NCBI GenBank assembly: GCA_947038515.1
Contig: CAMQWJ010000002.1
Span: 1-64,000 of the forward strand
From: an uncultured Fusobacteriaceae bacterium
Lineage (GTDB): Bacteria > Fusobacteriota > Fusobacteriia > Fusobacteriales > Fusobacteriaceae
Length of the DNA stretch: 64,000 nucleotides
Reading direction: 5' to 3'
Shown here: positions 1 to 64,000 of the stretch, piece by piece
How the letters are laid out: every line of letters starts with the position of its first letter
Position numbering within the stretch: position 1 is the stretch's first letter
The notes under the pieces: generated by a model
Databases searched by the model: none
Told to the model about the DNA's origin: nothing
The model's input: only the letters and a program-made list of their open reading frames with translations
Position numbers and translations under genes: made by a program

Positions 1-625
1 TATATCTCGCTTCTTCTACTTTACTTAATTTCTTTGTGAATATATATATAAACTGTGTTAACATCAATTTCGGCTCTTTTTCTCCTTTTAGTTTTTTAAA
101 ACTTCCTTCAAATGTTTTTGTTAAATTATATGTAGTTCTTCTTTTTCCATATTTATCAGTAAAATCAAATTCTACATTTGTTTTTGCTCTCACATACTTT
201 CCAAAATATTCCTCTAATAATTTTTGAAAGTATTCTTCTTTATCTTTGTGAAAACTTACCATAAAATAACTATCTCCTGAACCTATTAATCTTCCTTTTT
301 TTATATCTACATATGCTTCTACTGTGTGTTCTTCCTCTTCTGGAGTCCCTATCTTAGATTTGGGTACTATCCTTGTTTGATAAAAACTCTCGCCTGCTGC
401 ACTCCTTTTATATAAACCACCTATTTTAAATTCCTCTCCATAATCTTTTCTTAACTGCTCATCTAGCATTTTTCTTGCATTTTCTGCTGTTGCTCTTGGT
501 TGAAATATTAGTTTCTTTTCTACACCACTCTTTGAAGAATCCACATCTTTTGGTATCACTTTCATTAAAAATAGTATTACTAAAGCCAATCCTAGTAAAC
601 AATAAAGCACTTTCTTATTTTTCAT
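1..625 (-). CDS. Hypothetical membrane-anchored protein, truncated by the window edge
   Basis: The frame is open from an ATG at 625 to base 1 with no stop, so only the first 208 codons are seen and the C-terminus lies outside. The start follows a G-rich ribosome site (AGGGGGAAAA). Residues 1-20 (MKNKKVLYCLLGLALVILFL) form one hydrophobic segment, either an uncleaved anchor or a signal peptide. The rest is charged and soluble, with KEGEKEP-like Lys/Glu-rich stretches, and probably faces the periplasm. I do not recognise the family. It lies 57 bases downstream of the Tsx-like porin on the same strand and could share its transcript. The open frame and ribosome site make it a real gene; the function is unknown. 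Confidence 0.7.
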   Translation of the reverse strand, partial: MKNKKVLYCLLGLALVILFLMKVIPKDVDSSKSGVEKKLIFQPRATAENARKMLDEQLRKDYGEEFKIGGLYKRSAAGESFYQTRIVPKSKIGTPEEEEHTVEAYVDIKKGRLIGSGDSYFMVSFHKDKEEYFQKLLEEYFGKYVRAKTNVEFDFTDKYGKRRTTYNLTKTFEGSFKKLKGEKEPKLMLTQFIYIFTKKLSKVEEARY

Positions 626-682
626 TTTTCCCCCTACAACTTATTTTTTCATGTATCAAATATTGAAATTTTTCACTATTTA

Positions 683-1486
683 TTAAAACATAAAAGAATA
701 AGTAATTCCAAAAGATTGATTATTTTTATCTGAAGAATATTGATTTCTTCCTGTAAAGTTATCATTAATTTGATAAGTATAAACTAAACTTACATTTTTA
801 TAGCTAAGTTTCAAATTATTACTCCAAGAATAAGCATAACTTTTACCATTCTCTCCTCTTTCCTCTTTGTTTAATCCAAAATCTAAATCTCCCCACCCAC
901 CAAAAGTAAGTTTTATGTCCTCATTAAATTGTTTAATAAGTGTTTCATAAGCAAAAGAAAGGGTAACTCCATCCCATTGTTTTTCGTGAGTAAAATAATT
1001 TCTATTATTATATTTTTTCATTAAATTTACTTTAAAATAATTAAAATTAAAGTAATCTATACTTACTCCTAAGCCTATATTATGAATCCCTAATCTTCCA
1101 TTATTTCCATTTGTTCCTCTATATAAATATGAAATAAACCATTCATTAATTGGTCCAATAGATAAATCTTTATCTAAGAGTCCATCTAAAGATATTCTAG
1201 GATTTATTTTAGTAAATACTGTACTTGAATCCCCGTGTGAATCACTTTTAGGGCTTTCTAAAATATCATTTCGATCCATCAACCAGTATAAATCTAATAA
1301 TTTATATCTATTAGACCCCTCCAACTCCAACAATACATCTTTTGTAGGATTTCCAAAAGCATTAGGATTATTTTTACTCTTAAATATCCCTATATTAATA
1401 GTATTGTAATTATAAGGTGCATATTTAGCAAAGGATATTGTATTTAATATAAATAATATTGTGAAAAAAAATATTTTAATCTTCAT
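683..1486 (-). CDS. Tsx/OmpK-like outer-membrane channel protein
   Basis: This 267-residue protein has a signal peptide (residues 1-20, ending ISFA). The rest alternates polar and aromatic residues as in a beta-barrel and ends in Phe (SFMF), the usual outer-membrane signature. The segments LELEGSNRYKLLDLYWLMDR and INPRISLDGLLDKDLSIGP resemble the nucleoside-channel family Tsx/OmpK, which lets nucleosides and other small molecules cross the outer membrane. The ribosome site is GGGGGAAG just before ATG. A CRP-like palindrome lies about 75 bases upstream. The last 19 codons have a decayed copy at 15340-15399. The family assignment is from remembered motifs; a generic porin is the alternative. 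Confidence 0.65.
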   Translation of the reverse strand: MKIKIFFFTILFILNTISFAKYAPYNYNTINIGIFKSKNNPNAFGNPTKDVLLELEGSNRYKLLDLYWLMDRNDILESPKSDSHGDSSTVFTKINPRISLDGLLDKDLSIGPINEWFISYLYRGTNGNNGRLGIHNIGLGVSIDYFNFNYFKVNLMKKYNNRNYFTHEKQWDGVTLSFAYETLIKQFNEDIKLTFGGWGDLDFGLNKEERGENGKSYAYSWSNNLKLSYKNVSLVYTYQINDNFTGRNQYSSDKNNQSFGITYSFMF

Positions 1487-1556
1487 CTTCCCCCTCTTCT
1501 ATAATAATTATTTAATTTTTATCTCTATTTTCTATTATCATTATCATAACATTCTT

Positions 1557-1571
1557 TGTGATGGCTGTCAC
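1557..1571. promoter_or_regulatory. CRP-like operator candidate upstream of the Tsx-like gene
   Basis: TGTGATGGCTGTCACC fits the CRP half-sites TGTGA-N6-TCAC. In the minus direction it is followed at about class II spacing by a GATAAT-like -10 near 1534-1539, then the Tsx-like gene. CRP control of tsx is known in enteric bacteria; its use here is inferred from one sequence match. Confidence 0.35.
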
Positions 1572-1676
1572 CCCTTCATTAATTATTATCTCATAAAAAC
1601 TTATAATAAAAAATGAATAAAATCTATTTATTAGTTTTATCCATTTTTTAATATAAGTTATATTTTTCATATTCTT

Positions 1677-2078
1677 CTAATTAACTTTCTTCATATTTTT
1701 TAACTCTTTTAGTTCTTCTTCTAATTCTGATAAAACTAATTTTTCATCATTTATTGCCATGGACATGAGAACACCCTCAACAATTGACGCATCTGCTATT
1801 CTTATCAAATTTTTATCATACTTATCTCCATCTAAAAATTCTAAAGCTATTTCAGCATTAAAGACAGAACTCCCTAAATCTACAAAAATCATCACTCCAT
1901 CTTTTAAGTAAGCATCTTCTATAGCTTTTTTTATTATTAAAGGGTCAGAACCTAAGTTTTCACTTTCTGTTCCACTACCATTAATAACTGGAAAATCATA
2001 TTTTTTCATTTCATTACATAATATTATTATTTCTTCAGCTAATTTTTTACTATGAGATACCACTACAAAACCTAACAT
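1677..2078 (-). CDS. dhaM: Dihydroxyacetone kinase phosphoryl-donor subunit DhaM
   Basis: This 133-residue protein is a single EIIA-Man-like (PTS fructose/mannose IIA) domain. It should take phosphate from HPr on the His of the N-terminal motif VVSHSKKLAEE (His9) and pass it to the ADP held by DhaL, so that dihydroxyacetone is phosphorylated with phosphoenolpyruvate as the ultimate donor. The motifs FVDLGSS and ADASIVEG are typical of DhaM. It lacks the HPr and enzyme I domains fused on in E. coli DhaM, so it is the short Gram-positive type. Its start codon overlaps the dhaL stop by one base (TAATG), which implies translational coupling as the last gene of dhaK-dhaL-dhaM. Confidence 0.9.
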   Translation of the reverse strand: MLGFVVVSHSKKLAEEIIILCNEMKKYDFPVINGSGTESENLGSDPLIIKKAIEDAYLKDGVMIFVDLGSSVFNAEIALEFLDGDKYDKNLIRIADASIVEGVLMSMAINDEKLVLSELEEELKELKNMKKVN

Positions 2079-2695
2079 TACTTCCTCCCTACAATATCAC
2101 ATACTGTTTTTATTATTAAATAAGAAGAGACTGCTCCTGGGTCTAAATGACCTATACTTCTTTCTCCTAAATAGCTTGCTCTACCTTTTGTAGCTACCAT
2201 ATTTTTGGTTGAATTCATTCCATCTTCTGCACTTTTTGAAACTTTCAAAGCTATTTCTTTTATATCTTTATCGTCTTTATTTGCTTTCAAAGTTTCAACT
2301 GCTGGTATTATAGTATCTAACATAGTCTTTTCTTCTAAATTAGATTTTCCCCGCATTTTTATTCCCTCTATCATGGCATCCAAAGCTAAAATCCAGTCTT
2401 CAATTTTTAAATCACTTTTATCTTTCATTGTATTTCCCATTCTTAAAATTCCTGTTCCATATAATGCACCTGATGCTCCACCAACATTTGAAATTAATAA
2501 CATTGCTATTTTATTAAAAAGTTCTGCATTATTTAATCCTGTTAAATTAGGTAGTTCTTCCTTAATTTTATTGAAGCCTCTCAATAGATTAGTTCCATGA
2601 TCACTATCTCCTATAACTCTATCCAATTCAGTTAAATAATTTTCATTTTTTTCTATTGTTTCTATAATTTCTTTTATTAATACGATCATATCCAT
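2078..2695 (-). CDS. dhaL: Dihydroxyacetone kinase ADP-binding subunit DhaL
   Basis: This 205-residue protein has the DhaL signature GDSDHGTNLLRGF near residues 27-39, whose Asp residues bind Mg-ADP, followed by GGASGALYGTGILRMG, which helps hold the nucleotide. DhaL keeps the ADP/ATP cofactor permanently bound and transfers phosphate from DhaM to the dihydroxyacetone on DhaK in the cytoplasm. Length and domain match the family. The start has a GAGGTGAG ribosome site. It sits 74 bases downstream of dhaK and is coupled to dhaM. No glycerol dehydrogenase lies beside the set, so the source of dihydroxyacetone is not shown here. Confidence 0.92.
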   Translation of the reverse strand: MDMIVLIKEIIETIEKNENYLTELDRVIGDSDHGTNLLRGFNKIKEELPNLTGLNNAELFNKIAMLLISNVGGASGALYGTGILRMGNTMKDKSDLKIEDWILALDAMIEGIKMRGKSNLEEKTMLDTIIPAVETLKANKDDKDIKEIALKVSKSAEDGMNSTKNMVATKGRASYLGERSIGHLDPGAVSSYLIIKTVCDIVGRK

Positions 2696-2769
2696 TTTCT
2701 CACCTCGACTAACAAAGAAGTTTTACTTCTTCATTACTTTATTTTTTATATCATTTATATTTAAAATAT

Positions 2770-3768
2770 TTATTTCCCATTTTTAGATAATGAAATTGTG
2801 TCAGATTCAGACTTTAGTAGAGTTTCTACTTCCTCATCTAACTTTAAGATTGTTATTGAAAATCCACTCATATCCATAGAAGTCATATAATTTCCAACCA
2901 TAGTTTCTGCTACTTTTATTTCTTTTTCACTTAATATGTCAGCAACTCTATTATTTACAATAAATAGTTCTATCAATGTTGTACTACCTAACCCATTAAC
3001 AAGAACAGCTACTTTTTCATTATTGATTTCTGACTCCATTAATATTTTTTTCATTAATATATTCACATATTCATCAGCCTTTTGTGTCTTCTCTCTATGA
3101 GTTCCTGGCTCTCCATGAATTCCCAGTCCTATTTCAACTTCATCTTCTTTTAAATCAAAACTTTTTATTCCAGTTGTTAAATTTATACAAGCTTCAAGTG
3201 CTATTCCCATAGTTTTTAAATTTTTTACTACTTTTTGTCCAAGTACTTCTAATTCCTCTAATGAGTAACCTTTTTCAGCAGCAGCACCTAATATTTTATG
3301 AACAAAAATAGTTCCTGCAATTCCTCGTCTTCCTATTGTGTAAGTGCTATTTTCAACAGCTATATCGTCATCTACTATTATTTTTTTCACATTTATATTT
3401 TCAAGTTCTGCCATTTCTGCTGCCATTTCAAAGTTCATAATATCACCACTATAATTTTTAATGATAAGTAATACACCTTCACCAGTATCTACAGCTTTTA
3501 TAGCTTCATAAATTTTATCTGCACTTGGTGAACTAAATATTTCACCAGCCACTGCACCATCAAGCATTCCCAAACCTACGAAACCTCCATGTGCAGGTTC
3601 ATGTCCACTTCCACCACCACTGACCAATGCTACTTTACTCTTTTTTTTGTTTTTTCTAAGTATTATAGGTAAATCATTTAATTGTACTATTTTTTCAGGA
3701 AAAGCTTTTAACATTCCTCCTATCATTTCATTTAAAATATCCTTCGAATCATTAATAACTTTTTTCAT
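2770..3768 (-). CDS. dhaK: Dihydroxyacetone kinase substrate-binding subunit DhaK
   Basis: This 332-residue subunit binds dihydroxyacetone covalently. SGGGSGHEPAHGGFVG near residues 50-65 is the glycine-rich substrate site, and GLGIHGEPGTHRE near residue 215 carries the His that forms the hemiaminal with the substrate. Length and motifs match DhaK of PEP-dependent kinases rather than the single-chain ATP-dependent enzyme. The ribosome site is AAAGGAGGC before ATG. It is first in the dhaKLM operon; a TATACT-like -10 lies between the start and the upstream terminator at 3816-3853, so the operon probably has its own promoter. Confidence 0.93.
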   Translation of the reverse strand: MKKVINDSKDILNEMIGGMLKAFPEKIVQLNDLPIILRKNKKKSKVALVSGGGSGHEPAHGGFVGLGMLDGAVAGEIFSSPSADKIYEAIKAVDTGEGVLLIIKNYSGDIMNFEMAAEMAELENINVKKIIVDDDIAVENSTYTIGRRGIAGTIFVHKILGAAAEKGYSLEELEVLGQKVVKNLKTMGIALEACINLTTGIKSFDLKEDEVEIGLGIHGEPGTHREKTQKADEYVNILMKKILMESEINNEKVAVLVNGLGSTTLIELFIVNNRVADILSEKEIKVAETMVGNYMTSMDMSGFSITILKLDEEVETLLKSESDTISLSKNGK

Positions 3769-3815
3769 AATGCCTCCTTTAATATTAAAATAATAGTATA
3801 TTTTGAGTATACCAT

Positions 3816-3853
3816 AAAAAAAAGTTAAATTTAACCTAATTTAACTTTTTTTT
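3816..3853 (-). terminator. Rho-independent terminator of the secreted nuclease gene
   Basis: AAAAAAAAGTTAAATT and AATTTAACTTTTTTTT form a perfect stem around a 6-base loop (TAACCT). It lies between the nuclease stop (3933) and dhaK, and gives a U-run on the minus strand. The palindrome could act in both directions. Confidence 0.75.
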
Positions 3854-3932
3854 ATACTTTTTTTATTTTTATCAAAATAATATTTTAAAAAATATAATCT
3901 TAATAATTATTAATTACTTTTATTAAAAAAAA

Positions 3933-4424
3933 TTAAGAGTATTTTTTTGATTTATTTCTATTTTTATTCTTTTGATTATATCTGTATTGCCAAGGAGCAA
4001 GAGCTTTTTTCCTCCACAATCCTATTTTTGATTTTTTAGCTTTTTTTTCTGCATTAAAATAAGTTTTTTCTTTAGGAGCTAATTTTCTATAATGCCAAGC
4101 ATTACCTGTTTCTATCATTTTTAGATTTATATCTTCATTTTTATAAAAAACTTTTCCTACTGTACGTCCATACTGATCTTTTTCAATTACTTTCACATCA
4201 ATCACTTTATTTAATATGGCTCTTTCTAAATATTTTTGTGAGTCTGACCCGTAGTCTTGAGTTTTTTCTGGAGCATCAATACCAAACATTCGAATTTTCA
4301 CTTTCTTTTTGTCAATAATACTTATTATAGTATCCCCATCACTCACTTTTATTACTTTTGCTTTAATAGCATATAAGTTCATACAGAGCATTATATATAT
4401 AAGTACAATTTTAATATTTCTCAT
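3933..4424 (-). CDS. Secreted thermonuclease-like (SNase) nuclease
   Basis: This is a staphylococcal-nuclease-fold protein of 163 residues from the ATG at 4424. That start is chosen because AGGAG sits 11 bases upstream and the N-terminus then becomes a signal peptide (MRNIKIVLIYIMLCMNLYA); a longer frame to 4448 would mask it. Family motifs are DGDTI (Ca2+ site), IRMFGIDAPE (catalytic Arg and Asp), DQYGRTVGKV (second catalytic Arg) and the C-terminal KKSKIGLW. It should cut DNA or RNA outside the cytoplasm using calcium. The C-terminal tail is Lys/Asn-rich and basic. It stands alone and ends in its own terminator. Confidence 0.88.
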   Translation of the reverse strand: MRNIKIVLIYIMLCMNLYAIKAKVIKVSDGDTIISIIDKKKVKIRMFGIDAPEKTQDYGSDSQKYLERAILNKVIDVKVIEKDQYGRTVGKVFYKNEDINLKMIETGNAWHYRKLAPKEKTYFNAEKKAKKSKIGLWRKKALAPWQYRYNQKNKNRNKSKKYS

Positions 4425-4509
4425 TTTTAAATTTTCTCCTTTCATCAATTAAAATTTTTCATTTTTTCTTCTTATTATTAAATTTATTTATATCTATAAT
4501 ATTTAATTA

Positions 4510-4523
4510 GTTACTTAAGTAAC
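4510..4523. repeat. Perfect 14-bp palindrome in the nuclease/ankyrin divergent region
   Basis: GTTACTTAAGTAAC is fully palindromic and lies about 25 bases upstream of the -35 box of the ankyrin gene. It could be a regulator site. It shares the TACTTAAG core with the longer inverted repeat at 31382-31407. Confidence 0.4.
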
Positions 4524-4547
4524 ATATTTTTTATTTAAGATAAATAG

Positions 4548-4576
4548 TTGATTATTTCTTTAGAATACTCTATAAT
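4548..4576 (+). promoter_or_regulatory. Sigma-70 type promoter of the ankyrin-repeat gene
   Basis: TTGATT at 4548-4553, a 17-base spacer, then TATAAT at 4571-4576. The predicted transcript has a 5' leader of about 120 bases before the ankyrin start codon. Confidence 0.65.
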
Positions 4577-4670
4577 TATAATTAAATAACTCCTTTGATA
4601 GAATTTGGTTCAAAGATTTTATTTTACAACTTTTTAAGATATATTTCAAGTATTTTTATACTTTAATAAA

Positions 4671-4699
4671 AGGAGCAATAAATTATGAGTTTTTTTTAA
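4671..4699 (+). other. Ribosome site with four-codon leader ORF before the ankyrin gene
   Basis: An AAAGGAGC ribosome site sits 8 bases before ATG AGT TTT TTT TAA (4685-4699). This mini-ORF is in frame with, and stops 6 bases before, the long ORF at 4706, which has no ribosome site of its own. Either the long gene is translated by reinitiation after the mini-ORF, or a sense codon in the T8 run was lost. Confidence 0.5.
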
Positions 4700-4705
4700 A
4701 ATTTT

Positions 4706-7700
4706 ATGAAGACAGAAAAAGAAAAAAGAAAAGATTATTCAATTGAAAAAATTATTTTGACAACAGATGTTGGTAATTTAACTGATTTGAAAGAAAGAAT
4801 AAACAAGGAAAACATAATAGATAAAATTTTCATAGTAAAGGGAGTGACTTATTCTCCCTTAGCATATGCAATTAAAGTTAGTAACTTTACAAGTGTTGAA
4901 TATTTTATAGAGCTTGACCCACTTTTTTATCAACGAGCAAATTTTAATTTAAAAAAAGAATGTCAAAATCTAAGAAATATCAATATCATAAAACTGTTAA
5001 TGAATAATGGAGTAGATTTCAACAAATTTCAATATCCTCTCATAAAAAATAAGTTACCTGAAAAACTTAGACTTCAATATTTAAATATTGACATGTGTGA
5101 GGCTACTCTGGGATTTTATTCTCAGGTTTTATTAGATAGAGACATGAATTATAAACTTGAATTTCTAGAACAATTGGAGATACTGGAAATTAAAAGCAAT
5201 TATAAAGACTTTTTTACTCCCTCAGAAGTGTGCATACTTGGGGCGAATTGTATAAAGGTGACTAAAAAAACATTAGAGAACTCCACTGAATCACTAGATA
5301 AGCTTTTTCGGTTATTTTTACGTATAGAAGACCATAATCCAACTAAAGTAATTAATTTTATTAAATTATTTGTAGATGAAAAAGGAATGTCTCTTGAAAG
5401 TCACGAGCCACAAAGTAAAAATGATACTTTAATTCTTCAAATTTTTAATTCTTATAATAAAAATTCTGAGATAATGTTTGAAGCAATTAAAAGAATGAAA
5501 TCTTATAATGGTTTTGAAGAGAAAATATGTTCTATTTTAAATAAAAAACAGATTTCTTCTCTTAAAGGATTTAATATTACTAATGAAATGAAATTTTTCA
5601 CATTAGAAGCATATAATGAAGTTTTTAATTGTTTAAAAACTCTAAAAATATTTAATAGAGAAGTTTTAGATCATTTAATCTATAATGATTATAGCCTTAA
5701 TGAAAAAAAAACTTTAATTAATACATTCATTGAAATGGGGGGAGATATCAATGTTCTCTATTCACCTACCCCTGTAGATTCTGATAATGTTAACCTTTTG
5801 TTTATGCTAGTATACTCTAAAATGGAAGAAGATCTTATTCCACATCTTTTACAAAAAGGAGCTAAGATTGAGTACGACGGCAATAGTGCTTTATTAGCAG
5901 CTACTCACAATTACAGTTTATCCTTAATAAAATTACTATTAAGTATGGGAGCAGACCCTAATTACCAAAATTCATCTAAAGATATTATTATTGAAGGATT
6001 ATTTTTATGGAATACTCATATATTTACATTTTCTGAACAGCAAGAGGTTATTAATTTATTTTTAGCAGCTGGCTTAGATATAGACAAGCTTTATTCTTTT
6101 AATGGCAAACAATATAGTGGATTAGAAAAAATTGCTCGAACAGAAGATACTGACCAATTGTTAGAATATTTTCTTAATAACAATATTGGTGATTTTTCAA
6201 AAGGAGAAATTCCTCTTAGAGTTATTAGGAAAAACATTACTCTAGAAAATAAATTTAAAATTATAGATTTCAATCCAAATTACAGGTTTTATGATGAAGA
6301 ATATTCTATGGAGTTATCATTACTAGATATAATCTATATGTCTGATATGTCTGAAAGTGCAATTCTTATTGATTATATGCTAGAAAAGTATCCTAAAGTT
6401 AAGTTAAGTTATATAAAACAGAACTTTTATTTTCACGAAGAAGGTCTTAACATTTCAACTTATGAAAAGTTAATGAGAAATAATTCAGATTTAATAAAGA
6501 AAAAATATAGATTTGATACCCCTGATGATCTTACTTCCTATAACCCTATTACTCTATTTCTTAGGAGTATGGACTTTCTTAATCGATATAATGAGGGTAA
6601 AATCGATGAAATTATATCTATTTTGAATCTTTATGTAGAGCTTGGTGACGATGCTAATACTCGAATTAAGAGTTCAATATTACAAATAATTTCATTTGAA
6701 ATGACTAATCTTAATAAAATTGATTTAAGAATCTTTAACTGGCTATATCAAAATGGTTTTGATATAGAACGAAAAGATGGAACTCATAATGAAACACCTC
6801 TGCTTGAGCTTCATAGATATAATATAGAAGATTATAATCCTGTAGCTGAAGATGTTTATGTAAGTATTTTAGACTTTTTCTGGGAGAAAAAACCTTTTGA
6901 TCTTAATATTAGAAGTGGAGTTGAAGATGATTTACTACTTGCTTATTCAAAAGCATGTTTACCAAAAGTAGTAGAATGGATATTGAAGAAAGGTGGTAAT
7001 ATCAATACAATAGGCGGTTTTGATAATTCACCTGCACTTCATAAAGCGATTTCAAACCACTCAATGATTTCACCAAGAAGAAGAGCTCAAACTGTTGAAG
7101 TGTTACTTAAATATGGAGCAGATATCGAACAAGTTTGTAATGCAGATCACTATACCCCATTAATGTCAGCAGTATTCTACGGTGCTAAAGAGTGTGTAAA
7201 AGTTTTATTACAAGCAGGGGCCAATGTTAATGCAATTTCTCCTACTGGGGCAATAGCATCTCAGTTAGCAGTTCTTAGCCCACGTTCTTATGATGCTCCT
7301 GGACCTAACAATTATGAAAGTATTCAGTCTAATATCCTAAAAACATTAGTGGAATATGGTTCTGAATTAAATTTCCCTGGTCAGATGGAGGGGACCATTT
7401 GGACACCTCTTCAAGGTACTATATTAAATAATAAAAAAGAAATTTTTGAGACATTATTACAATTAGGGGCCGATATAAACTTTAAAGATCTTAAGAACGG
7501 AGCTACCCCTTTAATGATAGCAGTTTCTTATGGTGAAAATTATTTTATAACTAGACTTCTAGCTGTTAATTCTAATGTAGAATTAACAAATAAATTTGGT
7601 CAAAATGTTTTATTTTATTGTTTGCATAGAGAAAATCGAGAAGAAGCAATATCTCTTTATGACTCTTTTAAAAAGAATGGTCTTAAAGAAGGAAAAGCTG

Positions 7701-8101
7701 CTGGAAATATGAATTTACTTCTTCAGGCTTCTTCTCATTTATACAATCCTTTCATAGAAATATTGAGTAAAGATATCGATATAAATAGCTCTGATGATCA
7801 TGGATATACTCCTTTAATATGGGCTATTTCATCAAATGTGGACTGTGATATTCACGAAAGAATGGCTTGCATAAATAAAATAGTATTTTTAGGAGGAAGT
7901 CTTGAATCTGTAGATAATTATGGAAGAACCCCTTTAATATGGGCAGCTGATTTGAAATACCCAGAAATAATAGATAATTTAATTAGATTAGGAGCTTCAG
8001 TGGAATTATCTATTTCAATAGCATTACAATTTAATCTGAATGAAGAAATTTTGACTACTTTAAAAAAATATAAACCTTCAAATAATATACTGTTTTCTTA
8101 A
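4706..8101 (+). CDS. Giant ankyrin-repeat protein
   Basis: This 1131-residue protein has no signal peptide or membrane segment and is probably cytoplasmic. Degenerate ankyrin repeats run through it. They are clearest at residues about 390-425 (ALLAATHNYSLSLIKLLLSM), 810-855 (TPLMSAVFYGAKECVKVLLQ), 930-985 (TPLMIAVSYGENYFITRLL) and 1030-1100 (TPLIWAISS and TPLIWAADLKYPEIIDNLI). The N-terminal 380 residues have weaker repeats. Such proteins bind other proteins; no enzyme domain is visible. The only in-frame ATG near the promoter is preceded by a four-codon leader ORF instead of a ribosome site. It stands alone between its promoter and a terminator at 8245. Partner and role are unknown. Confidence 0.85.
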   Translation: MKTEKEKRKDYSIEKIILTTDVGNLTDLKERINKENIIDKIFIVKGVTYSPLAYAIKVSNFTSVEYFIELDPLFYQRANFNLKKECQNLRNINIIKLLMNNGVDFNKFQYPLIKNKLPEKLRLQYLNIDMCEATLGFYSQVLLDRDMNYKLEFLEQLEILEIKSNYKDFFTPSEVCILGANCIKVTKKTLENSTESLDKLFRLFLRIEDHNPTKVINFIKLFVDEKGMSLESHEPQSKNDTLILQIFNSYNKNSEIMFEAIKRMKSYNGFEEKICSILNKKQISSLKGFNITNEMKFFTLEAYNEVFNCLKTLKIFNREVLDHLIYNDYSLNEKKTLINTFIEMGGDINVLYSPTPVDSDNVNLLFMLVYSKMEEDLIPHLLQKGAKIEYDGNSALLAATHNYSLSLIKLLLSMGADPNYQNSSKDIIIEGLFLWNTHIFTFSEQQEVINLFLAAGLDIDKLYSFNGKQYSGLEKIARTEDTDQLLEYFLNNNIGDFSKGEIPLRVIRKNITLENKFKIIDFNPNYRFYDEEYSMELSLLDIIYMSDMSESAILIDYMLEKYPKVKLSYIKQNFYFHEEGLNISTYEKLMRNNSDLIKKKYRFDTPDDLTSYNPITLFLRSMDFLNRYNEGKIDEIISILNLYVELGDDANTRIKSSILQIISFEMTNLNKIDLRIFNWLYQNGFDIERKDGTHNETPLLELHRYNIEDYNPVAEDVYVSILDFFWEKKPFDLNIRSGVEDDLLLAYSKACLPKVVEWILKKGGNINTIGGFDNSPALHKAISNHSMISPRRRAQTVEVLLKYGADIEQVCNADHYTPLMSAVFYGAKECVKVLLQAGANVNAISPTGAIASQLAVLSPRSYDAPGPNNYESIQSNILKTLVEYGSELNFPGQMEGTIWTPLQGTILNNKKEIFETLLQLGADINFKDLKNGATPLMIAVSYGENYFITRLLAVNSNVELTNKFGQNVLFYCLHRENREEAISLYDSFKKNGLKEGKAAGNMNLLLQASSHLYNPFIEILSKDIDINSSDDHGYTPLIWAISSNVDCDIHERMACINKIVFLGGSLESVDNYGRTPLIWAADLKYPEIIDNLIRLGASVELSISIALQFNLNEEILTTLKKYKPSNNILFS

Positions 8102-8244
8102 TTTTAGAATTTTTTAAACTGTTTTACTTGAAAAACACTAGTAATTCAGCTGTTAATATTTATGTATATTTTTCTAAAAAAATCATATAGAGAATATTTG
8201 GTACTCTAATATTTTTTTAATTCTAAAATAAAATTATAATATTA

Positions 8245-8282
8245 AAAAATCACTGAATTGGAGTTCTAATTCAGTGATTTTT
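8245..8282. terminator. Bidirectional terminator between ankyrin gene and DUF4026-like gene
   Basis: AAAAATCACTGAATT and AATTCAGTGATTTTT form a perfect 15-bp stem with an 8-base loop. A-run and T-run flanks serve both converging genes. Confidence 0.85.
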
Positions 8283-8318
8283 AATTTTAGACTTGTTATT
8301 TCCCTTTTCATTTAAATA

Positions 8319-9524
8319 TTAGTTTATAGTATTTTTTTCCATTTCTTTTAGTAAAAATATAGTATCAGGAGTTATTTTTTCTTCGTTATAATATATTATC
8401 CAGTCTGTCATTTTCTCTCTTGATATTTCTAATATATCTCCTTCTTTTATATTTTTTATAAAATAAGGAGCATTTATTAAGATTCCCTTATATATTTTAT
8501 TATTTTCCTCTATAATATCAAACCACAAATGCTCTTTTTCACCATCTTTTTCAGGATTATCAGTATCTAATCCAAATTTAATTAAAACTTTTCTATTTTT
8601 ATTTTCTAAAAATGGAAATAATATATACTCCCTCTCTTTTGCTAAAATACTCATTCTATTAGTTTCTTCATCTGAAATATAAAATATTGGATTATTTTCT
8701 AAGTCATTTTTTAAAAGAGTTATATCAGATATAATTCCATTACTGTAATCTTCTTCTGAAGCGTAAACTTTAATTTCTAAATTGTTTTCATGGTGTTCCT
8801 CTTTTTCAATAGAATTTTCATCTTTTATTAATGTAAGGGGATAGTTTTGAATTCCCCAAAAAACCTCTTTTTCTTTTAATTTTTCTCCTAAATTTCCATT
8901 TATAATATTTTTTATAAAAGTATCTAATAATGGATAGTATAATTGTCCGTCTTCGCAAGGAAAACCTTTTATTTCAACCTCATTAAATCCAAACCTCTCT
9001 AATCCATGAGTATGGTACCAGCCTGTTTCATCTTCCATAGCTACTCCATGAATGTTTACTAAATAGTCTGGACTAGGAGTTATTATAGACCTACTTGCTA
9101 TTTTTACCCATTCTTTATTTAAAATTGAAAAAGAAGACATATCTAATACTGCGTTCAAATCAGGGATTATTAAGTCTATTAGCTTTAAATGTAAATGAAA
9201 AGAACTTAATAAATCTTCATTATATTCAATTTCTATTTCAATTCCTTCCTCTATTTCTTTTAAAATATTTAAATCCTTTTCATTTAAATATTGATTTCTT
9301 CCTATAAAATTATGCAAGCATCCATTTATATCATTTAAATAATATATAAATACTTCAAATTCTTTTCCTTCCCACTGGATATTATAGATTCCTTCTTTAA
9401 TTTTATTTACTTTTAATTCTAATGAATCTTTTAAGTAAGTTTCAATTATATCTAAATTTTCTGGAAGATTATTGCTAACTCCCACTAAAGATGATTTTTT
9501 TTTATTTATTTTACTCTCCTCCAT
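8319..9524 (-). CDS. DUF4026/DUF2314-like hypothetical protein
   Basis: This is a soluble acidic 401-residue protein without signal peptide. The C-terminal part (about residues 325-395: KEHLWFDI, GILINAPYFIKNIKEGDILEI, DWIIYY) looks like DUF2314. The N-terminal two thirds resemble DUF4026 proteins that often carry DUF2314 (GWYHTHGLERFG, YPLLDTFIKNIINGN). Neither domain has an established function. The ATG at 9524 has no clear separate ribosome site and overlaps the preceding small ORF by 19 bases, suggesting coupled translation. The domain names are from memory of family motifs and carry moderate certainty. Confidence 0.7.
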   Translation of the reverse strand: MEESKINKKKSSLVGVSNNLPENLDIIETYLKDSLELKVNKIKEGIYNIQWEGKEFEVFIYYLNDINGCLHNFIGRNQYLNEKDLNILKEIEEGIEIEIEYNEDLLSSFHLHLKLIDLIIPDLNAVLDMSSFSILNKEWVKIASRSIITPSPDYLVNIHGVAMEDETGWYHTHGLERFGFNEVEIKGFPCEDGQLYYPLLDTFIKNIINGNLGEKLKEKEVFWGIQNYPLTLIKDENSIEKEEHHENNLEIKVYASEEDYSNGIISDITLLKNDLENNPIFYISDEETNRMSILAKEREYILFPFLENKNRKVLIKFGLDTDNPEKDGEKEHLWFDIIEENNKIYKGILINAPYFIKNIKEGDILEISREKMTDWIIYYNEEKITPDTIFLLKEMEKNTIN

Positions 9525-9730
9525 TTAATTAATAAATTTTTTTTATTTTTTTGTACATCTAAGGGTATTAAAATTTTTTCTCTATTAATAATTTTTTTAT
9601 ATTCATATTGATATACAGGATCTTTTACAATTATTTCATCATACAATTGAATATAATCTTTTTTGACAATAAAATTTTGCTCTTTTATCTCTTTAAATTG
9701 TGGTTCTCTTTTTAAATCATCCTCTAACAT
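9506..9730 (-). CDS. Small hypothetical protein or N-terminally truncated remnant
   Basis: The 74-codon frame is charged and soluble. The same frame stays open and protein-like for about ten codons upstream of the ATG (KLKITEEVLK), back to a stop at 9770-9772, with no good ribosome site at 9730. It may therefore be the tail of a lost longer gene or use a non-ATG start further up. It overlaps the next gene by 19 bases. I do not recognise it. Confidence 0.4.
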   Translation of the reverse strand: MLEDDLKREPQFKEIKEQNFIVKKDYIQLYDEIIVKDPVYQYEYKKIINREKILIPLDVQKNKKNLLIKWRRVK

Positions 9731-9802
9731 TTTTAATACTTCTTCTGTTATTTTTAATTTCGAGTTGTTTTAAGAAAGCATATTTTCTCTTGTTTATAAT
9801 AT

Positions 9803-10231
9803 TTAACCTAAACTTTGAAGTAGCGAATGCAAAAATATTGCTATATATATAGATATTATTAATAATACCCAAAAAAAACCTCCTATTATAGAACTTTTTA
9901 ACAAATGATTTTTCTTTAAATTGAATACTGAAAATACTATGGCAAAAAAAATAACAATATTTGTAGGTATAAACGATATCAGAAAACTTATTTCTTGAAA
10001 AGAAGATATTCCTGAAATAAAATAAGAGTTTTTATCACTCAAGAAAAATAATATATCTGAATATAGTGCAAATATATTTACAATAAACATATTTATTAAA
10101 ATTAATAAGAATAGCCCAAAAAGTAATTGTTTTATAATATTATTTTTCTTCAACATTATACAAAAACTAATTATAGTGGCTATACTTGTCAAAAGCAATA
10201 TAAAGAACACTGGAATAAGAATCATTCCCAT
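9803..10231 (-). CDS. Small integral membrane protein, unknown function
   Basis: This 142-residue protein is very hydrophobic, with about four membrane-spanning segments (residues roughly 5-28, 35-58, 75-103 and 112-137) and short charged loops (LKKNN, NLKKNH). The start has a GGAGGGGT-type ribosome site. No family motif is recognised. It lies 36 bases downstream of the DsbA-type gene on the same strand, so it could be cotranscribed with it. Confidence 0.65.
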   Translation of the reverse strand: MGMILIPVFFILLLTSIATIISFCIMLKKNNIIKQLLFGLFLLILINMFIVNIFALYSDILFFLSDKNSYFISGISSFQEISFLISFIPTNIVIFFAIVFSVFNLKKNHLLKSSIIGGFFWVLLIISIYIAIFLHSLLQSLG

Positions 10232-10267
10232 AAAACCCCTCCCTTTTTTAACTTATTATTTTATAAA

Positions 10268-10867
10268 TCAAGAATTTAATATGACTTCTTCCCATGTTAT
10301 TATATCTCTTGGAAATTCTTTTATCTGGTTTTCATTTAAATAAAATGTAGGAACAACTTCAAAATCAAACTCTGAAACTTTTTCATTTAAAGATATGTGT
10401 GCTTCTTTATACTTTCCAGAAATCAAAACTTCTTTCATCTCTTCTTTTGGAATATTAAGCTTTTCTGATATTTCAACTAATGTTCCAATACTTCCAATAT
10501 CTTTATTATTTAGCCAGTATGCATCTAATATTGCTCTTATATACTGGATTCCTTTTCCATATTTTTCCGCTAAATAGAGCCCTTCAAAAGCTAAAGAAGT
10601 TCTAGGTCTAGGCGACAATGAGTTAAAGTTAATTTTAATATTCTCTTTTTTTGCCCACCCCTCTATATTCTTTTTAAAATATTCTAGTTTTTCTTCCCCA
10701 ATAACTGTTTGAGGGTCAGGAGAAGGACTTAGTTCATAAGGTAAAAATTTGAAAGTAGGTTCAATTTTTAATTTAGTTAATACTTCTTCTAAAATTTTCT
10801 CACTTACAAAGCAATATGGACAAACAAAATCCAAAATAATTGAAATTTCTAATTTTTTATTTTTCAT
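10268..10867 (-). CDS. DsbA-family FrnE-like thiol oxidoreductase
   Basis: This is a thioredoxin-fold protein of about 199 residues with the active site CPYC in DFVCPYCFVSEKI near the N-terminus. It also has the family's helical insertion and the cis-Pro region VPTFYLNE near residues 180-187. It has no signal peptide, as in the cytoplasmic FrnE/DSBA-like group that oxidises, reduces or isomerises disulfides. I chose the ATG at 10867; a GTG at 10876 adds three residues. Neither has a good ribosome site: the nearest strong one (GGAGGTGAG, about 10911-10917) lies 45 bases upstream inside a duplicated 40-bp element. That suggests the gene's 5' flank was replaced by recombination. Confidence 0.82.
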   Translation of the reverse strand: MKNKKLEISIILDFVCPYCFVSEKILEEVLTKLKIEPTFKFLPYELSPSPDPQTVIGEEKLEYFKKNIEGWAKKENIKINFNSLSPRPRTSLAFEGLYLAEKYGKGIQYIRAILDAYWLNNKDIGSIGTLVEISEKLNIPKEEMKEVLISGKYKEAHISLNEKVSEFDFEVVPTFYLNENQIKEFPRDIITWEEVILNS

Positions 10868-10886
10868 CTTTAACACTGTTATTATG

Positions 10887-10926
10887 TAGTTTTAATAACA
10901 GTTTCTCACCTCCATTATTAGTATAT
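10887..10926. repeat. Duplicated 40-bp flank, copy 1
   Basis: This segment, starting TAGTTTTAATAACAG and ending ATTATTAGTATAT, is identical to 13952-13991. Homology continues into the adjacent 3' gene ends. It marks the downstream edge of a duplicated block holding the C-terminal domain shared by two lipoproteins. Confidence 0.85.
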
Positions 10927-12021
10927 TACTTTATTAAATTTATCACCTTTCATAAGTATTTTTACTTCATTAATAATATCAACCTTTAATTTTTTAATCC
11001 CACCCTCACTATAGTCAATAGTATGGTTATCTGACTTATCTAATACTATGTAATATGTATCTTCCTCAGTATCTTTTGGCACTAAAAATTCAACCTGATT
11101 TTCTTTGCCTAATAATTCTACTTCTTTTTCTGTCACTAAAGTAGCTTTTTTTCCTGCTATTCTCTCATCATAAGAATATAATGATATTTTTATTTTACTA
11201 TTTTCTGTATTATCTCTTATAATATTTACTTTTAAAGTTTCATGTTCCCGAAAAATAATGTTTCCATCTTTAATATTTACTTTATATTTTACTTTACCAT
11301 CTTTGTAATATTCTGCCAGAAGTCCTTCTGACTTTCCATTTTTATAATTCCCTTCTAATTCTAATTGACCATTTTCATAATACTCTCTCTGAACTCCTTC
11401 TTTTTTTCCATTTTTATAATTTACTTCTAATTTTAATTGACCATTTTCATAATAAAATTTCTGAAGTCCTTCTTTTTCTCCATTTTTATAATTTACTTCT
11501 AATTCTAATTGAGTATCTTTATAATAAACTCTTTGAACTCCCTCTTTCTTTCCATCTTTAAAATTTGATTCATAGTCTGGTTGCCCATTTTCATAATAGG
11601 CTTGAATAACTCCACCTAGTTGCCCTGCTTTATAAGTTGTTAGTAACTTCAATTGGCCATTTTTATAATATCTCCTCTCAACTCCTTCTTTTCCTCCGTT
11701 TTTGTAATATACTTCGTACTCTAATCGACCATTTTCATGATAATATCTCTTAAATCCTTTTTTTCCTCCTTTTTTAACATTTTCTTCAAATAACAATTTA
11801 TCGTTTTCATAATTTTTTCTATGAAATCCTTCCATCTTTCCTGATTTGTAATTTATTTCAAATATTCCTCCATCATTTTCATGACTTTCTATATATTTCC
11901 CAGTGAAAGGAGTTGTACTATTCACTTCAAAAGCTACTCCATTTCGTTCCACTATAGTATCTACCGTCTTTCCACAACCTATTAATAACAGTAAAAATGA
12001 TAATATTAGTATTTTTTTCAT
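10918..12021 (-). CDS. YwqK/MORN-type repeat lipoprotein with extra C-terminal domain (chimera)
   Basis: This 367-residue protein has a lipobox signal peptide (LLLIGCGK, Cys16) and is probably anchored in a membrane facing the periplasm or surface. About nine 24-residue repeats of the form NYKNGKKEGVQREYYENGQL follow, at residues 40-255. They are the MORN_2-like type seen in proteins databases call YwqK-family antitoxin, a name with little functional support. Residues about 261-367 are not repeats and are nearly identical to the mature part of the separate lipoprotein at 13983-14387, including EFLVPKDTEEDTYYIVLDKS. The gene therefore looks like a fusion of two neighbouring genes. A GGGGG ribosome site precedes ATG. 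Confidence 0.85.
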   Translation of the reverse strand: MKKILILSFLLLLIGCGKTVDTIVERNGVAFEVNSTTPFTGKYIESHENDGGIFEINYKSGKMEGFHRKNYENDKLLFEENVKKGGKKGFKRYYHENGRLEYEVYYKNGGKEGVERRYYKNGQLKLLTTYKAGQLGGVIQAYYENGQPDYESNFKDGKKEGVQRVYYKDTQLELEVNYKNGEKEGLQKFYYENGQLKLEVNYKNGKKEGVQREYYENGQLELEGNYKNGKSEGLLAEYYKDGKVKYKVNIKDGNIIFREHETLKVNIIRDNTENSKIKISLYSYDERIAGKKATLVTEKEVELLGKENQVEFLVPKDTEEDTYYIVLDKSDNHTIDYSEGGIKKLKVDIINEVKILMKGDKFNKVIY

Positions 12022-12128
12022 TTATAACCCCCTTATTATTTTTTATATCTCATTATAGTACTAATAATAAAATTACAATATTTTTAGAAAAAATTCAATA
12101 TTATAATTTATCTCTTTTAATATAAGCT

Positions 12129-12902
12129 TTACAAAACTTTTTTACCATTTTTATAATTTATTTTAGATTTTAATTTACCATCTTTGTAATATTCTTTATG
12201 AACTCCTTCCTCTTCTCCAGATTTAAAATTCCCTTCTGATTCCAACTGACCATTTGGATAATATGCTCTCTGAAGTCCTTCTCGACTCCCATCTATAAAA
12301 TTTGTTTCTAATTCCAAATTTCCACTTCTATCATACCGTCTACGAAGCCCTTTTCGCCTCCCGTCTATGAAATTTTCTTCTATTTCTATCTGACCATTTT
12401 TATAATATTTCCTCTGAACTCCTTCTTGTTCACCTTCTTTATAATTTTCTTCTATTTCCAACTGACCATTTTCATAATACCATCTATAAAGTCCATCTCG
12501 TTCCCCTTCTTTGATATTTGTTTCTAATTTAAACTGACCATTTTCATAATAATTCCTCTGAATTCCTTCCTCTTTTCCATCTTTAAAATTACCTTCGATT
12601 CTCAATTTATCATTTTCATAATAATTCCTCTGAATTCCTTCCTCTTTTCCACCTTTAAAATTACCTTCATAGAACAGTATTCCATTTTCATAATAAGTCT
12701 TCTGAACTCCTTCTTTTTTACCATTTTTGTAATTCCGTTCATATTGCAAATTACCATTTTCATAGTTTCTTTTATACTTTCCAGTATAAGGAATTTTGCT
12801 ATTTACTTCAAATGTTAGTCCATTGTTCTCATCTAAAATATCAACTACCTTTCCACAACCTATTAATAACAGTAAAAATGATAATATTAGTATTTTTTTC
12901 AT
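12129..12902 (-). CDS. YwqK/MORN-type repeat lipoprotein
   Basis: This 257-residue protein has the same first 17 residues as its two neighbours (MKKILILSFLLLLIGCGK, lipobox Cys16). About nine 24-residue repeats follow (EGNFKDGKEEGIQRNYYENG and variants) with a short tail (YKDGKLKSKINYKNGKKVL). It lacks the C-terminal domain of the gene downstream. The repeats form beta-hairpin ladders in related families; no catalytic motif is seen. The upstream intergenic stretch resembles that of the 10918-12021 gene, so the cluster arose by tandem duplication. Ribosome site AAGGGG lies before ATG. Confidence 0.85.
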   Translation of the reverse strand: MKKILILSFLLLLIGCGKVVDILDENNGLTFEVNSKIPYTGKYKRNYENGNLQYERNYKNGKKEGVQKTYYENGILFYEGNFKGGKEEGIQRNYYENDKLRIEGNFKDGKEEGIQRNYYENGQFKLETNIKEGERDGLYRWYYENGQLEIEENYKEGEQEGVQRKYYKNGQIEIEENFIDGRRKGLRRRYDRSGNLELETNFIDGSREGLQRAYYPNGQLESEGNFKSGEEEGVHKEYYKDGKLKSKINYKNGKKVL

Positions 12903-12952
12903 TTATAACCCCTTATTATTTTTTATATCTCATTATAGTACCACTAATAAAA

Positions 12953-13798
12953 TTACAATATTTTTTTACCATCTTTATAATTTATTTTAGATTTTAATTT
13001 ACCATCTTCATAATATTCTTTATGAATCCCTTCCTCTTTTCCTCTTTTGAAATTCCCTTCTATTTTCAATTTACCTGTTTCATAATACCGTTTACGAACT
13101 CCATCTCGATTCCCTGATTTAAAATTTGTTTCGAATCCCAATTGACCATTTTCATGATACCACTTATAGGCTCCTTCTAGCTTCCTTGATTTTAGATTTT
13201 TTTCTACTTCCAACTGACCATCTTTATAATATTCTCTCTGAACTCCTTCTTGTTCACCTTCTTTATAATTTTCTTCTATTCTCAATTGACCATTTTTATA
13301 ATACCGTCTATAAAGTCCTTCTCGTTCCCAATTTTTGTAGTTTTCTTCGAATGCCAACTGACCATTTTCATGATATTCCCTCTGAACTCCCTCTTTCTCT
13401 CCAGTTTTATAATTTTCTTCTATTTTCAATTTACCATTTTCTCTATACTCCCTCTGAACTCCCTCTTTCTCTCCAACTTTATAATTTTCTTCTATTTCCA
13501 ATTTACCATTTTTACTATACTCCCTCTGAACTCCCTCTTTCTTTCCAGCTTTATAATTTTCTTCTATTCCTACTTGACCATTTAGATAATATTTTCTCTG
13601 AACTCCCTCTTTCTTTCCAGCTTTGTAATTTTCTTCACACTGCACTAGATCATCGTCATAATTTATTTGATATTTTCCAGTGTAAGGAATTTTGCTATTT
13701 ACTTCAAATGTTAGTCCATTGTCCTCATCTAAAATATCAACCACCTTTCCACAACCTATTAATAACAGTAAAAATGATAATATTAGTATTTTTTTCAT
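12953..13798 (-). CDS. YwqK/MORN-type repeat lipoprotein
   Basis: This 281-residue protein has the shared lipoprotein signal (lipobox Cys16) and about ten 24-residue repeats. Several are nearly identical in DNA at an exact 72-base spacing: the TGAACTCCCTCTTTCT word recurs near 13383, 13455, 13527 and 13599. Such arrays can gain or lose units by slippage or recombination. The stop lies inside an ATTACAATATTTTT segment that is also present upstream of the 12021 start, so the 3' end sits at a duplication junction. It is first of the three repeat genes on this strand. Surface or periplasmic location is inferred from the lipobox. Confidence 0.85.
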   Translation of the reverse strand: MKKILILSFLLLLIGCGKVVDILDEDNGLTFEVNSKIPYTGKYQINYDDDLVQCEENYKAGKKEGVQRKYYLNGQVGIEENYKAGKKEGVQREYSKNGKLEIEENYKVGEKEGVQREYRENGKLKIEENYKTGEKEGVQREYHENGQLAFEENYKNWEREGLYRRYYKNGQLRIEENYKEGEQEGVQREYYKDGQLEVEKNLKSRKLEGAYKWYHENGQLGFETNFKSGNRDGVRKRYYETGKLKIEGNFKRGKEEGIHKEYYEDGKLKSKINYKDGKKIL

Positions 13799-13951
13799 TT
13801 ATAGCCCCCTTTTTTATTTCAATTACAACTCTATAATTTTTTCTTACCTCAACATGGTAGTGCTCAAAAATTTACCCCTGATATAATATTATAAAACTAA
13901 ATGGGGGGTTACTTAAAACTAAAAAGTTGAACCTTTAACACTCTTCCTCTA

Positions 13952-13991
13952 TAGTTTTAATAACAGTTTCTCACCTCCATTATTAGTATAT
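13952..13991. repeat. Duplicated 40-bp flank, copy 2
   Basis: This copy is identical to 10887-10926 and covers the end of the 134-residue lipoprotein gene and its downstream flank. The short TTTAACACT word further left is also shared, so the duplication extends beyond the exact 40 bases. Confidence 0.85.
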
Positions 13992-14387
13992 TTCTTTATT
14001 AATTTTACCATCTTTCATCAATATTTTTACTTCATTAACAATATCAACCTTTAATTTTTTTATTCCACCCTCACTGTAATCTATACTGTAATTATCTGAT
14101 TTATCTGATTTATCTAATACTATATAATATGTATCTTCTTCTGTATCTTTTGGTACTAAAAATTCAATCTGATTTTCTTTATCTAATAACTCTAGTTCTT
14201 TTTCTGAGACTAAAGTAGCCATTTTCCCAGCTATTCTCGTGTCATAAGAGTACAATGATATTTTTATTTTACTGTTTTCTATACTATCTCTAACTATATT
14301 AACTTTTAAAATTTCTTGTTTTTGAAATCTATTACACCCCACTGATAGTAATAAGGTAAATATTAACAAAAAAATATTCTTTTTCAT
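13983..14387 (-). CDS. Small lipoprotein, stand-alone version of the chimera's C-terminal domain
   Basis: This 134-residue protein has a lipobox signal (LLLSVGCNR, Cys18). The mature part is one domain with beta-rich character (KIKISLYSYDTRIAG, FLVPKDTEEDTYYIVLDK, KVDIVNEVKILMK) that matches residues 261-367 of the lipoprotein at 10918-12021. Relative to that copy it contains a small in-frame duplication (KSDKSDN, from a 9-base repeat). The family is not recognised. Ribosome site AAAGGAGAAA precedes ATG. It is likely the donor of the chimeric gene's 3' half, or both derive from one ancestor. Confidence 0.78.
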   Translation of the reverse strand: MKKNIFLLIFTLLLSVGCNRFQKQEILKVNIVRDSIENSKIKISLYSYDTRIAGKMATLVSEKELELLDKENQIEFLVPKDTEEDTYYIVLDKSDKSDNYSIDYSEGGIKKLKVDIVNEVKILMKDGKINKEIY

Positions 14388-14491
14388 TTTATTTCTCCTT
14401 TATTTATTTTTTCTCTACTCACATAAATATAATATGTCATATTATATTTTTTTACAATAAATTACTCGGAATAACTCTCACTCTTAATTTT

Positions 14492-15310
14492 TTAATTTAA
14501 ATTATAACCCCATTCTCTTGTCAATATTTTTGCTTTCCACATACTTTCTCTTTCTTCTATTTTCTCACTAGATATACTCATTCCCATTGTTTCAAGTATT
14601 GTAAATTTAAAATTCTCTTTAAAATAATTTTCTCCTTCTATTTTTTTTAATATAATTAGCTCTTTATTTCCACCATCAAAACCATAAATATATTCACTCC
14701 ATCTTCCATAAATTCCTTTCTCACCATTCGCAGAGCCTATATAATGCTTTCCTGTTTTTTTATCCGTTAAAAGATATATTCCTTTTATACTAGATAATAT
14801 AGATTTCCAATCTTCTAAATTATTATCATATACCAACTTCAACTCTTTGTAGCTACAGTTTAATTTCTCTATTCCTGGAAATTTTTCCCCTTTATATGAA
14901 TTCTTTAATAATTCCGTTATTCTTGAGTTTTCTATTATATAACTAGGTTTAAAAATTGACCCTCTACTATTCTCTCCTGAATATGTTAAAATAACTCTCC
15001 CTATCAACTCTTCATACTTTTCACAGTAACTGACAATATACTCTTCTTTCTGTCTTTCTTCAATTTTAAAAATCCCACCAAATACGTATTCTTTACTCTC
15101 ATTATTTATTTGTCCAAAACTAAAAATATATTCTACAGGACTAGGAAATCTTTCTCTTACTTTCTTCTCTTTTTGCCAGTCTTTCCACTCTTCTTTTGAT
15201 CTTGCAATTATATTACCAGGAATATTTCCATCCACAACCTTAGCTAGATGAATTCTATATTTAATATCTGTCAAGTCGGCTATTTCATTAAAAAAATCTA
15301 TGATTTTCAT
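14492..15310 (-). CDS. GIY-YIG nuclease-domain protein
   Basis: This is a 272-residue soluble protein. The C-terminal third is a GIY-YIG nuclease: GIYLLTD at 177-183, HYIGSA at 189-194, catalytic-type Arg203 in YGRW, and Glu255 in EERESMWKAKI. The N-terminal 165 residues are an unknown domain that may bind the target. Enzymes of this fold nick or cut DNA; here it lies downstream of a restriction operon and next to a PD-(D/E)XK nuclease, so a defence or mobile-element role is possible but not shown. Ribosome site AAAGGAGAAA precedes ATG. A porin-tail remnant separates it from the next gene upstream. Confidence 0.82.
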   Translation of the reverse strand: MKIIDFFNEIADLTDIKYRIHLAKVVDGNIPGNIIARSKEEWKDWQKEKKVRERFPSPVEYIFSFGQINNESKEYVFGGIFKIEERQKEEYIVSYCEKYEELIGRVILTYSGENSRGSIFKPSYIIENSRITELLKNSYKGEKFPGIEKLNCSYKELKLVYDNNLEDWKSILSSIKGIYLLTDKKTGKHYIGSANGEKGIYGRWSEYIYGFDGGNKELIILKKIEGENYFKENFKFTILETMGMSISSEKIEERESMWKAKILTREWGYNLN

Positions 15311-15339
15311 TTTTCTCCTTTCTTAGTATTTTTATATTT

Positions 15340-15399
15340 CTAAAATTTAAAACTATAAGTTATTCCAATAGATTAATTATTTTCATCTGAAGAGTATTG
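15340..15399 (-). pseudogene. Remnant of the 3' end of a Tsx-like porin gene
   Basis: Read on the minus strand this is QYSSDENN-stop-SIGITYSFKF-stop, against QYSSDKNNQSFGITYSFMF at the end of the intact gene at 683-1486. A CAA codon has become TAA. Only the last 19 codons survive, ending at the same natural stop. No start or upstream half is present; the fragment abuts the stop of the PD-(D/E)XK gene (15408), so that gene or its island replaced the rest of a porin copy. Confidence 0.8.
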
Positions 15400-15407
15400 T
15401 TCTTTTT

Positions 15408-16322
15408 CTATATTATTGTATTATTAGCTTCTTTTATCATACTTAATATATACTCTAAATCTTCATCATTTTTAATGCTTAATTCATAGTCTCCATTTCC
15501 ATAACAACCAACATTTGAAACATCTTTCATAATATTTTTAAAATCATTTAAGGATCCTTTTTTAGTATTAATCCATATTTTAAGAGCATTTTTCTGTAAT
15601 GTAAAATCAACTAAATTCTTTTTATTGTTTTTTAATGCTATATATTTTTTTAGGGCTTCTACAGTTATGTCAGGAATCATATTTTCTATCCTTTCTACAA
15701 ACATTTTATATAGCTCCACTATTTCTTCAGTTGAATTTTTATAATGTTCTTCTACTGTATAAACCTTAATCTCATTAGAAACTTTTTTTATTTCTTCATT
15801 TTGTATAGATATCGTATTTATACTTTCAGCATTTACTTTTCCTTTTATAGGAGTAAACGAGACTATATCACCATCATATTTTTTTATTTCATAAAGTTCT
15901 ATTGGTAGATTTTTAAAATTTAAGCTATCTCTTTGAAATTGTGTAAATGTTTGAGATATAAAAATAATTCTTGACTGTGACCAATCTACTTCATCTCTTT
16001 TTAAACTCTTATTCATTCTCTCATTATATTCTAAAATTATATCAGCTTTATTATTAAGAAGAGTAGAGAGATAAGAATAACCTTGATCAATTACACTATA
16101 ACTACTTCCTCTTTTATATTCTATTATTATAAATGATTTATTTTCTTTGTCAAAAGCTAAAGTATCCATTCTATATTGCTCTATCACAAATTCACTTTTT
16201 ACAACTTCTAAATTTAATAACTCTAAAAGATTTTCCTCTACAAAACTTTGGATTTCTTTCTCTAATTTATACTGTTCTGGAACAATTTTTTTAGCTTCTC
16301 CTTTGGTGACTTTAAATAGCAT
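15408..16322 (-). CDS. PD-(D/E)XK nuclease with C-terminal DUF5655-like domain
   Basis: This is a 304-residue soluble protein. The N-terminal half holds a restriction-type core with Asp53 (YRMDTLAF) and Glu68-X-Lys70 (FIIIEYKRG), the metal-binding catalytic triad of PD-(D/E)XK enzymes. Residues about 195-300 resemble DUF5655 (VEELYK-like helix, ALKIWINTKKGSLND, VGCYGNGDYELSI). Proteins of this kind are often annotated beside type I restriction systems. It should cut or bind nucleic acid; the target is unknown. It lies 42 bases downstream of the frameshifted membrane gene and could be in the hsd transcript. Its stop is 8 bases from a porin remnant, a likely recombination junction. Confidence 0.8.
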   Translation of the reverse strand: MLFKVTKGEAKKIVPEQYKLEKEIQSFVEENLLELLNLEVVKSEFVIEQYRMDTLAFDKENKSFIIIEYKRGSSYSVIDQGYSYLSTLLNNKADIILEYNERMNKSLKRDEVDWSQSRIIFISQTFTQFQRDSLNFKNLPIELYEIKKYDGDIVSFTPIKGKVNAESINTISIQNEEIKKVSNEIKVYTVEEHYKNSTEEIVELYKMFVERIENMIPDITVEALKKYIALKNNKKNLVDFTLQKNALKIWINTKKGSLNDFKNIMKDVSNVGCYGNGDYELSIKNDEDLEYILSMIKEANNTII

Positions 16323-16364
16323 TTTATATCCTCCGTGTAGTTTTCCTAAATTTTTCTAATTCTT

Positions 16365-16652
16365 TTAATCACTATTAAACTTAGATGAATTTGTTCCTGA
16401 TCTGTATTCTGCCATTAATTCATCTAAAAATATCATAGTTTCTTCTAAAGTTGTACTAGCATATCCTATTTTTTTATCTCTTTCTTCCATTTTTCTTACT
16501 AAATTTGAAAAGACTTCTTTTCTTTCTTCTATTTCTTTTACGGTATGAGCTCCAATATTTTCTTTAAAAATCACTGCATTTGCATATTCTGTATCTAATG
16601 ATATAAAAAAAACATTCATTCTTGATATAAATTCCATATTTGAATTTCTCAA
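16365..16652 (-). CDS. 3' part of a frameshifted membrane/coiled-coil gene
   Basis: This frame continues the protein begun at 17058 after an apparent +1 shift. Removing one T from the TTTTT run at 16661-16665 joins the two as NNNLGIFK-IILLRNSNMEFIS, giving 230 residues in one frame. As drawn the frame opens with TTG at 16650-16652 without a ribosome site, so separate translation is unlikely. The content is charged and helical (HTVKEIEERKEVFSNLVRKM), with no recognised domain. Confidence 0.5.
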   Translation of the reverse strand: MRNSNMEFISRMNVFFISLDTEYANAVIFKENIGAHTVKEIEERKEVFSNLVRKMEERDKKIGYASTTLEETMIFLDELMAEYRSGTNSSKFNSD

Positions 16653-17058
16653 TAATATTATTTTTAAATATTCCTAAATTATTATTTTTTAATACTACTT
16701 TATAATCTTTGCCTGTTAAACTCTTTCTTTTCATTTTAACAATAGCAACATATAAATCATTTAAATAAGAATACTCTAAATATATAATCTGCAATATTGC
16801 ACTTACTAACTTTCCTTCTTCTTCTAATTCTTTTTTTTTAAGTTTTTCTGTATTCTGTTTTTCCTCTTTTAATCGTAGTATTTTATTATTATCAAATTCT
16901 ATTCCTCTAAATATTTCTGTAATAAAAATAGCTACTATAGCTACTATATATCCTCTTTCTATCTTATAATATTTTAATAAAAAAATTACAACTATAGTTA
17001 TAGCTATTCTTATTAGAGTTGTTTTATATTCTATAATTTTTTTTATTATTTTTCCCAT
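16564..17058 (-). CDS. Membrane-anchored coiled-coil protein, 5' part of a frameshifted gene
   Basis: The 164-codon frame starts at an ATG overlapping the hsdS stop by one base. Two hydrophobic segments (about residues 12-28 and 33-48) are followed by a Lys/Glu-rich coiled coil (LRLKEEKQNTEKLKKKELEEEG). The real protein probably leaves this frame near residue 132; the last 32 codons (from IIEKFKYG) read as out-of-frame sequence. It may be a pseudogene, a sequence error, or a phase-variable or programmed frameshift. As a fourth gene coupled to hsdS it may be an accessory of the restriction system; the family is not recognised. Confidence 0.6.
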   Translation of the reverse strand: MGKIIKKIIEYKTTLIRIAITIVVIFLLKYYKIERGYIVAIVAIFITEIFRGIEFDNNKILRLKEEKQNTEKLKKKELEEEGKLVSAILQIIYLEYSYLNDLYVAIVKMKRKSLTGKDYKVVLKNNNLGIFKNNIIEKFKYGIYIKNECFFYIIRYRICKCSDF

Positions 17059-18227
17059 TATATTTCAATTTCTCCATTCATAAGTTTTGGTAAAGATCTC
17101 TTTGATATTTCTTTTATCATTTGGATTTCTTTTTCTAAACTCTCAATTTTTATATTCAAAAAACTTGTCATTTTATAAAATCGTTTTAAAATTAAATTTG
17201 AAGGAATTATAATTTTTATATTTTTCATACCTTGACTTGATATTTCTTTGAATGTTGAACCTCCAGCAACTGATTCAATATAAGGGGTTATCTCTTTCAG
17301 TAATTGATATATAAATTCAGTATTTTCAAAATTATTAGGAATAATAGATTTAAATCCTTGATTAGTAGTTACAATTGTTTTCGATATAGCTAAATATCCA
17401 ATAGGAGCTCTAGAGCTATATAATATTGTTCCTTTGGGAAGAAGTTTTGTACTACTTTTAGCTAAACCTTCTTTTGTTATATCTATAATCCCTCTTTCTA
17501 TAAATTTATTTTTATTTATTGACAAATCTTTTGGTGTTATCCATGGAATCCCATTATTGGTATAATATTCTTCATTGGCTCTTGATGGTGTTCCTCCACT
17601 TGCAATTACTCCTATTTCTTCCAAGCCTCCTACTCTCCACCCCTCAGGAATCAGTCCCAACTCACTTTCCACAAATTTCCCCCCACTACTTTTATAAGGT
17701 TTCCCCTCTTCATTAGGAAATTCAAAATCAATAAACCAATTTTTAAAAAGTGTTTGTGCTATATCTTCTAAAGTTTTATTCATTTCATTGTTAATCTCAA
17801 TTTTATCATCAAGAGATGAAAGAATTGAAGCTATTTTTTTTTGGGTTTCTAATAAAGGAATTCTAATAGATATTTGATTTAAAGATTTTGTTGTTAAACT
17901 TGGAACGGCAGAACCTTCATCTAATTTTGATAAATCAAGAGTTTTTATATTATAATAAAGAAATTTAGGATTTACTAACTCTTCATTTATTTTACTCCAA
18001 AAAAGAGTATCTACAGTCCAAAAAGGTCCATCCATAAAATATAAATTTTGTAAAGAACCCTTTCTAGGAATCAGTATACTTTTTTTATTATAAAGATATT
18101 TATCAACATATCTCATTAATCCACCAGTACCATAACAAGGGATATTTCCTGTTGATAAGTTTTTATGATCTTTACCATACTTGATTTCTAATAATTCAGA
18201 CAATTTATATTCTTTTAAGTTTGTCAT
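17058..18227 (-). CDS. hsdS: Type I restriction-modification specificity subunit HsdS
   Basis: This 389-residue subunit starts at the ATG at 18227, chosen because GAGGGTGTATGG lies just upstream and MTNLKEYKLSELLEIKYG is the usual HsdS beginning; an upstream ATG at 18251 is less likely. Two target-recognition domains (about residues 5-145 and 195-350) each precede a conserved helix. The central one is LLETQKKIASILSSLDDKIEINNEMNKTLEDIAQTLF, the second KRFYKMTSFLNIKIESLEKEIQMI. HsdS reads the bipartite DNA site and holds HsdM and HsdR. It lies 127 bases after hsdM. The DNA specificity cannot be read from sequence. Confidence 0.93.
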   Translation of the reverse strand: MTNLKEYKLSELLEIKYGKDHKNLSTGNIPCYGTGGLMRYVDKYLYNKKSILIPRKGSLQNLYFMDGPFWTVDTLFWSKINEELVNPKFLYYNIKTLDLSKLDEGSAVPSLTTKSLNQISIRIPLLETQKKIASILSSLDDKIEINNEMNKTLEDIAQTLFKNWFIDFEFPNEEGKPYKSSGGKFVESELGLIPEGWRVGGLEEIGVIASGGTPSRANEEYYTNNGIPWITPKDLSINKNKFIERGIIDITKEGLAKSSTKLLPKGTILYSSRAPIGYLAISKTIVTTNQGFKSIIPNNFENTEFIYQLLKEITPYIESVAGGSTFKEISSQGMKNIKIIIPSNLILKRFYKMTSFLNIKIESLEKEIQMIKEISKRSLPKLMNGEIEI

Positions 18228-18354
18228 TCCATACACCCTCTTATTTATCATATTTTTTTCTGATTTACTTATACTTTCTAACTTATTTTAATTAAAATTT
18301 TTTTCTATATCAAAAGTTATTACTCTACTTATATTTTTTATATTTCAAAACTCA

Positions 18355-19869
18355 TTATATCTTAAATCCTAATCCTTCCAAATGACCCTTTATTTCCTCT
18401 TCCAACTCTTTACTTTTCTTAAATTGTTCTCCTAATTTTTCTGTCAATTCAATCATCTTAACTTCAAAGGATATTCCATCATCTTCCACATCTTCTATTC
18501 CAACATATCTTCCAGGAGTTAAAATATAATCATGAGATTTTATTTCTTCAATATCTGACCCTTTACATATTCCTTTTATATCTTCATATTTTCCATCAAT
18601 TTTTCTCCATTCATGATAGATACTAGCTATTTTATCCATATCTTCAGTTTCGAGTATTCTAAGCTTTCTTGTTTCCATCTTTCCCATATTTCGTGCATCT
18701 ATAAAAAGAGTCTCATTTTTTCTTGTTCTAAAATCTGAATTTGATTTGTTTCTATTTAAAATCCATAAACAAACAGGAATCCCTGTTGTAAAAAATAAAT
18801 TTGTTGGCATTGCTACAATGCAATCTACTAAATCATCTTCTATCATTTTTCTTCTTATTTCGCCCTCAGAAGATGTATTAGTAGATAAAGAACCATTTGC
18901 TAAGACTATTCCTGCAACTCCATTAGGACTTAAATGATGCACCATATGTTGTAGCCAAGCATAGTTTGCATTTCCAACTGGAGGAATTCCATATTTCCAT
19001 CTAATATCTTCTGTAAGTTTCTCTCCACCCCAGTCAGAAATATTAAATGGGGGATTAGCTAATACAAAATCTGCTTTTAATGATTTATGAAGATCATTAT
19101 GGAAAGTGTCTCCGTGATGATCCCCTATATTTCCATCTATCCCACGAATTGCTAAATTCATTTTACAAAGTCTCCATGTTGTTGGATTGCTTTCTTGTCC
19201 ATAAACTGATATATCATTAATTTTTCCTGCATGTTCCTCAACAAATTTTTCTGATTGAACAAACATTCCTCCACTTCCACAAGCTGGGTCATAGACTCTC
19301 CCCTTATATGGTTCTATCATTTTTACCATTGTTTGAACTATTGAAGTTGGAGTATAAAATTCTCCTCCCCCTTTTCCTTCAGCGTCTGCAAATCTTCCAA
19401 GAAAGTATTCATAGACTCTTCCTAATAAGTCCTTTTCATTTTCTTTCTTACTATGAAGTGTAATATTTGAAACTATATCTATTAATTCTCCTAGTCTAGT
19501 TTTGTCTATATCTGATTTTGCGTATCTCTTATCAAGAACACCTCTTAAAACAGTGTTTTCTTTCTCTATCTCTATAAGTGAATCATCTATTATTTTCCCA
19601 ATTTCAGGAGTTTTTGAACTTTTTTCTATATTGCTCCATCTAGCACTTTTAGGAACCCAAAAAATATTTTCTGAGATATATTCATCTCTATCTTCTTCAA
19701 ATCCTTCTCCTTCCTCTACTAATGCTTTATATTTTGTTTCAAATTTATCACTTATATATTTTAAAAATAATAACCCTAAAACCACGTGTTTATATTCACT
19801 TGGGTCCATATTATTTCTCATTTTATCTGCCATTGCCCATAATTTTTCTTCAAAACCTATTGTTGCCAT
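18355..19869 (-). CDS. hsdM: Type I restriction-modification DNA methyltransferase subunit HsdM
   Basis: This 504-residue N6-adenine methyltransferase has an N-terminal HsdM helical domain (residues 1-140), the SAM-binding motif VYDPACGSGGMF at 193-203 and the catalytic NPPF at 272-275. With HsdS it methylates the host site and, with HsdR added, forms the restriction complex. Length and motifs are complete. The ATG is 11 bases after the hsdR stop, so the two are cotranscribed. No truncation is seen. Confidence 0.95.
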   Translation of the reverse strand: MATIGFEEKLWAMADKMRNNMDPSEYKHVVLGLLFLKYISDKFETKYKALVEEGEGFEEDRDEYISENIFWVPKSARWSNIEKSSKTPEIGKIIDDSLIEIEKENTVLRGVLDKRYAKSDIDKTRLGELIDIVSNITLHSKKENEKDLLGRVYEYFLGRFADAEGKGGGEFYTPTSIVQTMVKMIEPYKGRVYDPACGSGGMFVQSEKFVEEHAGKINDISVYGQESNPTTWRLCKMNLAIRGIDGNIGDHHGDTFHNDLHKSLKADFVLANPPFNISDWGGEKLTEDIRWKYGIPPVGNANYAWLQHMVHHLSPNGVAGIVLANGSLSTNTSSEGEIRRKMIEDDLVDCIVAMPTNLFFTTGIPVCLWILNRNKSNSDFRTRKNETLFIDARNMGKMETRKLRILETEDMDKIASIYHEWRKIDGKYEDIKGICKGSDIEEIKSHDYILTPGRYVGIEDVEDDGISFEVKMIELTEKLGEQFKKSKELEEEIKGHLEGLGFKI

Positions 19870-19880
19870 TTTTAATCCTC

Positions 19881-22800
19881 CTATAACTCTTCTGAATACT
19901 GTTCAACTTGTTCAATTACTATTTCAACTGCTTTCTCTACATTTTTTGGTGGATAACCATATTTTTTTAAGAGTCTTTTTACCATTTTTCTCATCTCAGC
20001 TTTCGCTGATTCTTTTAATTTCCAATCAATAGTTCTTGAACTTCTAATTTTTTGAACAAGCTCTTTTGCCAAGTCTTTTAATATATCTTCTTTCATTACA
20101 TCTTTTACACCTTCAAAATTTGTAAGTGCATCATAAAAAGCTATTTCATCTCGTGATAATCCCAGAGAATCCATTTCATCAAAATGATTTTTAAGTTCTC
20201 TAGACATCTTGATTAATTCTTCTATCACTTCTGCATTTGTTAATGCTTTGTTTGTATATTGGTTCATAATTTCTTTCATTCTATCAGAAAACTTCTTACT
20301 TTGTACTATATTCTGTCTTGAGATACTTTTAATTTTTCCACCCAATAATTTTTCCAAAATTTCTAATCCCATATTTTTTCTTTTCATATTTTTAATCTCA
20401 GACAGGAAATTTTCATCAAAAATATCTAATGCTCCCTCTTCAATTCCTAAAATATCACTTAAATCTATTATCATATCTTTTTGAATTGATGCTTTTACTA
20501 AATTAGCTACACGGTTATTGATTTCTTTTGAATTAAGTTCTTTTCTTTGACTTATTTTCACAATACCTGCTTTAACAGATTTAAAATAGGCAATTACAAC
20601 TCTTTCTCTTTCTGTTAACAGAGCCCTAGCCAATGTTTCTCCTGCTGTTAATTCTGCAACAAAAGTTAAAAATTGCTTTTTAGCCCCATTATTTTCGTGT
20701 TCTAAAGCCAAAATATGATCAATTCCATCAACTATTGCATCTAAACGAGCAGATGAATCGTCTGAGAAAAATTTTTCATAATTGCATTTATAAAATATAT
20801 CATCTAATTGTTCTAAAATAGTTTCTATTTTTAATTTAACTGATTTCAAATCCAATTCAACATTTTCTCTATCTCTTGATGTATATGTATTTAATGCTTC
20901 TTTTAATGAATCCATAATCCCAATATAGTCAACTACTAAGCCACCTTCTTTATCTTTAAACACTCTATTTACACGTGCTATTGCTTGCATTAAATTATGT
21001 GACTGCATCGGTTTGTCTATATACATAGTTGAAAGAGATGGTACATCAAATCCAGTTAACCACATATCTACAACTATTACTATTTTTAAAGAGTCATCTA
21101 AACTCTTCATTCTCTTGCCTAATTCTTCTCTTTCCATTTTTGTTGTATAATGTTCTTTTAACTTTTCACTGTCTGCTGCATTACCAGTCATTATAACTCT
21201 TATTTTATCTTCTATTTTCCAATTTGGTCTAAATTTTATAATTTGATTGTATAAATTAACAGCAATCTTTCTGCTCATACATACTATCATTGCTTTACCT
21301 GACATAATATTCTCTCTATCTTCATAGTGCACTACTATATCTTCAGCCAACATTTTTAAACGATCTTCATCTCCAACAATTTGTTCCATTTTTGCAAATT
21401 CTTTTTTAGATTTTTCTATTAATTCCTCTTCTGCTCCCTCTTGTATCATTGACTCATACTCATTATCTATCTTATATAGCATATCTTCATTAAGTTTTAA
21501 AGTTGCTATTCTATTTTCATAATACACTTTCACAGTTGCACCATCTTCAACTGACTGTGTCATATCATATACATCTATATAGTTTCCAAAAATTCCTCTT
21601 GTTGACTTATCTCCAGTATCTATTGGAGTACCTGTAAATCCTATAAATGTTGAGTTAGGTATTGCATCTCTTACATGCTTCGCATATCCATACACTATAT
21701 CTCCTGTATCTTGTTTTACTTTTGCTTCCATTCCATATTGAGTTCTGTGTGCTTCATCAACTATTACTACAATATTTTCTCTATTTGATAATATAGGCAT
21801 TTTATCTTCATCAGACTTTAAAATAAATTTTTGAATAGTTGAAAAAATTATTCCTCCTGATTCTCTTGTTAACTTCTCACGTAAATCAGAAGTAGTTTCT
21901 GCTTGAATTGGAGTTTGTCTTAATATCTCTATTGATTTAGAAAATGTAGAAAACAATTGGTCATCTAAATCATTTCTATCCGTTAAAATTAAAATTGTAG
22001 GGTTTCCCAATGCTCTTATAATTTCGGAAGCATAAAAAACCATAGATAGAGATTTCCCAGAACCTTGAGTGTGCCACACAACTCCAGCTCTTCTATCTCC
22101 ATCAACAGCTATTTTTGTTGATTCTATTGCTTTTTTAACTGCAAAATATTGATGATAACCTGCTATTATCTTAAAAGATTTCTCTCCATCCGTTTGAAAA
22201 AGTATAAAATTTCTTAAAATGTCTAGAACTCTTTTCTTTTCAAAGACTCCCTTTATCATTGTATCTAGTTCAAAAATTCTATGTGCTTCCTCTCCAGCAA
22301 TTGATTTCCAAGGCATAAATCTTGTGAATTCAGATGTTAATGTACCTATCCTAGCATCTATTCCATCACTAGTTATCATAAAACTATTTGTTTCAAATAA
22401 TTGTGGAATTTCATTTTTATATGTTTGAAGTTGATTATATCCATCTTCAATTCCAACATCTTCATTTGAACTACTTTTTAGCTCTATAACTGATATAGGA
22501 ATACCATTTATATAAACTATTAAATCTGGTCTTCTATTAATTTTTTTTGCTTTACTTAAAAAGGTTACTTGATTAGCTATAAGAAAATCATTATTTTCTA
22601 TATTAACTTCATCTATTATTTTAACTAGATCTCCTCTTGTATTTCCATCTTTATCTATATATTCAACTGGTATTCCTTCTACTAAATATTTTTGAAATGT
22701 TTTATTATTTTCTATAAGTATTGGAGAATTTGGATAAGTTATAGTTCGTATTGCTTCTTCTAGTGTTTCAATAGGTATTTTTTTATTATTTTTATAAATA

Positions 22801-22955
22801 AAGTTACTTAATCGAGATTTTAAAATTGAACTTTCAAAATCATTTCTATCACCATTTTCATTTAAATTTATACCTGTTCTATATTCATAACCCATTGCTT
22901 GAAATATTTTCAGCATACTTTCTTCTAATTCACTTTCTGTATAACTAAACCCCAC
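19881..22955 (-). CDS. hsdR: Type I restriction enzyme motor/nuclease subunit HsdR
   Basis: This 1024-residue protein starts at GTG (22955) behind AGGGGGAGTGAC. The nuclease domain has Asp144 (RRPDLIVYI) and Glu158-X-Lys160 (IELKSS). The SF2 helicase motor has Walker A TQGSGKS at 296-302, DEAH at 400-403, TGTP at 441-444 and the motif VI-like MQAIARVNR near residue 670. It translocates unmodified DNA with ATP and cuts it at a distance. It appears intact and first in hsdR-hsdM-hsdS. A promoter is expected in 22956-23222, but I see no near-consensus pair there. Confidence 0.95.
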   Translation of the reverse strand: MGFSYTESELEESMLKIFQAMGYEYRTGINLNENGDRNDFESSILKSRLSNFIYKNNKKIPIETLEEAIRTITYPNSPILIENNKTFQKYLVEGIPVEYIDKDGNTRGDLVKIIDEVNIENNDFLIANQVTFLSKAKKINRRPDLIVYINGIPISVIELKSSSNEDVGIEDGYNQLQTYKNEIPQLFETNSFMITSDGIDARIGTLTSEFTRFMPWKSIAGEEAHRIFELDTMIKGVFEKKRVLDILRNFILFQTDGEKSFKIIAGYHQYFAVKKAIESTKIAVDGDRRAGVVWHTQGSGKSLSMVFYASEIIRALGNPTILILTDRNDLDDQLFSTFSKSIEILRQTPIQAETTSDLREKLTRESGGIIFSTIQKFILKSDEDKMPILSNRENIVVIVDEAHRTQYGMEAKVKQDTGDIVYGYAKHVRDAIPNSTFIGFTGTPIDTGDKSTRGIFGNYIDVYDMTQSVEDGATVKVYYENRIATLKLNEDMLYKIDNEYESMIQEGAEEELIEKSKKEFAKMEQIVGDEDRLKMLAEDIVVHYEDRENIMSGKAMIVCMSRKIAVNLYNQIIKFRPNWKIEDKIRVIMTGNAADSEKLKEHYTTKMEREELGKRMKSLDDSLKIVIVVDMWLTGFDVPSLSTMYIDKPMQSHNLMQAIARVNRVFKDKEGGLVVDYIGIMDSLKEALNTYTSRDRENVELDLKSVKLKIETILEQLDDIFYKCNYEKFFSDDSSARLDAIVDGIDHILALEHENNGAKKQFLTFVAELTAGETLARALLTERERVVIAYFKSVKAGIVKISQRKELNSKEINNRVANLVKASIQKDMIIDLSDILGIEEGALDIFDENFLSEIKNMKRKNMGLEILEKLLGGKIKSISRQNIVQSKKFSDRMKEIMNQYTNKALTNAEVIEELIKMSRELKNHFDEMDSLGLSRDEIAFYDALTNFEGVKDVMKEDILKDLAKELVQKIRSSRTIDWKLKESAKAEMRKMVKRLLKKYGYPPKNVEKAVEIVIEQVEQYSEEL

Positions 22956-23222
22956 GTCACTCCCCCTTAATATTAATATTTATCTATAATCATTTATACT
23001 ACTATTACTATTTTTTATCTACCTATACAGTTTACAGTTAAATAATGAAAAAATCAATTTATAATTTTAAAGTTTTTCCTTTCTTCAGACATTCAATTTT
23101 TATTATAAAAAATAACCTAATAATTTTTATTTTAAATTTTTTTCATTTTTTCTGTACTTACACACTTTTTTGGTCTATAATAATAAATAGATTTAATTAA
23201 GAAAGATATTCGAGGTGGAGTA

Positions 23223-24506
23223 ATGTTACAAATTTCAATAGCTTTATTTATTTTTATTGTTACATTTTATTTAATAATTTCTGAGAAAGTTCCTGGTGCT
23301 TGGGCAACCATGGCTGGTGGGCTATCCATGGCACTAGTTGGTATTTTAAACGAAGAAAAAGCTCTTGAAGCTGTTGCAGAACGTTTAGAAATTATATTTT
23401 TATTAGTAGGTATGATGATTATCGTCCATTATATTTCTGAAACAGGGATATTTCAATGGTTTGCTATAAAAGCTGCACAACTAGTTAGAGGAGAACCTTT
23501 TTTATTAATAGTCCTACTTGCCATAGTTACAGCAACTTTCTCAGCTTTTTTAGATAACGTTACTACTATACTACTTATGGCTCCTGTTTCTATTCTGCTT
23601 GCAGTCCAACTAAAACTTGATCCATTTCCTTTTGTTATTACAGAGATTATGGCAGCAAATATAGGTGGAGTTGCAACTATTATTGGAGACCCTACTCAAC
23701 TTATTATTGGTAGTGAATCGGGACTTACCTTTAATGAATTCATTCTAAATACTGGACCTATGGCTATATTTGCAATGGTTATCTTGATAATAAATGTCTA
23801 CTATATATATGGACGTGATTTAAAAGTTTCAAAAGAATTAAAAGCCAATATTATGGAATTAGATTCTTCACGTACTCTTAAAGATACTAGACTTTTAAAA
23901 GAGGCAGGAACTATCTTTTTACTTGTTATTCTTGGTTTTATTTTAAATAACTTTGTTGATAAAGGTTTAGCAATAATAGCTCTTTCTGGTGCTATTTTAC
24001 TAGTTATCATTGCTCAAAAATCTCCTTCAGAAGCTTTAAAACATGTTGAGTGGGATACTTTATTCTTTTTTATAGGATTATTTATTTTAGTAAAAGGTCT
24101 TTCTGTTACACCTCTTATTAACTATATTAGTACTAAACTTATTGCTATTACTAAAGGACATTTTGATTTTGCCGTTTTAGGTATTTCATGGATTTCTGCT
24201 TTCTTTACTTCTATTATTGGAAATGTTGCCAATGCTGCTACAACTTCTAAAATTATTCAAATTATGATTCCAACTTTTAGAGATGCAGGTCATAATATTG
24301 ATGCTTTTTGGTGGGCACTTTCATTTGGATCATGTTTAGGTGGAAATATAACTTTATTAGGTTCAGCTACCAATGTTGTTGCTATTAGTACTGCAAAAAG
24401 AGCTGGGGTTAATATTAGTTTTGTAAAATTTTTCAAATTTGGTTCTTTAATTGCAATACAAACGCTTATTTTTTCCAATCTTTATCTTTATTTTAGATAC
24501 CTTTAA
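23223..24506 (+). CDS. ArsB/NhaD-family ion carrier
   Basis: This 427-residue integral membrane protein has about eleven hydrophobic segments and is built as two repeated halves. ATFSAFLDNVTTILLMAP and ANIGGVATIIGDPTQLIIGS (first half), with GNVANAATTSKI and GGNITLLGSATNVV (second half), are typical of the ion transporter superfamily that includes ArsB, NhaD and the P protein. It probably exchanges an anion or Na+ for protons across the inner membrane; the substrate is undecided and no ars regulator is nearby. Ribosome site GAGGTGGAGTA precedes ATG. It is a single gene ended by the terminator at 24523. Confidence 0.85.
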   Translation: MLQISIALFIFIVTFYLIISEKVPGAWATMAGGLSMALVGILNEEKALEAVAERLEIIFLLVGMMIIVHYISETGIFQWFAIKAAQLVRGEPFLLIVLLAIVTATFSAFLDNVTTILLMAPVSILLAVQLKLDPFPFVITEIMAANIGGVATIIGDPTQLIIGSESGLTFNEFILNTGPMAIFAMVILIINVYYIYGRDLKVSKELKANIMELDSSRTLKDTRLLKEAGTIFLLVILGFILNNFVDKGLAIIALSGAILLVIIAQKSPSEALKHVEWDTLFFFIGLFILVKGLSVTPLINYISTKLIAITKGHFDFAVLGISWISAFFTSIIGNVANAATTSKIIQIMIPTFRDAGHNIDAFWWALSFGSCLGGNITLLGSATNVVAISTAKRAGVNISFVKFFKFGSLIAIQTLIFSNLYLYFRYL

Positions 24507-24522
24507 ATTATATTTTGATATA

Positions 24523-24558
24523 AAAACAGGACACTGGTTAAATCCAGTATCCTGTTTT
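24523..24558. terminator. Bidirectional terminator between ion carrier and exonuclease III
   Basis: AAAACAGGACACTGG and CCAGTATCCTGTTTT form a 15-bp stem with one C-A mismatch and a 6-base loop, between two convergent genes. Confidence 0.88.
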
Positions 24559-24567
24559 CTAATTTTA

Positions 24568-25329
24568 TTAATCTAAATCTTTTGTCTCTAATTCAACTGG
24601 ACAATGATCTGAACCAAAGATATCATTATGTATTTTTACACTTTTAATATTTTCTTTTATACTTCCACTAGTTAAAAAATAATCTATTCTCCATCCTGCA
24701 TTATTAGCTCTTGCATTATATCTATATGACCACCAAGAATACGCTCCTTCCAATTCTGGATTAAGAAATCGAAAACTATCTACAAAATTTTTCTCTAGTA
24801 ATTGTGTTAGTTGTCCTCTTTCTTCCAATGTAAATCCTGCATTTTTTTTATTACTTTTCGGATTTTTTAAATCAATCTCCTCATGAGCTACATTTAAATC
24901 TCCACATACTATAACAGGTTTTTTCTCTTCTAGTTTTAAAAGATAATTTCTAAATTCAGTATCCCAATCCATTCTATATTCTAATCTTTTCAGAGCCTCA
25001 CCAGAATTAGGTGTATATACATTAACCAAATAGAACTTCTCATATTCAAGTGTTATTACTCTTCCTTCTTGATCATGCTCCTCTATTCCTAATCCGTAAC
25101 TTACTGATTGAGGTTCTTTTTTAGCAAAAATTGCTGTTCCTGAATATCCTTTTTTTACTGCATAATTCCAAAATTGGTGATACCCTTCTAATTCTAATGT
25201 TATTTGCCCATCTTGACACTTACTTTCTTGAATAGAAAAAAAATCTGCATCTATCTCTTGAAAAAAATCTAAAAATCCTTTTTCTACAGCTGCTCTTATT
25301 CCATTTACATTCCATGATATAAGTTTCAT
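24568..25329 (-). CDS. xth: Exodeoxyribonuclease III (AP endonuclease)
   Basis: This 253-residue repair nuclease removes abasic sites and degrades 3' ends of duplex DNA. Motifs appear in order: WNVNGIRA (N-terminal Asn), IQESKC (metal-binding Glu), VYTPNSGE, CGDLNVAHEEIDL (Asp and Asn of the active site) and GSDHCPVE (catalytic Asp-His). The length is normal. The ATG start is followed at once by the conserved KLISWNVNG. It appears monocistronic, ended by the shared terminator at 24523. Confidence 0.95.
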   Translation of the reverse strand: MKLISWNVNGIRAAVEKGFLDFFQEIDADFFSIQESKCQDGQITLELEGYHQFWNYAVKKGYSGTAIFAKKEPQSVSYGLGIEEHDQEGRVITLEYEKFYLVNVYTPNSGEALKRLEYRMDWDTEFRNYLLKLEEKKPVIVCGDLNVAHEEIDLKNPKSNKKNAGFTLEERGQLTQLLEKNFVDSFRFLNPELEGAYSWWSYRYNARANNAGWRIDYFLTSGSIKENIKSVKIHNDIFGSDHCPVELETKDLD

Positions 25330-25427
25330 ATTTCCGTCAGTAAAACCTTATAGAACATTTTTTAAAACCTGATCTTTACCAACGGTTTTCACCTCCATTT
25401 TTTTATTTTTATTTAAAGATAACTCTA

Positions 25428-25985
25428 TTAGTCAAAATCTGTTAAATAATTTATAAGTTCAACCTCTGGGTGCTCTACATCATCTAAATACATTCCACCA
25501 TAAGACAGTGCTATCTCCATCAGTCCATCTGCATCTCCAATATATTCTATGTTAAATTTTGTAACTCCAAAATCTATATCCATATCTTCAAGTTCCATTT
25601 TGAAATTTTCAAGTTCTTTTAGACTAAGATCCTTTTTTTTCATATACTCCAAGAATTTATCTTGTAAGCTTTTTATCTTTTTTATATTCTCTTCTTTTTT
25701 TCCATAAAGAGATTCTAATTTTTCAATTAAATCCTCTATAGATATCTTCATATCTTCAGCATCTTCATATTTCCAAGAGCTCCAAGCCACTAATCTTGGA
25801 AACGTTTCAGTATAATAATACTCTAAAACATCATTTGCTGTAGAAAAAGCTCTGACAGTTGTCAAATGATACCATTCTTCATTTTGTTTTTCATATTCTA
25901 CATCTAAAACTAATATTTTTTCCAAATCATTTTGATCTTGAAATATATTTTTTTCTGTATTCCAAGTTATATATTCGTTACACAT
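25428..25985 (-). CDS. Hypothetical acidic protein
   Basis: This 185-residue protein is soluble and acidic, without signal peptide or membrane segment. It starts MCNEYITWNTEKNIFQDQ behind AGGGGGATTT and has a helical middle (residues 85-135, possible coiled coil). No family is recognised and no catalytic pattern is seen. It lies 98 bases upstream of exonuclease III on the same strand; no terminator is visible between them, so cotranscription is possible. Confidence 0.65.
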   Translation of the reverse strand: MCNEYITWNTEKNIFQDQNDLEKILVLDVEYEKQNEEWYHLTTVRAFSTANDVLEYYYTETFPRLVAWSSWKYEDAEDMKISIEDLIEKLESLYGKKEENIKKIKSLQDKFLEYMKKKDLSLKELENFKMELEDMDIDFGVTKFNIEYIGDADGLMEIALSYGGMYLDDVEHPEVELINYLTDFD

Positions 25986-26138
25986 AAATCCCCCTAAATA
26001 TTAATACTATTATCTTATTTTGTTTTATAATTTTTTTATTTTTTATAATTTATTACTATTATAACATATTTTTTCTTTAATTTAATTTTTATTACTATAG
26101 TTTTATTTTTTATATAGTATTTTCATCATATTTTATAG

Positions 26139-26171
26139 AAAAACTCTAATAGTTTAGCTATTAGAGTTTTT
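26139..26171 (-). terminator. Terminator of the purine operon
   Basis: AAAAACTCTAATAG and CTATTAGAGTTTTT form a perfect 14-bp stem with a 5-base loop just after the last hydroxylase gene on the minus strand. Confidence 0.88.
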
Positions 26172-26192
26172 CATTAGTTAAATTTTAAAAAT

Positions 26193-28454
26193 TTATTTAC
26201 CCATTAAAATTTTCTCACTTGTAATAGGTAAACTTCTAATTCTTTTTCCTGTTGCTCGAAAGATTGCATCGGCTATTGCTGGTGCAGATGTATTAATAAC
26301 TACTTCTCCTACAGATTTTGCTCCAAAAGGTCCTGTTGGTTCATAAGACTCTAAAAATTCAACATCTATTTTACCTATATCTTTTCTTGCTGGCATTTTA
26401 TACTGCATAAAAGAATCAGTTAAAACTTTTCCATTTTTACCATATATAATATCTTCTGTAAGTGCTAATCCTATTCCTTGAACTATTCCACCCTCTACTT
26501 GTACTCTTGCAAGTGCAGGATTAATTAAAGTCCCACAATCTACTACAGATAAGAAATCTAATATTTTTACTTCACCAGTTCCTGTATCTACTTCTACTTC
26601 AGCAAAACTTCCAATAAAAGGTGGTGGTGAGTTCTTTCCTCCCCATGTCCCAGTTGTTGTTATTTGATTCATACCTTCAAAAGAAATAAATTTTTGGGCT
26701 AATTCCTCAAGTTTTAATATTCTTTCAGCCTTATCATTTTCTTTTACTCTTAAAAACTCACCACAAAATTCTATCTGTTCTTGAGGAATATTTAAAAGTT
26801 TACTTGTAGTTTTTAATATTTCTTCTTTCATTTTATTACAAGCTATTATAGTTGCATTTCCAGTAACATATGTACCACTAGAAGCATATGCTCCTGGATC
26901 ATATGGTGAAATATCAGTATCAGCACTATGAATTATTATTTTATCTAATGATACTTCTAAGACCTCACTTGCCATTTGAGATATTACTGTATCACACCCT
27001 TGTCCCATATCTGTTACACCTGTAAATAGATTAAAGTCTCCTCTATCACTTAATTTAATAGTTACTGCAGCAGTATCAATCCCTGCAATTCCTGACCCTT
27101 GCATTGTAACAGCCATTCCACCTGCTCTTACTTTTCCATCAGATATTTCACGTCTATTTTTTCTATTTTTCCAATCAAATTTTTCTTTTCCAATTGTTAT
27201 ACATTTTTTTATATCGCCACTAACTATTGATTCTCCCTCTAAATTTGTTTCAACTAAGTTTTTCATTCTAAGATCAATAGGATCAATATTCAATTTTTCA
27301 GCTAATTCATTTATTGCAGATTCCACTGCAAAAGTGCCTTGAGTTGCTCCATACCCTCTGAAAGCTCCTCCAACCATAGTATTACTATATACTATATCTG
27401 CTTTAAATCTCATAGGTATCTTACTGTATAAAGCGAAAGTTTTGAATGCAATTAAAGGAGTCACTGTTGGAGCATGTTCTCCGTAAGCTCCTGTATTAGA
27501 TAATGTTTTTATATCAATAGCTTTTATATTTCCCTCTAAATCTGAACCAATTTTAACTGTAATTCTCATTGGATGTCTTGTAGTTGTACAAGTATTATTC
27601 TCTTTTCGATTATAAATCATTTTTGAAGGCTTTCCTGTTTTCAAAGTTACAAATGCTGTATAAATCTCTGTTGCAGCAGTTTGTTTTCCACCAAAACCAC
27701 CACCAACTCTAGGTTTTATTACTCTTATTTTTCCAGGTGAGATTTCTAAAGCTCTTGCCAAGTGTCTTCTTACATGAAAAGGTATTTGAGTTGAAGTAAT
27801 TATTGTTAAACGTCCATAAGAATCAAAATATGAATACGAACGATTTGTTTCCATCATTCCATGAATTTGTCCTTGTGTATAATATGTTTCTTCTATTACT
27901 ATGGAACTATTTTTAAATCCTTCATCAACACCTTCTTTTTCTTGAAAATATTTAGAAGCAATATTTCGATTTTTCTCCATTCCAATATCAAAATTTGTAA
28001 ATAATTCTTCTTGATGAACAACAGTTTTTGAGTCAATAGATTTTTCATAATCTAAAATTGGAGTGTAAAGTTCATATTTAACCTTTACTAATTTCATGGC
28101 CATATCAATACATTTTTCATTTTCACCAACAACTATTGCAACTGCATCTCCAACATATCTTACATATTCATCAAGTATTCTTCTATCATATGCAGATGGT
28201 TCTGGATACCCTTGTCCTGCCAGAGTAAAACGAGTTTTTGGAGTATCTAAATGAGTGAAAATATTCTCTATACCTACTATTTTTTTAGCAGCACTTACAT
28301 CTATATTAACAATTTTTCCATAAGCATGTGGTGATCTTAATAATTTTACTATCAAGGTATTATTGTTTAAAATCAAATCTTCTGTATATCCAGGAGTTCC
28401 AGTTATTGCAGCTATTGAATCAAGTTTCTTTACAGTAGAATTAACTATTTTCAT
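26193..28454 (-). CDS. xdhA: Xanthine dehydrogenase-type molybdenum subunit
   Basis: This 753-residue subunit holds the molybdopterin cofactor where the purine ring is hydroxylated. Motifs are GGGFGGKQ at 251-258, AFRGYGATQ at 364-372, GVTDMGQGCDT near 479 and the catalytic Glu717 in KSVGEVV. At the place of bovine XDH Glu802 it has Gln258, as I recall for E. coli-type XdhA, so the exact substrate (hypoxanthine, xanthine or another heterocycle) is not fixed by sequence. The permease and riboswitch of the same operon support a purine. It overlaps the iron-sulfur gene by 14 bases. In anaerobes the enzyme could also run as a urate or xanthine reductase. Confidence 0.88.
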   Translation of the reverse strand: MKIVNSTVKKLDSIAAITGTPGYTEDLILNNNTLIVKLLRSPHAYGKIVNIDVSAAKKIVGIENIFTHLDTPKTRFTLAGQGYPEPSAYDRRILDEYVRYVGDAVAIVVGENEKCIDMAMKLVKVKYELYTPILDYEKSIDSKTVVHQEELFTNFDIGMEKNRNIASKYFQEKEGVDEGFKNSSIVIEETYYTQGQIHGMMETNRSYSYFDSYGRLTIITSTQIPFHVRRHLARALEISPGKIRVIKPRVGGGFGGKQTAATEIYTAFVTLKTGKPSKMIYNRKENNTCTTTRHPMRITVKIGSDLEGNIKAIDIKTLSNTGAYGEHAPTVTPLIAFKTFALYSKIPMRFKADIVYSNTMVGGAFRGYGATQGTFAVESAINELAEKLNIDPIDLRMKNLVETNLEGESIVSGDIKKCITIGKEKFDWKNRKNRREISDGKVRAGGMAVTMQGSGIAGIDTAAVTIKLSDRGDFNLFTGVTDMGQGCDTVISQMASEVLEVSLDKIIIHSADTDISPYDPGAYASSGTYVTGNATIIACNKMKEEILKTTSKLLNIPQEQIEFCGEFLRVKENDKAERILKLEELAQKFISFEGMNQITTTGTWGGKNSPPPFIGSFAEVEVDTGTGEVKILDFLSVVDCGTLINPALARVQVEGGIVQGIGLALTEDIIYGKNGKVLTDSFMQYKMPARKDIGKIDVEFLESYEPTGPFGAKSVGEVVINTSAPAIADAIFRATGKRIRSLPITSEKILMGK

Positions 28455-28917
28455 TCTTTTCAGCCTCCAAAAAGTTTTTTATAGCTCGTAACTGTGAAGC
28501 ATACCCTGTACAACGACATAAAGTTCCATTTAAATAGTGTAAAATCTCTTCATCAGTTGGTACTCTACCATTAGAAAGAAACTCATTTTTTAGTCCTATA
28601 ACTGTCATAGTAAATCCTGGTGCACAAAAACCACATTGGTCTGCTCCCTCTAATCCCATAAATACTGCAAATCTTTTAGCGATCTCTTGATGTCCTTCTA
28701 GTGTTTCTATTTTTTTGTTATTTACTCTTAAAGAGAGAGTTGAACATGATAAAACAGGTTTTCCTTCCACAAACACTGTACATAATCCACATGTTCCAGT
28801 ATCACATCCTCTTTTTACACTTAAATATCCTGCCTTTCTAAGGGTATCTATTAAATATTCATCAGGTTCGACTAACATTTTTATTTTTTTATTATTTACA
28901 GTGATATTTAATAACAT
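28441..28917 (-). CDS. xdhC: Xanthine dehydrogenase-type iron-sulfur subunit
   Basis: This 158-residue electron-transfer subunit has two 2Fe-2S clusters: a plant-ferredoxin type (CDTGTCGLCTVFVEGKPVLSC, only motif Cys residues noted) in the N-terminal half and the helical type with QCGFCAPG and CRCTGY in the second half. It passes electrons from the molybdenum centre to FAD. Length matches the E. coli-type small subunit. It begins one base after the FAD subunit stop and overlaps the molybdenum subunit by 14 bases, so the three are coupled. Confidence 0.92.
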   Translation of the reverse strand: MLLNITVNNKKIKMLVEPDEYLIDTLRKAGYLSVKRGCDTGTCGLCTVFVEGKPVLSCSTLSLRVNNKKIETLEGHQEIAKRFAVFMGLEGADQCGFCAPGFTMTVIGLKNEFLSNGRVPTDEEILHYLNGTLCRCTGYASQLRAIKNFLEAEKNENS

Positions 28918-29733
28918 TTATAGAACCTCCTTCAAAGCTTTTTTCAACATTGATTTTGAAATTAATTTTCTATATTCTTCAGTCCCTCTCATATTAGTTT
29001 GAAATTCAATTTCTTGAAATAGTATTTTAAAAATATCTTCAAATTCTTCTTCGCTTATTATTCTATCAAATTTATCTTTTTTTAATTTATTCAATAGTTC
29101 AGATGTTTTTTCAGCAATTAAAGCTCTTTTAGGGGTAGCACCCAAAACAAGTTTATAGTTATCTTCGATAGTTTTAGATAGGACTAAATTAAGAATAGCA
29201 TAATCAGTAGTAGTTTTTCTCACTGTTTGGAAACTGCATTTCATAAATTCTTTCTTTATTTTTATTTCAATAAGTATATCTTTTCTATTTTTTTCCTCCA
29301 GTAAATATTCTTTTAAGGAAATTTCTCCACCTTTATAGAAAACAACTGTTGTATTTAAAGAGAGTAAAACAGGAATAAAATCAGAAAAACCTAATTTTGA
29401 AAAAACAGTACCACCAACTGTAGCATTATTTCTAAATTGCACTCCAAGTATATTTTCTAATGATTTTCCTACCATCCCAGAATAATATTCCTTAAGAGCT
29501 AAATTTGTTTCTACATCTCGAAATGAAGTCATTGCTCCTATATGAAAACAATCATTTTCTTCTTTAATATATGATAAATTCAAATTACATAGATCTATTG
29601 CAGTATTGTATTTTCTATTTCCCATTCTTAAAAATGATGTCCCACCAAGAATAAGATTGTTTTTATTCTCAACTAAAGTACTATAAGCTTCTTCTAATGT
29701 TTTTGGAGAATTATATATCGCAAACTGAAACAA
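28918..29733 (-). CDS. xdhB: Xanthine dehydrogenase-type FAD subunit
   Basis: This 271-residue subunit has the FAD-binding domain of molybdopterin dehydrogenases. LILGGTSFLRMGNR near the N-terminus contacts the FAD phosphates, and VQFRNNATVGGTVFSKLGFSD near residue 105 the flavin; the C-terminal CO-dehydrogenase flavoprotein domain follows. It hands electrons to NAD or another acceptor. It is slightly shorter than the E. coli-type subunit (about 290) but has all parts. It lies 69 bases downstream of the permease in the same operon. Confidence 0.92.
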   Translation of the reverse strand: MFQFAIYNSPKTLEEAYSTLVENKNNLILGGTSFLRMGNRKYNTAIDLCNLNLSYIKEENDCFHIGAMTSFRDVETNLALKEYYSGMVGKSLENILGVQFRNNATVGGTVFSKLGFSDFIPVLLSLNTTVVFYKGGEISLKEYLLEEKNRKDILIEIKIKKEFMKCSFQTVRKTTTDYAILNLVLSKTIEDNYKLVLGATPKRALIAEKTSELLNKLKKDKFDRIISEEEFEDIFKILFQEIEFQTNMRGTEEYRKLISKSMLKKALKEVL

Positions 29734-29802
29734 AAGTTACCTCCCTAAAATTTTTTCTACAAATATTAATTTATTTTAAACATTACCCTGTATTAGTATT
29801 TT

Positions 29803-31104
29803 TTATTTTATTTTATTTAATGGTAGTACTGCATTTAAAAATACTGCAATTGCTCCAGAAACAACTATTCCAGACCCTCCAAAAACTAACTGTATCGTTT
29901 GAGGAAAATTAATCAATGCTTCTGGTACATTTCCAAGACCATATCCAACTCCTAAAGAAACTGCTAAAATTGTTGCATTTCTCCCTTCCAAAGGACACTT
30001 TGTTAAAAGATTAATTCCACTAATCGTTATCATAGCAAATATCATGATAAGACTTCCACCAATGACACTTGGGGGAAATACTGTAAATAATGCACCAATT
30101 TTTGGAATAAAAGCACATATTACTAAAAAGATTGCACCAATTGCTACTACAAATCTACTCATTACTCCAGTCATTGCAATTATCCCAGTATTTTGACTAA
30201 AAGAGGTTGTTGGTAAGATTGAAAATCCTGCAGCAATACTACTTCCCAAGCCATCAGCAATTATTCCACCTGACAACTCTCTATCAGTTGTTTCTCTTCC
30301 TGCCCCTCCCATAGTTATCCCAGACATATCTCCTACAGTTTCCACTGCTGACACAATAAACATAAGTACCATAGCAACTATAGCATCAAAATGGAATGAA
30401 AAGCCAAAAACAAATGGCTTTGGAATATGTAAGTAATTTGCATTTAGAAGAGGAGTAAAATCTACTTTCCCCATAAAAATTGCTACTATAAAACCTATTA
30501 CTGTACCTATAAAAATTGCTCCTGTACTTAAAACTCCCTTTGTAAATTGTTTAAATAAAATTACTACAATTAAAACAAATGTTCCTAGTGCTATATTGGA
30601 AAAAGAGGCAAAATCAGCTGATCCAACTCCACCAACAAAACTTTTTATTCCTACTGGTAAAAGTGAAAGCCCTATTGATAAAACTACAACGCCTGTTACT
30701 ATTGGTGGAAAAAATTTTCTTATTTTTTTTATAAATAGTCCTAGTATAGCTTCAAAGAGTCCCCCTATCAGTGCTGCACCTAAAACACCTTCCATTCCAT
30801 ATTTAAGACCGATTGTAATTGCTACTGGTACAAAGGTAAAACTTGTTCCTACAACAATAGGAAGTCTTGCCCCTATAGGACCGATAGAATATGTTTGCAC
30901 TAATGTATTAATACCTGCAACAAACATTGAAGATTGGATTAGCATAGTTGTTTTTTCTGGTGAGATACCTAATACTCCAGCCACAATAATAATTGGTGTT
31001 ATGTTACTGATAAACATAGCAAGGATATGTTGTAATCCTAACGGTATAGCAACCTTTAAACTTGGAACACCATCTAATTCATATGGCGATGTACTTTTAA
31101 GCAT
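29803..31104 (-). CDS. NCS2-family xanthine/uracil permease
   Basis: This 433-residue integral membrane protein has about fourteen segments. GLQHILAMFI at the N-terminus, SAVETVGDMSG near residue 260 (family motif ALVESTGD-like with the transport Glu) and SILPTTSFSQNTGIIAMTGV near 300 identify a nucleobase:cation symporter. The SFSQN form is typical of xanthine/urate members rather than the uracil type. It should import xanthine, hypoxanthine or urate for the hydroxylase encoded downstream. Ribosome site AAGGAGGAGAG precedes ATG. It is the first gene after a guanine-class riboswitch and terminator. Confidence 0.9.
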   Translation of the reverse strand: MLKSTSPYELDGVPSLKVAIPLGLQHILAMFISNITPIIIVAGVLGISPEKTTMLIQSSMFVAGINTLVQTYSIGPIGARLPIVVGTSFTFVPVAITIGLKYGMEGVLGAALIGGLFEAILGLFIKKIRKFFPPIVTGVVVLSIGLSLLPVGIKSFVGGVGSADFASFSNIALGTFVLIVVILFKQFTKGVLSTGAIFIGTVIGFIVAIFMGKVDFTPLLNANYLHIPKPFVFGFSFHFDAIVAMVLMFIVSAVETVGDMSGITMGGAGRETTDRELSGGIIADGLGSSIAAGFSILPTTSFSQNTGIIAMTGVMSRFVVAIGAIFLVICAFIPKIGALFTVFPPSVIGGSLIMIFAMITISGINLLTKCPLEGRNATILAVSLGVGYGLGNVPEALINFPQTIQLVFGGSGIVVSGAIAVFLNAVLPLNKIK

Positions 31105-31129
31105 TCTAACTCTCCTCCTTTACAAAATA

Positions 31130-31187
31130 AATTAAAATAAAAGAGTCATTTTTCTACTTTAAAATTTCAAGTAAAAAAATGACCCTT
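31130..31187 (-). terminator. Riboswitch expression-platform terminator
   Basis: GGGTCATTTTTTTACTT and AAGTAGAAAAATGACTC (minus strand) form a long stem around TGAAATTTTA, followed by a U-rich run before the permease start. Upstream, CTATGA and TCATAG plus TTAACCAC and GTGGCTAA can pair alternatively. That pairing would sequester the aptamer's P1 and P3 strands and act as an antiterminator. Confidence 0.8.
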
Positions 31188-31219
31188 AGCCACTTAAAAA
31201 ATAGCCTATGATTTTTTTA

Positions 31220-31282
31220 CTCATAGTGGTTAATAAAAGGATAACCCTAGAAACTCCCAACCATTTTATGGGGATATATGAG
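31220..31282 (-). ncRNA. Purine riboswitch aptamer, guanine class
   Basis: On the minus strand the P1 arms are CUCAUA and UAUGAG. The P2 stem CCCA/UGGG bears loop UAAAAUGGU, the junction GAGUUUCUA matches the family core AGUUUCUA, and the P3 stem GGUUA/UUAACC bears UCCU able to pair with the L2 GG. The junction before P1 is CCACUAU, so the ligand-reading base is C (position 74 of the xpt aptamer), predicting guanine, hypoxanthine or xanthine rather than adenine. L3 departs from the usual UAAA form (UCCUUUUA). It probably terminates transcription when the ligand is bound. Confidence 0.88.
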
Positions 31283-31313
31283 ATTTATTATTTTTTATTT
31301 TTATTGTTAAATA

Positions 31314-31342
31314 ATTATACAATGTTTCTTTCAAAATAACAA
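31314..31342 (-). promoter_or_regulatory. Promoter of the riboswitch-controlled purine operon
   Basis: On the minus strand TTGTTA (31342-31337), 17 bases, then TATAAT (31319-31314). The predicted start near 31307 lies about 25 bases before the aptamer. Confidence 0.65.
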
Positions 31343-31381
31343 TATTTTTTTATTTTTTTTGATTCAAAGGTGCAATTAAAT

Positions 31382-31407
31382 TACTTAAGAAATCTCTTTC
31401 TTAAGTA
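31382..31407. repeat. Perfect inverted repeat upstream of the purine promoter
   Basis: TACTTAAGAAA-TCTC-TTTCTTAAGTA gives two 11-base arms with a 4-base centre, no U-run on either side, about 90 bases upstream of the predicted start. An operator is more likely than a terminator. Confidence 0.45.
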
Positions 31408-31423
31408 TCCAGCATAATTTTAT

Positions 31424-31456
31424 AAAAAAACTCTAGAATTAAATTAATTCTAGAGT
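31424..31456 (-). terminator. Terminator of the iron alcohol dehydrogenase gene
   Basis: ACTCTAGAATTAA and TTAATTCTAGAGT are perfect 13-base arms, followed on the minus strand by T7, just past the gene's stop at 31463. The stretch between it and the permease (31105-31462) holds no gene, only the riboswitch, its terminator, the promoter and the inverted repeat. Confidence 0.82.
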
Positions 31457-31462
31457 CATTTT

Positions 31463-32611
31463 TTACATTGCTTTTATGAATATTTCAACTATTTCTTCTA
31501 AAGTAGCTTGCTTTGGATTTGTCATTCCACAAGCATCTTTTAATGCATTTGTTGCTAAAACTTTGAAATCTTCCTCTTTTACTCCTAATTCTTTTATACC
31601 TTTTGGTATACCAATTTCACTAGATAATTTCTTTATTTCTGTAATAAGAGCCACAGCTCCCTCTTTATCATTCATTTTAGAAACATCTATTCCCATAGCA
31701 CTAGCACATTCTTTCAATTTATCAGGTACTATTTGAGCATTATACTCCTGAACATGTGGTAATAAAACAGCATTACATACTCCATGAGGTAAATCATACA
31801 TTCCACCTAATTGATGTGCCATTGCATGAACATAACCTAAACTAGCATTGTTAAAAGCCATTCCCGCTAAAAATTCAGCATATGCCATTTTATCTCTAGC
31901 TTCTATATCTTTACCATTTTCTACTGCTGTTCTCAAGTTTTTAGAAATTAACTTCATAGCTTGAAGAGCACAAGCATCTGTTATTGGAGTTGCTGCAGTT
32001 GAAACATATGCTTCAATAGCATGAGTTAAAGCATCCATTCCTGTAGCAGCAGTTAAGAATTTTGGCATTCCTACCATTAACTCTGGATCATTTATTGCTA
32101 AAATAGGATTCACGTGCTTATCTACTATTGCCATTTTTATGTGTCTTACTTCATCTGTTATTATACAAAAAATTGTCATCTCAGAAGCTGTTCCAGCAGT
32201 TGTATTAATAGCCACTAATGGTAATTGTGGTTTTTTAGATTTATTAACACCTTCATAATCAGATATTTTCCCACCATTTGTTGCTAAAAGTGCTATCCCT
32301 TTTGCACAATCATGAGGTGACCCTCCACCAAAAGAAATTACAAAGTCACAATTTTCTTTCTTTAAAATCTCTAACCCATCATTTACATTTTTCATTGTAG
32401 GATTTGGTAATGTTTCATCAAAAATAGCAAAATCTACCTTATTAATTTTAAGAGCCTCTATTAATGTATCTACTAGTTTGATATCTACTAACACTTTATC
32501 TGTTACAATTAAAGCTTTTTTAAATCCTAAACTTACTATCTCCTCACACCCATCTTTTAACGAACCAGATCCCATAAAACTCATTGGTGGCATAAAAAAT
32601 TTATAACCCAT
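31463..32611 (-). CDS. Iron-containing alcohol dehydrogenase
   Basis: This 382-residue protein starts at the ATG at 32611 behind AGGGGGAATAC; the frame extends upstream but without a ribosome site. NAD-binding [16 protein letters not shown] near residues 97-112 and the metal-ligand region [12 protein letters not shown] with [24 protein letters not shown] identify family III (Fe-ADH). Asp and three His bind iron. Relatives interconvert alcohols and aldehydes such as ethanol, butanol, lactaldehyde or 1,3-propanediol; the substrate is not fixed here. It is monocistronic, with its own promoter and terminator. Confidence 0.92.
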
Positions 32612-32674
32612 TGTATTCCCCCTATTAAATATTTTTTGCTTAACTTTCGTTAGCATTATTTTTAAATATAATAT

Positions 32675-32704
32675 ATATTACTATTTTTTTCTTGAAATTG
32701 TCAA
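32675..32704 (-). promoter_or_regulatory. Promoter of the iron alcohol dehydrogenase gene
   Basis: On the minus strand TTGACA (32704-32699), an 18-base spacer, then TAATAT (32680-32675). The -35 box is perfect; the -10 is one of several AT-rich choices. Confidence 0.55.
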
Positions 32705-32748
32705 ACAATAATTTATATAATTATTATTCTTTCTATTTTCAAATCAAA

Positions 32749-34134
32749 TTATTGGTTGATTTTTATCCAAAAGATAAATTTTTCTTCTTTTATATCAATC
32801 CCATATCCAATATCATGAAGTTCAAGTATCTTTTTTACTATTGCTAATCCTAACCCATGACCAGAAACTTCTTTTTCTAATTGCTCTTCTCCACGATAAA
32901 ATGAATCCCAAATTTTATCTATCTTTACATCTATCGACTTAGAAATTTCATTAGAAAAATATATTTTTTTGTCCAATTGATATATTTCTAAAATTCCTGT
33001 TTCTTTTGCATATTTCATGCTATTTTCTATTATATTATCCACTACAATTTTCATCAAAGATAAATTGCCATAAAAATTTTCTTTCTCTAGATTTATTTCA
33101 ATTGTCAAATCTTTTTTTAATTCTAAATTCTCATATTTTTCCAATGAATCAGATATTAATGATTTTATTTCAATATTTTCTTTTGTCAAAACATAACTTG
33201 AAGAATCAATCTTTGAGATTGTTAGGAGATTTTGTACTAATTCTTCCATATTGATACTTTCTTTAAAAATTGTTTCATAATATTTCTTTTCTTTTTCTTT
33301 AGAAATTGAATTTTCTAAAAGAAGAGTCTGAGAATATGAATTTATAACTGAAATAGGAGTTTTTAATTCATGAGAGGCGTTTGAAACAAACGATTTTAGA
33401 TTTTCTATTCCCTCATAAAGTTTATTTGACATTTTTTCTAGTTCTATACTTAAATCACCAATCTCATCCCCTCTTTCTATTTTAATATTTTTAGGAAATT
33501 CCAGTTTTGAAATCGATTTTGCTGTTATCGAAAGCCTTTCCATATCCCTTGTTAACTTTTTAGAAAAACTATGTGCAATAATAACTGTAATTAATATCCC
33601 CACAATCGAAGATAACAAATTAAAAATTAATAGTTCTTCTTTATGTCCTTGCATCACAGAAATTGAAGTCCAAGCTGTTATAAACATTTCATTTTCAGTT
33701 TTTAGAGTATAACTTAACATTTTTATATTTGATTTTCCTATATTCGTCAAAATAAATTCTTGATTTTCAAATTTTATTCTTTCATGTGTAATTCTTCTAT
33801 TTTTTCCATGACCTCTTTTTCCATATTTTTGTGAATAATATCTTTTGTTTGAAATTAATTTAAATTCTATCCCATCAAATTCTTTTACTTTATCTTTATA
33901 ATCTTCTAGTATCTCTCTTTTTTCATTTTTTTCTATCTGTAATTTACTAATTCTATTTACATCTTCAACCACTTTCATTATCAAGGTTTTCTTTCGTGCA
34001 ATATAAAATTTATCAAATAAAAACATATTAAAGATGTTTCCAATAACAATAATTATTGTTATTATAAAAAGAGAATAAATAAAAAGTTTTTTAAAGTAAC
34101 TAATCCTCATATTTTTATATCTATTTTTCATCAA
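32749..34134 (-). CDS. Sensor histidine kinase
   Basis: This 461-residue inner-membrane kinase has a transmembrane segment at about 18-40, an extracytoplasmic sensor loop of about 125 residues (basic, SQKYGKRGHGKNRR near 101-114), a second segment at about 170-190 and HAMP at 190-240. The phospho-acceptor is His255 in SNASHELKTP. The ATP-binding domain follows, with Asn371 (NIIENSMKYA) and GHGLGLA at 425-431. It overlaps the response-regulator gene by 14 bases, so the two are coupled. The signal is unknown; the ZIP metal transporter gene just upstream on the same strand makes metal sensing a guess only. Confidence 0.93.
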   Translation of the reverse strand: MMKNRYKNMRISYFKKLFIYSLFIITIIIVIGNIFNMFLFDKFYIARKKTLIMKVVEDVNRISKLQIEKNEKREILEDYKDKVKEFDGIEFKLISNKRYYSQKYGKRGHGKNRRITHERIKFENQEFILTNIGKSNIKMLSYTLKTENEMFITAWTSISVMQGHKEELLIFNLLSSIVGILITVIIAHSFSKKLTRDMERLSITAKSISKLEFPKNIKIERGDEIGDLSIELEKMSNKLYEGIENLKSFVSNASHELKTPISVINSYSQTLLLENSISKEKEKKYYETIFKESINMEELVQNLLTISKIDSSSYVLTKENIEIKSLISDSLEKYENLELKKDLTIEINLEKENFYGNLSLMKIVVDNIIENSMKYAKETGILEIYQLDKKIYFSNEISKSIDVKIDKIWDSFYRGEEQLEKEVSGHGLGLAIVKKILELHDIGYGIDIKEEKFIFWIKINQ

Positions 34135-34780
34135 AACTGTACCCTACCCCCCTAATTGTCTTTATAAGTTCACTATAATCTCCTAATTTTTTTCGTACCC
34201 TCTTGATAAGTGTATCTACACTCCTGTCTTCCATTTCAATGTCATAACCCCATATTTCATTTAAAAGCATTTCTCTCGTAATTACTTTATTTTTATTTTT
34301 TATAAAATACTCTAATAACTCTGTTTCTTTTTTTGAAAACTCTATTTTTTTTTCATTTATTGTAAACAAGTGACGTGAAAAATCAAAATTTATTCCACGC
34401 CAGCTATAAATAAACTTAGAATCTAATTTTAAATGTTTCATAATTCTAATTAAAAGTATTTTTAAGTTAAATGGTTTACTTATATAGTCATCTGCTCCTA
34501 ATTCTAGTCCTTTTATTTCCTCGGAATCAGTGTCTCTAGCAGTCATAATTATAATTGGAACATTGGAATCTACTCTTATTTCTTTACAAATATCCCAACC
34601 ACTTTTTTTAGGTAAATTAATATCTAGTAATATTAAATCAGGATTTTTTTCATAAAAAATATCAATAGCTTCCTCTCCATTTTTTGCTTGATACACTATC
34701 AAATTATTTTTTATAAGTGTATCACTTAATATTTCCATCAAAGATGTTTCATCTTCAACAATTAGAACTGTTTTTCTCAC
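34121..34780 (-). CDS. OmpR-family response regulator
   Basis: This 219-residue regulator has a receiver domain with acidic pocket Glu9-Asp10 (VEDE), phospho-acceptor Asp53 (LLDINLP), Thr of MTARD and Lys of SKPF. It is followed by a winged-helix DNA-binding domain (EMLLNEIWGYDIEMEDRSVD, TIRGVGYSFD). Phosphorylated by the overlapping kinase, it should bind direct repeats near its targets. The ATG start follows an AAGGTATAA-type site. The regulon is not evident from this window. Confidence 0.95.
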   Translation of the reverse strand: MRKTVLIVEDETSLMEILSDTLIKNNLIVYQAKNGEEAIDIFYEKNPDLILLDINLPKKSGWDICKEIRVDSNVPIIIMTARDTDSEEIKGLELGADDYISKPFNLKILLIRIMKHLKLDSKFIYSWRGINFDFSRHLFTINEKKIEFSKKETELLEYFIKNKNKVITREMLLNEIWGYDIEMEDRSVDTLIKRVRKKLGDYSELIKTIRGVGYSFDEK

Positions 34781-34867
34781 AATTATACCTTCTTTTTAAG
34801 ATTATTTTCTATATTCTAACTTTAGTATATCAGATTTATGTGACAATTATGTGTTATTTTTAATTTT

Positions 34868-35689
34868 TTATCCTAATGCCACATCTAAAATCATCATTAA
34901 AGTGAACCCAATCATGACACCAATAGTTCCTGCATCATCATGTTGCTCTTCTTTTGCAGTGGGAATAAGCTCTTCTACTACAACATAAATCATAGCTCCA
35001 GCTGCAAATGATAGAGCATATGGCAATAAACTTCTAACTTTAATCACAAAAAATGCACCTAATAGCCCTGCTATTGGTTCCACAATCCCAGAAGCTTGTC
35101 CGTAAGTAAATGCTTTTAACCTTGAAAAACCTTCCCTTCTTAAAGGAATAGAAACTGCCGCTCCCTCTGGAAAATTTTGTAATCCTATTCCAATTGCAAG
35201 AACTATAGCAGAAGCTAAAGAAGCTGATCCAACTCCTAAACTTGCTGCACCAAAAGCTACTCCAACAGCAAATCCTTCTGGAATATTATGAAGTGTTATA
35301 GCAAGAACTAGTAATACACTTCTTTGCCAACTAGTTTTTACTCCCTCAACTTTATCTTTTTTTATCCCAACATGTATATGTGGAAGAATTTTATCAATAC
35401 ACCAAAGAAATAATCCACCTGATAAAAAACCAACAGCTGCTGGGATCCAAGGTTCTATCCCCAGTTCTTCTCCAAGTAGTATTGCTGGATTTAATAAAGA
35501 CCAAAAAGATGCAGCTATCATGACTCCAGAAGCAACCCCTAACATTAATCTCATTATTTTTTGATTAATTGTTTTAAAAAAAAATACTAATCCTGCACCA
35601 CAGGCAGTGACTCCCCAAGTAAATAAAGTTGCAATAAGTGTTTGTAATAAAGGATTATAGCCTTTAATATTTTCAATTATTATTTCCAT
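34868..35689 (-). CDS. ZIP-family metal transporter
   Basis: This 273-residue protein starts at the ATG at 35689, chosen because AAAGGAG stands just before it; the frame runs further upstream without such a site. It has eight hydrophobic segments, with the two metal-binding helices HNIPEGFAVGVAFG and QNFPEGAAVSIPLR that define the ZIP/GufA/ZupT family. It imports zinc or other divalent metals. A His-containing loop (LPHIHVGIKKDK) lies between segments three and four. It is single or cotranscribed with the two-component genes downstream (87-base gap, no terminator seen). Confidence 0.9.
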   Translation of the reverse strand: MEIIIENIKGYNPLLQTLIATLFTWGVTACGAGLVFFFKTINQKIMRLMLGVASGVMIAASFWSLLNPAILLGEELGIEPWIPAAVGFLSGGLFLWCIDKILPHIHVGIKKDKVEGVKTSWQRSVLLVLAITLHNIPEGFAVGVAFGAASLGVGSASLASAIVLAIGIGLQNFPEGAAVSIPLRREGFSRLKAFTYGQASGIVEPIAGLLGAFFVIKVRSLLPYALSFAAGAMIYVVVEELIPTAKEEQHDDAGTIGVMIGFTLMMILDVALG

Positions 35690-35797
35690 TTTAAAAACTC
35701 CTTTTTCTCTAAAATTTAAAATAGTAGACAACATACATAAAAAAAAGGTAAAATAACATAAAATCTGTGTTAGATATATTATACGATATTATTTTAA

Positions 35798-35841
35798 TAT
35801 TTACTTTAAAAGTATTCTTAAATATATTTTAAAAGTAAATA
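35798..35841. repeat. Imperfect inverted repeat upstream of the acyl ligase operon
   Basis: TATTTACTTTAAAA (35798-35811) and TTTTAAAAGTAAATA (35827-35841) pair with one bulged base. It lies 36 bases before the start codon in a divergent region. Half-sites recall the ATATTTAC element of the accD operator. Confidence 0.4.
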
Positions 35842-35876
35842 AAGTAAAATTTTTATTAAAATTCATTGGAGGAAAA

Positions 35877-38390
35877 ATGCAATATTTTTTATATGACCGA
35901 AAAAAAACTGCTTTGATTTTTAAAGACAAAGAGTATAGCTATTCTGATTTACTGAACAATGCACGATATTATAATTCTAAACTTAATATTTCCATTGGAG
36001 ATAGAGTTGTTTTATTTACTGAAAATAGACCTGAATTTATTTATTGCTTTTTTGGTATTATTGAAAAAGGCGGAATCTCTGTTAATATAGATTCAGGATA
36101 CAATGCAGAAGAACTTTCTCATATTTTTATTGACTCAACCCCAAAATATGTATTTACCTCAAATAAAAATTATAATATTGCTCTTGAAGCAAAAAAAATA
36201 GCTAATTCAAATGTTAACATTATTGTTTTTGATGAAAACGAAGACAATGAGAACAATCTAAATGTTTTATCAGACTCTAAGCCTATTTTGGCACCTCCAA
36301 TGGAACAGACTGTAGTTATTTTATATACCTCTGGGACAACTGGGACACCAAAAGGTGTTATGCTTACTTATGGTAATATTTTAACTAATCTTTTAGCCGT
36401 TCAAGAACTAGAATTATTAAGCGATAAAGATAGAATGTTATCATTTTTACCATTTCATCATATTTTACCTTTAGCCATTAATATCCTTATGCCATTATAT
36501 TTAGGATCACTTGTTGTAATTTCAAACGATTTATCTTCTGAAGCAATAAAAGCTTCTATGAATAAATATAAAATCACAGCTATGATTGGAGTTCCTAGAG
36601 TTTGGGAAATGTTCCATAAAGGAATAATGGGAATTATTAATTCTAAATTTCTTACTCGAACTCTTTTTAAAATTTGTGCTAAAATTCAATCCCCTGCCCT
36701 TAGTAAGACTATTTTCTCTAAAATACATAATGCTTTTGGTGGACACATGCGACTTTTAGCCTCTGGTGGAGCAAAACTAGAAAAAGAAATATTAAATGAT
36801 TTCACAACTATGGGATTTTTTATGCTAGAAGGATATGGAATGACAGAAACTTCTCCTCTTATATCATTTAATAGACCTGGTCATATTAGAGGTGGAAGTG
36901 TTGGTTTTCCACTTCCTGGTATCGAAATTAAAATTTCAGATGAAAATGAAGTTCTTGTTAAGGGACCTAATATTATGAAAGGATATTTTAATCAACCACA
37001 GGCAACATCAGAAGTGATTAATAAAGATGGTTGGTTTCATACTGGTGATTTAGGTCATTTTCATGATAACCACCTTATTTTAACTGGACGAAAAAAAGAA
37101 ATGATTGTTCTTTCCAATGGTAAAAATATAAATCCTGGTGATATTGAATCTGAGTTAATGAAGAAAACTTCTTTAATTAAAGAAATAGGAGTTGTTGAGC
37201 ACAACAAACATCTTCTTGCACTTATCTATCCAGATTTTGAACTAGCAAAAAAGGAAGGGATAGTTAATATAAAAGAGGAAATAAAATGGCAAATCATTGA
37301 TCACTATAATATTACTGCCCCTAATTATAGAAAAATATTGGAAACTAGAATTGTTTCTGTTGAATTACCAAAAACTAGAATTGGTAAATTACAAAGATTT
37401 AAGCTCCAAGAATTGATTCTTTCAGAAAAAAAACCTGAAGTTAAAGAAGAATTAAAAAATGAATTAAATGATAAATATATAAATACAAAAGAATATGTAA
37501 TTCTTGAAAAATATTTTAATAATCTTCATGAAGTAGATCGTATTACTCCTGACTCTCATTTAGAAATTGATCTTGGAATGGATTCTCTCGACAATGTTGA
37601 ACTTTTGTCTTATATCTCTACGACTTTTCAAATCTCTATTACAGAAGAAGATTTCTCAAATGCACAAACTGTTAAAGAACTAATAGCCCTTATAATAAAT
37701 AAAGGGGGTGATTTTAAAGAGGGAGAAGTTAATTGGAAAAATATTTTTGACGAAAAAATCTCTTATACATTACCAAAGTTCAATAAAATAATATGTTTTC
37801 CTTTTGATTTTCTTTTAAAATTATTTTTTAAAACCTATATAAAATTAAAGAAAGTTGGAATAGAAAATTTATCTGATTCTCCTACTATTTTTGTTGGAAA
37901 TCATCAGAGTATGCTTGATGCTTTTGCTTTTACTCAGATTCTCTCTTCTAATTTGAGAAAAAAAACATATTTTATGGCTAGTAATATTCACTTTTCTAGT
38001 GATTTTAAAATTTGGGTGGCTAAAAATTCAAATGTCATTCTTTTAGATATGAATAAAAATATAAAAGATAGTCTTAAAATTTCTGCTAAAGTCCTAAACG
38101 AAGGAAATAACCTTGTAATTTTTCCAGAAGGTGCCCGAGCTCGTGACGGTAAGCTTCAAGATTTTAAAAAAAGTTTTGCTATTTTATCAAAAGAATTAAA
38201 TGTTAATATTACTCCATTTGCTATAAAAAATGCATATAATCTAATGCCATATGGAAGTTCTTTGCCTAAACATGGTTCTATGGAAATTGAAGTTTTATCT
38301 CCTATCTCACCATCTAACCACACTGTTGATGAATTAGTTAGTGAAACAAGAAATTCTATAAAAAAAGTTGTATTCACAGAAGAAAAATGA
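35877..38390 (+). CDS. Fused acyl-adenylating enzyme, acyl-carrier domain and acyltransferase
   Basis: This 837-residue protein has three domains in order. An AMP-forming acyl-CoA/acyl-ACP synthetase spans about 1-510 (P-loop YTSGTTGTPKG at 150-160, GYGMTET near 320, TGDLG, TGRKKEMIVLSNGKNI). A carrier domain spans about 535-610, with DSL Ser570 as the phosphopantetheine site. A PlsC-type 1-acylglycerol-3-phosphate acyltransferase spans about 640-835 (NHQSMLD at 675-681, FPEGARARDG at 749-758). It could activate a free fatty acid, hold it on its own carrier and place it on a lysophospholipid. E. coli Aas has the acyltransferase first and no carrier domain. Ribosome site GGAGGAAAA. First of a three-gene operon. 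Confidence 0.88.
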   Translation: MQYFLYDRKKTALIFKDKEYSYSDLLNNARYYNSKLNISIGDRVVLFTENRPEFIYCFFGIIEKGGISVNIDSGYNAEELSHIFIDSTPKYVFTSNKNYNIALEAKKIANSNVNIIVFDENEDNENNLNVLSDSKPILAPPMEQTVVILYTSGTTGTPKGVMLTYGNILTNLLAVQELELLSDKDRMLSFLPFHHILPLAINILMPLYLGSLVVISNDLSSEAIKASMNKYKITAMIGVPRVWEMFHKGIMGIINSKFLTRTLFKICAKIQSPALSKTIFSKIHNAFGGHMRLLASGGAKLEKEILNDFTTMGFFMLEGYGMTETSPLISFNRPGHIRGGSVGFPLPGIEIKISDENEVLVKGPNIMKGYFNQPQATSEVINKDGWFHTGDLGHFHDNHLILTGRKKEMIVLSNGKNINPGDIESELMKKTSLIKEIGVVEHNKHLLALIYPDFELAKKEGIVNIKEEIKWQIIDHYNITAPNYRKILETRIVSVELPKTRIGKLQRFKLQELILSEKKPEVKEELKNELNDKYINTKEYVILEKYFNNLHEVDRITPDSHLEIDLGMDSLDNVELLSYISTTFQISITEEDFSNAQTVKELIALIINKGGDFKEGEVNWKNIFDEKISYTLPKFNKIICFPFDFLLKLFFKTYIKLKKVGIENLSDSPTIFVGNHQSMLDAFAFTQILSSNLRKKTYFMASNIHFSSDFKIWVAKNSNVILLDMNKNIKDSLKISAKVLNEGNNLVIFPEGARARDGKLQDFKKSFAILSKELNVNITPFAIKNAYNLMPYGSSLPKHGSMEIEVLSPISPSNHTVDELVSETRNSIKKVVFTEEK

Positions 38391-38430
38391 TACTATGTAA
38401 AAAACACTTGTTATTTTAAAGGGAGGAACT

Positions 38431-40887
38431 TTGAATTTCATTAAAGATTATAATAAAACTGCAATTATTTATGGAGAAACTTCTATTAACTATAAAGAGC
38501 TTATTGGATATAGTAAAAGTTATAGTTCTCTTATAAATATTAATAGAGAAGACAGGGTCATTATTTACATGGAAAATCGTCCTGAACATATTTATTCTTT
38601 TTTTAGTATTTGGGATAAAAAGGGAACTGCTATCTGCTTAGATGCTACTTTTACATCTTCAGAATTAGATTACTACTTTTTAGATTCCAACCCTAAATAC
38701 ATTTTTACATCTGAAAAAAATAAACTTAATACTCTTGAAGCTTTAAATAGAATTGGAAGTAATACTCCTGTTATCGTTGTTGATAACATCGAAAACACTT
38801 ATTCAGGAAATGACTATACTATTCAACCTCCTGAAAAAGAAGATACTTGTCTTATTTTATATACCTCTGGTACTACTGGAAACCCTAAAGGAGTCATGCT
38901 TACCTTTGATAATCTACTTATTAATATTGAAGGTCTTGACTCTCAAAAGGTTTATCTTCCTGAAGATAGGTTTCTTGGATTATTACCACTGCATCATATT
39001 TTTTCAATTATAGGAACTGCGATTATTCCTCTTTCTAAAGGGGCTACTCTTATATTTTTAACTGAACTTTCTCCTGAAAATATGGTTAAAGCTCTTAAGG
39101 AACATAAAATAACTGTAATGCTTGGAGTTCCAAGAATTTGGGAAGCAATGTTAAGAAAAATACTTCTTAAAATAAATTCATCAATAATTAGTAAGTCTGT
39201 TTTCAAAATTGCTAAATTAATTAATAATAAAGCATTTAGTAAAATAGTTTTTAAAAAGGTACATGATGAATTTGGCGGACATCTGAGATTCTTTGTTTCT
39301 GGTGGTTCTAAGTTAAATGGACAAATTGCTAAATCTTTTCTAACGCTAGGAATTGAAATTTTAGAGGGATACGGTCTTACTGAAACTGCCCCTATGATTG
39401 CATTTACTCATCCGAATAATGTTATACCTGGTTGTGCAGGCAAACTTTTACCAGGTATAGAAACAGTTATTGCTGAAGATGGAGAAATTCTTGTAAGAGG
39501 TAGAAATGTTATGAAAGGTTATTACAACAAACCTGAAGCAACTGCTGAAGCCATTGATGATAAAGGATGGTTTCATACTGGTGATTTAGGAACTTTAAAA
39601 GGTGAAAACTTATATATCACAGGACGAAAAAAAGAGATGATTGTTCTTTCCAATGGTAAAAATATAAATCCAGTTGAAATTGAAGATTGGATAATCTTTA
39701 ATTCTAACTTAGTAAATGAGGTTGCAGTAGTTGAATATGATTCCAAACTAACTGCTATCATTTATCCTAATTTTCAAAAAGTTCATGAAGAAGGTATAAA
39801 TAATATAATCGAAACATTAAAATGGGGAGTCATTGATACCTATAATCATACTGTTCCATTATACAAAAAGATTTTAGTCATTAAAATTTTACAAGTAGAA
39901 CTTCCAAAAACTAAACTTGGGAAAATAAGACGTTTTATGATACCTGAACTTCTTAACGAAGTAGAACAAGAGTCTGTAGTTCACAGTGAACCTACGTATC
40001 AAGAATATATAGAATTAAAAGAATTTTTATCACTTCTTAAAGAAAAAAAGATTTCACCAAATGCACATTTAGAACTTGATCTTAGTCTAGATTCACTAGA
40101 TATCACTGAACTATTTGCATATATTGAAAATAACTATGGAGTTATTGTCGAACAAACTTTGATAACTCAATATCCAACAGTTGAAAAACTTTCTGAATAT
40201 TTAAAAAGTAACAACAACACTGATATTATTAAAAATTCTGATAAAAATTGGAGTTCTGAACTTAATTCTGTATCAAACATCAAAATTAAAAATTCATGTT
40301 TACCTTTTTTAATTGGATTTCTTTGTAAGCCACTATTCTGGTTTTATATTAAACAAAATCTAAGTGGAAAAGAGACTCTTGTTGATACCCCTTCAATTTA
40401 TGTTGGAAATCATCAAAGTTTTCTAGATGTATTTTTAATTAATAATGTCATACCTAAGTTTTTATTACACAAAGGATTCTATATAGCAAAAATTAAATAC
40501 TTTAAAAATCCTCTTATGAAATTTGCAGCTACTCACTCTAATATTATTCTTTTAGATATTAATAGTAATGTCAGAGAAGCTCTTAAAGAGGCTGCAAGAG
40601 TCCTTAAGTCTGGTGGAAGCATTATTCTCTTTCCAGAAGGTGTTCGTTCAAGAGATGGAAAAATACGAGAATTTAAAAAATCTTTTGCTATTTTATCAAA
40701 AGAACTCAATATCCCTATTACTCCATTTGGTATAAAAGGAGCATATTCTTTACTTTCTCCTACAGATAAATTTCTTAAATCTGGAACTGTTGATTTTAAA
40801 TTTTTCCCTAGAATTTATCCTGAAACACTTTCTGTTGAAGAAATTGTTGAAAAAACACACTCTACCATTAAAAGTTGGGTAGAATAA
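38431..40887 (+). CDS. Second fused acyl-adenylating enzyme, carrier domain and acyltransferase
   Basis: This 818-residue paralog of the preceding gene starts at TTG (38431) behind GGGAGGAACT. It has the same architecture: synthetase (YTSGTTGNPKG at 144-154), carrier DSL Ser555, acyltransferase NHQSFLD at 660-666 and FPEGVRSRDG at 734-743. All catalytic motifs are intact, so it is not a decaying copy. Divergence from the first copy is clear in the N-terminal 140 and carrier regions, so the two probably differ in acyl-chain or acceptor choice. The gap after the first gene is 40 bases. Membrane-surface location is inferred from the substrates. Confidence 0.88.
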   Translation: MNFIKDYNKTAIIYGETSINYKELIGYSKSYSSLININREDRVIIYMENRPEHIYSFFSIWDKKGTAICLDATFTSSELDYYFLDSNPKYIFTSEKNKLNTLEALNRIGSNTPVIVVDNIENTYSGNDYTIQPPEKEDTCLILYTSGTTGNPKGVMLTFDNLLINIEGLDSQKVYLPEDRFLGLLPLHHIFSIIGTAIIPLSKGATLIFLTELSPENMVKALKEHKITVMLGVPRIWEAMLRKILLKINSSIISKSVFKIAKLINNKAFSKIVFKKVHDEFGGHLRFFVSGGSKLNGQIAKSFLTLGIEILEGYGLTETAPMIAFTHPNNVIPGCAGKLLPGIETVIAEDGEILVRGRNVMKGYYNKPEATAEAIDDKGWFHTGDLGTLKGENLYITGRKKEMIVLSNGKNINPVEIEDWIIFNSNLVNEVAVVEYDSKLTAIIYPNFQKVHEEGINNIIETLKWGVIDTYNHTVPLYKKILVIKILQVELPKTKLGKIRRFMIPELLNEVEQESVVHSEPTYQEYIELKEFLSLLKEKKISPNAHLELDLSLDSLDITELFAYIENNYGVIVEQTLITQYPTVEKLSEYLKSNNNTDIIKNSDKNWSSELNSVSNIKIKNSCLPFLIGFLCKPLFWFYIKQNLSGKETLVDTPSIYVGNHQSFLDVFLINNVIPKFLLHKGFYIAKIKYFKNPLMKFAATHSNIILLDINSNVREALKEAARVLKSGGSIILFPEGVRSRDGKIREFKKSFAILSKELNIPITPFGIKGAYSLLSPTDKFLKSGTVDFKFFPRIYPETLSVEEIVEKTHSTIKSWVE

Positions 40888-40889
40888 TT

Positions 40890-41216
40890 TTGAATAATTG
40901 TTGGTATATATATATGATACGTTGTGAAAACAATTCTCTTTATACTGGCATTACAACAGATTTTAATCGAAGATTTTTAGAACATTCTTCTGGAACTGGT
41001 GCAAAATATACTAAAATATTTAAACCAAAATATTTTGAAATAATTTTCTTTACTGAAAATAGGTCTTTTGCTTCTCAAATAGAGTTTACTATAAAAAAAT
41101 TTAGTTCAAAAAAAAAGGAAGAGTTAATTTCAAATCCTAGCCTTTTTTTACAGAAGTTAAATTTAAAATTTAATTTTGAAATTTTTTTTCTTACTTCAAA
41201 ATTAACCTCTAATTAA
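40890..41216 (+). CDS. YhbQ-type GIY-YIG domain protein
   Basis: This small nuclease-fold protein (about 109 residues) has WYIYMIRC (the GIY part), LYTGITTDFNRRFLEH (YIG part with the catalytic-type Arg) and a Glu in SQIEFTIKKFS. This is the compact UPF0213/YhbQ type of unclear function, possibly in DNA repair. I prefer TTG at 40890 (LNNCWYIYMIRC); an ATG at 40875 would overlap the upstream gene by 13 bases. Neither has a strong ribosome site, so translation may depend on the upstream gene. It is last in the acyl-ligase operon, before a terminator. Confidence 0.8.
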   Translation: MNNCWYIYMIRCENNSLYTGITTDFNRRFLEHSSGTGAKYTKIFKPKYFEIIFFTENRSFASQIEFTIKKFSSKKKEELISNPSLFLQKLNLKFNFEIFFLTSKLTSN

Positions 41217-41228
41217 AATCTTAAAAAT

Positions 41229-41280
41229 AAAAAGAAGTCATTAACTCTCTCAAAGGAGAGAAATTAAATGGCTTCTTTTT
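41229..41280. terminator. Bidirectional terminator between acyl-ligase and folate operons
   Basis: AAAAAGAAGTCATT and AAATGGCTTCTTTTT form the outer stem, with an inner CTCTC/GAGAG helix. It serves converging operons. Confidence 0.82.
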
Positions 41281-41314
41281 ATTAATTTTTTTATTTAAAT
41301 AAATATAATTTTTT

Positions 41315-42124
41315 TTATAATAGTTTTTCTACAATAGAAAGTGCCCTTTTATGACTTCTAACATTATGAACTCTTATTATTTTCACACCTTTAGTTATAG
41401 CTAAAATATTAATCCCTAACGTTCCATCATCTCGTTCTAAAGGAGATAACTGCATCTCTTCACCAATAAATTTTTTTCTTGATACTCCAAGGAGAACGGG
41501 AGCAATAGAAATCAATTCTTCCAATCTTAAAAGAACTTCTATGTTCTCTTTGCTACCTTTGGCAAATCCTATTCCCGGATCAATAATAATTTTATTTCTT
41601 TCTATTTTATTCTCTGATGCAATTTCAAAAGTTCTCTGATAAAATTTTTTCATACTCTCTATAATGTCTTCTGAATAATTTTTATCCTTTTTATTATGCA
41701 TCGCTATGACTATTGCACTATATTTTGAAACAATCTTTCCCATTTCTCCATTATCTTTTTGTAAACCCCATATATCATTTACTATATGAGCACCATTTTT
41801 CAAACATTCTTCAGCAACTTGATACCGATAAGTATCAATGGAAATTAAACAATCAAAATTTTTAGAAATAGCCTTAATTATGGGAACTACCCTATTAATC
41901 TCTTCTTCTACTGTTATTTCAAGATATCTTGGTCTTGTAGATTGACCTCCAACATCAATTATGTCAGCTCCGTCATCAAGAAGTTTTTTAACTTGATTAA
42001 CTGTAGTTTCTATATCTATAAAATTACCATCTCCTGAAAAAGAATCAGGTGTCACATTTAAAATTCCCATTATAAGAACTTTTTTACTCAAATCTATTAT
42101 TTTCCCATTACTTTCTAACTTCAT
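41315..42124 (-). CDS. folP: Dihydropteroate synthase
   Basis: This 269-residue TIM-barrel enzyme joins 4-aminobenzoate to the pterin pyrophosphate, and is the sulfonamide target. Signatures are MGILNVTPDSFSGDG, GADIIDVGGQSTRP, SIDTYR, VNDIWG, IDPGIGFAKG and GVSRKKFIG near the end. The length is normal. The start overlaps the folB-folK stop by one base. It is last gene of the folate operon, ended by the terminator at 41229. Confidence 0.95.
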   Translation of the reverse strand: MKLESNGKIIDLSKKVLIMGILNVTPDSFSGDGNFIDIETTVNQVKKLLDDGADIIDVGGQSTRPRYLEITVEEEINRVVPIIKAISKNFDCLISIDTYRYQVAEECLKNGAHIVNDIWGLQKDNGEMGKIVSKYSAIVIAMHNKKDKNYSEDIIESMKKFYQRTFEIASENKIERNKIIIDPGIGFAKGSKENIEVLLRLEELISIAPVLLGVSRKKFIGEEMQLSPLERDDGTLGINILAITKGVKIIRVHNVRSHKRALSIVEKLL

Positions 42125-42945
42125 TATTTACCCCTAGTTATTAATCTCTCTAATTGTAAAATTGTTTTTTTCTCTAAAGGATGAATAAAATTTGGTGCAA
42201 TCTCTGCTAATGGTATTAATACAAATGCTCTTTCACATATATACGGATGAGGAACAGATAAATTATTTTTTTGGTATAATTCATCATTAAAAAAGAGAAT
42301 ATCCAAATCTATTATTCTAGGTCCCCATTTTTTATCTCGAATTCTTCCCATATCTTTTTCAATATCTAAAAGTAAATTTAAAAATTCTTCACATGGAAAA
42401 AGAGTTTCTACTTTTAGACAAGCATTTAAAAAATTTTCTTGTATTATATCCCCAAATGGTTCTGTTTCTAAAAAAGTACTTACATTTTTTATTTTTGTAT
42501 TGGATATTTTACTGATTTTCTCAATAGCAACTTCCAAATTTTTTCTTTTATCACCTATATTACTACCTATTGATAGATAAATAATATTTCTTGAACGCTG
42601 TATTTCAACACTCACATAATCAAAATGCTTTTTTATTGGTGCCCAAGGTTTTTTTACTATGACTTCAACTTTTGAAATTAGAGGGTAACAAGAAAGTATT
42701 TTTTCAGCTATTTTTTCAGCCAATGTCTCTATTAAATCAAAAGAATCTGAAAAAAATACCTTTTCAATATCCTCTGCTACATTACCATAATGAGTAGAAG
42801 ATTCCAACTCTCCACTTACTCCTGCTTTTCTTGTATCTGTCTCCATCCGAACTGAAATAATAAATTTCTGTTCTAAAAATTTTTCTTCTTTAAAAACTCC
42901 ATGATTGCCTATAAATTCTAAATTTTCAATACATATTCTATCCAT
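42124..42945 (-). CDS. folBK: Fused dihydroneopterin aldolase and pterin pyrophosphokinase (FolB-FolK)
   Basis: This 273-residue bifunctional protein has two parts. Residues 1-118 are dihydroneopterin aldolase (IENLEFIGNHGVFKEEK, DLIETLAEKIAEKIL, VEVIVKKPWAPI). Residues 120-270 are 6-hydroxymethyl-dihydropterin pyrophosphokinase (YLSIGSNIGDKRKNLE, TEPFGDIIQENFLNAC, WGPRIIDLDILFF, VPHPYICERAFVLIPL). It catalyses two consecutive steps between the FolE product and FolP. Both active sites look complete. Such fusions are known in several bacteria. It lies 19 bases after folE. Confidence 0.95.
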   Translation of the reverse strand: MDRICIENLEFIGNHGVFKEEKFLEQKFIISVRMETDTRKAGVSGELESSTHYGNVAEDIEKVFFSDSFDLIETLAEKIAEKILSCYPLISKVEVIVKKPWAPIKKHFDYVSVEIQRSRNIIYLSIGSNIGDKRKNLEVAIEKISKISNTKIKNVSTFLETEPFGDIIQENFLNACLKVETLFPCEEFLNLLLDIEKDMGRIRDKKWGPRIIDLDILFFNDELYQKNNLSVPHPYICERAFVLIPLAEIAPNFIHPLEKKTILQLERLITRGK

Positions 42946-42964
42946 CTTTCACCTCATATTTTAT

Positions 42965-43516
42965 TTATTTTAATAATGCTAACAGCTCCAATCTTAAATT
43001 TGAATTATTTTCAAAACATCCTTTTCCTACTGTGGTAATCATTTTACTTCCTGCTGCTTTAACACCTCTCATTGTCATACATAAATGTTCCGCTTCAATT
43101 CTTATATATACACCTTGACAAGCTAACTCTTTATATATAGTCTCAGCTATTTCCTCTCCTAATCTTTCTTGAAGTTGTGGTCTCTTTGAATAAGTTTCAA
43201 TCACTTTTACTAAATCCCCAAATCCCACAATTTTTCCATTAGGAATATAACCAATATCTATTTTTCCAAAAAATGGTAAAAAATGATGCTCACACATGGA
43301 GTAAAATATAATATTTTTTTCTACTATCATACTATTGTTATCTACTGAAAATTTTCTCTTTAAGTGCTCATTAGGATTTTTTCCTAACCCTGAAAAAATT
43401 TCTCCATAAAATTCACTTATTCGTTTGGGAGTATTTTCAATAACTTCATTAGAGATGACTTTTCTATTGTTATCAAGTTCAAGAATTATTTCTTTAAATT
43501 TTTTTTCTATCTTCAT
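42965..43516 (-). CDS. folE: GTP cyclohydrolase I
   Basis: This 183-residue enzyme opens GTP to dihydroneopterin triphosphate, the first committed folate step. MCEHHFLPFFGKIDIGYIPNG carries zinc ligands Cys and His, QLQERLGEEIA and HLCMTMRGVK carry the second Cys ligand and catalytic residues. The length is typical. It lies 12 bases after the gltS-like gene and 19 before folB-folK, in one operon. Confidence 0.96.
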   Translation of the reverse strand: MKIEKKFKEIILELDNNRKVISNEVIENTPKRISEFYGEIFSGLGKNPNEHLKRKFSVDNNSMIVEKNIIFYSMCEHHFLPFFGKIDIGYIPNGKIVGFGDLVKVIETYSKRPQLQERLGEEIAETIYKELACQGVYIRIEAEHLCMTMRGVKAAGSKMITTVGKGCFENNSNLRLELLALLK

Positions 43517-43528
43517 ATTACACTCCTA

Positions 43529-44866
43529 TTATTTTTTAGAATCAACTATTTTCATAATGAAAATTAGAATAACAAAAAAAATTAAACTAGTTATCATTGG
43601 CACCATAGCATTATAATTTATGGCTAAAACTGTAAAGTTAGTTATTAAAAGTGGTCCTAACAGAGCGGAAAAAGAAAATCCTAAAGAATAATCTCCTAAA
43701 ACAGGAGTTGAAAATTCTGGATCACAAATTTTTAAAAGTAAAAGCCCTGTAAAAAATATTCCTAAACATGTTCCTAGCATTGCTATAGCTCTTTCAAAAG
43801 AATAGTTATTCAAAAAAACTTTATATGAATAATACTTTATTATAAACCAAGTTCCTAAAAATCCTAGACTTATCATTAAAAATATTGGGAAAAAGTAAGT
43901 AGTTATTATATTCAACTGTAATGTGGACACTGCTGAAACTATTGCAAATTCAGTCAAAAAACCTGAAATCTTACTTTTAACTTTTACATCTATACACCAT
44001 TCAAGACCCCTATTTTTTATAATAGACCATACTACAAACATAATACCCATACCAAATATCCAAACTGAAAATGAAGAAAGAATTGGTATTTTTTTAGCTT
44101 TTATAAAGTTTAACACTAGATATGAGAGCCCACAAACAGAAAATATAATTGCTATATGAAAAGCTAAGGTGTCCAATAATGACGGAAATAAGGTTTCCCT
44201 CCCTAATGAAGGCTGTCTCTCAATATCTTTTATATACCCCTTTTTTAATTCTTCATTAATATTATTATTTTCCAAAAAAAATGTAATTTTACCATTTTTA
44301 GAATTTTTATTTATCAAAAAAATACCTAAAACAATACCACCTATAAGTCCAAAAGTTGCAATTACAGTTGCGATTCCTTGAGCTAAATACCAATATTCCA
44401 TATTTAATTCTTTTAATACTCTTCCAATCATTCCCGCAGTTCCATGTCCACCAGAAAGTCCAGAATTTAGCTCACTTCCAAAACTTTTATATAATTTTAT
44501 TCCACCTATTTTTTCAAAGAAAAAATTAATAAAATATCCAATAAAAAGCTGGAAAAAAGTAACCATTAGCATTATACCAGTCATTAAAACAACATCCTTT
44601 CCTTTACTTTTTGAATTTTTATTTTTAAAATTAAATCCAAGAGGAATAGAAGTTACAATGGGAATAATTAAAATTCCTGGAAACATTCTAATTTCTTTTA
44701 TCCATTCTATGGGAATTATAAAATTACCAATGATTAATCCCACTACTCCCCCAATTACTGAAGCAGGAATGAACAATTCTTGAAAAATTTTAACTTTACT
44801 CCTTATTATTACCCCTACTATTAATAAAAAACTTAAATAACAAATACTATAAAAAATTATATTCAT
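43529..44866 (-). CDS. GltS-like sodium/glutamate symporter
   Basis: This 445-residue protein has about eleven membrane segments in two halves. LFIPASVIGGVVGLIIGN and ELNSGLSGGHGTAGMIGRVL (first half, the GHGTA loop) match the Na+/glutamate symporter family GltS. It is first gene of the folate operon. Glutamate is the amino acid of folate's tail and polyglutamate chain, so the pairing is plausible but may be chance. Transport of another acidic compound is possible. Ribosome site GTGGAGTTGG precedes ATG. Confidence 0.82.
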   Translation of the reverse strand: MNIIFYSICYLSFLLIVGVIIRSKVKIFQELFIPASVIGGVVGLIIGNFIIPIEWIKEIRMFPGILIIPIVTSIPLGFNFKNKNSKSKGKDVVLMTGIMLMVTFFQLFIGYFINFFFEKIGGIKLYKSFGSELNSGLSGGHGTAGMIGRVLKELNMEYWYLAQGIATVIATFGLIGGIVLGIFLINKNSKNGKITFFLENNNINEELKKGYIKDIERQPSLGRETLFPSLLDTLAFHIAIIFSVCGLSYLVLNFIKAKKIPILSSFSVWIFGMGIMFVVWSIIKNRGLEWCIDVKVKSKISGFLTEFAIVSAVSTLQLNIITTYFFPIFLMISLGFLGTWFIIKYYSYKVFLNNYSFERAIAMLGTCLGIFFTGLLLLKICDPEFSTPVLGDYSLGFSFSALLGPLLITNFTVLAINYNAMVPMITSLIFFVILIFIMKIVDSKK

Positions 44867-44909
44867 TCCAACTCCACTAATATATTTTTATTTTTCGCTT
44901 CTTTATTGT

Positions 44910-44938
44910 ATTATACCACCCCATTGCTTAACATTCAA
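44910..44938 (-). promoter_or_regulatory. Promoter of the gltS-like/folate operon
   Basis: On the minus strand TTGAAT (44938-44933), exactly 17 bases, then TATAAT (44915-44910). No tetrahydrofolate-riboswitch pattern was seen in the short leader. Confidence 0.7.
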
Positions 44939-44997
44939 AATTATTTCTAAATATTGATTTCAAATAAAAATTAACCTTATTATAATTTTAGTTTTTA

Positions 44998-45026
44998 TTG
45001 AAGTTCTTATCTTAAAATGATATAAT
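44998..45026 (+). promoter_or_regulatory. Promoter of the 127-residue orphan gene
   Basis: TTGAAG (44998-45003), 17 bases, TATAAT (45021-45026), followed by a ribosome site AAAGGAGAG before ATG at 45060. Confidence 0.68.
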
Positions 45027-45059
45027 AATTTTTATTACCTTAAAATAAAAGGAGAGTTT

Positions 45060-45443
45060 ATGATTTATGAAATAGATTTAGAAACAATAACAAATCTTGT
45101 AAAACATCTTATACAAAAATCAAAAAAGTTAAATGGAACTCTTGTTCTCTTAAATAAAACTTCTGATTTAGCTGATGAAATAATTATTACAGAAATCTCA
45201 TATTTCAATACTCTTAATTTGAAAAAAAATGATTTTTTAGAAATAACTATTTATGATAAAAGTGATGATGATATTTTTTATGAAGAGTTTCTTATAGGTA
45301 CTGAAAAAGATTCTTATATTGTAAAGACTCTTTTTATAGATGAAAAACCTATTCCTGACAATATAGATATTCATTCTGTCAATAAGAACAAATCTATTCT
45401 TCAGCCTCAAGTTCATCCTTTTAAAAAATTCATAAAGAAATAA
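45060..45443 (+). CDS. Hypothetical protein with its own promoter and terminator
   Basis: This is a 127-residue soluble protein with no signal peptide. The N-terminal helix (LETITNLVKHLIQKSKKLN) is followed by a beta-rich acidic core (EITIYDKSDDDIFYEEFLIG) and a disordered basic tail. I recognise no family. A strong promoter, ribosome site and terminator show that it is a real single-gene unit. Confidence 0.75.
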   Translation: MIYEIDLETITNLVKHLIQKSKKLNGTLVLLNKTSDLADEIIITEISYFNTLNLKKNDFLEITIYDKSDDDIFYEEFLIGTEKDSYIVKTLFIDEKPIPDNIDIHSVNKNKSILQPQVHPFKKFIKK

Positions 45444-45444
45444 T

Positions 45445-45481
45445 AAAAAAAGTTCCAATAATAATTATTGGAACTTTTTTT
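45445..45481. terminator. Bidirectional terminator between orphan gene and rodA
   Basis: AAAAAAAGTTCCAATAAT, one base, ATTATTGGAACTTTTTTT: a perfect palindrome with A-run and T-run, between converging genes. Confidence 0.88.
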
Positions 45482-45497
45482 ATGAAAATATTTTATT

Positions 45498-46724
45498 TTA
45501 ACTATCTCTTTTTTCATATTTTATTGACTTATTAATATTTAAAATGATTCCCATACTAATTGATAGACCTAGTAAAGAACTTCCACCATAGCTAAAGATA
45601 GGCATTGGAATCCCAAAAACTGGTAATAATCCAATTGCAACAGAGATGTTTATAAGAAATTGAGTAAAAATATATCCTGATACTCCAATACATAAATATT
45701 TAGCAAATAAATCCTCTGTATCCGATGAAATAGATTTTATTTGATTAAATAACCCCCAAAACAGCATAATTACTAATAAAACTCCTAACAATCCAAATTC
45801 TTCTCCAAAAGAAGCAAATATAAAATCAGTATGAATTTCTGGTAAATAGCTATATTTTTGAATTCCATTTCCATATCCAGTACCTATCAGACCACCATTC
45901 CCCAATCCTATAAGTGACTGCCCTACTTGATATCCTATATCATTATCATAAATATTATTCAAAAGACCATTTAAAAAACCTTTTACTCTCCGTATCTTAT
46001 ATCCTAACCCCTCAGTCTCTAATTGATAAATATAAGTAAAAACACCTCCTATTGTCACGGTTACCAGTGCTACTACTCTTGCAATTATTTTTCCATCAAT
46101 TCTACTCATAAAAATCATAAATAGAAATATTGCTAAATAATGTATCACTGTTCCTAAATCATTTTGTAAAATGATTAAACTGAAAAAAATGATAGGAATA
46201 ATAAGGTTTTTTACCAAAAGTTTCCCATTTTTATCTCCTTCATATTCTGAGAGAGTCAATCTATGGGCCACTAATACTATAAAAAATATTTTAAATATTT
46301 CACTAGGTTGGATACTAATAACTCCGGGAATATTGATCCAAGCAGTGGCTCCATTTCTTTTAGGTACTATCATTGGAGCAATTCTTGCTAATATTGGCAT
46401 TGTTGCCAATGTTGTGAACATTCCTAAAAATATAAGTTTAGCGTTCTTACCTTTAACTAAAAGTTTATAATTAAATTTATTAACAATGGTAAAACAAATA
46501 ATCGTCCCCAATACAAAATATATACAGTGGGTAAACATTTGTTTATTTTTCATTCCAACATTGTAAAATCCTGCACTATATATATTTGCTACACTTATTG
46601 TAAAAAGTATCCCTAATATTCCCAAAATATTTCTAATTCTTCTTTGAATCCTTATATTTATCATCATTTTTTCTTTATTTCTTTTAAATTCATTTCTTTC
46701 TAAATATATATTAGAATTTTTCAC
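45498..46724 (-). CDS. rodA: RodA/FtsW-type SEDS peptidoglycan polymerase
   Basis: This 408-residue protein has about ten membrane segments. SEDS signatures are RIAPMIVPKRNGATAWINIPGVISIQPSEIFKI (conserved Arg and the WI..GG-like loop), YLPEIHTDFIFASFGEEFGLLG (with the catalytic-type Asp upstream) and GIPMPIFSYGGSSLL. It polymerises lipid II into glycan strands for wall elongation with a class B PBP not encoded nearby. A GTG start at 46724 follows AGGGGTGAAA; the basic cytoplasmic N-terminus is about 30 residues. FtsW is the alternative name; sequence alone does not separate them firmly. Confidence 0.88.
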   Translation of the reverse strand: MKNSNIYLERNEFKRNKEKMMINIRIQRRIRNILGILGILFTISVANIYSAGFYNVGMKNKQMFTHCIYFVLGTIICFTIVNKFNYKLLVKGKNAKLIFLGMFTTLATMPILARIAPMIVPKRNGATAWINIPGVISIQPSEIFKIFFIVLVAHRLTLSEYEGDKNGKLLVKNLIIPIIFFSLIILQNDLGTVIHYLAIFLFMIFMSRIDGKIIARVVALVTVTIGGVFTYIYQLETEGLGYKIRRVKGFLNGLLNNIYDNDIGYQVGQSLIGLGNGGLIGTGYGNGIQKYSYLPEIHTDFIFASFGEEFGLLGVLLVIMLFWGLFNQIKSISSDTEDLFAKYLCIGVSGYIFTQFLINISVAIGLLPVFGIPMPIFSYGGSSLLGLSISMGIILNINKSIKYEKRDS

Positions 46725-46796
46725 TATCTTTTTTCACCCCTATAAATACTTTTGATTCAATATTTTTCTTTTTTTTTATTAAATCTCTTATTTTAA

Positions 46797-46826
46797 AGAA
46801 AAAAGACCTCCAATATTGAGGTCTTA
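46797..46826 (-). terminator. Terminator of the sepF-like gene
   Basis: On the minus strand AAGACCTC-AATATTG-GAGGTCTT is followed by TTTTTC, 24 bases after the stop. Confidence 0.8.
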
Positions 46827-46849
46827 TAAAAATAAAACAAATTCATTTT

Positions 46850-47158
46850 TTAGAAATTAGGTCTTATTTCTTCTTCTTCATCATAGGTTACTTCCATAAC
46901 TGTTTCACCCATTGTTTTATATTCTTTTGTATAAGTTTTTCCTTTTGGTATTATACAAATAACATTTTCACCTAAAACAACAATAGTCCCCTCTTTTATA
47001 AAAACTGCTCCACTAACAAAATCCATAACTCTCTGAGATATTTTTTTCTCTAAAGTATGAAAATTAATATGTAGTATGACATCGTTGCTAATATAATCTA
47101 TATATTTTAAAGTATCTTCGAATCTACTTGGTTTCACAAATAATATTTCTGCATTCAT
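46850..47158 (-). CDS. sepF: SepF-like cell-division protein, short form
   Basis: This protein has 102 residues from the ATG at 47158 (AAGGAGAAAAATT upstream; an ATG further up lacks a site). The sequence KPSRFEDTLKYIDYI, VILHINFHTLEKKISQRVMDFVSGAVF and GENVICIIPKG follows the SepF core, which polymerises and ties FtsZ to the membrane. The membrane-binding amphipathic N-terminal helix and linker of the Bacillus protein (about 150 residues) are missing, so anchoring must differ. It neighbours rodA and a DHH phosphoesterase. Confidence 0.82.
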   Translation of the reverse strand: MNAEILFVKPSRFEDTLKYIDYISNDVILHINFHTLEKKISQRVMDFVSGAVFIKEGTIVVLGENVICIIPKGKTYTKEYKTMGETVMEVTYDEEEEIRPNF

Positions 47159-47208
47159 AATTTTTCTCCTTTTCATAATAAATATTATACTATATAATAC
47201 ACTATTTC

Positions 47209-48159
47209 TTAAATATTTTCTATAATTTTTTTTATTATTTTTTCTGGAGCTAAATTTGTTGAAAATCCAGCAGCTTTTTTATGTCCACCTCCTGCAAAGA
47301 TAGAAGCTATTTTATTTAAATCTATCTCCTCACTTTTAGTTCTCATACTTCCCTTATAATTCCCATTTTTCTCTTCCCTAATAAAAATAGCAACATTAGC
47401 TTCGGAGTATTTTAAAAGGTTTTCAACTACTGAATCTGTATCATTTTTATTACCAAAATATTTTATAAAATCTTTTTGAAGGATTATGGAATAAATTACT
47501 TTTTTCTCAGAAACATATATAGCTTTTTCTAAGCCACGACCTAAAAGTTTTATTCCTGCATAAGTTTTATTATCATAAAACTTATTAATAACTTCATTAT
47601 TATTTGCCCCTTCTTTAATAAGAAAAGCTGCTTTTAAAAAAGTTTTTTCTGTTACATTGGAATGTTTAAAATTTCCAGTATCATTAACTATTCCAGTGTA
47701 AATAGCTCTTGCAATTTCCTTTGACCATTTTACATTCAGTAGTTCTAATAAATCAAATATAATTTCTGAAGCTGATCCTGAGCTCGTATCGATATAATTA
47801 TAATCTCCATATCCTATATTACTTACATGATGATCTATGTTAATCATGGGTATTTTAATATTTTTTTTTCCTAATAAACCCATTCTATCTATTGAACCAG
47901 TATCCAGAAGAATAAACAAATCTTCATCAGTTATTTCAAATTTTTCTAGTCTTTCCACTTCTTTATCTTTAATTAAAAATTTTAAGTTTTCTGGAATATC
48001 ATCTTCTATGATAAATCTTACATTTACATTAAATTGTTTTATTGCTAATAAAAGTGCTATACCTGCCCCTATTCCATCACCATCAGGACTAAGATGAGTA
48101 GAAATAATGATTTTTTTACTTTCTTTGATTTTTTCAATTATCGCTTTTAACGTATCCAT
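47209..48159 (-). CDS. nrnA: DHH-family phosphoesterase (NrnA-like oligoribonuclease)
   Basis: This 316-residue protein has the DHH motifs STHLSPDGDGIGAG, LLDTGSIDRMG, NIDHHVSN and IVNDTGNF, which bind two Mn2+ ions, then the DHHA1 domain ending with FAGGGHKKAAGF, which binds substrate. Relatives degrade 2-5 nucleotide RNAs, pAp or cyclic dinucleotide products. It lies 50 bases upstream of the sepF-like gene on the same strand, so the two may be cotranscribed. The exact substrate is not set by sequence. Confidence 0.9.
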   Translation of the reverse strand: MDTLKAIIEKIKESKKIIISTHLSPDGDGIGAGIALLLAIKQFNVNVRFIIEDDIPENLKFLIKDKEVERLEKFEITDEDLFILLDTGSIDRMGLLGKKNIKIPMINIDHHVSNIGYGDYNYIDTSSGSASEIIFDLLELLNVKWSKEIARAIYTGIVNDTGNFKHSNVTEKTFLKAAFLIKEGANNNEVINKFYDNKTYAGIKLLGRGLEKAIYVSEKKVIYSIILQKDFIKYFGNKNDTDSVVENLLKYSEANVAIFIREEKNGNYKGSMRTKSEEIDLNKIASIFAGGGHKKAAGFSTNLAPEKIIKKIIENI

Positions 48160-48320
48160 AAATCCCTCTTTTATTTTTTATTTTCCAATAGAAATTTTAT
48201 TTTTTAAATTCAATTAAAGTATAACAGTTAAAAAATTTTTTTTCAATAGAAAGATATTCTTAGTAAATCCAATAATATTTTTTCAACTTTCACCTTCAAA
48301 AATATCAAAAATAAATTTCT

Positions 48321-48368
48321 ATTTTATCTGTAAATATGTTATAATTATATCATATTTACAGATAAAAT
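48321..48368. promoter_or_regulatory. Perfect 18-bp inverted repeat flanking the accD promoter -10 box
   Basis: ATTTTATCTGTAAATATG (48321-48338) and CATATTTACAGATAAAAT (48351-48368) are exact reverse complements separated by 12 bases that contain TATAAT (48340-48345). A repressor dimer pair here would block transcription of accDA. The predicted start (about 48352) makes the left arm untranscribed, so this is a DNA operator rather than an RNA hairpin. It is not the FapR consensus that I know. Confidence 0.7.
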
Positions 48369-48390
48369 AATAAGTATTATGGAGGTATTT

Positions 48391-49296
48391 ATGGGATTTT
48401 TTTCAATTAAAAAGAAAAAATATGTAACCTTAACCACTACAACTAATGAAAATCCAGTAACTAACGGTGTTACTGACAATGAGATAGATCAGAACAAAGA
48501 TGACAAACTTAGCTCTCCACTATGGGTAAAATGTCCTGAATGTAATGAGATTATCTATAAAGAAGATATAGAATCCAATTTGAATAAATGTACTTCTTGT
48601 AATTACTATTTTTATATGTCACCTCAAGAAAGAATTCAACTACTTATTGATGATACAACATTTGTCGAATTTGATAATAACCTTTGCTCTAATGATCCGC
48701 TTTTATTTCCAGAATATACAGATAAATATAAAATTGCTGTTGAAAAAACTGAAAATAATAGTGCTGTTCTTTCTGGAACAGGAGAAATTAATAAGATTAA
48801 AGTTAGTATAGCTATTCTCAATTTTGCATTTATGGGTGGAAGTATGGGGTCTGTTGTTGGTGAAAAAATAACTCGAGCTATTGAAAGAGGATACAATGAA
48901 AATATTCCTGTTATCGTTATTTCCACTTCTGGGGGCGCCCGAATGCAAGAAGGAATTTTTTCATTAATGCAAATGGCAAAAACATCTTCTAGTATTGAAA
49001 GACTTAAAGATAAAGGGATTCCTTTTATTTCTATCCCTTTGAATCCTACTACTGGTGGGATAACTGCCTCTTTTGCAATGCTTGGAGACTTTAACATCAC
49101 AGAACCAGGTGCCCTTATTGGCTTTGCTGGTCCAAGGGTTATTGAGCAAACGATTAAACAAAAACTACCTGAAGGTTTTCAAAAAAGTGAATTTTTACAA
49201 AAATTTGGTATGATTGATATTATTACAAAACGTGAAGAAATGAAAGAAACTTTAACAAAGTTACTTACCTGTACAACACTTGGGAGGGATTGGTAA
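48391..49296 (+). CDS. accD: Acetyl-CoA carboxylase carboxyltransferase beta subunit
   Basis: This protein has 302 residues from the ATG at 48391; the ATG twelve bases earlier overlaps the ribosome site (GGAGG) and is not used. A zinc ribbon CPEC-X15-CTSC lies near residues 49-71, then the crotonase-fold carboxyltransferase with STSGGARMQEGIFSLMQM and NPTTGGITASFAMLGD. With AccA it moves the carboxyl from biotin to acetyl-CoA, making malonyl-CoA. The stop shares one base with the accA start (TAATG). accB and accC are not in the window. Confidence 0.95.
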   Translation: MGFFSIKKKKYVTLTTTTNENPVTNGVTDNEIDQNKDDKLSSPLWVKCPECNEIIYKEDIESNLNKCTSCNYYFYMSPQERIQLLIDDTTFVEFDNNLCSNDPLLFPEYTDKYKIAVEKTENNSAVLSGTGEINKIKVSIAILNFAFMGGSMGSVVGEKITRAIERGYNENIPVIVISTSGGARMQEGIFSLMQMAKTSSSIERLKDKGIPFISIPLNPTTGGITASFAMLGDFNITEPGALIGFAGPRVIEQTIKQKLPEGFQKSEFLQKFGMIDIITKREEMKETLTKLLTCTTLGRDW

Positions 49297-50240
49297 TGAA
49301 GTTTGAAAATGAAATTTTAGAAATTGAAAAACGAATATCAGAGTTAGAAAGTTTTTCAAAATTAAAAAATATTAATCTTAATATTGAAATTCAGAAAGAA
49401 ATAAAAAAAAGAGATTCCCTATTAAAAGAAGCATATTCTAACCTCTCTTCTTGGGATAAAGTTCTTATTGCTAGAGATCCTAACAGACCATACACCCTTG
49501 ATTATATTGAATTACTTACAGAGAACTTTGTAGAATTACATGGTGATCGTCTTTACAAAGATGACCATTCGATTATAGGAGGAATGGGACAAATAGATGG
49601 CAAATCTATTATGATTATTGGACATCAAAAAGGTCGAACTACTGAAGAAAAATTATTCCGTAACTTTGGAATGGCTAATCCTGAGGGATATAGAAAAGTT
49701 TTAAGACTACTTAAATTAGCAGAAAAATTTAAAATTCCTGTTTTGACTCTCATTGATACTCCAGGTGCTTATCCTGGTATTGAAGCAGAGAAACATGGAC
49801 AGGGTGAAGCCATTGCTAGAAATTTAATGGAAATGTCTGGTATCAAAACTCCTCTTATCTCTATTATTATTGGTGAAGGTGGAAGTGGGGGGGCTCTTGG
49901 ACTAGGAGTTACTGATAAAATTTTTATGCTTGAGAATTCAGTTTATTCTGTTATCTCTCCTGAGGGTTGTGCTGCAATTTTATATAATAACCCCGATAAA
50001 ATAATGGAGGCTGCTGAAAACTTAAAAATGTCAGCACAAGATCTTCTTGATCTAAAAATAATTGATAAAATTATACCAGAAGCTCAAGGTGGGGCTCATC
50101 GAAATTATCAACTTACAGCTGACAATTTAAAGAAAGTAGTTTTACAATCATTTACTGAACTTATAAAACTTTCACCTGATAAATTATTAGAAAATAGATA
50201 TAAAAAGTTTAGAACTATTGGGGAATTTTATGAAAATTAA
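49296..50240 (+). CDS. accA: Acetyl-CoA carboxylase carboxyltransferase alpha subunit
   Basis: This 314-residue partner of AccD starts at the ATG at 49296, coupled to the accD stop and preceded by GGGAGGGATT. DRPNRPYTLDYIEL-like N-terminal region (RDPNRPYTLDYIELL), GHQKGRTTEEK, MANPEGYRKVLRLL, DTPGAYPGIEAEKHGQGEAIA and GEGGSGGALGLG are family signatures forming the oxyanion holes. The length is normal. Same transcript as accD and probably the glycolytic pfkA after it. Confidence 0.96.
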   Translation: MKFENEILEIEKRISELESFSKLKNINLNIEIQKEIKKRDSLLKEAYSNLSSWDKVLIARDPNRPYTLDYIELLTENFVELHGDRLYKDDHSIIGGMGQIDGKSIMIIGHQKGRTTEEKLFRNFGMANPEGYRKVLRLLKLAEKFKIPVLTLIDTPGAYPGIEAEKHGQGEAIARNLMEMSGIKTPLISIIIGEGGSGGALGLGVTDKIFMLENSVYSVISPEGCAAILYNNPDKIMEAAENLKMSAQDLLDLKIIDKIIPEAQGGAHRNYQLTADNLKKVVLQSFTELIKLSPDKLLENRYKKFRTIGEFYEN

Positions 50241-50270
50241 CAGATCATTAAATATCCTTAAGGAGAACTT

Positions 50271-51236
50271 ATGAAAAAAATTGCTATTTTGACAAGTGGA
50301 GGAGATTCTCCAGGTATGAATGCTGCTATACGAGCTGCTGGAAAATATGCTCTTTCTCAAGGACTTATAGTCTATGGAGTACAAAGAGGATATTCTGGTA
50401 TGCTAAATAATGATATTTTTTTGATGGATGATTGCTTTCTTTCTGGAATTGTTGATAAAGGTGGAACTAAACTTCTAACTGCACGCTGTTTAGAATTTTT
50501 AGAACCAGAATTTAGAGCTATTGCAGCTCAAAATATGATTAAAAAAGGCATCGAAGGATTAATCGTTATCGGTGGTGATGGTTCCTATCGTGGCGCTGAC
50601 CTTCTTTCAAAGGAGCATGGAATCCATGTTGTAGGAATTCCTGGGACTATTGATAATGATATTATTGGAACCGATTATACAATTGGATTTGATACTTGTC
50701 TAAATACTATCTTAGATGCTATTTCAAAAATTAGAGATACTGCCACTTCTCATGAAAGAACTATTCTTATTGAAGTTATGGGGCATAATTCTGGAGATCT
50801 AGCTCTTTATTCTTGCTTAGCTGGTGGAGGTGATGGACTTCTTATCCCAGAAATGAAAAACCCCATTGAAATGCTCGCTCTTCAAATAAAGGGAAGAAGA
50901 AAAATTGGAAAACTTCATGATATTATATTAGTGGCTGAAGGAGTGGGAAGTGTTCATGAAATAGAAAAAAAACTTGCTTCTCTACTAGGGGCTGAGGTAC
51001 GAAGTGTAGTCTTAGGCCATGTTCAAAGAGGGGGAACTCCCTCAGGCTTTGACAGAGTTCTTGCAACTAGAATGGCTGTCAAATCTGTTGATATTTTACT
51101 ACAAAATAGTGGAAGTGTCATGGTAGGAATTGAAGGAAATAGAATTATTACTCATCCTATCTCTTTTGCTTGGGAAGGAAAAAAGACATCATCTATTTAT
51201 GAGGATTTTGAAATTACAAATATATTATCAAAATAA
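50271..51236 (+). CDS. pfkA: 6-phosphofructokinase
   Basis: This 321-residue ATP-dependent enzyme phosphorylates fructose 6-phosphate. GGDSPGMNAAIRA (ATP site), GGDGSYRGADLL, GTIDNDIIGTDYTIGFDT (catalytic Asp) and GHVQRGGTPSGFDRVLATRM match the bacterial allosteric type. The Gly-Gly-Asp-Gly-Ser loop indicates ATP rather than pyrophosphate as donor. It lies 30 bases after accA with its own ribosome site, so it is probably in the same operon, pairing glycolytic flux with malonyl-CoA supply. Confidence 0.96.
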   Translation: MKKIAILTSGGDSPGMNAAIRAAGKYALSQGLIVYGVQRGYSGMLNNDIFLMDDCFLSGIVDKGGTKLLTARCLEFLEPEFRAIAAQNMIKKGIEGLIVIGGDGSYRGADLLSKEHGIHVVGIPGTIDNDIIGTDYTIGFDTCLNTILDAISKIRDTATSHERTILIEVMGHNSGDLALYSCLAGGGDGLLIPEMKNPIEMLALQIKGRRKIGKLHDIILVAEGVGSVHEIEKKLASLLGAEVRSVVLGHVQRGGTPSGFDRVLATRMAVKSVDILLQNSGSVMVGIEGNRIITHPISFAWEGKKTSSIYEDFEITNILSK

Positions 51237-51259
51237 TTTTAAAAGTGGAGGAACACATT

Positions 51260-52372
51260 ATGTATAATACTAATTATTTCTTAATGACACCTGGTCCAAC
51301 AATGGTTCAGGATAATGTTTTACAAGCTCGAACTCAATATATGGGAAATCCTGATATCGATTCTAATTTTTTTAAATTTTATGAAGATACTTGTAATAAA
51401 TTAGCTACCATTCTTAATTCAAAAAATAGTTCAAATATTATCATGTGTGGTGAAGCTATGTTAGGTCTTGAAAGCGCTTGTAGCTCTCTTACTGAAATAG
51501 GTGATAATGTTTTAGTGATCGAAAATGGAGTTTTTGGAAAAGGTTTTTCTGATTTAGTAACTCTATATGGAGGAAATGTTACTTTATATAGTTCTGATTG
51601 GAAAAAACCAATTAATTCTGCAGAACTAGACCTATTCCTATCCAAAAGTGATCTATCATTTAAATATGCCACTTTTGTTCATTGTGATACTCCTTCTGGA
51701 ATTTTAAATGATGTAAAAGAAATTACTAAAATTCTTAAAAAATATAATATATTGTCTGTTGTTGATAGTGTTGCTGCAATGGGAGGAGTTTCCCTAGATA
51801 TAGATAACTGGGAAGTAGATATTTGTCTTGGTGGAACGCAAAAAGCCTTTTCTGCTCCCACTGGACTCTCAATTATCACTGTTAGTCAAAAAGCATGGTC
51901 TACTATTCAAAATAGAAAAAAACCAATAATTGGATTTTATACCAATCTTTCTTTATGGAAAAATTGTGTTAAAGAAAAATTATTTCCTTATTCTCTACCT
52001 AGTCAAGATATCTTAGGATTAAGTGTTGCTTTAGATAATATCCTTGAAATTGGTCTTGATAATATTTTTACTAAACATAATAATGCCCAAGCTTATACAT
52101 TAGAATATTTAAAGAAAATTGGCTTAAAATTATATTTGGAAGAGGGATTTTCTCCAACAGTCACTGCTTTTTTGACTCCTAAAGAATGCACTTCTATTGA
52201 AATCATAGAACATTTAAAAACTAAATATGGTGTTTTAATTGCTTCTTCTTACGGTCCCCTAAAAGATATTGTTCTTAGAATTGGACATATGGGTGAAAAT
52301 ATTCAAAAAGAAAATTTACTTTACACATTAGAGTCCTTAAAAAACACTTTGATAGATTTAAAAAAAGACTAA
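51260..52372 (+). CDS. Class V PLP-dependent aminotransferase
   Basis: This protein has 370 residues from the ATG at 51260, preceded by GTGGAGGAACAC; an in-frame ATG 15 bases earlier has no site. [10 protein letters not shown] at the N-terminus, Asp169 ([10 protein letters not shown]) and PLP-lysine Lys195 ([12 protein letters not shown]) match the serine-pyruvate/alanine-glyoxylate/serine-glyoxylate group. It could feed or use serine, which the dehydratase at 54713 breaks down. The true substrate pair is not readable. It lies 23 bases after pfkA. Confidence 0.88.
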
Positions 52373-52386
52373 AGGGAGTGATGATA

Positions 52387-52698
52387 ATGGATTTTGCACT
52401 GGAACTCGTTAGAAGTGAAAGAAGAAAAAATAAAATAAAAAGAGATATTGAAGATAATGATAAAAAAATTAGAGATAATAGAAAAAGAGTCGATTTACTA
52501 GTTAATTTGCGTGAATATTTGGAACCTAATATGACACACGAAGAAGTAATTGATATTATATCGAATATGAAATCTGACTACGAAGATAGAGTCGACGATT
52601 ATATTATAAAAAATGCAGAGCTTGGAAAGGAAAGAAGAGAAGTTAAAAAATCTATACGTTCTCTTTCCAAGAGTTGTAGTACCAACAAAGGAGAATAA
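52387..52698 (+). CDS. Small charged coiled-coil protein upstream of recR
   Basis: This protein has about 103 residues; the ATG at 52387 is best spaced from GGGAG, with a GTG at 52378 and ATG at 52381 as alternatives. It is highly charged and helical ([47 protein letters not shown]). No domain is recognised. It is packed between the aminotransferase and recR (stop and start adjacent), so it is coexpressed with RecR; a DNA-related role is only a guess. Confidence 0.7.
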
Positions 52699-53295
52699 AT
52701 GACTTCACTAGCATTGGAAAAATTAATTAATGAGTTTAACAAACTACCCGGTATTGGAAAAAAAAGTGCTACAAGAATTGCTTTTCATCTTATAAATTCT
52801 TCTATGGAGGAAATTAAAACTCTAACATCGGTAATTACTGAAGCTAAAGCACATATTAAACATTGTTCTATTTGCTCCAATTTAACTGAACAAGACATTT
52901 GTAATATTTGCAGTGATTTAAGTCGTCGTACTGATATTTTATGTATTGTAGAAGATTGTCGTGATATCATTTCACTTGAAAAAACGGCTACTTTTCGTGG
53001 AAAATATCATGTTTTAAACGGAAAAATTGCCCCTTTAAAAGGAATTACTCCTGATAAATTAAATATCGAATCTCTTCTTATAAGAATAGCTTCTGAACCT
53101 ATTACTGAAGTTATTATTGCAATTAATCCTGATTTAGAAGGAGAGACTACTACTTTATACTTAAATAAACTTATCAAAAATTTCAATATTAAAGTTACAC
53201 GAATTGCAAGTGGTCTACCTATGGGGGGGAATCTTGAATATGCTGACACTGCTACTATTTCTCAATCTTTAAATGGTAGACATGAAATTTATTAA
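52699..53295 (+). CDS. recR: Recombination mediator protein RecR
   Basis: This 198-residue protein works with RecF and RecO to load RecA at gaps. LPGIGKKSATRIAFHL (helix-hairpin-helix), a zinc finger of four Cys (CSICSNLTEQDICNIC) and the Toprim domain ILCIVEDCRDIISLE with INPDLEGETTTLYL all fit. Length is normal. The usual partner gene dnaX or ybaB is not adjacent. Ribosome site AAAGGAGAATAA overlaps the upstream stop region. Confidence 0.96.
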   Translation: MTSLALEKLINEFNKLPGIGKKSATRIAFHLINSSMEEIKTLTSVITEAKAHIKHCSICSNLTEQDICNICSDLSRRTDILCIVEDCRDIISLEKTATFRGKYHVLNGKIAPLKGITPDKLNIESLLIRIASEPITEVIIAINPDLEGETTTLYLNKLIKNFNIKVTRIASGLPMGGNLEYADTATISQSLNGRHEIY

Positions 53296-53307
53296 AACGG
53301 AGGAACA

Positions 53308-54702
53308 ATGAAGTCTAATTTTCTTATATTTTTATTCTATATCTTATCTACCACTGTATTTTCATCAAATGAATCAAAACTATTTTTTGTTAATCATAAT
53401 TTTATACAAGTAAAAAGTAAAATTGAATCACCTAAACATTTTGATACTTTAAAAAAAGGTACACGTGTTGAAGTTTTTGAAGAAAAAATTCAAAACTCTG
53501 CTAAAGATGATTCTAAAACTACTTTTTCTAAAATATCGTACAAAAAACTCAATAAATCACATGTTGGATGGGTAAAAAAATCTTTACTAAGTAAAAATCT
53601 TAAAGATTCATTACCTAGTAAAATTTCAGATATTTCATTTTCTTCTACAAAAAAAGAAAATTATCCTTCTAACCCTAAAAAGATAGTAAAAGGTATTTAT
53701 GTATCTCACTATTCTGTGGCAACTCCATCATCATTGAATCGCTTAATTGATTTAGCTAACAAGAGTGAAATCAACACTTTTGTAATTGATGTTAAAAATG
53801 ATGACGGGACATTACTTTTTAAAATGCCAGCTCTCCAAGAATATGGAGTAAATTCAGATAAAAGAGTTTTTATTAAAGATATTGACCTTTTAATGAAGAA
53901 ATTAAAAGATAATAATATTTATACCATAGCACGTATTGTAGCTTTTAAAGATCCACTTTATGCTAAAAAATTTCCCAATCAAGTTATTTTAAATAAAAAC
54001 ACAAAAAAACCTTTTACAGGGGGAGATGGTTTTGTTTGGATCTCTCCATATGCAGAAAAATACGGACAATATGTAATTGATGTTGCAAAAGAAGCTGCAA
54101 AAGTTGGATTTAATGAAATTCAATTTGATTATGTTCGTTTTCCGGCTTCTAATGGTGGTAAACTTGATTCTTCTTTAGAATACCATAATCCTAAAAATAA
54201 ATCTAAAGCAAAAGCAATTCAAGATTTTTTAAAAAAATCTCATAATCAACTTTCAAAATTAGAAACTTATGTTGGCGCTGATATCTATGGTCAAGTAAGT
54301 TCATCTTATGATGATATGGGACTTGGACAACATTGGGAAGCTATTTCATCTTCTGTTGACTATATTTCGCCTATGGTTTATCCGAGTCACTACGGAAAAG
54401 GTGTATATGGAATTCCTGTTCCTGATTCTGCTCCATATAAAACTGTTTATGCATCAACTCAAGACTCTGTAAATAGAAATCATAACATCGATTTTCCTGC
54501 TGAAATTAGAACTTGGATACAAGATTTTTCTGCCCCTTGGGTTAAAGGTTCCATAAGATATGGAGAAAAAGAAGTTATAGAACAAATTAAAGCTTTGAAC
54601 GATTTAGGAATTAAAGATTATATCTTATGGAATAGCAGTAATAGATACAGTTTTGAGAAAAAACTTAAGAAAAACTCTTCAAAAAAAAATAATACTTTAT
54701 AA
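53308..54702 (+). CDS. Secreted glycoside-hydrolase-like protein with SH3-like domain
   Basis: This 464-residue protein has a signal peptide (about residues 1-19). Residues 25-100 resemble a bacterial SH3 domain (LKKGTRVEVFEE, HVGWVKKSLL), as used to bind wall peptides. Residues 125-450 match the putative glycoside hydrolase family once called DUF4015 (GIYVSHYSVATPSSLNRLIDLA, FVIDVKNDDG, WISPYAEKYGQYVIDVAKEA, FDYVRFPA, DYISPMVYPSHY). It is a TIM-barrel of uncertain substrate, probably a polysaccharide or wall glycan in the periplasm. It lies 12 bases after recR. Confidence 0.82.
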   Translation: MKSNFLIFLFYILSTTVFSSNESKLFFVNHNFIQVKSKIESPKHFDTLKKGTRVEVFEEKIQNSAKDDSKTTFSKISYKKLNKSHVGWVKKSLLSKNLKDSLPSKISDISFSSTKKENYPSNPKKIVKGIYVSHYSVATPSSLNRLIDLANKSEINTFVIDVKNDDGTLLFKMPALQEYGVNSDKRVFIKDIDLLMKKLKDNNIYTIARIVAFKDPLYAKKFPNQVILNKNTKKPFTGGDGFVWISPYAEKYGQYVIDVAKEAAKVGFNEIQFDYVRFPASNGGKLDSSLEYHNPKNKSKAKAIQDFLKKSHNQLSKLETYVGADIYGQVSSSYDDMGLGQHWEAISSSVDYISPMVYPSHYGKGVYGIPVPDSAPYKTVYASTQDSVNRNHNIDFPAEIRTWIQDFSAPWVKGSIRYGEKEVIEQIKALNDLGIKDYILWNSSNRYSFEKKLKKNSSKKNNTL

Positions 54703-54712
54703 AGGAGTTGTT

Positions 54713-55921
54713 ATGGAATCGTTAAGAGAATTATTTAAAATAGGTAATGGTCCCTCAAGCTCGCATACTATGGGACCAGAAAGAGCTGCAAAAGAATTTC
54801 TTTCTCGCTATCCCAATGCAGAAAAATTTAAAGTTGAATTATATGGTTCTCTTGCCTTAACTGGTAAAGGTCATTTAACAGATTGGATTATTATAAAGAC
54901 CTTAAATCCAATACCTACTGAGATTATTTGGAAACCTACTTATATACATCCTTACCATACTAATGGTATGAAATTTATTGCTTTTGATTCCTCAGACCAA
55001 GAAATTGGAAATTGGTTAGTATTCTCTGTAGGTGGGGGGAGTCTTGCTGAAGAAGGTGAAACAAGGGAAGGGAGTAACGGTCCATATTCTACAAATAAAA
55101 TTTCTGAAATAATCGAATGGTGTAATAGTAATTCTAAAGAAATTTGGGAAATGGTCATCGAAAGTGAAGGAAAAGAAATTTGGACTTTTTTAAACGATAT
55201 AAAAGAAGCTATGTTTGAATCTGTTGAAACAGGACTTAGTAAAACTGGACTTTTACCAGGTACTATCCGCCTTCCTAGAAGAGCCCAAACTTTTTATAGA
55301 AAAGCACGTAATGATGACTCAAGAAATGGATTTACCGGTAAAATATTTTCTTATACTTTAGCAGTTTCAGAAGAAAATGGTAGTGGAGGTAAAGTTGTTA
55401 CAGCTCCTACTTGTGGTGCTGCTGGAGTAATTCCAGGATTACTTTATGCTCTTGCTAAAGAATATGATTTATCAAATGAAGAAATTCTTAAATCTCTTGC
55501 CATCGCTGGATTATTTGGAAATAGTATTAAAGTAAACGCTACTATTTCAGGTGCTGAAGGTGGATGTCAAGCTGAAATTGGTTCTGCTTGTGCTATGGCT
55601 GCAGCTATGGCTTGTTTCATCCTAGGTGGAACACATGATCAAATTGAGTATGCCGCTGAAATGGCATTGGAACACCATTTAGGTCTTACTTGCGACCCCG
55701 TTGGTGGTTATGTCCAAATTCCATGTATTGAAAGAAATGCTGCTGCTTCTGTACGAGCACTTGATGCTGCTCATTATTCTCTATACACTGATGGAAAGCA
55801 CTCTATTAGTTTTGATCAAGTTGTCTTAACAATGAAGCAAGTTGGAAAAGATTTAAAAGATGAATATAAGGAAACTTCCACTGGTGGATTGGCAAAAGTA
55901 ATTTTTTCTAACCGATGTTAA
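54713..55921 (+). CDS. L-serine dehydratase, iron-sulfur type, single chain
   Basis: This protein has 402 residues from the ATG at 54713 behind AAAGGAGTTG; a frame starting at 54653 overlaps the previous gene and is not the real start. It deaminates L-serine to pyruvate and ammonia with a 4Fe-4S cluster. SSSHTMGPERAA (N-terminal lid), TAPTCGAAGVIPG, GCQAEIGSACAMAAAM and GLTCDPVGGYVQIPCIERN supply the cluster cysteines. Alpha and beta halves are joined, as in E. coli SdaA. It is last gene of the plus-strand run, before the terminator at 55943. Confidence 0.95.
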   Translation: MESLRELFKIGNGPSSSHTMGPERAAKEFLSRYPNAEKFKVELYGSLALTGKGHLTDWIIIKTLNPIPTEIIWKPTYIHPYHTNGMKFIAFDSSDQEIGNWLVFSVGGGSLAEEGETREGSNGPYSTNKISEIIEWCNSNSKEIWEMVIESEGKEIWTFLNDIKEAMFESVETGLSKTGLLPGTIRLPRRAQTFYRKARNDDSRNGFTGKIFSYTLAVSEENGSGGKVVTAPTCGAAGVIPGLLYALAKEYDLSNEEILKSLAIAGLFGNSIKVNATISGAEGGCQAEIGSACAMAAAMACFILGGTHDQIEYAAEMALEHHLGLTCDPVGGYVQIPCIERNAAASVRALDAAHYSLYTDGKHSISFDQVVLTMKQVGKDLKDEYKETSTGGLAKVIFSNRC

Positions 55922-55942
55922 TTTAATAAGATTATTACAATA

Positions 55943-55996
55943 AAATAAGTAGTATAAGCCCTTAAAAAATTTAGCTTATACTACTTATTTTTTATA
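55943..55996 (+). terminator. Terminator of the accD-to-serine-dehydratase run
   Basis: AATAAGTAGTATAAGC and GCTTATACTACTTATT are perfect 16-base arms with a 14-base loop, then T-rich. Confidence 0.88.
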
Positions 55997-56027
55997 TATT
56001 TCTACAATTATTCTCATTTTCCTCATA

Positions 56028-56092
56028 AAAAAACTTCCTTTAGAGGAAATAGACTTTTTAATTTCATCTATCTACTCTAAAGGAAGAACTTT
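56028..56092 (-). terminator. Terminator of the efflux operon
   Basis: On the minus strand TTCCTTTAGAG and CTCTAAAGGAA enclose a 29-base loop and are followed by GTTTTTTTA. The loop is long but the stem is perfect. Confidence 0.7.
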
Positions 56093-56104
56093 CTTTAAAT
56101 CAAT

Positions 56105-56455
56105 TTATTTTATTGTTTCTGAACTAATTTCATGAGTATACATATTAAAAATTAATTTTTCAACAGGAAGTACTCCAACACCAAAAACAATATTTTCTGG
56201 CTGCTTCATTCTATAACGTTTAAGACCTAAAATTAAATTATCCACTTCATTTGCCTTTACAGTTAAATAAAACATACAATCAGAACCAGGCCAAGCATGA
56301 TTATCACGATGTAACTTTCCTTTTTCCCAACTACTTTCAATATTCTTTACTATTGCATATCCATAATATTTTATAGAATCTAAAAAATCTACTAGCCCAT
56401 TTTTTTGGCTATTATTAATAAAAATTATTACTTGTTTATAATCATAATGTTCCAT
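56105..56455 (-). CDS. PG0541-type PII-like protein associated with RND efflux
   Basis: This is a 116-residue soluble protein. VIIFINNSQKNGLVDFLDSI at the start and CMFYLTVKANEVDNLILGLKRYR in the middle fit a ferredoxin-like PII-type fold found next to RND pumps (annotated PG0541-family transporter-associated protein). It has no signal peptide, so any contact with the pump is cytoplasmic. It lies 22 bases after the pump gene, the last of the operon. Role unproven; regulation of the pump or binding of a small molecule is inferred from context. Confidence 0.72.
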   Translation of the reverse strand: MEHYDYKQVIIFINNSQKNGLVDFLDSIKYYGYAIVKNIESSWEKGKLHRDNHAWPGSDCMFYLTVKANEVDNLILGLKRYRMKQPENIVFGVGVLPVEKLIFNMYTHEISSETIK

Positions 56456-56477
56456 ATTTCCTCCTCTATAAATAATT

Positions 56478-59400
56478 TTAGTTATTTATTTTTTTTGAAA
56501 ATAAATTTTTAAAAAATATTCCAACTCTCGTATTAAACTCTTCAACCATAACATATAAAATAGGAATAACTACAAGGGTCAATAGTGTTGAAAACGAAAG
56601 TCCAAACATAACGGTAACTGCCATTCCACCATATAACTCTGATCCTTCTCCCATTCCAAGAGCCATTGGTAACATTCCTAAAACTGTTGTCATTGTTGTC
56701 ATTAAAATTGGTCTTATTCTTGTTAAACATGCTTCTTTTATTGCACTATCTCTATCAGAACCTCTTATTCTTAGAATTTCAATATAATCAATTAATACGA
56801 TTGCATTATTTACAACTGTTCCTGCAAGCATTATTATACCTATCATTACCATCAAATCAAAAGGTTTTCCAGTAATAAGTAATCCTAAATAAACTCCAAT
56901 CATAGCAAGAGGTATAGAACCAATTATTATAAAAGGTAATGTGAAATTTTCAAATTGAGAAGCCAATATTGCATATATTAGAAATATTGATATCACTAAT
57001 GCTATTCCCATTTGTGTTATTGCATCACCAAATATTTCAGAGTCTCCTCCTAGGCTATAACTAACAGTTTCAGGTGGAGATAGTGATTCATAAGCTTCTA
57101 CAAATACTTTTTTTAATCCTCCAAGTCCTATTCCACCATCATTTGCCTTTACAGATGCTGAATATATCTTATCTATTTTATTAATTTCAGATGTTGCTTC
57201 ACTATTGACAATAGTAGCTATATCTGATACTTTTATAAATTTGTTATCAATTGTTCTGATATTTAATTGCTCCAATGATGAAATTTTTCTTCTTGATTCA
57301 TCATCTAATCTCACTAATACATCAATCTCTTCATTTCCTGTTTTTACAGTTACAGTTTGTCCTTTTCCTCTATTTCCACCTAAAAAAGAATAACTAATTG
57401 TTTTTCCTAATTCAGCTGGAGAAATTCCGTAACTTTTTAATTTTTCTCTATCCATAACTATTCTAGCTTCAGTTCCACCAGATTCAACAGTAGTGGATAT
57501 ATCTACTACTCCTTTAACTCCAGTTACTTTTCTTTCAATCTCTTTTGCTATTTTATTTATTTGGTTTAAATCATCTCCAAGAACTCTAAATTCAATTGCT
57601 TTACCAGGTTTATCAGTAGCAAAATCTATATTTACACTTGATTTTATATCTGGAATTCTTTGAACTATTGGTCTTATTTTATCTATTACATCAAAAGTTG
57701 ATACTTTTGTTTTCCCTTCTCCTCGAACATCTACATTAACAATAACTTTTTGAGTATCTATAAGTACTACATAACTTACAGTATTGGGATCTTTTTCTAC
57801 TACATTAGATATTTCTTTTGATATTTCTGTAGCTTTTTCAATGGAAAGTCCTTTAGGAATCTCTCCAACTATGGAATATTTCCCAAAATCTTGTCTTGGA
57901 AAAAATTCTATTCTTACAAATTTACCACCAATAAACATCATTATAATGAAACTAAAAAATGCTCCCATAATAACTTTTTTCCTATTAGAAAATGCTGTAT
58001 CAATTAAAGATTCATATTTTTCTTTTACTTTTTTGAATATTTTACCTTCAGATGTAATGTCTACTTTATCACTCAAAAATCTACTTGCTACCATTGGCAT
58101 TAATGTCAATGATACTATTATTGCAGCAACATTTGAGTATATTATTGAATACGACATATCTCTAAAGATTTCACGAGCTACTCCTGGTATGAATAGAACT
58201 GGTACAAAAACTACTATTGTAGTTAATGCAGATGCTATTATGGCAACAGTAACCTCCGTTGCTCCATCTTCTGCTGCATCTCTAACTGGTTTTTTTAATT
58301 CTGTTATATGTCTGTAAATATTATCAATAACAACAACTGAGTTATCTGTAAGCATTCCTACACCTATTGATAATCCCATAAGTGAAATAACATTTATTGT
58401 TACTCCTTGAAAATATAAAAATACAAACGTAAACATTATTGAAATAGGAAGTGCCAATGATATTAATGCTGTTGCTCTAGCATTTTTCAAGAAAAACATT
58501 AATACTACTGTTGCAAGTACTAATCCTGACATTGCATTTCCTTGTACTCCCGATATAGCAGAAGCTATTTGCTCAGAAGAGTCCATAACTATGGAAAATT
58601 CTACACCTGGTGGTGCATAAATTTTTAAATCTTCTAATGTTTTTTTCGCTTCATTATTTATATCTATTGTGTTTCCATCTACTGATTTATTTAATCCAAT
58701 TCCAATTCCTGAACGACCATTACTCAACGTTATCGAAGTGGGATCTTCTGAAGTTAGTACTACATTAGCTACATCACCTAATCTAAGTGTTTTTCCTCCA
58801 CTTTTTAAAATCATATTTTCATAATCTTCAACGTTTTTAAATTCTCCCATAAACCTTGCAATAACTTCTTTTCCACCAGTTCTTATAACTCCCAAAGGAA
58901 TATTTAAACTAGAAGCACTAATTTGTTCATAAAGTTCCACTGGAGTCAGACCATAGGCTGAAAGCTTATTAGTATCAAACTGGACCTGTATTTGCTTGTC
59001 AGCTGTTCCTGCAATATCAACAGAACCTACTCCTAAAATTCTTTCAAGTCTTGGTTTTAAAAGCTCATCTGTAAAAGTACTTAACTCTACTGGATTTGGT
59101 CCTGAAACAATAATTTGCATTGTAAGAACTCCCATTCCAACTTGTTTTTCTTTTACAATGGAATAATCCGCACTTTGAGGTAATTCTCCTTTTATTGTAT
59201 CGATCTCTTTTTGTATATCCCCTTTTTTCAACCCTAAATCTGATCCATAGTCAAATTCTACAACTATTACAGACCTCTCATATGAGGAAGTTGAAGTAAC
59301 TTTTTTTATTCCAGTTACATTGGGAAGTACATCTTCAATTTTTTTAGTTATTTGAGTCTCTACATCTTCTGAAACAGCCCCTTGCCAACTTGTAGTTATT

Positions 59401-59537
59401 GCTATTATTGGCACGTTCAACGTAGGTAACATCTCTGTTTTTAATGTTAATAAAGCCATAAAACCAATAAACAACATTGAAACCATAAACATTGTGGTTG
59501 CAACTGGTCTTTTTATTGCTAATCCTGCTAATGTCAT
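56478..59537 (-). CDS. RND-family efflux pump inner-membrane transporter
   Basis: This 1019-residue protein has the AcrB-type layout: twelve membrane helices and two large periplasmic loops (about residues 35-330 and 540-840). LTDNSVVVIDNIYRHI near 390-405 is the proton-relay helix, with GTVVNNAIVLIDYIEILR as its repeat in the second half. It expels drugs, detergents or lipophiles using proton influx. The start has an AAGGAGATAGTAG-like site 28 bases after the adaptor gene. It belongs to the HAE or related subclass; the substrate is unknown. Confidence 0.93.
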   Translation of the reverse strand: MTLAGLAIKRPVATTMFMVSMLFIGFMALLTLKTEMLPTLNVPIIAITTSWQGAVSEDVETQITKKIEDVLPNVTGIKKVTSTSSYERSVIVVEFDYGSDLGLKKGDIQKEIDTIKGELPQSADYSIVKEKQVGMGVLTMQIIVSGPNPVELSTFTDELLKPRLERILGVGSVDIAGTADKQIQVQFDTNKLSAYGLTPVELYEQISASSLNIPLGVIRTGGKEVIARFMGEFKNVEDYENMILKSGGKTLRLGDVANVVLTSEDPTSITLSNGRSGIGIGLNKSVDGNTIDINNEAKKTLEDLKIYAPPGVEFSIVMDSSEQIASAISGVQGNAMSGLVLATVVLMFFLKNARATALISLALPISIMFTFVFLYFQGVTINVISLMGLSIGVGMLTDNSVVVIDNIYRHITELKKPVRDAAEDGATEVTVAIIASALTTIVVFVPVLFIPGVAREIFRDMSYSIIYSNVAAIIVSLTLMPMVASRFLSDKVDITSEGKIFKKVKEKYESLIDTAFSNRKKVIMGAFFSFIIMMFIGGKFVRIEFFPRQDFGKYSIVGEIPKGLSIEKATEISKEISNVVEKDPNTVSYVVLIDTQKVIVNVDVRGEGKTKVSTFDVIDKIRPIVQRIPDIKSSVNIDFATDKPGKAIEFRVLGDDLNQINKIAKEIERKVTGVKGVVDISTTVESGGTEARIVMDREKLKSYGISPAELGKTISYSFLGGNRGKGQTVTVKTGNEEIDVLVRLDDESRRKISSLEQLNIRTIDNKFIKVSDIATIVNSEATSEINKIDKIYSASVKANDGGIGLGGLKKVFVEAYESLSPPETVSYSLGGDSEIFGDAITQMGIALVISIFLIYAILASQFENFTLPFIIIGSIPLAMIGVYLGLLITGKPFDLMVMIGIIMLAGTVVNNAIVLIDYIEILRIRGSDRDSAIKEACLTRIRPILMTTMTTVLGMLPMALGMGEGSELYGGMAVTVMFGLSFSTLLTLVVIPILYVMVEEFNTRVGIFFKNLFSKKINN

Positions 59538-59565
59538 CTACTATCTCCTTTTTTTTATTCTCTTC

Positions 59566-60651
59566 TTATTTTTTTGTTCCTTCCACTTCCTCAACATGAT
59601 CTCCATCAGCAAGACCAAATAAACCTTCTACTACAATTTTATCTCCACTCTTAACTACATCAGATAGAATCTCTATGTATGGTGCTTGAACTGCACCTTG
59701 AGTAACTTCTATTCTTTTTACAACACCATCTTTTATTAGAAATATATAACTTAATAGGTTACGAATCACTATAGATTCTTGAGGAATTGTTAATACTTCA
59801 CGCTTTCCTGCTGGAACTACCGCTTTTACATACATACCGTCTTTTATTATATCTTTATTATTTATATTATTATCTATTCCTAATTTTACTCTATATTTTT
59901 TAGTTTCTATATCTGCTACTGGATTTATCTCTTTTATATATGCTTTTACTGTTTTATTTCCTAAATCTCCAACAATTACTTCTGCAGGTCCTCCAACTTC
60001 TAATTTTGAAAACCATTTACCTGGAAAATCTACTGAAACTTCCATTTCACTTTCATCAATTATTGTAAATAGAATATCTCCTTGTTTTACCTCTGCCCCC
60101 TCTTTCAAAAAAAGATTTCCAACAACTCCATCTATTTCTGCTGTTCGTGATAATTTTCTATTTTTCTCTTTATTGTCTAAATAGATAGCTTTTTTTGATA
60201 AATAATTTCCTTCTGCATCAGTAAATTTATTTTTATAATCTAAAAATTCAGTTTCTGATACTAATTTTTTATTATATAAAATTATATATTTATTGTAATT
60301 ATTTTTTGTTGTTTGAAAAGTAGACTTTGCAGATTCAAAACTTGCTCTAGCGCTATAATATTCCCCTTCAGCTTTTGAATCTTTAAGTTTTATTACTAAT
60401 TCTCCTTTTTTTACTTTATCTCCATTTTTTTTATATATTTTTACAACAGTACCAGCCGAATCTAGCGAATGATCAATCTTATTTTTTGGAATTGCATTTG
60501 AATCTGCTTCATATTTATCAGTTATTACCCTCATTGTCGCTGCTGTTGATACTATTGGTTTTTTTTGAACATTTACTTCTTCATTTTTTTCCTTACCACA
60601 ACCTGTAAAAATAATAGCTGCCATAACCATACATAATATTTTCTTTTTCAT
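59566..60651 (-). CDS. RND efflux periplasmic adaptor lipoprotein
   Basis: This 361-residue protein has a lipobox signal (MKKKILCMVMAAIIFTGCGK, Cys18). A biotinyl-lipoyl-like half is split around a helical hairpin (about residues 105-165: SARASFESAKSTFQTTKNNY), followed by beta-barrel and membrane-proximal domains (KVELVIKLKDS-like, VVPAGKREVLTIPQESIVIRN). It links the pump to the TolC channel. Ribosome site AGGAGGAAT. It lies 17 bases after the tolC-like gene. Confidence 0.92.
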   Translation of the reverse strand: MKKKILCMVMAAIIFTGCGKEKNEEVNVQKKPIVSTAATMRVITDKYEADSNAIPKNKIDHSLDSAGTVVKIYKKNGDKVKKGELVIKLKDSKAEGEYYSARASFESAKSTFQTTKNNYNKYIILYNKKLVSETEFLDYKNKFTDAEGNYLSKKAIYLDNKEKNRKLSRTAEIDGVVGNLFLKEGAEVKQGDILFTIIDESEMEVSVDFPGKWFSKLEVGGPAEVIVGDLGNKTVKAYIKEINPVADIETKKYRVKLGIDNNINNKDIIKDGMYVKAVVPAGKREVLTIPQESIVIRNLLSYIFLIKDGVVKRIEVTQGAVQAPYIEILSDVVKSGDKIVVEGLFGLADGDHVEEVEGTKK

Positions 60652-60668
60652 TTTATTCCTCCTAATTT

Positions 60669-61952
60669 TTATATAAGTAAAGAACGATATTTTTCAAATG
60701 CAACATAATAATCACTTATAATTTCATTATATCCTACTCTCGATTCTCTCATTTGAGATTCAGAAGCTAAGAAATCTATTGTAGATAATATTCCTACCTC
60801 ATATCTTTCACTATCTAAAGAAAAGTTTTCTTCTGCTGCTAGCATTGCCTTATATCTTGACTCTTTAATTTTTTCAATTTTTATCAAATTTAAATACGAT
60901 GAAGTTATATTTTTATCAATATCGTCTCCAGCTAATTTTTCATTTATTATTTGTTTTTCCTGTTCAAGTGCTTTCATTTTATATTGATCATAATTTTTTC
61001 CAAATTGAAAAATATTCCATTTAACACCTACTCCAGCTCGCCACTCTGCTTTTTCTACACTATCATCAAAACTTCTATTTTCTGTAAAAGTTCCATAATT
61101 CCCAAATGCAGTTACAACAGGTAAAAACTCAGATCTACTTATTGTTTTATTAGCTTTTGCTATCTCAACACTATTTTTTGCTTTTAATGCTGCTACACTA
61201 TTCACTTTTCCAAGTTGTAAATCTTTTTCAAAATTAATTCCGGCAGTTAAGTTATCTGGAATCACAAATGGTTTAACTTCTAATTCTAATTCTTTTTCCA
61301 AGCCGATTTGGAATTTTAAATCTGTTAAAAAAACTTGAATATTATTTAAAGCGCCTATAATATTCGCTTCTACTTCAAAAAGAGCATATTCAGTTTTTAA
61401 GACATCTGTTTTTGTTATTATGCTCAAATTTAATTGAACTTTTTGCCGCTCATACCTGGCTTCTAATTCTGCTTTTGAAGCCCTTAAAGCATCTAAATCA
61501 TTCTGATTTTGTATTATTCCTGAATATGTTTCAATTACTTTTACTCTTACTTCACTTTTTTTTGCAATATAAGATAAAATATCATTTGATTTTAGTACAG
61601 AAGCAGTTTTTATCCCAGCCAAAATTGCTCCACTTTTATAAAGTGTCTGATTAAGTGATATTGAATGATTATAGCCTTCTTTTCCTGTTTCCATTCGTTG
61701 GGTTCCATATCTTCCTTCATTAAAACTTCTTTCATATTCTCCATACTGATATTTACCTTCATAAACAACTGAGGGAAGAGCATTTTTAAAGGCTGCTCTA
61801 AGTGCATATTTTGAAATTTCTGTATTTTTTTCAGCTATTTTTATACTTTTTCCATTTTCTAGTGCTAAACTAATAGCCTCTTCTAACCCTACCGTTCTAC
61901 TATAGGTTAGTAAATTTATCAAACTAAATACAACCAATACTTTTTTTATCAT
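60669..61952 (-). CDS. TolC-family outer-membrane channel
   Basis: This 427-residue protein has a signal peptide (MIKKVLVVFSLINLLTYS). Two repeated helical/strand halves are present (LEEAISLALENGKSIKIAEKN, VSIQSLNLAKANKT-like NSVEIAKANKTISRSEFLPVVTAFGNYG), typical of OEP repeats. It forms the exit duct for the adjacent pump. It starts four bases inside the TetR stop (ATGA overlap), so translation is coupled. It is truncated by nothing and ends FEKYRSLLI. Confidence 0.92.
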   Translation of the reverse strand: MIKKVLVVFSLINLLTYSRTVGLEEAISLALENGKSIKIAEKNTEISKYALRAAFKNALPSVVYEGKYQYGEYERSFNEGRYGTQRMETGKEGYNHSISLNQTLYKSGAILAGIKTASVLKSNDILSYIAKKSEVRVKVIETYSGIIQNQNDLDALRASKAELEARYERQKVQLNLSIITKTDVLKTEYALFEVEANIIGALNNIQVFLTDLKFQIGLEKELELEVKPFVIPDNLTAGINFEKDLQLGKVNSVAALKAKNSVEIAKANKTISRSEFLPVVTAFGNYGTFTENRSFDDSVEKAEWRAGVGVKWNIFQFGKNYDQYKMKALEQEKQIINEKLAGDDIDKNITSSYLNLIKIEKIKESRYKAMLAAEENFSLDSERYEVGILSTIDFLASESQMRESRVGYNEIISDYYVAFEKYRSLLI

Positions 61953-62620
61953 TTTCTTTTCTCTCCTTGTAGTATTTTAATTATTATTCCATATAAAAAT
62001 TCTATTTCATTTTTTGTTTCCTCAGATTCTATTTTTTTTTCTGCAATCTTTAAGCTCGTAATATAGAAATTAGCATCATTACTATACAGAACAATCCTTC
62101 TAAAAGAATTAAAAACTATGTTTGAAATGAGTCTACCATACTCCAAAAAAACATCTCTTTTAGTAGTAACATTTTGACTCTCTAATCCTTCTTTAAGAAT
62201 TTTTATCCAAAAATTATTCTGCTCTTTTTTTATTAATATCAGCTTATTTCTTATGCTTTCATTCAAAGTTTCTATATTATTAGTTAAATTAATTAAAAAT
62301 AATGAATCAAAAATTCTTGCTTCGTCCAAATAAAAAGATATTTTAATTCCCTCTATTATCCTTTTTTCAAAGTCTATTGTAGTTCCAAGAAATAAATTAT
62401 TTCTCTCTTCAATCCCATTTAAAACTTCATCTAAAATCTCATTTAATAACTCATCTTTATTTTTAAATGAATTATAAAAACTTCCTTTTGAAGAATTAAT
62501 ACTCTTCATTATCCCTTCCATACTCGTTTTTTTATATCCGTTCTCTAAAATACTTATTTTAGCTGATTGAATAATCTCTTTCTTTTTTTCAATTTGCTTA
62601 TTTTCTTTCTTTTTTTCCAT
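61949..62620 (-). CDS. TetR/AcrR-family regulator of the efflux operon
   Basis: This 223-residue protein has an N-terminal helix-turn-helix at about 15-60 (EIIQSAKISILENGYKKTSMEGIMKSINSSKGSFYNSFKNKDELL) and a helical ligand-binding domain after it. It is first gene of its own operon, upstream of tolC-like, adaptor, pump and PII-like genes. An operator palindrome between promoter and gene (62642-62657) suggests autorepression lifted by a pump substrate. Ribosome site AAAAGGAGTC lies 14 bases before ATG. Confidence 0.93.
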   Translation of the reverse strand: MEKKKENKQIEKKKEIIQSAKISILENGYKKTSMEGIMKSINSSKGSFYNSFKNKDELLNEILDEVLNGIEERNNLFLGTTIDFEKRIIEGIKISFYLDEARIFDSLFLINLTNNIETLNESIRNKLILIKKEQNNFWIKILKEGLESQNVTTKRDVFLEYGRLISNIVFNSFRRIVLYSNDANFYITSLKIAEKKIESEETKNEIEFLYGIIIKILQGEKRK

Positions 62621-62641
62621 TACATTCTTTAGACTCCTTTT

Positions 62642-62693
62642 TTGACTAATCGGTCAAGTTCTTTATTGTACTACTCTAAAAGGTTTTTGTCAA
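62642..62693 (-). promoter_or_regulatory. Promoter and TetR-type operator of the efflux operon
   Basis: On the minus strand TTGACA (62693-62688), 17 bases, TACAAT (62670-62665). Directly after the predicted start, TTGACCGATTAGTCAA (62657-62642) is a palindrome with arms TTGAC/GTCAA, typical of TetR-family sites. Confidence 0.8.
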
Positions 62694-62876
62694 CTTTTTT
62701 ATTTGCAATTTTTCTTCAAATTATAGATTTTTAAATACTCCAAAAAAACTTTAATTTCCACTTGAAGTTTATACTCAAGATTTTTTTGTTATCCAATTGA
62801 TTTTATTTAGTATTTATGATAGAATTAGTTGATTAGAATATATCAATTTATTTTAAACAGGGAGATGAAATTTTAA

Positions 62877-63650
62877 ATGATTGAAAAAAAATATCTTGCA
62901 CCAAACGCTATTACTGCTGGTAATATGCTCTTAGGCTACTTAAGTATTACACTTTCAATAAAAGCCTCAAGTTCTTCAACATATTTTATGGGTATTAAAG
63001 GAGATTATACTTATGCTGTCTGGTTTATTATTGCAGCAATGGTATTTGATGCTCTTGATGGAAAAGCAGCTCGGAAATTTGATGCTTTTAGTGAATTTGG
63101 AAAAGAATTCGATTCCTTTTGTGATGCAATCTCTTTTGGACTTGCACCTGGAATTTTAATTTTTTCAATTTTAAATTCTAGTCATTCTATGAGTCAATTT
63201 GCAGTCCCAATCTCTTTTATTTATGCACTTTTTGGAGTTATCAGATTAGTAAAATTTAACATAGTAACTGTTGCTTCCTCTGAGAAAGATGATTTTAGTG
63301 GAATGCCAATCCCATGTGGAGCTGCACTTATCACTTCATATTATCTAATTACTGGGGCAATCAATCAAAATTCTTTCTTACAACATCAAAATTTATTTTC
63401 ATATAAATTTTTTACTTTTATTTCGATTTTTTCTGCTATTTTAATGGTCAGTACTATTCCATTTAAGACGCCAGATAAGATTTTTAGTTTTATTCCAAAA
63501 TGGGGCTTCATTCCATTTTTTCTTATAATAATTGCCACTTTAAAATATTCAATGTTTATTTTAACAGCATTCTATGTATTAACAAATATCTTTTCACATT
63601 TCATTAATCGATTCTTTCCAGAAATAATGAAAAATGGTGATCTCAATTGA
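62877..63650 (+). CDS. pssA: CDP-diacylglycerol-serine O-phosphatidyltransferase
   Basis: This 257-residue membrane enzyme has about seven segments. The CDP-alcohol phosphotransferase signature is at 58-82: Asp58, Asp61, Gly62, Ala65-Arg66, Gly74, Asp78, Asp82. It makes phosphatidylserine, the precursor of phosphatidylethanolamine, from CDP-diacylglycerol and serine. The N-terminal IEKKYLAPNAITAGNMLLGYLSI is typical of the short Gram-positive-type PssA rather than the soluble E. coli one. Start ATG 62877 has AGGGAG 12 bases upstream. The ClC gene overlaps its stop. Confidence 0.94.
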   Translation: MIEKKYLAPNAITAGNMLLGYLSITLSIKASSSSTYFMGIKGDYTYAVWFIIAAMVFDALDGKAARKFDAFSEFGKEFDSFCDAISFGLAPGILIFSILNSSHSMSQFAVPISFIYALFGVIRLVKFNIVTVASSEKDDFSGMPIPCGAALITSYYLITGAINQNSFLQHQNLFSYKFFTFISIFSAILMVSTIPFKTPDKIFSFIPKWGFIPFFLIIIATLKYSMFILTAFYVLTNIFSHFINRFFPEIMKNGDLN

Positions 63651-64000
63651 ATAAATTTTTAGCACAAGATAATATACATTTTCTCCAAAAAAAAAATTAT
63701 AATTTATATTTTCTTTGTCTTTTAACTGGTATACTTACAGGGTTCACTGTCTCTTTTTATAAATATGGACTACATGCTTTAGAGGCTTTAAGAAGTATCT
63801 TTTTTACTCGTGAACAATTAAAAAATCCAATGATTTTAATTTTATTATGGTCTTCTTTTATTCTAATTGGATTATTTATTAATTTTTTATTAAAACAATT
63901 TCCAACTATTTCTGGAAGTGGAATCCCACAGGTAAAAGCTATAATTTTACGTCGCCTTACTTATCCTAAATGGTTATTTGCATTTTTTAGTAAATTTTTG
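63647..64000 (+). CDS. ClC-family chloride channel/transporter, truncated by the window edge
   Basis: 118 codons of a membrane protein are visible, open to the edge. TTG at 63647 is the only start after a stop at 638-640 in this frame (63638-63640) and it overlaps the pssA stop, so translation is coupled. The first hydrophobic helix is LYFLCLLTGILTGFTVSFYKYG; the second is MILILLWSSFILIGLFINFLL. GSGIPQVK, with the chloride-binding GSGIP loop of ClC proteins, follows. The later motifs (GxFxP, the gating Glu region) are outside the window. Confidence 0.85.
   Translation, partial: MNKFLAQDNIHFLQKKNYNLYFLCLLTGILTGFTVSFYKYGLHALEALRSIFFTREQLKNPMILILLWSSFILIGLFINFLLKQFPTISGSGIPQVKAIILRRLTYPKWLFAFFSKFL

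What the first reader, a model, noticed from the sequence alone, without database searches (positions are those of the whole stretch)
35877..40887. Tandem paralogs fusing acyl-activating, carrier and acyltransferase domains
Both genes encode synthetase - ACP-like carrier (DSL serine) - PlsC-type acyltransferase in one chain, with all catalytic motifs intact. E. coli Aas has only two domains in the other order and uses separate ACP. These could be self-contained lines that activate a fatty acid, hold it covalently and esterify a lysolipid, in two versions with different substrates.
Basis: partly seen in the sequence, partly recalled or inferred. Interest (0 to 1): 0.65.

Follow-up and report, generated by a model that had tools for sequence, protein, structure and literature searches.

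The report
Self-loading acyltransferase that replaced PlsC
Two neighbouring genes each encode one protein that can activate a fatty acid, hold it on a built-in carrier and attach it to a lipid; in this bacterium and several relatives they are the only visible replacement for PlsC, the usual enzyme that finishes membrane phospholipids, which has been deleted from the genome.

Summary
Both ORFs are intact and carry AMP-binding, carrier (PP-binding) and PlsC-type acyltransferase domains, with the catalytic motifs conserved in 58 relatives. They are 42% identical and descend from one old duplication in the Fusobacteriaceae. The fusion is not peculiar to Fusobacteriota: complete A-ACP-AT proteins occur in Bacteroidota, Nitrospirota, Aquificota, Omnitrophota, Rubrobacter and others.

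The main new result is what is missing. The recA-recX-plsC order is intact in relatives, but here plsC is cleanly deleted: recX and tsaD overlap by 4 bp. The two fusions are then the only PF01553 acyltransferases in the genome, although PlsY, which makes PlsC's substrate, is kept. Standalone plsC was lost at least four times, always where the fusion is present. A Sneathia-sized complete genome and Streptobacillus moniliformis lack FabF and PlsX; there the fusions are the only AMP-binding and only PF01553 enzymes.

Best reading: a self-loading sn-2 (lyso)phosphatidate acyltransferase, fed by free fatty acid, that can replace PlsC. Against this, the acyltransferase lacks PlsC's motif-II arginine and groups apart from it, so an Aas-like lysophospholipid role remains open. 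No biochemistry was available; different substrates for the two copies are only weakly supported.

The parts
35877..38390 (+). fusion A, 837 aa: AMP-binding - carrier (ACP) - PlsC-type acyltransferase
   Evidence: ORF; Pfam; clade A of the tree
35901..36989 (+). A: AMP-binding core domain
   Evidence: PF00501 residues 9-371, E 2.5e-72
37098..37397 (+). A: AMP-binding C-terminal subdomain with the A10 lysine K504 (LPKTRIGKLQRF)
   Evidence: PF23562 residues 408-507, E 9.3e-9; motif conserved
37530..37694 (+). A: carrier (PP-binding) domain; Ser570 codon at 37584-37586
   Evidence: PF00550 E 4.2e-10; also found in the genome search
37848..38228 (+). A: PlsC-type acyltransferase domain (NHQSMLD ... 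FPEGAR)
   Evidence: PF01553 E 5.7e-21; fold match to 5kym
38431..40887 (+). fusion B, 818 aa, same domain order, TTG start, 40 nt after A
   Evidence: ORF; Pfam; clade B
38452..39525 (+). B: AMP-binding core domain
   Evidence: PF00501 E 7.8e-70
39634..39933 (+). B: AMP-binding C-terminal subdomain
   Evidence: PF23562 residues 402-501, E 2.3e-8
40039..40203 (+). B: carrier domain; Ser555 codon at 40093-40095
   Evidence: PF00550 E 2e-8
40360..40737 (+). B: PlsC-type acyltransferase domain (NHQSFLD ... FPEGVR)
   Evidence: PF01553 E 9.4e-24

Best explanation
Each gene encodes a self-loading glycerolipid acyltransferase. The AMP-binding domain turns a free fatty acid and ATP into acyl-adenylate and transfers it to the 4'-phosphopantetheine of the built-in carrier (Ser570 / Ser555). 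The PlsC-fold domain (His-Asp in NHQSxxD) then esterifies the chain to the free hydroxyl of a lyso-glycerophospholipid, most likely 1-acyl-glycerol-3-phosphate from PlsY, giving phosphatidic acid. In this genome the pair has taken over the job of the deleted plsC; in FabF-less relatives the same protein also brings in exogenous fatty acid. Shown by sequence: domains, order, intact motifs, predicted fold, gene census, plsC deletion. Inferred: carrier modification, fatty-acid substrate, lysophosphatidate as acceptor, taking over PlsC's essential role.
For: Domains and conserved motifs; PlsC fold. The own genome (completeness 100%) has only these two PF01553 proteins but keeps PlsY, PlsX, FabF, free ACP and FakA; its only other AMP-binding protein reads as a single NRPS module. 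Synteny: recA-recX-plsC, followed by tsaD, in relatives of the same genus, but recA-recX-tsaD here, mid-contig, RecX and TsaD overlapping 4 bp, so this is a real deletion. Of 61 Fusobacteriales genomes, 12 lack a standalone PlsC (about 250 aa) and all 12 have an intact fusion and PlsY; the 5 with no intact fusion all keep standalone PlsC; none lacks both. A RecA tree needs 5 changes of plsC state, at least 4 forced by well-supported branches. G058 (1,330,224 bp, one contig) has no FabF, no PlsX, one PF01553 and one AMP-binding protein, both in one fusion; G052 (= Streptobacillus moniliformis by its 1,662,578-bp chromosome, PMC3035246) has the two fusions only. S. moniliformis grows only with serum (PMC8692008) and contains 18:2 (PMC3035246), as expected of a fatty-acid scavenger. 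In the same genus as the window, the two standalone PlsC copies have FPEG changed to FPQG.
Against: All fusion acyltransferases lack the motif-II arginine that LPAATs conserve (mutation to Ala strongly inhibits mammalian LPAAT-alpha; PMC6688108); fusobacterial and most Bacteroidota-type fusions have D-x-N or similar there instead. In a tree the fusion domains fall with Aas, not with PlsC. The lysine thought to help hold the LPA phosphate is absent from clade A and from the FabF-less species. FASII-bearing genomes such as this one make acyl-ACP on a separate ACP, which the model does not need. No lipid, enzyme or mutant data were found. PF01553 absence does not exclude an unknown LPA acyltransferase family.
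Confidence: 0.58

Rival explanations
1. Aas-like recycling: the fusions re-acylate lysophospholipids (from the host, lipoprotein maturation or phospholipases) with scavenged fatty acid; LPA is acylated by an enzyme not recognised here.
For: The acyltransferase lacks the motif-II Arg, as Aas does, and clusters with Aas rather than PlsC. AMP-binding plus acyltransferase is the Aas set of activities.
Against: No PF01553 protein other than the fusions remains in 11 of the 12 plsC-less genomes although all keep PlsY. The motif-III Arg, which Aas lacks (EGRI) and which is placed to bind the LPA phosphate in T. maritima PlsC, is invariant. No LplT gene was recognised beside the fusions, although neighbours were not all annotated. 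True LplT-Aas coexists with them in G018 and, by its 1123-aa PF01553/PF00501 ORF, in G006.
Confidence: 0.25
2. Split use: the acyltransferase domain takes acyl chains from free acyl-ACP like PlsC, while the AMP-binding domain loads free ACP for other enzymes; the built-in carrier is only a docking or relay domain.
For: A free ACP is kept in every genome tested, even the FabF-less ones; this genome has FASII and PlsX.
Against: The carrier serine and its DSL context are invariant in 58 of 58; domain order is kept in distant phyla.
Confidence: 0.1
3. The pair makes a special lipid (ether lipid, glycolipid, lipid A variant) and not bulk phospholipid.
For: Two paralogues kept apart over a whole family; the fusion is absent or broken in a few Fusobacteriales (G003, G013, G030, G037, G047).
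Against: Dispensed with only where PlsC remains; the small G058 genome keeps one fusion as its only acyltransferase of this family.
Confidence: 0.07

Closest known systems
E. coli Aas (2-acylglycerophosphoethanolamine acyltransferase / acyl-ACP synthetase; NCBIfam NF005959) and LplT-Aas (NF005291, NF006386)
   Same: AMP-binding acyl activation and PlsC-fold acyl transfer in one chain; acyltransferase without motif-II Arg
   Different: Opposite domain order, no built-in carrier, motif III EGRI without the Arg; the fusions score 208 and 189 bits against NF006386 (cut-off 1221); a true LplT-Aas (1118 aa, above the NF005291 cut-off) exists beside the fusions in G018
[quoted passage not shown]
   Same: Fold (5kym, TM 0.72), motif I NHxSxxD, motif III EGxR; apparently same place in the pathway in plsC-less genomes
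   Different: Fused to its own activating and carrier domains; motif II D-x-N in place of D-R; separate clade in the tree
Chlamydia AasC + LpaT split system (PMC6167442)
   Same: Fatty acid activation onto ACP followed by lysophospholipid acylation
   Different: Two separate proteins using free ACP; Chlamydia keeps PlsC and PlsE
NRPS A-PCP loading di-domains (e.g. McyG A-PCP, 4r0m)
   Same: Adenylation domain followed by carrier in cis
   Different: Ends in a lipid acyltransferase, not in condensation or ketosynthase domains

Membership tests
Aas / LplT-Aas | Whole-protein score above NCBIfam equivalog cut-off | tested here: not met
   NF006386: 208.5 and 189.3 bits vs 1221
Aas / LplT-Aas | Order acyltransferase then AMP-binding, no carrier domain | tested here: not met
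   Order is AMP-binding, carrier, acyltransferase
Aas / LplT-Aas | Acyltransferase without motif-II Arg | tested here: met
   D-M-N / D-I-N here, D-P-T in E. coli Aas
Aas / LplT-Aas | Lysophospholipid acylation with ATP-dependent fatty-acid activation | not testable with these tools
   needs an enzyme assay
PlsC | PF01553 with motif I NHxSxxD and motif III FPEGxR | tested here: met
PlsC | Motif-II Arg (D-R) | tested here: not met
   absent from all fusions, present in standalone fusobacterial and E. coli PlsC
PlsC | Groups with PlsC in a tree | tested here: not met
   PlsC is one clade at 99/94 without the fusions
PlsC | PlsC fold | tested here: met
   predicted model matches 5kym, E 1.6e-11
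PlsC | LPA acyltransferase activity | not testable with these tools
   inferred from gene census only
A-ACP-AT fusion family (unnamed) | PF00501 - PF00550 - PF01553 in this order in one ORF of about 820-910 aa | tested here: met
   window, Rubrobacter and 8 loci of other bacterial phyla
A-ACP-AT fusion family (unnamed) | Phosphopantetheine on the carrier serine | not testable with these tools
   serine invariant in 58 of 58

The most novel reading that the evidence does not exclude
In fatty-acid-auxotrophic Sneathia/Streptobacillus, and in plsC-less Fusobacteriaceae including this genome, one polypeptide family supplies the sn-2 acyl chains of the membrane from free fatty acid, by-passing free acyl-ACP and PlsC; it has displaced plsC at least four times and is essential.
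Probability: 0.45. Interest if true: 0.75.

Novelty: new variant of a known kind. Interest (0 to 1): 0.6.

Why it matters
PlsC is generally regarded as the standard, essential second acyltransferase of bacterial phospholipid synthesis. It would also turn a set of genes annotated only as 'AMP-binding protein' into a testable lipid-synthesis family spread over many phyla.

Tried and rejected
Membership in Aas: rejected by domain order and NCBIfam cut-offs. Fusobacterial invention, or capture of the local PlsC: rejected, since the fusion occurs in many phyla and its acyltransferase is not nested in PlsC. Assembly gap as the cause of missing plsC: rejected by mid-contig synteny. A third fatty-acid activator in this genome: the extra AMP-binding ORF on C10 reads as a single-module NRPS. 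Gene neighbourhood for a functional partner (LplT, phospholipase): none recognised; only a response-regulator-like gene next to A in many relatives. Literature: five library searches for this fusion or for Fusobacterium lipid genes gave no paper that describes it, and a search for F. nucleatum essential-gene papers gave nothing that I followed up; most subscription papers are not held.

Full report
Observation. Both ORFs are present at the stated coordinates, intact and complete. A spans 35877-38390 (837 aa, ATG) and B spans 38431-40887 (818 aa, TTG), each behind a GGAGG-type ribosome site, 40 nt apart, with no terminator-like site between them. Pfam gives AMP-binding, AMP-binding_C_3, PP-binding and Acyltransferase in that order in both, all above curated cut-offs. 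A and B are 42% identical end to end. Chance is not an issue.

Anatomy. In 58 full-length homologues from Fusobacteriales the P-loop YTSGTTG, the TGD and GR motifs, the A10 lysine (PKTxxGK), the carrier serine (DSL), acyltransferase NHxSxxD and PEGxR are invariant or nearly so. The acyltransferase model (pTM 0.88) matches T. maritima PlsC best (5kym, TM 0.72); the full model matches adenylating enzymes and an A-PCP didomain. One difference from PlsC is consistent: the motif-II arginine (D-R in E. coli and in standalone fusobacterial PlsC) is missing. Most fusobacterial fusions have D-[MIVL]-N there; E. coli Aas and the Rubrobacter fusion have D-P. The motif-III arginine, placed to bind the LPA phosphate in T. 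maritima PlsC, is kept in the fusions but not in Aas.

Spread and history. The fusion is intact in most of 61 Fusobacteriales genomes. The tree shows one duplication in the window's family giving clades A and B (99 each, SH-aLRT), often adjacent, and a separate tandem duplication in genus g19 (Streptobacillus). Clade-specific changes are few: A299/S293 in the GGAKL segment, two positions soon after GYGxTE, and a PlsC-like lysine after motif I in 15/20 B and 0/21 A. Rubrobacter radiotolerans carries one on a plasmid. The fusion acyltransferases lie apart from PlsC and beside Aas, though long branches make the exact relation to Aas unsure.

plsC is missing. Searching the whole own genome (completeness 100%) with PF01553 gives only A and B. 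Relatives carry recA-recX-plsC, followed by tsaD in the same genus. In the own genome the order is recA-recX-tsaD in the middle of a 333-kb contig, RecX and TsaD overlapping by 4 bp, so plsC has been deleted. Two other members of the genus keep it, but with FPQG in place of FPEG. The locus also lacks plsC in G006, G009, G020, G021, G028, G052, G057 and G058. Over 61 genomes, 12 lack a standalone PlsC (about 250 aa), all 12 with an intact fusion and PlsY; the five without an intact fusion keep PlsC. G006 has in addition a 1123-aa LplT-Aas-type ORF and a truncated third copy, so there the fusions are not the only PF01553 proteins. A RecA tree needs five changes of state, at least four of them forced by well-supported branches; because the synteny is shared by two families, these read as losses.

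Genomes without fatty acid synthase. G044, G052, G060, G057 and G058 have no FabF and no PlsX but keep PlsY and a free ACP. G052 is S. moniliformis by exact chromosome length (PMC3035246); G058 fits Sneathia amnii Sn35 by size (1,330,224 bp against about 1.34 Mb in PMC3535699 and PMC5093955), which is likely but not proved. In G058 the single fusion is the only AMP-binding and the only PF01553 protein; in S. moniliformis the two fusions are. FakA, for acyl-phosphate and the sn-1 chain, is found in four of the five. Serum dependence (PMC8692008) and 18:2 in the fatty-acid profile (PMC3035246) agree with use of host fatty acids. Here the fusion is the only visible way to make an acyl thioester from exogenous fatty acid and to acylate the second position.

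Mechanism. Shown: domains, motifs, predicted fold, deletion of plsC, census. Inferred from established enzymology of the AMP-binding, ACP and PlsC families: acyl-adenylate formation, loading of the carrier in cis, transfer by His-Asp catalysis. Inferred from genome logic: LPA as acceptor. The missing motif-II arginine and the Aas-like placement are the main reasons for doubt, so an Aas-like acceptor (lysoPE, lysoPG) is the chief rival.

Verdict. The architecture is not new in kind (a new variant beside Aas and PlsC) and is widespread, but no paper on it was found in the open library. The likely takeover of the PlsC step is the surprising, testable part.

Noticed in passing
L126 (G000:C1:170000-184000) 5348-6924: plsC deleted from the recA-recX-plsC-tsaD order; RecX and TsaD overlap by 4 bp.
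   Followed up: yes
L103 7811-8542 and L102 2277-3020: Standalone PlsC of two other species of the window's genus has motif III FPQG instead of FPEG (Glu to Gln), possibly decaying.
   Followed up: partly
L071 about 6027-8070 (G047): Fusion gene broken by many in-frame stops in one Leptotrichia-like genome, which keeps a standalone PlsC.
   Followed up: partly
L055 5491-6759 (G006): Truncated third copy (end of the A domain, carrier, acyltransferase) behind an N-terminal piece that looks transposase-like.
   Followed up: partly
L132 3635-6991 (G018), also G006: LplT-Aas protein (1118 aa in G018, above the NCBIfam NF005291 cut-off) coexists with the A and B fusions.
   Followed up: yes
L131 4349-4966 (G018): 205-aa PlsC-like protein with a motif-II Arg, beside genes that look like phospholipid synthesis genes; not seen in the plsC-less relatives.
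   Followed up: partly
genomes G039, G047, G044, G052, G057, G058, G060: No PlsX although PlsY is present, even in Leptotrichia-like genomes with FabF; G057 lacks a FakA match too, so the source of acyl-phosphate there is unexplained.
   Followed up: no
G000:C8:38536-39531: Second, divergent PlsX-family protein (395 aa), perhaps a glycine-reductase GrdC/GrdD-type protein.
   Followed up: no
L217 4323-7301 (G000:C10): ORF of 992 aa that reads as a single-module NRPS (condensation-like start, adenylation, GGDSL carrier).
   Followed up: no
window 32749-34780 and L035, L040, L042, L045, L046, L048, L049, L051, L053, L058, L061: A response-regulator-like gene lies just upstream of fusion A in many relatives; in the window a two-component pair lies nearby behind a ZIP transporter gene, on the other strand.
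   Followed up: partly
window 40875-41216: GIY-YIG ORF overlaps the last 13 nt of fusion B on the same strand and may be co-transcribed.
   Followed up: no
L074 (NC_014633.1) 7417-12584 and L075 (NZ_CP077186.1) 7414-9888: Ilyobacter polytropus carries the A-B pair on its 962-kb plasmid; a Fusobacterium animalis plasmid carries one fusion.
   Followed up: no
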